Part shown: positions 1-25,146 of the stretch, piece after piece
Layout: each line of letters begins with the position of its first letter
Numbering within the stretch: the stretch's first letter is position 1
Origin: a virus
Virus record (IMG/VR): IMGVR_UViG_3300027834_000027
Location: 1 to 25,146 of that record
Reading direction: 5' to 3' (one strand)
Length of the DNA: 25,146 nt
Program-made: the position numbers and the translations under genes
Notes under the pieces: model-generated
What the model saw: the letters and a program-made list of their open reading frames with translations, nothing else
Told to the model about the DNA's origin: nothing
The model's database searches: none

Positions 1-1
1 G

Positions 2-943
2 AAAACCTCATCGGGAAATCAGACGGCTGCTCTTAAATCGCTTGAGGGTTTTTCCTGTTTCATTGTGGATGAGGCAGAAGAGGTTCCGGATTACGAGACT
101 TTTAATAAGATATATTTATCGATACGGACGCAGACGCATCAGAATTTAAGTATACTTTCCTTTAACCCACCTGACGATGAGCATTGGATATTCAAGAAGA
201 TGTTTTTAGAGAGGGGAGTTCCGGGTCAATGGAATGGGATTAAGGATAACGTACTTTATATTCACACAACTTATTTGGATTTGAATCCTAAATTCGTACC
301 ACAATCTGTTGAGCGAGAATTCAACCGGATGAAGGCTACAAACATTGAGGAATATAATCAAGTTGCTCTAGGGCATTGGACAAAATTCGTAAAAGGAGCA
401 TTATTTCACGAGAAGGAATTTCAAAAATTCTCATTCAGCGAGTTGAATCTTAGCAATATTGACGGCAAATATGGGTTTATAGATGTAGCAGACAGAGGGA
501 TGGATTACTTAAGTTTTCCAATAATTTACAAGATTGGGAACTTTTGTTATGTTGTTGATTGGTACTTTACTCAGGATAATTCTAGTATCACATTACCGGC
601 ATGTGCCGAGTACATCAAACATCATAAGTTAGATTACGTTGGGGTTGAGAGCAATGGAGTAGGATCAGTTTTTGCGACAACTCTAAATGAGAATGTTCCT
701 GACGACTCAACGGTAATGTTTGTTCACGAGAAAGCCAACAAGCACACAAGGATAGTTACTCACGCTGCAGGGGTGAGAATGAAATATGTATTTAGGAATG
801 ATGTGCCGACTGGTGGAATGTATGACCTGGCCATGAGACAATTCTTCAGATACAATAAAGACAAGACCGAGAATGAATTCGATGATGCTCCAGATAGCAT
901 TACAGGATCAAAAATATTAATTGACGATTTATCACAATATTAG
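2..943 (+). CDS. terL: Phage terminase large subunit, C-terminal part (5' end outside window)
   Basis: This is the ATP-driven DNA-packaging motor and headful or cos nuclease. The reading frame is open to the left edge, so the gene starts before the window; the GTG at 65 is internal, because the codons before it already form a Walker B strand (CFIVDEAEEV, with the Asp-Glu pair at about nt 68-73). Downstream is a motif III-like stretch (SILSFNPP). The RNase H-like nuclease domain then follows, with its acidic residues in GFIDVADRGMDY, YVGVESNGVG and the final FDDAPDSITG. The Walker A region is missing from the window. The portal gene follows after 2 nt, which is the standard order. Family assignment rests on motif order and context; the terminase subtype cannot be told. 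Confidence 0.93.
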   Translation, partial: KTSSGNQTAALKSLEGFSCFIVDEAEEVPDYETFNKIYLSIRTQTHQNLSILSFNPPDDEHWIFKKMFLERGVPGQWNGIKDNVLYIHTTYLDLNPKFVPQSVEREFNRMKATNIEEYNQVALGHWTKFVKGALFHEKEFQKFSFSELNLSNIDGKYGFIDVADRGMDYLSFPIIYKIGNFCYVVDWYFTQDNSSITLPACAEYIKHHKLDYVGVESNGVGSVFATTLNENVPDDSTVMFVHEKANKHTRIVTHAAGVRMKYVFRNDVPTGGMYDLAMRQFFRYNKDKTENEFDDAPDSITGSKILIDDLSQY

Positions 944-945
944 AT

Positions 946-2160
946 ATGGGATTATTTAACTGGGGAAGCTGGAAGGTAACAAGAGATACAGGGGGTAGAG
1001 CATTCTACGAGGAAAGGAAAGCTGATGCTGATTGGTCAGGTTACGGAAACAAGTTGAAAATGGCATATAGACATCCGATACTTATGCCTGGTATTTCGCT
1101 GATTGCTGATTACTTCTCCATGGTTCGTTTCACAGAGAACGGAAAGGATGACACCGACATAATTAAATTACTGAACAACCCAAACATTTACCAGACAAGG
1201 GATGACTTCTTGAAGCAATTCATATGGTTCAAATATGTTTGTGGATGGTTGTACCAATACCCGGTAACTTCCGGTGCTGGTGATAATGTCAAAAGGGTGA
1301 AGATGATGTATAATTTGAAGCCAAGTCTCATTGATTTTGACGAGGACTTCAAAACAACCCTACCTTTTACGTTAGGTGCTGAAAAAAAGGAATTGGCTCG
1401 TCAATTTATCTATGATTCTGAAAATCAGAATAAGGTATTGACATTTGATGACATAATGGCCTATTATGACCTGGCAAATGGTATTGATGAGAGCAGAAAG
1501 GATGAAAACTGGTGGATTTCACCAAGTCGTCTAGAGGCAATCAGAAAGCCACTTATTACGGTACAAAAGGCATTTGACGGTAAAAATATAGTGATAGAAT
1601 CCAACGGAAAAGAGATGTTTATCAACAAAACTCAAGGAAATATGGCTAAAATACCTCTAAAAAAGCAAGAAAGAGGTGATTTAGAGCGTAAATTGGGTGT
1701 TGGTGGAAAATATGGAGTAAGTTCTGGTCAAACAAGGACTGTTATTTCAAATTCTGAATTAGAGTGGCAATCGCTACACATAAAGCTGAAAGAATTAGGT
1801 TTAGATGAATCTATCATTGCTGACGGAAATGTAATTATTAGTGCATTGGGTATTCCACCGGAATTATTCTCATTGTCAGGCTCAAGTTCTACATTTGAGA
1901 ACCAGGCCAAGGCAGTAATCAACTTTGTGCAGAAAAAGATACAGGTTGAGATGAATGACTTCACAAATACAATAAACGCTCGGTACGGTACTAATTTAAT
2001 CGGTACTTATGACCATTTACCAATCATGAGAGAGATTGAGAAGTCTAAAGCATTGGGAATGAAGTCAATAATGTCTGGTGTTAAGCAAATGGTTGACGCT
2101 GGGATCATGACTCCACAACAAGCGAACGCTGAGTATTACGAATGGAAAGATAAAATGTAA
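946..2160 (+). CDS. Phage portal protein, HK97-like family
   Basis: This 404-aa protein should form the dodecameric ring at the capsid vertex through which DNA enters and to which the tail joins. Length and order (directly after the terminase, before the protease and capsid genes) are typical. The N-terminal part carries a HPILMPGISLIADYF segment, then LLNNPN followed by an aromatic-rich helix (FLKQFIWFKYVCGWLY), as in HK97-type portals. The C-terminal part has ALGIPPELFSLSGSSS and a long helix with FENQAKAVINFVQKKI, also characteristic. The ATG lies 2 nt after the terminase stop, so the genes are probably translationally coupled. No odd features were seen. Confidence 0.9.
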   Translation: MGLFNWGSWKVTRDTGGRAFYEERKADADWSGYGNKLKMAYRHPILMPGISLIADYFSMVRFTENGKDDTDIIKLLNNPNIYQTRDDFLKQFIWFKYVCGWLYQYPVTSGAGDNVKRVKMMYNLKPSLIDFDEDFKTTLPFTLGAEKKELARQFIYDSENQNKVLTFDDIMAYYDLANGIDESRKDENWWISPSRLEAIRKPLITVQKAFDGKNIVIESNGKEMFINKTQGNMAKIPLKKQERGDLERKLGVGGKYGVSSGQTRTVISNSELEWQSLHIKLKELGLDESIIADGNVIISALGIPPELFSLSGSSSTFENQAKAVINFVQKKIQVEMNDFTNTINARYGTNLIGTYDHLPIMREIEKSKALGMKSIMSGVKQMVDAGIMTPQQANAEYYEWKDKM

Positions 2161-2164
2161 TATT

Positions 2165-2308
2165 ATGACAGACAATAGAAAAACAGTAGACAAATTAAAA
2201 GAAAGATTAACGGAAATAGAGAGCCAAAAGGGTTTTGACAAAACGAGTCCTTTTTACCTGGCTTTGAAAGAGAAGATTACTAATTTGGATAAAGCTATAG
2301 CAAAATGA
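2165..2308 (+). CDS. Small helical ORF, 47 aa, unknown
   Basis: A short reading frame with an ATG 4 nt after the portal stop ends in an ATGA overlap with the next gene (ATG at 2305). That tight packing is the main argument that it is real. The product (starts MTDNRKTVDKLKERLTEIES) is charged and predicted by eye to be two helices: KLKERLTEIES, and YLALKEKITNLDKAIAK. It has no membrane segment and no motif I recognise. A role in capsid assembly is only suggested by its position between portal and protease. Confidence 0.6.
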   Translation: MTDNRKTVDKLKERLTEIESQKGFDKTSPFYLALKEKITNLDKAIAK

Positions 2309-3162
2309 TTAAATGTGCAGTATTAAATAAGGAGTTTGAAACGAAAGAAGAGATGTTTGCTGAATTAAAGGCAAATAAAGATACAATCTTGGCGTTAAAG
2401 AAATCAGTAATAAAAAATAGCGATAGTGTGGCAATACCACCATCGGTATTAAAAAACAAAACAAATCATGGAACAGAAAAAGGAAAAAACATTGACTTTA
2501 AAGGCGAAACTGGGTATTTTTATCCTGTTATTAACACCACCAATATCATGGATTCTCACAAGGATGTTCATTTTGATGGTTTATGGGATAAAAGCAAGAG
2601 TGAGCAAATTGGTAAGACGTATTACATCATCAATCACCAATTGGAAATCGGAAAAATAATAGCTTTTCCGGCAGATGTTGAAATATTGACCAAAGAGTTT
2701 ACGTTTAAGGATTTGGGAAGTAAACTTGAAGGAAGCACTCAGGCGTTGATATACAAGGTAAAACTCCAAGAATTCGCAAACAAAGATGCAGTATACGCAA
2801 TTGAGAATAAATTACCTGTTGAGAATTCTATAAGAATGCAGTACGTTAAGGTCCAGATGGGTGTAAACTCTGAGGATGAGGCTTATAAGGAAGAAAAAGC
2901 CTACTATGATAAGCACATAGGGAAAATTGCTAATAAAGAAGAAGTTGCTATTGATGGATATTTTTTTGGTGTCCATGAAGCAAAAATATATAAAGAAGGG
3001 AGTATGGTTCTTGAAGGATCAAATAGTGTCACTCCCATACTTTATGCCAGTGAGCCGGATAAATCCACTCATGACGAAGTTATCGACACGAACCAGAAGG
3101 AAGTTGCAACTAAGCAGGCATCGGAATTTCTGAATGAGTTTTTAAATAATGTTAAATTATAA
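2305..3162 (+). CDS. Prohead-protease-like capsid maturation protein
   Basis: This 285-aa protein occupies the slot between portal and major capsid protein, where HK97-type phages encode the maturation protease that removes the capsid delta domain. Sequence features that fit an S78/U35-type protease are an early phage-protease-like strand with a His (INHQLEIGKIIAF, about residues 111-123), a later Ser segment (PVENSIRMQYV) and a closing EGSNSVTPILYA stretch like that near the end of many prohead protease domains. The catalytic His-Ser assignment is inferred by eye. The charged C-terminal tail (about the last 40 residues) could be scaffold-like. The gene starts in a 4-nt ATGA overlap with the preceding small ORF. 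An unrelated head protein is possible. Confidence 0.7.
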   Translation: MIKCAVLNKEFETKEEMFAELKANKDTILALKKSVIKNSDSVAIPPSVLKNKTNHGTEKGKNIDFKGETGYFYPVINTTNIMDSHKDVHFDGLWDKSKSEQIGKTYYIINHQLEIGKIIAFPADVEILTKEFTFKDLGSKLEGSTQALIYKVKLQEFANKDAVYAIENKLPVENSIRMQYVKVQMGVNSEDEAYKEEKAYYDKHIGKIANKEEVAIDGYFFGVHEAKIYKEGSMVLEGSNSVTPILYASEPDKSTHDEVIDTNQKEVATKQASEFLNEFLNNVKL

Positions 3163-3173
3163 TTCGTAAAAAA

Positions 3174-4403
3174 ATGACAGAATTAGAATTGGCTCAAAAA
3201 AGAGCAAATGATTTGAACACAAAGCTTGATGAATTCAAGTCTTTGGTTGAAGCTAAAGCCTCAAAAGAGGATATTAGCGAAGCAATCTCTGGTGCTTTCG
3301 AAGGAAAGACTATTAAAGAGGTTATGGACTCTATTGTAGAGGTTAAAGAATTAGCTGACGAGATCGGCTTGCAAGTTGGCGAACTTAAAAACGTAAGAAA
3401 AGAGAATGAGTCTAACGACTTAGGTGCAATCATCAAGGAGAACTATGAAGCATCTGTTTCTGCCGTTAAATCTAACCGTAGAGATATGCATGAGTTCACC
3501 GTATCTGAAAAAGCATTAGCTACTGTATCTGCGGTAACTTCTACTCGTTCATACAGAGATAATGAGTTAGTGCCATTGGATGCACGAAGAATGGTGATGC
3601 AAGACCTTTGGAGACACGTTTCTATCGGTAAAGATTCAGCTGGAACAATCGTTTATATCGATTGGGATACTGCGACTACTGCCCGTGCTGCTGCTGCAGT
3701 TGCAGAAGGTCTTCAGTTCCCAGAGTCTACTGTTGCTTGGGAAGAAAAATCAATCCTTATGAAGAAGATTGGTGATTCTATTCCTGTAACTGAAGAATTC
3801 GTTGTGGATCAGTCTAGATTTGCTGGAGAAATCCAAGCTTTCTTAGGACAGAACGTTCAGTTAGAATTAGATAACCAATTACTTTTAGGTGATGGTACTG
3901 GTGCTAACATTTTAGGTTTGGACGCAAAAGCACCTTTATTTACTCCGGTAAACAGAGGATTTACTGCTCCAACTCTTTATGACTTAGTTCCTATTCTTAG
4001 AGAAACTATCGTAAAAGGTAAAGGTAACAAATTCGCACCTAACTTCTTGATGATGAACATTACGGAAATCAACAAGTACAAGTTAGAGAAAGATGCCAAC
4101 AACAACTACATTATGCCACCTTTCGTGAGTGCTAGTGGAGATGTTATTGACGGAATCTTGGTTATCGAAAATAACAATGTCGCTGACAATGTACTTTACA
4201 TTGGAGATTCAAGACATGGTAGAATTTACGATGCTGCTGAAGGTTACACTCTTTCTGTAGGGTATGTTGATGACCAATTTACTGGTGACATCAAGACTCT
4301 TAAAGCTAGAAAAAGAACTTGTTTATTAATTAAAGATAGCGAAGCACCTGGATACTTGAAAGTTGCAGATATCGCTGCTGCCATTGCTGCACTTGCAGTT
4401 TAA
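3174..4403 (+). CDS. Major capsid protein, HK97 fold
   Basis: This 409-aa protein is the shell subunit. The first ~105 residues are a charged, heptad-rich coiled coil (KRANDLNTKLDEFKSLVEAK and on), the usual delta or scaffolding domain removed by the protease. The capsid domain starts around residue 110 (ALATVSAVTSTRSYRDNELV) and shows typical HK97-family segments: EKSILMKKIGDSIPVTEEFV, NVQLELDNQLLLGDGTGANI, and a late TGDIKTLKARKRTCLLI near the end. Codon choice looks different from its neighbours, with many AAC, TTC and ATC codons, as expected for the most abundant virion protein. The start follows an A-rich leader (cgtaaaaaa) with no Shine-Dalgarno, as is normal in Bacteroidota. Confidence 0.93.
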   Translation: MTELELAQKRANDLNTKLDEFKSLVEAKASKEDISEAISGAFEGKTIKEVMDSIVEVKELADEIGLQVGELKNVRKENESNDLGAIIKENYEASVSAVKSNRRDMHEFTVSEKALATVSAVTSTRSYRDNELVPLDARRMVMQDLWRHVSIGKDSAGTIVYIDWDTATTARAAAAVAEGLQFPESTVAWEEKSILMKKIGDSIPVTEEFVVDQSRFAGEIQAFLGQNVQLELDNQLLLGDGTGANILGLDAKAPLFTPVNRGFTAPTLYDLVPILRETIVKGKGNKFAPNFLMMNITEINKYKLEKDANNNYIMPPFVSASGDVIDGILVIENNNVADNVLYIGDSRHGRIYDAAEGYTLSVGYVDDQFTGDIKTLKARKRTCLLIKDSEAPGYLKVADIAAAIAALAV

Positions 4404-4406
4404 TAG

Positions 4407-4565
4407 ATGAAGGTAAAGGTATTAAAACCTGCTAATAGTTCATATGTGAAGGAAGGTCAGATTCTTGACCTTCCTGACCATATTGCCAAGGCAGGAATCA
4501 AGAAAGGTCTTTTTGCTGATGCAAAGCCAAAGGCAAAGGCCAAACCAAGAAAAGCTAAAAAGTAA
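4407..4565 (+). CDS. Small Lys-rich protein after capsid gene, 52 aa
   Basis: The ATG is 3 nt after the capsid stop and the stop is 3 nt before the next ATG, so the gene fits exactly between them. The product begins MKVKVLKPANSSYVKEGQIL and has a compact first 35 residues (beta-strand KVKVLKP, turn, YVKEGQILDLPD, helix, KKGLF). It then has a tail made almost only of Lys, Ala and Pro (DAKPKAKAKPRKAKK). The tail should be disordered and strongly basic, suggesting contact with DNA or an acidic surface. The folded part resembles the 45-aa protein at 5721. Function is not known; a head-vertex or connector accessory role is inferred from position. Confidence 0.65.
   Translation: MKVKVLKPANSSYVKEGQILDLPDHIAKAGIKKGLFADAKPKAKAKPRKAKK
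4450..4475 (+). other. Perfect 10-bp RNA hairpin at the start of the 52-aa gene
   Basis: AGGAAGGTCA (4450-4459) and TGACCTTCCT (4466-4475) are exact reverse complements around a 6-nt loop. There is no T run after it, so it is not an intrinsic terminator. It lies inside coding sequence about 47 nt after the capsid stop, where a stable stem could protect the 3' end of a processed capsid mRNA or slow downstream translation. Confidence 0.5.
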
Positions 4566-4568
4566 GAC

Positions 4569-5234
4569 ATGATAATCGACAAAACATACTTTCAAGGGAA
4601 TCTCAATATTCCAAATGTGCAAGAAGACTTCGTTCCTTTAGGGGATCGTGGTGGAAATCAAAGCAATTTGGACGAGTACATCCTTAAGTATGAGAAGTTG
4701 GTTATGCAAAATGCTTTAGGTTATGAAGCTTGGAAATCTTTCATCGCAAGTTTCGACATAAATACAGGTGATTTATTGCCTGGTGCCGACCAAAGATGGA
4801 AAGATTTAGTTGATGGAAAGGAATACACCAATAAAGCTGGTGTCCTTGTAAAGTGGGAAGGGTTGAGATACACTCTCGGTACTTTTAAATATAGCTTAAT
4901 TGCTGATTATGTTTTCTCTATATTTCTAAACGATACGTCTAGAACATTTGCTGGAAACGGCATGGTGAAAGAGAAAGCCAACACTGCAGAAACATTCTCG
5001 TCTATTCCTAGAATAGCAGAGGCCTATAATGGTTTCGTTACTAAATACCAAGGTGATGCACTCGGAGAATATCCGGTTATACAGAACAAAGGTAATTTAT
5101 TAAGTATCGATTACTCGAACAGAATGTTTACGAACATGGAAGTGTCAATGTATCAGTTTTTAGCAGAGAATGATAGTGATTACGAAGATGTTGTTTTTAG
5201 ATTTTACTCATTAACAAATAGCTTTGGAATATGA
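4569..5234 (+). CDS. Head-tail connector (adaptor)-like protein
   Basis: This 221-aa protein lies in the connector block after the capsid gene. It starts MIIDKTYFQGNLNIPNVQED. A helical centre (EYILKYEKLVMQNALGYEAW) precedes a mixed region and further helices (FKYSLIADYVFSIFL; FSSIPRIAEAYNGFVTKYQG). Mostly helical proteins of this size in this slot usually act as gp6 or gp15-type adaptors between portal and tail. I recognise the general pattern as common among Bacteroidota phages, but no diagnostic catalytic motif exists. The gene ends in an ATGA overlap with the next. The adaptor role is an inference from position and secondary structure. Confidence 0.55.
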   Translation: MIIDKTYFQGNLNIPNVQEDFVPLGDRGGNQSNLDEYILKYEKLVMQNALGYEAWKSFIASFDINTGDLLPGADQRWKDLVDGKEYTNKAGVLVKWEGLRYTLGTFKYSLIADYVFSIFLNDTSRTFAGNGMVKEKANTAETFSSIPRIAEAYNGFVTKYQGDALGEYPVIQNKGNLLSIDYSNRMFTNMEVSMYQFLAENDSDYEDVVFRFYSLTNSFGI

Positions 5235-5728
5235 TAGTAGTAGAAGATAGGTTAAGGGAACTGATTAGTACTATGCCGGCGATATCGGTAGACAATCAGG
5301 ATTTCCTACCTTATTTTGATTTTGGCAGTAAACCTGACCTGGATATTTTCTTAAAGCAAGAGCAAAAGAAATATCCTTTGATTTGGTTGGAAACTGGCTT
5401 TGCAGAGGTTCATAACACTTATGAAGACTCTGTAGATTGCTCGGTATCAATTAAAATCGCAACATATGGTTTCGATTCAACGTTATTAAATCATGTAAGG
5501 CTTAATTCTACTTTTAAATTAGTTCTTTTTCCTATGTTGGAAAACTTTAGGAAAGCTTTGGAGAGATCAAACATTGTTTTAATCCAGAACACCGAATTTG
5601 ATATAGAAAAGTTCTATAACTACGGTCGTGACGAAGAGCAAGAGCAAAGTGAAATTTGGGATGCTATCAGATTTGATGTAGATTTAAAATTCAATAGCGA
5701 TTGCTTAAAACCATTCAATTATGGCTAA
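5231..5728 (+). CDS. Head-tail completion or tail terminator-like protein
   Basis: This 165-aa protein begins in a 4-nt overlap with the preceding adaptor gene. It has an alpha/beta pattern: an N-terminal helix (VEDRLRELISTM), a strand (KYPLIWLET), a second long strand (DCSVSIKIATYGF), a helix (LLNHVRLNSTFKLVLFPMLENFRKALE) seen here across two segments, and a final strand (AIRFDVDLKFNSD). That order resembles tail terminator or completion proteins, which cap the tail tube and join it to the head. The slot before the tail tube gene agrees. No direct motif proves it. Confidence 0.5.
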   Translation: MIVVEDRLRELISTMPAISVDNQDFLPYFDFGSKPDLDIFLKQEQKKYPLIWLETGFAEVHNTYEDSVDCSVSIKIATYGFDSTLLNHVRLNSTFKLVLFPMLENFRKALERSNIVLIQNTEFDIEKFYNYGRDEEQEQSEIWDAIRFDVDLKFNSDCLKPFNYG

Positions 5729-5858
5729 AAAGAAAAAAAAGTACTGTAAGGCAATAAAGCCTTTCACATATAAAGGAAAGTTTTACGAAGTGGGTTCCGG
5801 AATGTACCTTACCGTCAAGCAAATGGAAGTATTAATCAATAAAAATTTAATTAAATGA
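5721..5858 (+). CDS. Small Lys-rich protein, 45 aa
   Basis: This short gene overlaps the previous stop by 8 nt and its own stop overlaps the next ATG (ATGA at 5855). The product begins MAKKKKKYCKAIKPFTYKGK, so it has a basic N-terminus followed by a compact part (KPFTYKGKFYEVGSGMYL, then a helix VKQMEVLINKNLIK). The folded part matches the 52-aa protein at 4407 in layout (KP, aromatic, Gly turn, hydrophobic strand, helix, Lys-Asn/Gly-Leu end), with the Lys-rich arm at the opposite terminus. The coding sequence starts with an A-rich run (AAAAAGAAAAAAAAG). Role unknown; tight packing supports a real gene. Confidence 0.6.
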   Translation: MAKKKKKYCKAIKPFTYKGKFYEVGSGMYLTVKQMEVLINKNLIK

Positions 5859-6784
5859 GTTTAGGAGATATTTTAGGAAAAGCGTCAAAATGCAGTGATG
5901 CAGGTTTGGCAAGTGTTGGTTCTTACGGATGTCCTTTCAAATTTGGATTACCTGACGGTATTATCCTTGTAAGAAAAGGATACAAAGTTCCAGCTGCGGA
6001 TGACTTCAATAAGGAGTATTTACTTGACTTGATTCAAACGGGTGTAGCAATTCCATTGCTTAACTCTTTCAGTTTCGAGCCAATAAATGAAGATGACGTT
6101 TTAGAAACGTCTGTTACTGGTGTTAATGACCTGGCCAGAAAAGGATTGACATCTTTGATGTTCACCTTCAAAAAAGGTATTGAGTACGAAAAAGCTTTAG
6201 AGAAGTTAACTTCTTTCGGAGCATTTGACGTATGGGTTGTAGACAAGCAAGGTAATTTCTTGGGTGTTGATAAAGGTGGAGATTTTGCTGGTTGGTCAGC
6301 TGGATTGGTTCTTGCTAAGTCTAAGACTTGGAATACAGGTTCTGAATCAGAAGGGAAAGCTATCGAGGTTCAACTTACTCAACCAGGTGAGAGAAAAGAT
6401 ACTACTTGGATCGAAGCAAGTGCATTAGACTTCTTCGCACCAACCGAAATTGATGGTATTAATGGAACGTCAATGGATTATGCTGATGCGAATGGTGCAG
6501 TACCACCTTCAGCTTCCGATACTGAAATTAAAGTTCAAGTGTTAGCAAATGACAAGTCTACTCCAATTTTAGGATTACTTGAAGCTGACTTTTGGGTAAC
6601 AATAGATGGCGGATCAGTTCCTGTTACTGGCGTAGTTGAAGATGGGGCAGGTTACTATACCTTAAGCGTTGCACTAAGTGCAGGTGAGGTTATAACTAGC
6701 CTTTATGACACGGCTAAATTGGTATATTCCATAAATGTAAGCGATATATTATTCTCAGGCTCTGTTGAAGCAGTAGCTGCATAG
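5855..6784 (+). CDS. Major tail tube protein with C-terminal Ig-like domain
   Basis: This 309-aa protein is followed by a strong terminator and precedes the tape-measure block, the place of the major tail protein that polymerises into the tube. The N-terminal ~205 residues (from MSLGDILGKASKCSDAGLAS, ending near TQPGERKDTTWIEASALDFF) are beta-rich. The last ~95 residues (after about residue 215) look like a separate Ig-like beta sandwich: TEIKVQVLANDKS, DFWVTIDGGSVPVTGVVEDG, YYTLSVALSAGEV, AKLVYSINVSD. Such C-terminal Ig domains decorate the outside of several siphophage tails. It starts in a 4-nt overlap with the 45-aa gene. No sheath gene is recognised next to it, which supports a non-contractile tail. 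Identity is inferred from slot, size and fold. Confidence 0.7.
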   Translation: MSLGDILGKASKCSDAGLASVGSYGCPFKFGLPDGIILVRKGYKVPAADDFNKEYLLDLIQTGVAIPLLNSFSFEPINEDDVLETSVTGVNDLARKGLTSLMFTFKKGIEYEKALEKLTSFGAFDVWVVDKQGNFLGVDKGGDFAGWSAGLVLAKSKTWNTGSESEGKAIEVQLTQPGERKDTTWIEASALDFFAPTEIDGINGTSMDYADANGAVPPSASDTEIKVQVLANDKSTPILGLLEADFWVTIDGGSVPVTGVVEDGAGYYTLSVALSAGEVITSLYDTAKLVYSINVSDILFSGSVEAVAA

Positions 6785-6803
6785 ATATAATCTATTATAA
6801 AGT

Positions 6804-6835
6804 AAAAAAGGATAGTCAAACGCTATCCTTTTTTT
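6804..6835 (+). terminator. Intrinsic terminator after tail tube gene
   Basis: A 12-bp perfect stem (AAAAAAGGATAG at 6804-6815 with CTATCCTTTTTT at 6823-6834), a 7-nt loop and a T run form a textbook Rho-independent terminator 20 nt after the tail tube stop. It probably limits transcription of the tail genes relative to the abundant capsid and tube proteins. The A run on the 5' arm means it could also work on the opposite strand. Confidence 0.85.
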
Positions 6836-6870
6836 ATAATTTGTTTTTGTTTGTTTTTTGATTGTTTGTT

Positions 6871-7326
6871 ATGTCAACAGTAAGTGACCTTAAGAAGAGA
6901 TTGGAAATGGTGAATGTGAGGTCACTAACTGCTGATATTGTAAAGACTCATGAACAAAAAATAGTTGACCTCAACAGAGAGGATCAAATCTTCATCAAAG
7001 GAATTGATGCGTTAGGTAGAAGCCTTGAGAAATACGCACAAAAGACTCAAAAATACTACGATGATTCACCACCATCTGATACAACCGGATTCATAAAGGA
7101 TGCCGGAACACCTTATAACTTATTTTGGACAGGTAAATCTTATTACGGATTTAAAACGTATATTCGTGGAGACAAACTTTATATAACAACAAACGCAAGA
7201 GGCCGAAAACTACTTCTTGAAAACGGAAGTGTAAGCATCTTTGGGTTGATTCCTGAGAATCAAGAGGTTCTTAATTGGGAAATAATCGCACCAGACTTAA
7301 TTGAAGCAATCAAGAAAATACTATAA
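6871..7326 (+). CDS. Uncharacterised tail-module protein, 151 aa
   Basis: A gene between tail tube and tape measure. I place the start at the ATG at 6871; a TTG at 6862 is in frame but only adds MFV. The leader is unusual: about 35 nt made almost only of T and G. The protein (MSTVSDLKKRLEMVNVRSLT onwards) has an N-terminal helical half and a C-terminal half with GFIKDAGTPYNLFWTGKSYY, then strands (FKTYIRGDKLYITTNARGRK) and a final amphipathic helix. I do not recognise the family. The slot is used in other phages by tail-assembly or virion-morphogenesis proteins. Its last 26 nt overlap the next frame. Confidence 0.7.
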   Translation: MSTVSDLKKRLEMVNVRSLTADIVKTHEQKIVDLNREDQIFIKGIDALGRSLEKYAQKTQKYYDDSPPSDTTGFIKDAGTPYNLFWTGKSYYGFKTYIRGDKLYITTNARGRKLLLENGSVSIFGLIPENQEVLNWEIIAPDLIEAIKKIL

Positions 7327-7915
7327 ATCCTGTGGGTCTTTACCCGTATTTAACTTTTACAAAATACTAAACACAAAAGATTTGTCTTTCCTGATAAGGG
7401 ATCATGACATTGATGACGACTCCATCACTTTCACAGAAGAAGAGATGAATGAGTTGTCACAAGTGTGGTTTGATATCACCTGTGAGTACAACGAACTGTT
7501 TGGAGAGAAAGTAAATGGTAACAATTACTTGATTGTGGCACAAATTAGCCAGATGGCTCAAGAGTTAGAGATTGTTGGCAGTATGTTAGCACTTTATCAA
7601 TTGCGTCCAACAGAGAGGCTAAAAAAGGCTCTATGGGAATGGAAATATAAAGCTGACGATCCTGATGCATGTGAAAAGAAGTTAAAGGCTCTTAAATTCA
7701 AGATGGATTTCAATACGAGCAAGCATAAAGAGTTATTTAATGAGCCTGAGGAAGGTGAAAAAAAGGAATACAAAATATACGATGATGTTGTCAGAATGGA
7801 AAATTCCATGGGAATTACAATAGATGTTCATAAAACCGTTTTAGAGAAGTGGGCATCGTTAATAATGAAGAATGATGAGATGATGAAATCTGCACGGAAA
7901 AACGCTAAAAAATAA
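7301..7915 (+). CDS. Putative tail assembly chaperone (pre-tape-measure gene)
   Basis: This 204-aa frame lies just before the tape measure, where siphophages encode tail assembly chaperones. It opens directly after an in-frame TAA (7298-7300), so the TTG at 7301 is the first possible start; there is no ATG until about residue 48. The conserved-looking N-terminus (LPVFNFYKILNTKDLSFLI) lies before that ATG, so translation must begin at the TTG or enter by frameshift from the upstream gene, which overlaps by 26 nt. The rest is helical and charged (YLIVAQISQMAQELEIVGSM; VHKTVLEKWASLIMKNDEMM). Function is inferred from position only. Confidence 0.6.
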   Translation: MKQSRKYYKSCGSLPVFNFYKILNTKDLSFLIRDHDIDDDSITFTEEEMNELSQVWFDITCEYNELFGEKVNGNNYLIVAQISQMAQELEIVGSMLALYQLRPTERLKKALWEWKYKADDPDACEKKLKALKFKMDFNTSKHKELFNEPEEGEKKEYKIYDDVVRMENSMGITIDVHKTVLEKWASLIMKNDEMMKSARKNAKK

Positions 7916-7919
7916 AGAT

Positions 7920-10481
7920 ATGGCTGGTAAGAATGGAGCAATTGATTTAATTGTATCGAAAGAGGCACAGGCACAAATAGACCTCTTGTTAAAAGACCTG
8001 GAGTTAATCGAGGATAAAATAATCACAATCTCTAGAACGGGGATAGGGAAGAAAGCTGGTTTTGTGGACGTTAAGTCACAGAAGGAGTTGGCGAAGTCTT
8101 TGGAAGAAAACAAAAGATTGTCGGTTGAACTTGCTGCGTCTAGAAAAGAGTTGATAGCTGCTAATAAAAAGTTAACCGGGACAGTTAAGCAAGAGAAGTC
8201 TGCATACGACCAACTTAATGCATCTCAAAAAACATCGTTAAAAGCTTACAACGACCTGTTGACTAAAAAGGCCATGGGTACAAAATTGAGTAAAGAAGAA
8301 ATTGCTCAATTAAAGCAAGTTGAGGTTCAGCTTAAGAAAAATCAGAAAGCATACGGTCAAGTTGCTGCTGGTCAGAATAAGTTAGGGATATCATCAAAAA
8401 GAACAGGTGTTGCGTTTGATAGTTTAGGATTCTCAGTTGCTCAGTTAACAAGGGAATCTCCGGCATTCTTAAATTCTGTGCAAACAGGGTTCATGGCACT
8501 ATCGAATAACATTCCAATATTTGTGGATGAAGTTGACAGACTTATCAAAAAGAATAAGATGCTGAAAGCTAGTGGGGAAGAAACTAAAAGTGTTTTCAAA
8601 TCAGTTGGAAAGGCTTTCTTTTCTATGCAATCACTTATCTCGTTAACCATACTTTTGATTACTGTGCTGGGGCCGAAATTGTTTGAAATGGCTAAAGGAT
8701 GGTGGAATGCAGGCAAGGCTATCGATGTTTACGCTAAAACTCAAGAGGACTTAAATAAGGTTAAAGAGGATAGCTTGAAAAGTACGGCAAAAGAGATTGC
8801 TCAACTTAAGATAATGAATATAGCCGTTCAAGATGTTACTAAATCTACAAAGGACAGGCAAGAGATACTAAACCAGCTGAGAGCGAAGTATGGAGATGAT
8901 ATTAAGCATCTTTCAGATAGACAGATACTCACAAAGGGGTTAGCTGATGCTGAAGAAATGTTGGCGAAAAAAATGCTATCAAGGGCGATGGCTGATGCTG
9001 CAGCCGGACTTATTGGTGAAAATACTGTTAAGTTACTTAAGCTACAACTTGAGGCAAGGGAATTGGCAACCGAGCAAGAGATAAAATCGGCAGAGGTTAC
9101 AAAGCTTATTGCTCAAAAGGAATTCGACCGAGCAGTAGCTAGGCAAAACACATTGAACGGTATTAATGATGACTTGATAACTAACGGGTTAAAGCAAGCT
9201 GAGTTAATGAATTCTAATAATGAGTTGATGAAGATTGCCTTAGAAAATACAGATGGGTTAGGTAAAAAAACCAAAGAACTTGGTGATGCTAGAGAAAGGG
9301 TTGTAGCAATAACTGGCCCGATGTTGGCTCAATTCAAGGAAGAGGGTACAATGTCTAAAAAGCTGATAGAGAATTACATAGAAATGATGAAAGCTCTTGG
9401 TGACCTTGAGGGTTACCAGAAACGACTAGCTGCTGCTGAACTGTCAGATGGATTCCTAAAAATACTTCAAGGTGAGGATGTTATGCTTAAAATAGCTGCA
9501 GATTCACTTAAAGACTTTAAGGCAGGTATGGCCGATTTGCCACCAGAACTTCAAAGGGTTGCTGACATGCTTGCATACCTTCAAGAGGTTCAAAAGAATG
9601 GAGTCGAAACACAAAAGAGTTTTCAAAAGAACTTGGCTGAAGCTGCAGCGATAGCTACGCAATCAGTATCAGCTTTAGCTGACATAGGTGCTGGATTTAC
9701 ATCTAGAACTATACAGAGATTGGAAATGGAAATGGATGCCTACAACGAGAGGTACGAATTGCAAAAAGACCTTATTAATAAAGAGGTGGATGACGAAGCG
9801 TCTAAGAATCAACGTCTTGAGGAATTGGATAAGGAGAAGAGGCTTAAGCAAAAGCAGATTGACAAAAAGATTGCTGAAGAAAAGAAAAAGCAAGCCATTA
9901 TTGACAGAACGGCTGCATTATTTCAGATAGCAATATCAACGGCAGTTTGGGCGACAAGAGTTGGTGCAGAGGCATCTATATTTGGTATTGCATTACAGCC
10001 ATTGATTTGGGCATTAGGTGGATTGAACGCTGCTGCCGTATTGGCTCAACCAATGCCTCAGTTCAAGGACGGTCACTTAGCTGGTACATATGAAGGTCAG
10101 GCGATGATTAATGACGGTGGAAACATAGAGATTATGGAAAGAAGGGGTGGTCAACTAGAATTGAGTACTCAGAAAAATAAGATAGTTAGCATGCAAAGAG
10201 GTGATAAGGTTCACAAGGATATTCCTAGTTTCTTAAATTCACTTCCGGGTGAATCAATAACTGATAGTTTACACTCAGCATCGATATTATCAGCCGTTCA
10301 AATGGCATCTGCTCAAAGCAATATTGAAAGAAGAATATTTGACGAGCAATTCAAAGAGGCTATGCTGGAGACTATGGCAAAAGGATTTGGAAAAGCAAGA
10401 ATAGTGAATGATAATCGTTCTGTAGGTGAGGCCGTTAAAGAGGCTATCTCGGAACAGAACTATACTAAAAATTTCTTATAA
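7920..10481 (+). CDS. Tail tape measure protein
   Basis: This 853-aa protein sets tail length and is likely ejected with the DNA. It has the usual build. A charged N-terminal coiled coil covers about residues 1-160 (LAKSLEENKRLSVELAASRK and on). A hydrophobic segment lies near residues 232-260 (SLISLTILLITVLGPKLF). A long helical middle follows, with a second coiled coil at about residues 600-660 (DEASKNQRLEELDKEKRLKQ). A long hydrophobic region spans about residues 660-710 (RTAALFQIAISTAVWATRVG; LQPLIWALGGLNAAAVLAQ). It ends with a globular tail including GHLAGTYEGQAMINDGGNIE. No peptidoglycan hydrolase domain was seen. It starts 4 nt after the previous stop and ends in a TAATG overlap with the next gene. 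Confidence 0.9.
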   Translation: MAGKNGAIDLIVSKEAQAQIDLLLKDLELIEDKIITISRTGIGKKAGFVDVKSQKELAKSLEENKRLSVELAASRKELIAANKKLTGTVKQEKSAYDQLNASQKTSLKAYNDLLTKKAMGTKLSKEEIAQLKQVEVQLKKNQKAYGQVAAGQNKLGISSKRTGVAFDSLGFSVAQLTRESPAFLNSVQTGFMALSNNIPIFVDEVDRLIKKNKMLKASGEETKSVFKSVGKAFFSMQSLISLTILLITVLGPKLFEMAKGWWNAGKAIDVYAKTQEDLNKVKEDSLKSTAKEIAQLKIMNIAVQDVTKSTKDRQEILNQLRAKYGDDIKHLSDRQILTKGLADAEEMLAKKMLSRAMADAAAGLIGENTVKLLKLQLEARELATEQEIKSAEVTKLIAQKEFDRAVARQNTLNGINDDLITNGLKQAELMNSNNELMKIALENTDGLGKKTKELGDARERVVAITGPMLAQFKEEGTMSKKLIENYIEMMKALGDLEGYQKRLAAAELSDGFLKILQGEDVMLKIAADSLKDFKAGMADLPPELQRVADMLAYLQEVQKNGVETQKSFQKNLAEAAAIATQSVSALADIGAGFTSRTIQRLEMEMDAYNERYELQKDLINKEVDDEASKNQRLEELDKEKRLKQKQIDKKIAEEKKKQAIIDRTAALFQIAISTAVWATRVGAEASIFGIALQPLIWALGGLNAAAVLAQPMPQFKDGHLAGTYEGQAMINDGGNIEIMERRGGQLELSTQKNKIVSMQRGDKVHKDIPSFLNSLPGESITDSLHSASILSAVQMASAQSNIERRIFDEQFKEAMLETMAKGFGKARIVNDNRSVGEAVKEAISEQNYTKNFL

Positions 10482-12649
10482 TGAGTTTTAATATTTCGCA
10501 ACCATATGAATTGATTGAGTATACCCTTAATCATGAATCACTTACAGAGCCTATAATAATAGAAGAGCCTATAGGCTGGAAAGATGACCTCATGAACATT
10601 AAGCGTTCTGAAAAGAACTTCACAACAGTAACAAAGTATTCTACCAACCTGGAATTCTTTGGTGTTGGTGCTAATACGCTCACTCAAATCTATAAAAACT
10701 ATGGCATTGAAGCTGAGGTTGTTTTGATTAAAAGGATTCAAGACCCTGAGAAACAAGAGTTTAAGATTCGTTACTACGCTATCCTAGACGGGTATGCGTA
10801 TGTGAGAAAGAACGATAAATGTAAAGTGAACACCTTGGAGTCAAGGCTCACAAGAGAAATAAAGGGATACCGAAGCGAGAAAGTTGAAATGACTAGGACG
10901 ACTGCCATGAATGGCCTTGAGATTCCAGAATTGGAAACTAAAAGGGTGAACATTATTGGCAAAGACATATTACTTGTCTCAAAGTTTGGTGTTCGCCTGG
11001 ACCAGGAAACATTACACTTAGAACACAAGGGTAGTGATACAACTTTCTACACTACATTCCCAATGGATTTATATGCTGACTCGCATATAGATGCTGCAGA
11101 TGTAACCAACTATAAAATTCAGAACAGGAATAGTGGGTTGCCAGGCAACGGATCAACACAGAATATGTTTTGGTCTATATCTGAAGAAGACATAATTCTT
11201 GACAAGATGAAGATTGATGTTAAATTAAATGTTACTGATTACGGACTGAATCAAATGAAAAGAGTTCAGTTAGTATTGTACCTTCTTAAGTTTGAGGATG
11301 TTAGTGTCACTGGTGGCAGTACTCAATACAAATACAAAAGCAGAGAATTGCTTGAGTATGGGTACAACTCAAATGGTGGAAGTTCTGGTGAGAGCAATAT
11401 GGTCAGTAAGACTATCGAGTATAATAACACTTTTTATAATTACGAAATTAAGAAGGGTGAATCTTTAGCGTTGGCAATGTATGAGAAGTCATATGACGGA
11501 GAGGATTTGCTACTTGAAATGGAGCGTATTGATGTTGAGTTGGTTAGTAATAGTTTTGAAGAAGGAGCGCAGGCCGACTGTATTCTTCCAATGGATTTAT
11601 TCACCCATTTGGCTAGAATAATGTCAGCCAGAACTGATGCCGTTGTCGTTTCCAATTATTTTGGTAGAAAGGACTTAGGGTATGAGGAAGATGGTCCAGG
11701 TGCATATGTCGGAGTAACTTCCGGGTTTTTGGCAAGGGGATTCAGAGATAAGCCATTGACTACCTCATGGAAGGACGCTATAGAAAGCTACGGTGCTGTT
11801 TTAAATGTTTCTTATGTGGTAGAGAAGATTGGGTTCAAAGAGTTTATTAGGATCGAGCCTACTGATTATTTCTTTACAGGAAAGCGAACTTTATTCGAGA
11901 ATAATGTCGCAACCAAAAAGATAGAGATAAAAGTTAAGGGCGACTTGAGTTACAACGGTATTGAAATAGGATATGTTAGGGGTGCTGAAGAATACGAAGA
12001 AGCAGATTCTTTAGATGAATTCAATGGTAGAATTAACTGGATTACACCTTTAGCTGGTGCTGAAACAATGTACACGAAATTATCTGAGTATCGAGCAGAT
12101 TCTACAGGCCTCGTATTTGCATTAAGAAAGCCTATCAAAACACATCCTACTGATGATACGAGTTATGATAAAGATATATTCCTACTAGACATGAAACCAC
12201 CATCTTATGGATTGGTTTTAGAACAAAGGGTTTGGCAAGATGATTTTGCTCAAATACCTGAGGGATTATATTCACCATCAACGGCAACCAATCTGAGATT
12301 ATGTCCTTCTGAAATGTTTAAAAGACATGAGCGATATTTCGGAGCATGTTTAAACTTATACAAGGACAAACAAATAACATTCGGATCAGGTGTTGGTAAT
12401 GTGCTATTGGTGTTGGACGGTGAGGTGGTTAATCGAAATATTAACATTTTGGACTTAGCACAATCATCATACAGAAATTTTGAGATTTCTTTCGATTACA
12501 ATACGGATGCAACGCTGGAAGAGGCCATGAGTGAGAATATTTATGGTATTTTCGAGTTTAAAGATAGTAGAGGAACGACTTGGCAATTCAGATTGTTCGA
12601 GTTTAAGCAGAATAAATATAAAGGACTTTTGATAAATGGCATTCAGTAA
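10481..12649 (+). CDS. Tail tip / baseplate protein (distal tail or hub-like)
   Basis: The gene directly after the tape measure in siphophages encodes the distal tail or hub protein that starts the tail tip; this 722-aa product fits that slot. It is beta-rich (MSFNISQPYELIEYTLNHES at the start). A central region has LARIMSARTDAVVVSNYFGR and GFRDKPLTTSWKDAIESYGA, and a later section has FKEFIRIEPTDYFF followed by alternating strands, as in hub-type modules. No lytic domain or metal-binding motif was recognised. The last 14 nt overlap the start of the next gene. A tail role is strong from context; the exact subunit is inferred. Confidence 0.6.
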   Translation: MSFNISQPYELIEYTLNHESLTEPIIIEEPIGWKDDLMNIKRSEKNFTTVTKYSTNLEFFGVGANTLTQIYKNYGIEAEVVLIKRIQDPEKQEFKIRYYAILDGYAYVRKNDKCKVNTLESRLTREIKGYRSEKVEMTRTTAMNGLEIPELETKRVNIIGKDILLVSKFGVRLDQETLHLEHKGSDTTFYTTFPMDLYADSHIDAADVTNYKIQNRNSGLPGNGSTQNMFWSISEEDIILDKMKIDVKLNVTDYGLNQMKRVQLVLYLLKFEDVSVTGGSTQYKYKSRELLEYGYNSNGGSSGESNMVSKTIEYNNTFYNYEIKKGESLALAMYEKSYDGEDLLLEMERIDVELVSNSFEEGAQADCILPMDLFTHLARIMSARTDAVVVSNYFGRKDLGYEEDGPGAYVGVTSGFLARGFRDKPLTTSWKDAIESYGAVLNVSYVVEKIGFKEFIRIEPTDYFFTGKRTLFENNVATKKIEIKVKGDLSYNGIEIGYVRGAEEYEEADSLDEFNGRINWITPLAGAETMYTKLSEYRADSTGLVFALRKPIKTHPTDDTSYDKDIFLLDMKPPSYGLVLEQRVWQDDFAQIPEGLYSPSTATNLRLCPSEMFKRHERYFGACLNLYKDKQITFGSGVGNVLLVLDGEVVNRNINILDLAQSSYRNFEISFDYNTDATLEEAMSENIYGIFEFKDSRGTTWQFRLFEFKQNKYKGLLINGIQ

Positions 12650-14648
12650 AATAGAAATAACGTTCAATAGGCTAGTTGAGGTAGGTGAAAACATCTTCTT
12701 CAATTGGCGAGATTTAGATGTAAATGGGGGTGTTGACACCTTCATAACAAACGAGGTGTGTAATGATCCAAGATTATCACCGGGTCAATTCTCGTATGAT
12801 GGTGAGTTGAACGGTAAGCTGCAAGATGCTAATTACTTTACTGCTTGGGATTATGACTACAATAGTGGTAATTTATTTAAGATAACATTAGCCGTTGACA
12901 AGGTTACTATCGAGGCGAAGAAAGATAATATTGAATTCTTTAATCCATCTACAAACGCAGGAGTTACTTTTGTAATCACTAATGAGCCTCAGGTTGCTAC
13001 ATTCGTTATTGAAAGTATAGAATTCTTAGAGGCCGTTTCAGATAAATGTAACCAAGTAAAAGTCAGGGTTACAACATCAAGTCCAATGACAAACTTACTT
13101 AATCCTGTAGAAATACTAGGAGTAAATAATAATGTTGTTGAGTTTGATTATGCTAGATATACAAACAACCTCGTCATAGTTGAAAACGCAACTAACACAA
13201 GACAACAAAGTTTTACGACTCCATTCTACCTTGAAGAACCAACTGTATCTTTGGTTAACACTCCGTCAGGAGCAACTGCCACAGTATCAGGCCAATCCAC
13301 ATTGAATGGTCTAGAATATTCATTAGACCAAATAACCTGGCAATTATCTAGGGTATTCCCTGGGTTGGGTGAAGGTAGCTTTACTGTATATGTTCGAGAT
13401 ACTTACGGATGTATAAAGTCAACTGCATTTCAAGTAGATGATTTCACTCCTGATGCAGTTCTAAAAGAGCCAGTTAATTACGTATCAACAACTAACTCAA
13501 TAAGATTTAAGAAGGATGAAGTTTGGGATAACAATAGTATTTTTAGAAACGACATTAACACTCTTTCTTATGAAGAGAAAGTCAACCTATGTGTTCCATT
13601 TATACATAAATTCACCGACCAAGATGTTGTTAAGACTCAATTTAAAACGAACTATGAAACGCAAGAAGTAGAAATATACAATTGCACAACAAAGACTACG
13701 GACATCGCAACTGTAATTCCTGTTACTGACAACCTAAACAAAGTTGACAAAAGGGATGCAAATGGGTATATATTCACCGATGGTACTAACCGTTATGGGT
13801 TTTACTTTCAAACGGGTAATACTTATGAGGATGACGCTCCTGTAAATACCATTTCGGGAACTTATCAATTATTTGGTGGCCTACCTTCTTGGTGTAAGAT
13901 CGGTGCGTATTTCTCTGTTGATAATGGAGCGTATGCCAAAATTGACGATATTGTTTTTGTTGATGAGATTCAATCATATGTTATTGTTTCTAATATAAGT
14001 TACGTTGGTGTTACTTTCATATTGAGAGCAAACTACAATGTATTTAATTGGGATGCATTCGAATTCGATATCAATATGAGTGCATACTTGAATCAAGAAA
14101 TACAGGTGACAATAAAGCTTACTGATTCTAATCCGGATTTTGATAATGTGACATTTATATCGGAAAAGGTACAAGTCTATAGTGACCTGTCCGATTTCGT
14201 AACAATTAAGGCCAAGAACACAACCAACAATGATGTTGTTTATGCTACAGGTATTGAGCATCTTTCTAGATTAGAATTTGACCTATACGGTTTGGCTGAC
14301 GAGAGTGAGTTAGAAATTGAAAAGGGAGATGATACTGTTTATCAGTTAAATACATATTCTTACTCTAAAAAGAAACTATCATTAACCAGGTTGTCCACTA
14401 TGGTTGCCAGGTCAATCAGGCAACAACTATCTTTGAATAACGTTGTTATTGATGGGATTGATTGTAAGATTGAAGAGATAGGCGAACCTACCAGAATTGG
14501 AGTTACAAATGTCTACAAAATGGAGATAACTCTTTATCAAGTTGAGAACAAACTTAGAGCAGATACTGTTGATACTGAAATTGATTTAGATATCGTTGAT
14601 GTTCCAGCACTTGTTAAAGGAAATGATGAATTTATAAAATACGAATAA
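12636..14648 (+). CDS. Large tail/baseplate protein with SprB-like domain
   Basis: A 670-aa beta-rich protein (MAFSKIEITFNRLVEVGENI at the start) in the tail-tip block. Residues about 205-268 form a distinct module: TPSGATATVSGQSTLNG, GLEYSLDQITWQLSRVFPGL, GEGSFTVYVRDTYGCIKSTA. This matches the pattern of the SprB or PKD-like repeats of flavobacterial surface adhesins (YSLDGxxWQ...GLxxGxYTVxVxDxxGC). The N-terminal part and the later part (DTVYQLNTYSYSKKKLSLTR onward) are unrecognised. It overlaps the previous gene by 14 nt and its stop abuts the next ATG, so the tail-tip genes look like one operon. It probably forms part of the host-contact apparatus. Confidence 0.6.
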   Translation: MAFSKIEITFNRLVEVGENIFFNWRDLDVNGGVDTFITNEVCNDPRLSPGQFSYDGELNGKLQDANYFTAWDYDYNSGNLFKITLAVDKVTIEAKKDNIEFFNPSTNAGVTFVITNEPQVATFVIESIEFLEAVSDKCNQVKVRVTTSSPMTNLLNPVEILGVNNNVVEFDYARYTNNLVIVENATNTRQQSFTTPFYLEEPTVSLVNTPSGATATVSGQSTLNGLEYSLDQITWQLSRVFPGLGEGSFTVYVRDTYGCIKSTAFQVDDFTPDAVLKEPVNYVSTTNSIRFKKDEVWDNNSIFRNDINTLSYEEKVNLCVPFIHKFTDQDVVKTQFKTNYETQEVEIYNCTTKTTDIATVIPVTDNLNKVDKRDANGYIFTDGTNRYGFYFQTGNTYEDDAPVNTISGTYQLFGGLPSWCKIGAYFSVDNGAYAKIDDIVFVDEIQSYVIVSNISYVGVTFILRANYNVFNWDAFEFDINMSAYLNQEIQVTIKLTDSNPDFDNVTFISEKVQVYSDLSDFVTIKAKNTTNNDVVYATGIEHLSRLEFDLYGLADESELEIEKGDDTVYQLNTYSYSKKKLSLTRLSTMVARSIRQQLSLNNVVIDGIDCKIEEIGEPTRIGVTNVYKMEITLYQVENKLRADTVDTEIDLDIVDVPALVKGNDEFIKYE

Positions 14649-16187
14649 ATGGCAACACCTAATGAAATCTATAAAATAACCCTAGAGAATAGGGAAGCTT
14701 TAAATCAAATCTTTGATAAGGCGAAGAAGACTGGCGACTTTGATGACGCTGGTGTTCTTGTTGATGCTGACCTGGTTAGGATTACTCGAGGTGACATAAC
14801 CTACAAAACAACGGTTGGAGCAATAAAGGCAGCTAGTGGTGGTGGAGATACCAATGTTCAATCTGATTGGGCAACAATAGATAATCAGGACGATTCATAC
14901 ATCTTAAACAAGCCTGAGAACTTATCTGATTTTAACAATGACCTCGACCCTGTTGATGTTACGGCTGATGCCTATTCATCTTTAGACACAGGCCTTGTTA
15001 CAGGTGGTGTCGTTACAATAAACTCAGGAGACAATACTAAATTTGACGTTAGTGCTGGTACGGGTATTTTAATGAATTGGACAGACCCAAGCAATCCAAT
15101 AAGAGAAGTTATCACTTGGACTGCATTTACGGCAGAGGCAGTTCCAGATTTATCTGAGCCTTTCACATCATTGTATATTGGTAGTGGTGGAACATTAGTA
15201 AAAGTAAGTGGAGTTTTATCAACGCCTCAAACTAGAAGACAAAGAATTGAATTACAAGTTGTTGAGCATGCAAATGGATTCTTCATATCTAATGTTGCAG
15301 GTTCTTCAAGGCCTGCATATCAAGTAGTTGATTCAATATTGGATTATCTTGATTTCAACGGAAACTTAAATAAAGGTAATGTTGCAGAGCCAAATGGAGC
15401 GAATTTAAATATAAATAAGACTGAGGGTCAGACTTGTAGTCCTTTTATAAATAGGGTTAATGATTTACAGAATCCAACGATATTAGACAATGCTGCAATA
15501 TCAAACTTGCAATTTTTCTACATGTATAGAGATGGAGCAGGTGGATTCAATATCATGCCGGCAACTGAGATCAATCCTAATTTTTGGGATGATGGAACTG
15601 GGGTTTTGAATACCATGACAAATCAAGAGTTTTCTGTACAGAGGTTTTATTACATTGGTGGAACAAACCAAGTATTTATAACTTACGGACAAGCTGAGTA
15701 CCAAAGCATGTTGGAAGCAAAATCTGCAATATTCGCAGAGAACCCTGAGTTATCAACCCTTGTTAATGTAGCTACTTTCACAACGGCAATAGTTGTCAAG
15801 GATAATACAACTGACCTGACAGACATTGCTGATGCTGAGTTTGTGGATATCACAATACCTGGTGCAGGTGGTGGCTCTGGTGGTGGTGGTACAGGTGACA
15901 TGAATAAAGCAGACTATGACACTTTGAATACGGGTAACTCTGTAGATACTGCCCAGTCATTAAATGGATTTACTGAGGCTGACTTTATATTTCTTGACGA
16001 ATTCCCTTTTGATTTAGCAAAAAGAGTTTCAAAATATCCAGGCAATATAGCATACTCTTTAGAAGTTAATGATATGGTCGTAAACTATTGGTGGAGTACA
16101 ACCTTGTTTATAAAACAAGCACAATACAATGGTGGTGATGATAGCTTATTAGCTTCTTACACAATTATTGACTCAATTGAATTTTAA
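14649..16187 (+). CDS. Tail fibre-type structural protein with Gly-rich hinge
   Basis: A 512-aa protein starting immediately after the previous stop. The N-terminal helix (MATPNEIYKITLENREALNQ) leads to a linker like those of many phage fibres: GGGDTNVQSDWATIDNQDDS, ending YILNKP. The middle is beta-rich with a strand-turn pattern, followed by a Gly hinge (GAGGGSGGGGTGDMNKADYD) at about residues 409-428. A C-terminal domain then starts near NTGNSVDTAQSLNGFTEADF and ends in strands. The N-terminal linker motif commonly joins a baseplate anchor to a distal fibre. No signal peptide is present, unlike the next three genes, so this is the likely cytoplasmically assembled anchor. Confidence 0.6.
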   Translation: MATPNEIYKITLENREALNQIFDKAKKTGDFDDAGVLVDADLVRITRGDITYKTTVGAIKAASGGGDTNVQSDWATIDNQDDSYILNKPENLSDFNNDLDPVDVTADAYSSLDTGLVTGGVVTINSGDNTKFDVSAGTGILMNWTDPSNPIREVITWTAFTAEAVPDLSEPFTSLYIGSGGTLVKVSGVLSTPQTRRQRIELQVVEHANGFFISNVAGSSRPAYQVVDSILDYLDFNGNLNKGNVAEPNGANLNINKTEGQTCSPFINRVNDLQNPTILDNAAISNLQFFYMYRDGAGGFNIMPATEINPNFWDDGTGVLNTMTNQEFSVQRFYYIGGTNQVFITYGQAEYQSMLEAKSAIFAENPELSTLVNVATFTTAIVVKDNTTDLTDIADAEFVDITIPGAGGGSGGGGTGDMNKADYDTLNTGNSVDTAQSLNGFTEADFIFLDEFPFDLAKRVSKYPGNIAYSLEVNDMVVNYWWSTTLFIKQAQYNGGDDSLLASYTIIDSIEF

Positions 16188-16219
16188 TTATTATATTAGC
16201 ATAAATTTAAAATAAAGAC

Positions 16220-19200
16220 ATGAAAAAATTATTTAGTTTATTATTATTACTTGTAGCGTTCAATACGTTCGGACAGATAATCGTTCACAATCAACCAGTG
16301 AGACTGAAACAAGTTTCTCTTGGTGTTCAATCTGACAGTCTTGTTATGATTGACGGTGTTGGTGAATTAAAGTACTTACCTCTTTCTGATATTCAAATCT
16401 CACCTGAGGTTGCGATTATATCTAAGGATGAAGGTAGCGGTCAAACATTCTATCCTCAAGTTTTCTCAAGAGACTTTAAAGGAGTTGGTGGTGCAGGAGC
16501 ATTGGATATGTCTTTCGCTGATGGAGTAGGTGGATATGGTGCTTTGAATGGTGCTTTGGGTGACCAGTCATTTGTGATGGGTTATAATTCAAAAGCAGAA
16601 GGTTATGGTTCATTCTTGTTAGGTCAAGATTCAGACATACCTGCTAGTGGTACTTATGCATTTAATATTGGTACAGATAATACAATAGGTGGTTATTCGG
16701 GTATCGGTCTTGGAACATTTCTAACTAATACAACTAATTACGGAATACAGATTGGACACACCATTGAGTTTAATCAAGGTGGATTAAATGTAGGTATTGG
16801 ATTTGGTTTGTCTGAGACTACTGCCAATTCTGATAAGGTTGCTATTTTCGGTCAAGGAAACAAAGAACCTATTAACTCAGAAGGATTTAATGCTAACAAC
16901 ATTGGTACGATAATAGGATCGGGTGATTTAACTGGTACTGGGTCTACTCCTTTCGTTAGAGTCACTCCAAGAAACTCGATAGTAGTCTTTAGGGATGCCG
17001 AGGCAGGATTGGTAAATTTAGAGGCATCTACATTGGCTAATCTTAAAGTTTGGGATGATACCTTCCCTCATGCTGCTGCTACAGTTGAGTACGTTCAAGA
17101 TGCGGTTACGTCAGGAACGAGTGGGGATGCTCTTGTCGGTGTAGATGAAGGTAGCGGAATTGGTTTTGTTAGGTCAACAGATGATAGAACAGACAAAGGA
17201 ACTATTGGTGCATCTGCTTTAGATTTATCAGTTGTTGGTGTTCCGGCCGTTCTTACTGCTCCTTTCGGTGCGATTGGAGATGCCTCATTTTCTATGGGTT
17301 ATGATAACATTGCAAGTGGGTACGGTGCATTTGCCATGGGTGAAGAGAACCTTTCAAGTGGAACTCACTCTTTTTCTACTGGTGTCTATAATGAGGCTAC
17401 TAATTATGCAAACTTCGCAGTTGGTGGTCGAAATAAACTGACTGGGTTTTACTCTACTGCTCTTGGTATATCGAATTGGGATCAGGGAGAAATATCTTTT
17501 ATGATGGGAATGGCTCTTAGGGCAGATGGCTCTCAAGAGAGTACAATTGTTGGTAGATCGAATGTTACACCATCGACTTACCTAACTACCGAGAGGGTTA
17601 ATTTCATTGTCGGTACTGGTACTACTCAGGGAGATATTACTACATCTCCAAATGGAGCAACTCCTTTGGTTCAACAAGATGGATTAAGAGTTTTTGAAGG
17701 TGGTTTAGTTACTGCTCCTTCTCAGACCTCTGTACTTATAAATGCAAATGATGATGCATTAATTACTAAAGAGTATGCTGACGCTACTTACATTGGTGGT
17801 GGTGGAACTATTGGTGGTACTATTGCTGATACACAAGTCGCTTTCGGTAATGGAACAAACGCTATTGAAGGTAGAGCAGGGTTTACGGCAAGTGCAAACG
17901 CAGTATCTATTGACTCATTGGTTATGACTGGTGGTATTACTTTACCATTTACTGCAACAAGTGGTTTAGGTAAAGGAGCGATTTGGAAAGATGGCTCACC
18001 ATTCATATTCTCGTCAGGAGATAATGAACCTGCCCCAAATATATTCTTTGGAATAAAAGCAGGTGCAGGGTACGCGACTCACGGAACGGGTACAGAGCCT
18101 AATGATGGAAATAATGTTGGTATAGGTTCTTGGTCACTTAATGCTTTAGGTGAAAATGGATATCAGAATACGGCAGTCGGTGGAAGTTCAATGGAACTAA
18201 CAACTACCGGGGATTGGAATGTAGGAGTTGGTGCTGCTGCATTGTATTACAATACGACTGGTTCAAGAAACACAGCAGTCGGTAGAAATTCGGGTAGTAA
18301 TAACATAGCAGGTCATAGCAACTTATTCGCAGGTAATAATGCAGGTATCTTCTTTGGGGGTGCTGCAAACAGTCTTTCAGTTGTCGAAGAAGGTATTTTT
18401 ATAGGTGCTGATACAGATGCTTTGGCTAACAACTCAACCAACGAAATAGTTATTGGATTTAATGCAGTTGGTGGTGGTTCAAATACGGCAATGATTGGGA
18501 ATGGCTCAATCACAAAGATTAGTGCAGGTGCTGATTACAATGCTACTGCTGATAAAGATTTGGTAACTAAAGGGTATGCTGACGCTACTTACTTGGGTGG
18601 TGCGGTTGATAGGTTAGATTGGTCAGCACAATCTGCAGCGAATGGTGATTACACAATTAACGTAAAAGGTCAACCTTTCCTTAGTAACTATTGGGGAAAC
18701 ACTACTGCCAGTGCAAACGATTTTTACACTAATACATTTGTTGGAATCGGATCAGGTAACTATGCAGTTGGTGATGGGTTAAGTGGCCTTGGAGAAGGTG
18801 GAATAAACGTAGGTGTTGGTGCTTACACATTGAATGCTCTGACTACTGGTATGCAGAACGTAATGGTAGGGAATGAGTCAGGTGCTTTAATGACTACGGC
18901 TAACAGAAATATTGGTATTGGTGATGGAGTGTTTTACTTCTCTGTAGATGATGTAAATGATAATGTTGGTATTGGTAAAAACGTATTTCAAAACTTAACG
19001 TCAGGGGATTTCAACATGGCTCTTGGTAGAAACTCAGGCTACTATGCAGGTTCGGGAACAAGTACTACATTGACTTCGGGTGATAACCACACTCTATTAG
19101 GTGCTTCAACAAGACCAAGTGCAAACGGAACAACTAACGAAATAGTTATTGGATCAGATGCTCTTGGTAATGGCTCAAATACTGCAACAATAGGTAGTTC

Positions 19201-19852
19201 AGCCACTACTGATATTTATTTAGGTGAAGTTGGTGGAGCAGGTGGTGCTTATTGGAATGATGGAGAGTCTGAATTTACAAGAGTTAGACCTTACTTTGCT
19301 GGATTCGATGTAGAGACAAAAACATTGGATGCTTTTGGTGGTGGTGTTGACAAACTAAGACTGGCTCATGGTTCGATAAGTGCTACTGACAGAAGGGGAT
19401 ACTTACAATTCATTCCCGAACATGGTCAAAATTTGGTGTCTTTGGAATTTAGAGCCGTTGATGGTGGTGAGGCAGGTGTTAGTGTATTTTCTGGTGACTA
19501 CTTTGATTTCGCAGGAACGAGAATAGAAAAGGCAACATACGATTTAGTTATTGATAACGGTACTGGCGATGCGGGGTTTGGAGCATTCTCAAACCAAAAC
19601 TCTGAGGTTAGGATGACTGAGAGTGCTACTCCAAAAACAATGACATTGCAGGAAGGTTCTATTTCAAATCCCGGTGAGTCTTGGACAATAATCCAAACTG
19701 GTGCAGGTGCAATAACTGTAGCTTGTGAGAATGCGAACGTAAGTATTAATGGTGTTGCAGGTGGATCAGTAACGATAGCTGCTCAGTATTCTTCTATTCA
19801 AATAATTGTAAAGGCTCAAGACGAGTATATTATAATCGGTAATTTTAATTAA
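16220..19852 (+). CDS. Modular tail fibre/adhesin with Sec signal peptide
   Basis: A 1210-aa protein. Residues 1-19 (MKKLFSLLLLLVAFNTFGQ) are a clear signal peptide with a cleavage-like FGQ end. The body is built from YadA-head-like Gly-Asn repeats: SMGYDNIASGYGAFAMGEEN; NTAVGGSSMELTTTGDWNVG; YNTTGSRNTAVGRNSG. By eye there are four modules in two related pairs (about residues 60-300 and 300-525, then 525-790 and 790-1010). Three of them end in fibre linkers (TVEYVQDAV, ITKEYADATYIGG, VTKGYADATYLGG). The C-terminus (about residues 1150-1210; GESWTIIQTGAGAITVACEN, AQYSSIQIIVKAQDEYIIIG) matches the beta domain at the end of many phage fibres. It probably binds a host receptor as a trimer. A signal peptide on such a gene is unexpected. 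Confidence 0.75.
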   Translation: MKKLFSLLLLLVAFNTFGQIIVHNQPVRLKQVSLGVQSDSLVMIDGVGELKYLPLSDIQISPEVAIISKDEGSGQTFYPQVFSRDFKGVGGAGALDMSFADGVGGYGALNGALGDQSFVMGYNSKAEGYGSFLLGQDSDIPASGTYAFNIGTDNTIGGYSGIGLGTFLTNTTNYGIQIGHTIEFNQGGLNVGIGFGLSETTANSDKVAIFGQGNKEPINSEGFNANNIGTIIGSGDLTGTGSTPFVRVTPRNSIVVFRDAEAGLVNLEASTLANLKVWDDTFPHAAATVEYVQDAVTSGTSGDALVGVDEGSGIGFVRSTDDRTDKGTIGASALDLSVVGVPAVLTAPFGAIGDASFSMGYDNIASGYGAFAMGEENLSSGTHSFSTGVYNEATNYANFAVGGRNKLTGFYSTALGISNWDQGEISFMMGMALRADGSQESTIVGRSNVTPSTYLTTERVNFIVGTGTTQGDITTSPNGATPLVQQDGLRVFEGGLVTAPSQTSVLINANDDALITKEYADATYIGGGGTIGGTIADTQVAFGNGTNAIEGRAGFTASANAVSIDSLVMTGGITLPFTATSGLGKGAIWKDGSPFIFSSGDNEPAPNIFFGIKAGAGYATHGTGTEPNDGNNVGIGSWSLNALGENGYQNTAVGGSSMELTTTGDWNVGVGAAALYYNTTGSRNTAVGRNSGSNNIAGHSNLFAGNNAGIFFGGAANSLSVVEEGIFIGADTDALANNSTNEIVIGFNAVGGGSNTAMIGNGSITKISAGADYNATADKDLVTKGYADATYLGGAVDRLDWSAQSAANGDYTINVKGQPFLSNYWGNTTASANDFYTNTFVGIGSGNYAVGDGLSGLGEGGINVGVGAYTLNALTTGMQNVMVGNESGALMTTANRNIGIGDGVFYFSVDDVNDNVGIGKNVFQNLTSGDFNMALGRNSGYYAGSGTSTTLTSGDNHTLLGASTRPSANGTTNEIVIGSDALGNGSNTATIGSSATTDIYLGEVGGAGGAYWNDGESEFTRVRPYFAGFDVETKTLDAFGGGVDKLRLAHGSISATDRRGYLQFIPEHGQNLVSLEFRAVDGGEAGVSVFSGDYFDFAGTRIEKATYDLVIDNGTGDAGFGAFSNQNSEVRMTESATPKTMTLQEGSISNPGESWTIIQTGAGAITVACENANVSINGVAGGSVTIAAQYSSIQIIVKAQDEYIIIGNFN

Positions 19853-19861
19853 AACAAACAG

Positions 19862-20734
19862 ATGAAAAGATTTATTTTATTTTTTATTGCGGTACTGACA
19901 TCGTGGATGTCATTCGCACAAATCAACGGTGCTTTAATCGGTGTCATATCTCAGAGTGGTGGTAGTGGTGGTGTAAACTACTCAATAGCAAATGCAACCT
20001 ACTCAAATCTATTATTTGACCCATCTGCTCAGTTAGGAACGAGCCTAGAGGATGCTTGGGCAGGTGGGGGATATTTGTTTCTTTACGGAAACACACAACT
20101 TTATAGATACTCTTTATCAGACATTACAGATGTGTCAACTGCAACTTACGACAATCAATCAACTGGAAATGGTCAAGCTAGATCAGGTCTTAATCTTTCT
20201 CAAGATGGATTAAACATAAGTATGGAGAATTTCGGATCTGTTCATACAAAGCTATCATTATCACCTGCATGGGATTTAAACTCTGCACCTGGTGCCCCAT
20301 CAACAAACTTGTCATCAACGGCAGGTACAAACACAAGAGGTTGGACAACTAATTATGATGGAACAAAACTATGGGGTATCAATAGCGATAGCAATATAGT
20401 TTATCAATTCTCAATGAGTCCTGGCTTTACTGGAACGCCAACTAGCGATACTGCTAGTATAGACCTTAGTGCAAACCTAGGTCAAGGGTACGGAATGGGT
20501 ATCTCTCCTGATGGTAAGTATCTGCTTATTGGCGACAATACTGGGGATACTGTAAAGGAGTTTGAATTCGGAACGATAGGAGATGTGACAACTCTGACAT
20601 ATACTGGAAACTTTGTAAGTTTATCAGGTCTTGACGCTGCTCCTTACGGTTGTGCATATAGCGAGGATGGTACTGCTATTCTTGTTGTCGGGATTCAAAC
20701 AGATAGAGTTTTTCAATTCAACTTAAACAATTAA
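19862..20734 (+). CDS. Secreted beta-propeller protein
   Basis: A 290-aa protein with a signal peptide (MKRFILFFIAVLTSWMSFAQ, residues 1-20) followed by a short Gly/Ser linker (SQSGGSGGVNYS). The remainder has propeller-type repeats, each with a 'position in data, Asp-Gly, strand' layout: NLSQDGLNISMENFG; NYDGTKLWGINSDSNIVYQF; ISPDGKYLLIGDNTGDTVKE; YSEDGTAILVVGIQTDRVFQ. This pattern (xxPDGxKxxxxxxxxDxVxEF) is like propellers found in marine phage structural proteins, and also like NHL or lactonase propellers. It begins 9 nt after the fibre stop. A receptor- or glycan-binding role is inferred; enzymatic activity cannot be argued from the sequence. Confidence 0.65.
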   Translation: MKRFILFFIAVLTSWMSFAQINGALIGVISQSGGSGGVNYSIANATYSNLLFDPSAQLGTSLEDAWAGGGYLFLYGNTQLYRYSLSDITDVSTATYDNQSTGNGQARSGLNLSQDGLNISMENFGSVHTKLSLSPAWDLNSAPGAPSTNLSSTAGTNTRGWTTNYDGTKLWGINSDSNIVYQFSMSPGFTGTPTSDTASIDLSANLGQGYGMGISPDGKYLLIGDNTGDTVKEFEFGTIGDVTTLTYTGNFVSLSGLDAAPYGCAYSEDGTAILVVGIQTDRVFQFNLNN

Positions 20735-20737
20735 ACA

Positions 20738-21646
20738 ATGAGAAAATTAATTTTAATAATTGCATTACTGACGTTTAGCGTTAGTACTGCTCAAGTTGAT
20801 ATCAAACAAGTAGGATATCACAAAGTAATAGTTGCTGATACGGTTTACTCTCAGCACTCACAAGATTATCAAGCACAAGAGACTCAATTGAATTTAGAGT
20901 TTCAAGGGATTGAATCAAAGATAATTCCGGCTGAGAAGGTTGTTACCATACGTCCTGACTTTTGGGATAATATGACACCTGATACAGTTTATGTAGAGAC
21001 TCTTGAATATGTTTACGACACAATCTATTTAGAGGGCGACACAGAGACTCGCTATGTTGACATGATACAAGTTAATGGAAAAGATTACAAAGTCTCGGAA
21101 ATCGAATATATGCTACCTCAAACAGAGGTTGACACTATTGATGTGACTGAATGCTGGGATGAGGTAGATTCTAAAACATGGCGATGGGATACCCCGGAAC
21201 ATGTTTGGATTCCATTTGAAGAGATTGGATTCTCTCATGTTGAAGTTGACTCGATGCCTATATGGAAGAAAAAGTTTCAAAGAAAATATAGACTCCAAAG
21301 AACTAAGCATCATGACCTTGCGAAGACTGAGTATAAAGAATTGGAGATGCCATTTCAATTTATGTACGATTCAATCGTTTCAGTAGAGAGCAATGTTGCT
21401 ACGGTTCGAGTATTTGCTAACGAAGATTGGTATCCAACCACTTATGTTGAGGATCAACAATGGGAAGAATTAATCGACTCTATGCCAGGCTATCAAGATT
21501 TTGATGGATTCGAAACTAGAAGACATACAATTACGTTCAATGGGTTGTTACCAGACACTTCCTACACGCTCAAAGTAGTCGGTCGCTCCCGTTTAAGAAA
21601 GGAGGAAACATCTGTAGTGTATTTTAACATCAAAACTTCTCAGTAA
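20738..21646 (+). CDS. Secreted protein with C-terminal FnIII-like domain
   Basis: A 302-aa protein with a signal peptide (MRKLILIIALLTFSVSTAQ, residues 1-19). The first half is acidic, with aromatic-Thr-Asp strands (DTVYVETLEYVYDTIYLEGD). The middle is unusually rich in Trp and His (VTECWDEVDSKTWRWDTPEH; WKKKFQRKYRLQRTKHHDLA). The last ~95 residues look like a fibronectin type III domain: SVESNVATVRVFANEDWYPT early, then TFNGLLPDTSYTLKVVGRSR and YFNIKTSQ at the end. It is the last of the three signal-peptide genes, with only 3 nt before it. I do not recognise a family for the N-terminal part. Bacteroidota surface attachment is plausible but unproved. Confidence 0.65.
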   Translation: MRKLILIIALLTFSVSTAQVDIKQVGYHKVIVADTVYSQHSQDYQAQETQLNLEFQGIESKIIPAEKVVTIRPDFWDNMTPDTVYVETLEYVYDTIYLEGDTETRYVDMIQVNGKDYKVSEIEYMLPQTEVDTIDVTECWDEVDSKTWRWDTPEHVWIPFEEIGFSHVEVDSMPIWKKKFQRKYRLQRTKHHDLAKTEYKELEMPFQFMYDSIVSVESNVATVRVFANEDWYPTTYVEDQQWEELIDSMPGYQDFDGFETRRHTITFNGLLPDTSYTLKVVGRSRLRKEETSVVYFNIKTSQ

Positions 21647-21647
21647 A

Positions 21648-21679
21648 TTTGGTGTTCTTATAGATTTAATTTATATTTA
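21648..21679 (+). promoter_or_regulatory. Candidate Bacteroidota promoter for the sigma gene
   Basis: TTTG (21648-21651), 20 nt, then TATATTTA (21672-21679) resembles the Bacteroidota housekeeping promoter TTTG-N19-21-TAnnTTTG with one mismatch at the last base. It lies just after the stop of the preceding gene, with about 24 nt between it and the ATG at 21704. Two minus-strand candidates at the right end have the same N20 spacing. AT-rich DNA gives such matches by chance fairly often. Confidence 0.4.
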
Positions 21680-21703
21680 TTGCAAATTCAATAGATAAAA
21701 TTA

Positions 21704-22249
21704 ATGACATTAGAAAAGCAATTTATAAAGAATGAGAGTAAAATCAAAACTTACCTCTTCCATAAGACAAGCAGAAATAAAGAACTAGCTGAAGATTTAT
21801 TCCAAGAACTTTATATCAAGCTTCGGAGAATTGCAGATTCGGGCAAATACGTGGAAGAGGGAAAGTTTATGAACTTCATAAAAAGGATAGCATCCAATAT
21901 GCTCATTGACCACCACCGAGCAGAAACAAGACTTAATACTTTTAGGGAATCCGATTGGAATAACCTCACAAATGAACCAAACCGTACTGGATATATATTT
22001 GATTTATTGCTTGGTGGAAAAGAGGATGAGCCTTATATCGACACCTGGGTTAGTGATGAAATGGCTGATAAGCTTGAAAAGGCAATTGAAACTTTGCCAC
22101 TTGCTCAAAAAGAGTTGGTTACCATGAGGTATTATCGCAATATGACATATAAGGAAATCGTTTTAGAAACAGGAGAGAAACAGGCAAATCTACTGCCTAG
22201 AATGTTTCACGCTAAGAAGAATTTAAGAAAAATATTGTGTAATGACTGA
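21704..22249 (+). CDS. ECF-type RNA polymerase sigma factor
   Basis: This 181-aa protein has the two-domain layout of group 4 (ECF) sigma factors. Region 2 covers about residues 10-80: NKELAEDLFQELYIKLRRIA (2.1-2.2, core-binding) and MNFIKRIASNMLIDHHRAET (2.3-2.4, -10 recognition). Region 4 covers about residues 120-178: KLEKAIETLPLAQKELVTMR and YKEIVLETGEKQANLLPRMF with a closing AKKNLRK (helix-turn-helix for the -35 element). The length is normal and no region is missing. It should redirect host RNA polymerase. No anti-sigma gene is recognised next to it; the following gene overlaps by 8 nt and is membrane-embedded. A phage-borne ECF factor placed inside the late region is unusual. Confidence 0.88.
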   Translation: MTLEKQFIKNESKIKTYLFHKTSRNKELAEDLFQELYIKLRRIADSGKYVEEGKFMNFIKRIASNMLIDHHRAETRLNTFRESDWNNLTNEPNRTGYIFDLLLGGKEDEPYIDTWVSDEMADKLEKAIETLPLAQKELVTMRYYRNMTYKEIVLETGEKQANLLPRMFHAKKNLRKILCND

Positions 22250-22481
22250 TACTAACAACGATATAGATGGAAAAAGAAGTTCAAAACGAATATGGTCTGG
22301 CCGTATTACTGGAGTTGGACTCATCATGGCAATCGTTTGGTTTAGCGTCTATATCCGTGCTTTATTACTCGGAGAAGAATTGTCTATGGAGTTTCCGTAT
22401 GAAATGTGGTTTGGACTTATGGGTGCAGGACTCGGTGGCTTTAGCTTAGTATTAGGGGAAAGATTTGCTAAGAAATCATGA
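22242..22481 (+). CDS. Small two-TM membrane protein, holin candidate
   Basis: A 79-aa protein whose ATG lies 8 nt inside the sigma gene. It has a hydrophilic N-terminus (TDTNNDIDGKRSSKRIWSGR), then two hydrophobic segments (ITGVGLIMAIVWFSVYIRAL, about residues 23-42, and WFGLMGAGLGGFSLVLG, about 56-72) and a charged end (ERFAKKS). Size and topology fit a class II holin, and the lytic genes follow downstream. A single-domain membrane anti-sigma is the alternative because of its overlap with the sigma gene, but the N-terminal segment looks too short for that. The start in the overlap suggests translational coupling. Confidence 0.5.
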   Translation: MTDTNNDIDGKRSSKRIWSGRITGVGLIMAIVWFSVYIRALLLGEELSMEFPYEMWFGLMGAGLGGFSLVLGERFAKKS

Positions 22482-22801
22482 GTGTAACTGACGGAGAAAT
22501 AAAATCAATGATGGAAGACGTTGCTCAGAATGCAGCGAATATTTCCATAATAATGAATGCCATAGAGGATCAAAAAGGTGCTACGGCTAAAATATTGAGT
22601 TATATAGAGAATGACCCGACAACAGGAAGACTAGGATTGTTTGCAACTCTGCAGCAACATGGTAATCGGATAGAGATAATTGAAGACTCTAGGGCAAATG
22701 ATAAAACAAAACAGAAAGCTTACATTGGTGTGGCCACCGTTCTAGGTGGAATAATTATGTCACTTGTAACTTTCTTCTTTAAATTAATAATAGGAAAGTA
22801 A
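22478..22801 (+). CDS. Small membrane-anchored protein (XhlA-like layout), holin-associated candidate
   Basis: A 107-aa protein starting in an ATGA overlap with the preceding stop. The first ~80 residues are soluble and helical (MSVTDGEIKSMMEDVAQNAA; ENDPTTGRLGLFATLQQHGN, then RIEIIEDSR), and the last ~25 form one membrane segment (YIGVATVLGGIIMSLVTFFF, about residues 82-101) with a short basic end. This order, a coiled-coil head and a C-terminal anchor, is like the XhlA family of phage lysis accessory proteins. Which neighbour is the true holin cannot be decided from sequence. Confidence 0.5.
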   Translation: MSVTDGEIKSMMEDVAQNAANISIIMNAIEDQKGATAKILSYIENDPTTGRLGLFATLQQHGNRIEIIEDSRANDKTKQKAYIGVATVLGGIIMSLVTFFFKLIIGK

Positions 22802-22923
22802 TGGCAAACAAAATGAAGAATCCTTTTAAGGACAAAATGTTTATACCGATAGTAGTCGGTGTAGTTATTTTTATAGTCGTAGTGACTATAGGTTATTTTA
22901 AATGGAAAGCTAAATACGGATGA
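22801..22923 (+). CDS. Single-TM mini-protein, 40 aa
   Basis: A tiny gene whose ATG overlaps the previous stop by 1 nt (TAATG) and whose stop overlaps the next ATG (ATGA at 22920). The product has a basic N-terminus (MANKMKNPFKDKMF), one strong membrane helix (IPIVVGVVIFIVVVTIGYF, residues 15-33) and a basic tail (KWKAKYG). Position in the lysis block suggests a pinholin, antiholin or small accessory protein. The tight overlaps make a chance ORF unlikely. Confidence 0.55.
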   Translation: MANKMKNPFKDKMFIPIVVGVVIFIVVVTIGYFKWKAKYG

Positions 22924-23288
22924 TATACGTTTTACTTACTTTTCTCGCTACCCTCGGATTTAAACTCTGGTGGGATACTCGAGCAAAAAAATCAGGACGT
23001 ATCATTAATCATAATCTAAGTGCTGGAATTGACGGAGCAATCTATTCAGCATCAGCTTTAATATTTATGGGTTGTACAATTGTCCAGGCAATTGGAGTAG
23101 TTGTTTTTCTCGCTGGGTTACGTTGGATATTATTTGACAGTATCTTTGCTAAAATCAACTGGGGTACTTGGCATTTCCATGGTACTTCTTCAGAATTTGA
23201 TAGAGGCCTGGTCCGTTTAGGAAAATGGCATCCACTTGTAAAACTAATCCCTTTAATTATTGGAGCAATCATATTTTTATACCTTTAG
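22920..23288 (+). CDS. Multi-TM membrane protein in lysis cassette
   Basis: A 122-aa protein starting in an ATGA overlap with the 40-aa gene. Three hydrophobic segments are visible: MIYVLLTFLATLGFKLW (1-17), YSASALIFMGCTIVQAIGVV with FLAGLRWIL (about 42-71), and LVKLIPLIIGAIIFLYL (about 105-122). A soluble loop lies between the last two (WGTWHFHGTSSEFDRGLVRL, about residues 81-100). I do not know a functional name. Similar small membrane proteins occur next to lysis genes of Bacteroidota phages (recalled, unchecked). The next gene starts 5 nt downstream. Confidence 0.55.
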   Translation: MIYVLLTFLATLGFKLWWDTRAKKSGRIINHNLSAGIDGAIYSASALIFMGCTIVQAIGVVVFLAGLRWILFDSIFAKINWGTWHFHGTSSEFDRGLVRLGKWHPLVKLIPLIIGAIIFLYL

Positions 23289-23293
23289 GTATC

Positions 23294-23710
23294 ATGTACA
23301 AAACAACATACTTTAACATACACGAACTGGTTCACCCCCGAATCATTCAAGCAATAGGTGAGCATTTGAGTTGGCAACGACTCGATGCTTTATGTTTAAT
23401 GGATTTAGATTTAATAAGGGAGCGATGGGGTTCACCGATCTATATAAATACGGGGAAATATGACTCAAGAGGACTTCGACCACCTAATGATGGTGATGGA
23501 GCGATGTATTCACTACATAAACAAGGTAAGGCTTTTGACCTTGTACCTGAGAATAAAGATACAAGAGGTCTTTGGGAGATGGTATACGATATGGCGAATG
23601 ATAACGAACTTCGAGCCATAAATACTTTGGAGAGTTTGGCCTTTACTCCTAGCTGGGTGCATATAGCAAATTGTAACACATCAGAAAAACCATTGATAAT
23701 TAGTCCATGA
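23294..23710 (+). CDS. Endolysin, peptidase M15 family (D-Ala-D-Ala type)
   Basis: A 138-aa peptidoglycan peptidase. Metal ligands are visible in the order typical of M15/VanY enzymes: His75 and Asp82 in the SxHxxGxAxD motif (SLHKQGKAFD, residues 73-82) and His123 in SWVHIAN. The region before it (PIYINTGKYDSRGLRPPNDG) has the Gly/Ser-Arg loop seen in this family. I start at the ATG at 23294, because the in-frame extension back to 23225 runs back into the coding region of the preceding gene and adds 23 residues with no family look. It has no signal peptide, so it needs a holin to reach the wall. It lies before the spanin candidate, as expected in a Gram-negative lysis cassette. Confidence 0.85.
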   Translation: MYKTTYFNIHELVHPRIIQAIGEHLSWQRLDALCLMDLDLIRERWGSPIYINTGKYDSRGLRPPNDGDGAMYSLHKQGKAFDLVPENKDTRGLWEMVYDMANDNELRAINTLESLAFTPSWVHIANCNTSEKPLIISP

Positions 23711-23737
23711 TACCATTACCACCTAAAAAATTAAAAA

Positions 23738-24223
23738 ATGAAACAGATATTCCAAATGTTGTTGATCTTCTCATTGAGCAGCTTAACGATTTTGTCATGC
23801 AAGAGTGTAAAATCGCCAAAATACATAACACACACAGAAACCCTCTCAGACACTTTAATTCGTCACGAGGTAGAATCTATAGTACTACCCCAAAGAAACG
23901 TTGTGGTGATAGAAAATCCATGCAAAGAGAATACTTTATCATTACTTAATCAAACCATAGAAAATGATTACTCTACTTTATCTGTTACGTCAGAGAATAA
24001 TACTTTACATATCGAAGTGGATATTGACTCAATCGTTAATTCTCGACTTAATGAGGTTAGTGTTAAAAGCGAAGTGGAGAGGATTGAAATTCCGGTTGAA
24101 GTTCCGTATCCAGTTAAAAATAAACTCAACTTATATATGGTTCTCTACTCAATTGGAGCGACTATCTTATTATTTCGAAAACCTATTTGGTTTCTGATCC
24201 GTAAACTTATAATGCCGATTTAA
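23738..24223 (+). CDS. Unimolecular spanin (lipoprotein with C-terminal TM)
   Basis: A 161-aa protein with a lipoprotein signal (MKQIFQMLLIFSLSSLTILS then Cys21; lipobox ILSC). A long periplasmic part rich in Ser, Thr, Glu and Asn follows (YITHTETLSDTLIRHEVES; SLLNQTIENDYSTLSVTSEN). A C-terminal membrane segment closes it (LNLYMVLYSIGATILLF, about residues 130-146, then RKP and a further hydrophobic stretch). An outer-membrane lipid anchor at one end and an inner-membrane helix at the other is the layout of u-spanins, which fuse the two membranes at lysis. CKSVKS after the Cys lacks the acidic surface-export signal of Bacteroidota lipoproteins, so it should stay in the inner leaflet. Start at 23738 follows an A-rich leader. 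Confidence 0.7.
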   Translation: MKQIFQMLLIFSLSSLTILSCKSVKSPKYITHTETLSDTLIRHEVESIVLPQRNVVVIENPCKENTLSLLNQTIENDYSTLSVTSENNTLHIEVDIDSIVNSRLNEVSVKSEVERIEIPVEVPYPVKNKLNLYMVLYSIGATILLFRKPIWFLIRKLIMPI

Positions 24224-24321
24224 AATATGCGATGTTGGGCGATGTCAGATTATCGGCATCTCCCCTTCATCCACTTCACATTGCGTCATCTGGGCAGACT
24301 CGCTACCTACCATTGACCGAT
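24212..24321 (+). other. Structured, GC-richer noncoding 3' region with competing stems
   Basis: This region starts in the last codons of the spanin gene and ends at the terminator. Three stems use the same ATCGGCAT core (24252-24259). One pairs with ATGCCGAT at 24212-24219 (8 bp perfect). Another is a local hairpin, GGGCGATGTC (24237-24246) with GGCATCTCCC (24255-24264), with one G·U pair and one mismatch. The third pairs TTATCGG (24250-24256) with CCGATAA (24317-24323), reaching into the terminator arm. G+C looks near half, above the surroundings. I see no gene in it. It could be a 3'-UTR regulatory RNA or just an end-of-operon remnant. Confidence 0.3.
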
Positions 24322-24346
24322 AACCACCTTAACGGGTGGTTTTTTT
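24322..24346 (+). terminator. Intrinsic terminator ending the late plus-strand operon
   Basis: AACCACC (24322-24328) pairs with GGTGGTT (24335-24341) around a 6-nt loop, followed by an uninterrupted T run to 24346. It lies about 100 nt after the spanin stop and is the last plus-strand element before the repeat region. Confidence 0.85.
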
Positions 24347-24353
24347 GTATACC

Positions 24354-24417
24354 TATTCACCAAAAAGTATACATATACGTTTACTTATTCACCAAAAAGT
24401 ATACATATACGTTTACT
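24354..24417 (+). repeat. Perfect 32-bp tandem direct repeat, two copies
   Basis: Copy 1 is 24354-24385 and copy 2 is 24386-24417, with no mismatch and no gap. Each begins TATTCACCAAAAAG and holds a GTATAC palindrome followed by ATATACGTTTACT. A third GTATAC lies at 24347-24352, just upstream. The repeats are noncoding and AT-rich, and lie directly after the terminator. They could be sites for a repressor or replication protein. Confidence 0.85.
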
Positions 24418-24418
24418 T

Positions 24419-24523
24419 TAAAAACGTGGTATGTGCATATTCTGCACACATAATGTTCAATAAAAACGTGCGTCAACCTATAAAAACGTGCGTTAATTCA
24501 TAGTGTTCAATAAAAACGTGCGT
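24419..24523 (+). repeat. Iteron-like array: four TAAAAACGTG copies
   Basis: TAAAAACGTG starts at 24419, 24461, 24481 and 24511, so the spacings are 42, 20 and 30 bp, close to whole turns of B-DNA. The last three are followed by CGT. Two copies lie in a longer exact repeat, TGTTCAATAAAAACGTGCGT, at 24454-24473 and 24504-24523 (50 bp apart). The array is noncoding and lies between convergent transcription units. Iteron arrays of this type mark replication or partition sites in plasmids and some phages, but the function here is inferred. Confidence 0.75.
24432..24448 (+). promoter_or_regulatory. Operator-like palindrome TGTGCA-N5-TGCACA
   Basis: TGTGCA (24432-24437) and TGCACA (24443-24448) are exact inverted repeats about a 5-nt spacer, between the first and second iteron copies. 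A 17-bp dyad of this size suits a dimeric helix-turn-helix protein. No regulator gene is in the window. Confidence 0.45.
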
Positions 24524-24557
24524 TCAGTCACAATGAACAGAGGAAAATATTGAACGC

Positions 24558-24587
24558 AAAAAACCCGAAGGACTCTCCCTCGGGTTT
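24558..24587 (-). terminator. Minus-strand intrinsic terminator
   Basis: AAACCCGA (24561-24568) pairs with TCGGGTTT (24580-24587). Read on the minus strand the stem is followed by a T6 run (complement of the A run 24558-24563), while on the plus strand there is no T run beyond the arm. It therefore terminates leftward transcription, and is the third leftward hairpin in 250 nt. Confidence 0.7.
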
Positions 24588-24624
24588 CGCAACTATAAAA
24601 CTCCCCAATCTTAACAGTTTATAT
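24558..24624 (-). ncRNA. Candidate small RNA unit 2 (minus strand)
   Basis: A promoter candidate at 24631-24662 (minus) is followed by about 65 nt ending in the 24558-24587 terminator. No convincing ORF lies in between. The RNA would have a short single-stranded 5' part and the terminal hairpin. It matches unit 1 in layout (same promoter spacing, similar length, terminator end). Existence is inferred from the promoter-terminator pair only. Confidence 0.3.
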
Positions 24625-24630
24625 GAATGG

Positions 24631-24662
24631 CTAAAGTAAGCATTATTTATTTACCAGGCAAA
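24631..24662 (-). promoter_or_regulatory. Candidate Bacteroidota promoter, minus strand (unit 2)
   Basis: On the minus strand, TTTG (complement of CAAA at 24659-24662), 20 nt, then TACTTTAG (complement of CTAAAGTA at 24631-24638). This is TAnnTTTG with one mismatch and exactly the N20 spacing of the 24754-24785 candidate. A start near 24624 is predicted. Confidence 0.35.
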
Positions 24663-24672
24663 TCTTTTTAAT

Positions 24673-24702
24673 AAAAAAAGCCTGTGTGGTTGCACAGGCT
24701 TT
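24673..24702 (-). terminator. Minus-strand intrinsic terminator
   Basis: AAAGCCTGTG (24677-24686) and CACAGGCTTT (24693-24702) form a perfect 10-bp stem with a 6-nt loop. The minus strand continues with a T7 run (complement of 24673-24679). On the plus strand only three T follow, so plus-strand termination would be weak. Confidence 0.75.
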
Positions 24703-24747
24703 AAAATGAAATAAAAAAAAATCTAAACTATGAAATTACACATTATC
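24673..24747 (-). ncRNA. Candidate small RNA unit 1 (minus strand)
   Basis: An exact consensus promoter (24754-24785, minus) predicts a start near 24747, and the 24673-24702 hairpin with its T run would end the transcript after about 75 nt. The 5' part is AU-rich and unstructured with a U8 run (complement of the A run ending at 24721). Only a 6-codon frame is present on this strand. The plus strand has an alternative reading: a 10-codon ORF from the ATG at 24730 after an A-rich leader. Inferred, not proved. Confidence 0.38.
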
Positions 24748-24753
24748 AAGACT

Positions 24754-24785
24754 CAAATATAAGGCAAAAAGAAATACCCACCAAA
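24754..24785 (-). promoter_or_regulatory. Consensus Bacteroidota promoter, minus strand (unit 1)
   Basis: On the minus strand, TTTG (complement of CAAA at 24782-24785), 20 nt, then TATATTTG (complement of CAAATATA at 24754-24761). This is an exact match to the Bacteroidota -33/-7 consensus. It overlaps the terminator of the gene to its right, so a new transcript could begin where the previous one ends. Confidence 0.5.
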
Positions 24786-24804
24786 TAAATGATGGGTATT
24801 TTTT
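24766..24804 (-). terminator. Terminator after the minus-strand gene (possibly bidirectional)
   Basis: AAATACCCA (24772-24780) pairs with TGGGTATTT (24793-24801) with a 12-nt loop. On the minus strand the stem is followed by TTTCTTTTT, 22 nt after the stop of the leftward gene. On the plus strand it is followed by T6, so it may work both ways. Confidence 0.7.
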
Positions 24805-24825
24805 AAAATAATTTGCAATATTTAA

Positions 24826-25146
24826 TTATGGTTTTCCAACAGGTGGTTCATCAGCATAACAAAATTGACTATCATAGTCTATGACCTCACCAAGTGTATT
24901 AATTTTAACTAGAGTATCTGATCCGTTCATCATTTTATACCACTTGTTTCCACCATTAAATCTAGCACTCCCATCACTGTTTAAGTAAATTGTATTACCT
25001 ACAGTTACAGGTGGGTAAGGGAAACCTTTCCATACGGTATATCTTGTTTTAACATCAGTCTTGCCACAAGCAGTCGCTTTATCATACGATCCATATTGCT
25101 CAATATAAACTGCATTAGTGTTCAATTCTAAGTCGTCACGTATTCT
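24826..25146 (-). CDS. C-terminal part of a minus-strand surface or phage protein (5' end outside window)
   Basis: The frame stays open to the right edge (106 visible residues; stop TAA at 24826-24828), so the TTG at 25125 is internal rather than a start. The visible part has two Cys (ACGKTDVKTRY and SQFCYADEPP) about 69 residues apart around a beta-rich stretch: FPYPPVTVGNTIYLNSDGSA, FNGGNKWYKMMNG, INTGEV-like INTLGEVIDYD. From memory, this Cys-VGxxIY-GxxWYxM-GxVxDxxxC layout is common at the C-termini of Bacteroidota secreted and phage tail proteins. It is the only minus-strand gene seen, so it belongs to another transcription unit. The full protein cannot be named. Confidence 0.6.
   Translation of the reverse strand, partial: RIRDDLELNTNAVYIEQYGSYDKATACGKTDVKTRYTVWKGFPYPPVTVGNTIYLNSDGSARFNGGNKWYKMMNGSDTLVKINTLGEVIDYDSQFCYADEPPVGKP

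What the first reader, a model, noticed from the sequence alone, without database searches (positions are those of the whole stretch)
16220..21646. Three consecutive fibre-region genes each start with a Sec signal peptide
Seen directly: genes at 16220, 19862 and 20738 begin with Lys/Arg, a hydrophobic core and an AxA-like end followed by Gln (TFGQ, SFAQ, STAQ). The gene before them (14649) and all other tail genes lack this. Known: tail fibres are assembled in the cytoplasm, so an N-terminal Sec signal would divert them to the periplasm. Yet the 1210-aa protein ends in a typical phage-fibre beta domain. Inference: either the signals serve display of fibre, propeller and FnIII proteins on the infected or lysogenised cell (adhesion, exclusion, receptor masking), or the virion takes these proteins up after export or at lysis. 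A secreted fibre-propeller-FnIII cassette would be a new kind of phage module.
Basis: partly seen in the sequence, partly recalled or inferred. Interest (0 to 1): 0.78.

Follow-up and report, generated by a model that had tools for sequence, protein, structure and literature searches.

The report
Phage tail fibres with export signals
Three neighbouring tail-fibre genes of this marine Bacteroidota phage begin with genuine-looking export signals, and the same arrangement occurs in at least nine other flavobacterial phages, in four of which 13 such proteins are recorded by mass spectrometry as parts of the finished virus particle; this suggests that these fibres are made outside the cytoplasm and join the particle late, which is not how tailed phages are thought to be built.

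Summary
Genes 16220, 19862 and 20738 each begin with a Sec/signal-peptidase-I type signal ending in G/A^Q, the 'Bacteroidetes Q-rule'. The preceding fibre gene (14649) and the other window genes lack one, apart from the spanin-like lipoprotein at 23738. It is not unique to this phage. Consecutive fibre/spike genes with Q-rule signals occur in Cellulophaga phages phi19:1, phi10:1, Nekkels, phi18:3, phi46:3, phi13:2, phi19:3, phi39:1 and Ingeline, and in one environmental contig. In phi19:1, phi10:1, phi18:3 and phi39:1, 13 such proteins are annotated as virion structural proteins from MS/MS. Head, tail-tube and adaptor proteins, and homologous spikes in crAss-like phages, lack the signal. One 20-codon signal shows 109 pairwise synonymous against 0 non-synonymous codon differences. 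Homologous fibres carry unrelated but rule-obeying signals. Best reading: fibres/depolymerases are exported by Sec, processed, and dock on a cytoplasmically built adaptor when the inner membrane breaks. Signal and virion association are well supported; export, cleavage and late docking are inferred. Pure cell-surface display is less likely. Held literature mentions Q-rule phage proteins only as 'of unknown function' in Porphyromonas phages. The FnIII label for 20738 is weak.

The parts
14649..16187 (+). Tail fibre / adaptor protein without signal peptide (512 aa), proposed cytoplasmic acceptor for the exported fibres
   Evidence: phrog_5668 tail fiber E=1.9e-9; no SP; same position as non-signal adaptors phi10:1 gp090 and phi39:1 gp24, which are MS/MS virion proteins
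16220..19852 (+). 1210-aa fibre/spike protein with N-terminal Q-rule Sec signal
   Evidence: matches phrog_6002 virion structural protein (E=4.9e-9) and phrog_4636 tail spike (E=1.1e-5); residues 649-763 match the signal-less tail spike of Flavobacterium phage immuto
16220..16273 (+). Predicted signal peptide MKKLFSLLLLLVAFNTFG^Q (18 aa)
19862..20734 (+). 290-aa propeller-like protein with N-terminal Q-rule Sec signal
   Evidence: homologous region lies in tail-region proteins of roseophages CRP-738 and ICBM2, signal-less in ICBM2
19862..19918 (+). Predicted signal peptide MKRFILFFIAVLTSWMSFA^Q (19 aa)
20738..21646 (+). 302-aa protein with N-terminal Q-rule Sec signal; no detectable relatives; possible weak FnIII-like C-terminus
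20738..20791 (+). Predicted signal peptide MRKLILIIALLTFSVSTA^Q (18 aa)

Best explanation
The three genes are the exported part of the phage's adsorption apparatus. SHOWN by sequence: each has a Sec/SPase-I signal of the Bacteroidota Q-rule type, while the fibre gene before them has none. SHOWN in relatives: cassettes of 2-5 consecutive signal-bearing fibre/spike genes behind a signal-less small tail protein; 13 such proteins in four phages are annotated as virion components from MS/MS. INFERRED: during late infection the host Sec system moves these fibres/depolymerases across the inner membrane, SPase I cleaves them, glutaminyl cyclase caps the new N-terminal Gln, and they fold in the periplasm. 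Particles with the adaptor at the tail end are completed in the cytoplasm. When holin, endolysin and spanin open the envelope, the waiting fibres dock on the adaptor. A likely side benefit is that exported depolymerases can clear receptor polysaccharide from the dying cell before progeny leave.
For: Three of three N-termini pass; shuffle chance 0.4-1.3% each. Signal-bearing cassettes in phi19:1, Nekkels, phi10:1 (Assiduviridae), phi18:3, phi46:3, phi13:2, phi19:3 (Pachyviridae), Ingeline (Duneviridae), phi39:1 and environmental contig IMGVR_UViG_3300000969_000005. MS/MS virion annotation for phi19:1 gp101-104, phi10:1 gp091-094, phi18:3 gp085-087, phi39:1 gp25-26. Of 73 MS/MS-annotated virion CDS from six phages, 12 are called and 11 of those are cassette fibres. 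The gp102 signal has 109 pairwise synonymous vs 0 non-synonymous codon differences over 8 sequences. gp101-family fibres share a shaft (50-72% identical) but have signals only 20-40% identical, all with Q at +1. The pectate-lyase spike of phi19:1 is 44-49% identical to signal-less, MS/MS-annotated spikes of phi14:2 and phi4:1. Of 41 further fibre ORFs with the same shaft motif, 40 lack a signal; the exception sits in a 3-gene cassette.
Against: No MS data for this phage; its three products are not close relatives of the MS-verified ones, and a profile of their mature N-termini does not match 16220. Export, cleavage and post-lysis docking were never measured. The MS/MS statements are annotation notes; Holmfeldt et al. 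2013 was not available, so coverage of N-termini is unknown. Virion preparations could carry exported fibres as contaminants. Tail-module relatives (L029; Polaribacter phages) manage without signals.
Confidence: 0.5

Rival explanations
1. Display or secretion is the function: exported fibres/depolymerases act on the infected cell surface or outside it (receptor destruction, superinfection exclusion, matrix degradation), and their presence in virion preparations is incidental.
For: Signals would place them there; many have pectate-lyase annotation; PHROGs files two of these families under moron/host takeover; phages of P. gingivalis carry Q-rule proteins proposed to modify the outer membrane (PMC10367356).
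Against: MS/MS virion annotation of 13 such proteins in four phages; homologous spikes without signal are MS/MS virion proteins in crAss-like phi14:2 and in phi4:1; in phi19:1 the only other MS/MS proteins downstream of the head genes are the tape measure and two conserved tail proteins, so the signal-bearing proteins look like the receptor-binding set; no T9SS domain was found in those scanned to hold them on the surface.
Confidence: 0.22
2. The signals are not used for export: fibres stay in the cytoplasm, the hydrophobic N-terminus remains uncleaved and serves as a docking peptide in the tail tip.
For: Standard tail assembly is cytoplasmic (general knowledge); nearly every carrier in these phages is a fibre-region protein.
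Against: Docking would not require small residues at -3/-1 followed by Gln, yet the rule holds across unrelated signals within one fibre family; the sequences differ (20-40% identity) where a docking motif should be conserved.
Confidence: 0.15
3. The signals are a relic: fibre genes were taken from secreted, fibre-like host proteins and have not yet lost the signal.
For: Exchange with host secreted proteins is plausible (inference); the window's 20738 has no phage relatives found.
Against: Strong conservation of the gp102 signal (109 synonymous vs 0 non-synonymous differences); all genes of a cassette carry one; different signals retained on homologous fibres.
Confidence: 0.05

Closest known systems
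Bacteroidetes Q-rule Sec/SPase I substrates (PMC5837995, PMC10653852)
   Same: Same n/h/c-region architecture and Gln at +1
   Different: Those are host envelope and secreted proteins; here the carriers are tail-fibre-region proteins of a tailed phage
Q-rule proteins of Porphyromonas gingivalis phages 'Nixviridae' (PMC10367356)
   Same: Phage-encoded proteins obeying the Q-rule
   Different: Described as of unknown function and proposed to modify the outer membrane; no link to fibre cassettes or virions drawn in the passages read
Fibre cassettes of Cellulophaga phages phi19:1, phi10:1, phi18:3, phi39:1
   Same: Consecutive signal-bearing fibre/spike genes behind a signal-less small tail protein; MS/MS virion annotation
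   Different: Not sequence-homologous to the window's 16220 product at the N-terminus; no mention of signals on fibres in the papers searched
Filamentous phage virion proteins with Sec signals (M13 pIII, pVIII; general knowledge)
   Same: Virion proteins that pass through the Sec pathway before assembly
   Different: Filamentous phages assemble in the membrane and extrude; these are tailed dsDNA phages with cytoplasmic head-tail assembly and lysis

Membership tests
Sec/SPase I substrate of the Bacteroidetes Q-rule type | Positive n-region, hydrophobic core, small residues at -3/-1 | tested here: met
   Rule-based caller accepts all three; -3 is T, S and S/T-like with F or T between; SignalP not available
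Sec/SPase I substrate of the Bacteroidetes Q-rule type | Gln at +1 | tested here: met
   TFG^Q, SFA^Q, STA^Q
Sec/SPase I substrate of the Bacteroidetes Q-rule type | Actual export, cleavage and pyroglutamate formation | not testable with these tools
   Needs N-terminal proteomics
Tail fibre / spike protein | Encoded in the structural operon after the tail genes | tested here: met
   directly after fibre gene 14649 and before lysis genes (an ECF sigma gene lies between)
Tail fibre / spike protein | Sequence relation to known fibres/spikes | tested here: inconclusive
   16220 yes (phrog_4636, phrog_6002, immuto spike); 19862 distant match to roseophage tail-region proteins; 20738 none
Tail fibre / spike protein | Present in the virion | not testable with these tools
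   Known only for analogues in other phages
Type IX secretion cargo | C-terminal T9SS sorting domain | tested here: not met
   No such Pfam family in the window proteins or in the relatives scanned
Lysogenic-conversion gene (moron) | Independent unit not needed for the lytic cycle, found in temperate phages | tested here: inconclusive
   Inside the late operon; carriers include phages with and without an integrase in the regions read; no expression data

The most novel reading that the evidence does not exclude
A tailed-phage assembly route in which the receptor-binding fibres are Sec-exported, processed and folded outside the cytoplasm and added to the virion only after the inner membrane is breached. 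Fibres would then be a shared pool at lysis, allowing mixing between co-infecting phages, which would fit the exchange of near-identical signal-bearing fibre N-termini between phages assigned to three families.
Probability: 0.45. Interest if true: 0.88.

Novelty: new variant of a known kind. Interest (0 to 1): 0.7.

Why it matters
Textbook tailed-phage morphogenesis places all fibre assembly in the cytoplasm. If Bacteroidota phages export their fibres and fit them at lysis, host range could depend on the host Sec, SPase I and glutaminyl-cyclase machinery, and fibres could be exchanged between particles at lysis. It also gives a concrete candidate function for 'secreted phage proteins of unknown function' and warns that families filed as morons may be virion spikes. 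Cultured phages (phi19:1, phi10:1, phi18:3, phi39:1 on Cellulophaga baltica) make it directly testable.

Tried and rejected
Close relatives of 16220, 19862 and 20738 in IMG/VR: none. Relatives in GTDB genome contigs with the tail protein and with a signal-bearing fibre N-terminus: none. Multi-sequence tail alignments were too divergent to scan with. Structure prediction of 19862 and 20738 from single sequences failed (mean pLDDT 36), so no fold search was run; both models start with a helix at residues 3-15. Homology of the mature N-terminus of 16220 with the gp102 family ('DSL...PLSDI' look-alike) was tested with a profile and rejected. Periplasmic O-glycosylation (D-S/T-aliphatic motif) as the reason for export: not supported, motifs are if anything scarce in exported fibres, except in 20738. 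T9SS surface display: no sorting domain. Papers were searched for earlier recognition of signals on tailed-phage fibres; none found in the held library, which lacks most subscription journals. Benler 2018 (PMC6199706) reports that phage DGR target proteins lack signals.

Full report
WHAT IS THERE. The window is a 25,146-base IMG/VR record with terminase, portal, capsid, tape measure, two large tail genes, a fibre gene (14649), three further fibre-region genes (16220, 19862, 20738), an ECF-type sigma factor (21704), small membrane proteins, an M15-type endolysin (23225) and a lipoprotein (23738) (capsid, portal and tape measure by position and sequence). Its tail genes are most like those of Polaribacter, Leeuwenhoekiella, Cellulophaga and Tenacibaculum phages, so a flavobacterial host is likely.

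The three products begin MKKLFSLLLLLVAFNTFG^Q, MKRFILFFIAVLTSWMSFA^Q and MRKLILIIALLTFSVSTA^Q. A simple rule-based caller recognises all three and not 14649; in the whole window nothing else is called as a Q-type signal. Shuffled N-termini pass in 0.4-1.3% of cases and spurious ORFs in 3 of 642. Glutamine at +1 is the hallmark of Bacteroidota SPase I substrates: the mean Q-value across species is 71% (PMC5837995), and the Gln is cyclised to pyroglutamate and protects exported proteins (PMC10653852).

IT RECURS AND IS IN VIRIONS. In Cellulophaga phages phi19:1 and Nekkels the genes in the corresponding position begin with the same kind of signal. So do the fibre/spike genes of phi10:1, phi18:3, phi46:3, phi13:2, phi19:3 and Ingeline, phi39:1 and the environmental contig IMGVR_UViG_3300000969_000005. 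These span Assiduviridae, Pachyviridae, Duneviridae and unassigned phages. GenBank notes state that phi19:1 gp101-104, phi10:1 gp091-094, phi18:3 gp085-087 and phi39:1 gp25-26 were identified by experimental MS/MS or are part of the virion by MS/MS. phi39:1 gp25 (MRKLILFFGLIFCLEMAA^Q) was missed by my caller, apparently because of the Glu before the site; I count it by eye. phi19:1 gp104 ends in FG^K rather than Q. Among 73 MS/MS-annotated virion genes of six phages (phi39:1 not included), 12 were called, 11 of them cassette fibres.

IT IS SPECIFIC. In a survey of 23 reference phage regions plus the window, 761 gene-like ORFs of at least 100 aa were examined: 42 Q-type calls, 33 of them in these cassettes (my count). 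Fifteen of the 23 reference regions have no cassette. Four of the nine other calls are one family of membrane proteins and are probably false. A shaft motif shared by the gp101-type fibres pulled 51 loci from IMG/VR. Eight are the Cellulophaga phages or a close environmental contig of that type. Of the other 43, an ORF holding the motif was found in 41; 40 lack a signal (including L061/L029, a relative of this window by terminase; a few of these ORFs are open at the 5' end) and one, L055, has it and sits in a three-gene signal-bearing cassette. The spike of phi19:1 is 44-49% identical to spikes of crAss-like phi14:2 and of phi4:1 that are MS/MS-annotated but have no signal. So the same spike type is used in virions with and without a signal.

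IT IS UNDER SELECTION. Over eight gp102 sequences the 20-codon signal shows 109 summed pairwise synonymous codon differences and no non-synonymous one (pairs are not independent). In the gp103 family the counts are 94 and 81, so that signal varies more, but every version still obeys the rule. In the gp101 family four signals that are only 20-40% identical sit on fibres whose shafts are 50-72% identical. Retention of function without retention of sequence argues for signal function rather than a docking peptide or a relic.

ANATOMY. The cassettes are preceded by a tail protein without signal: 14649 here, phi10:1 gp090 and phi39:1 gp24 (both MS/MS virion proteins), phi19:1 gp99, phi18:3 gp083, L098 8433 and Ingeline 23410. 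I propose these as the acceptor built in the cytoplasm; this is inference from position. In phi19:1, Nekkels, L098 and phi18:3 a 33-70-residue protein with one hydrophobic stretch sits immediately before the first exported fibre; the window has none.

MECHANISM. Shown: signals in the window; signals on virion-annotated fibres elsewhere; selection on one signal; absence from other virion proteins. Inferred: Sec export, cleavage, pyroglutamate capping, periplasmic folding, late docking on the adaptor at lysis. Surface display or secretion is the main rival and could coexist. Cytoplasmic use of an uncleaved N-terminus and evolutionary relic are less likely for the reasons above.

LIMITS. The three window products are not close relatives of the MS-verified fibres; the link is position, architecture and signal type, and a direct profile test of the mature N-terminus was negative. 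19862 and 20738 could not be modelled. No SignalP. The original proteomics paper was not held. Cellulophaga phages dominate the positive set, so the true spread is unknown.

KNOWN BACKGROUND. Porphyromonas phages were reported to encode Q-rule proteins of unknown function (PMC10367356), a point repeated in PMC10653852. Papers on the relatives that were checked do not mention signals on fibres (PMC8776804) or count almost none (PMC4615864: 1 gene in one phage, 0 in the other). I found no paper in the held library that connects signals with tailed-phage fibres.

Noticed in passing
window 23738-24223: Probable one-piece spanin: N-terminal lipobox (LTILS^C) and a C-terminal membrane span in one 161-aa protein after the M15-type endolysin.
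   Followed up: no
window 21704-22249: ECF-type RNA polymerase sigma factor gene directly after the exported fibre cassette and before the lysis genes (Pfam Sigma70_r4_2 E=3.7e-7; phrog_1740 E=9e-18).
   Followed up: no
window 20738-21646: The product holds 7 D-S/T-aliphatic motifs (the general O-glycosylation motif of Bacteroidota, from memory) against 1.3 expected from composition; most other exported fibres have fewer than expected.
   Followed up: partly
L006 17904-18053, L007 17913-18056, L098 8795-8896, L010 12672-12884: Small protein with one hydrophobic stretch encoded immediately before the first signal-bearing fibre gene; in the first three the stop overlaps the fibre start.
   Followed up: partly
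L014 6168-6527 and 6940-7248; L008 2334-2792; L015 37508-38140; L041 33637-34074; L103 21890-22342; L104 19011-19859: Further phage proteins with Q-rule signals away from the fibre region: candidate exported accessory proteins.
   Followed up: no
L102 8962-10014: Maribacter phage Colly_1 encodes an annotated OmpA-family protein with a Q-rule signal next to a tail fibre gene.
   Followed up: no
L006 19596-21929; L013 23389-24879: PHROG families 11548 and 27797 ('pectate lyase') are filed as moron/auxiliary, although the phi19:1 member of 11548 is annotated as an MS/MS virion protein.
   Followed up: partly
L011 14514-17691; L014 17874-22087: phi46:3 and phi19:3 each carry two copies of the gp103-type fibre with near-identical signal but different bodies, which points to shuffling of receptor-binding parts.
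   Followed up: no
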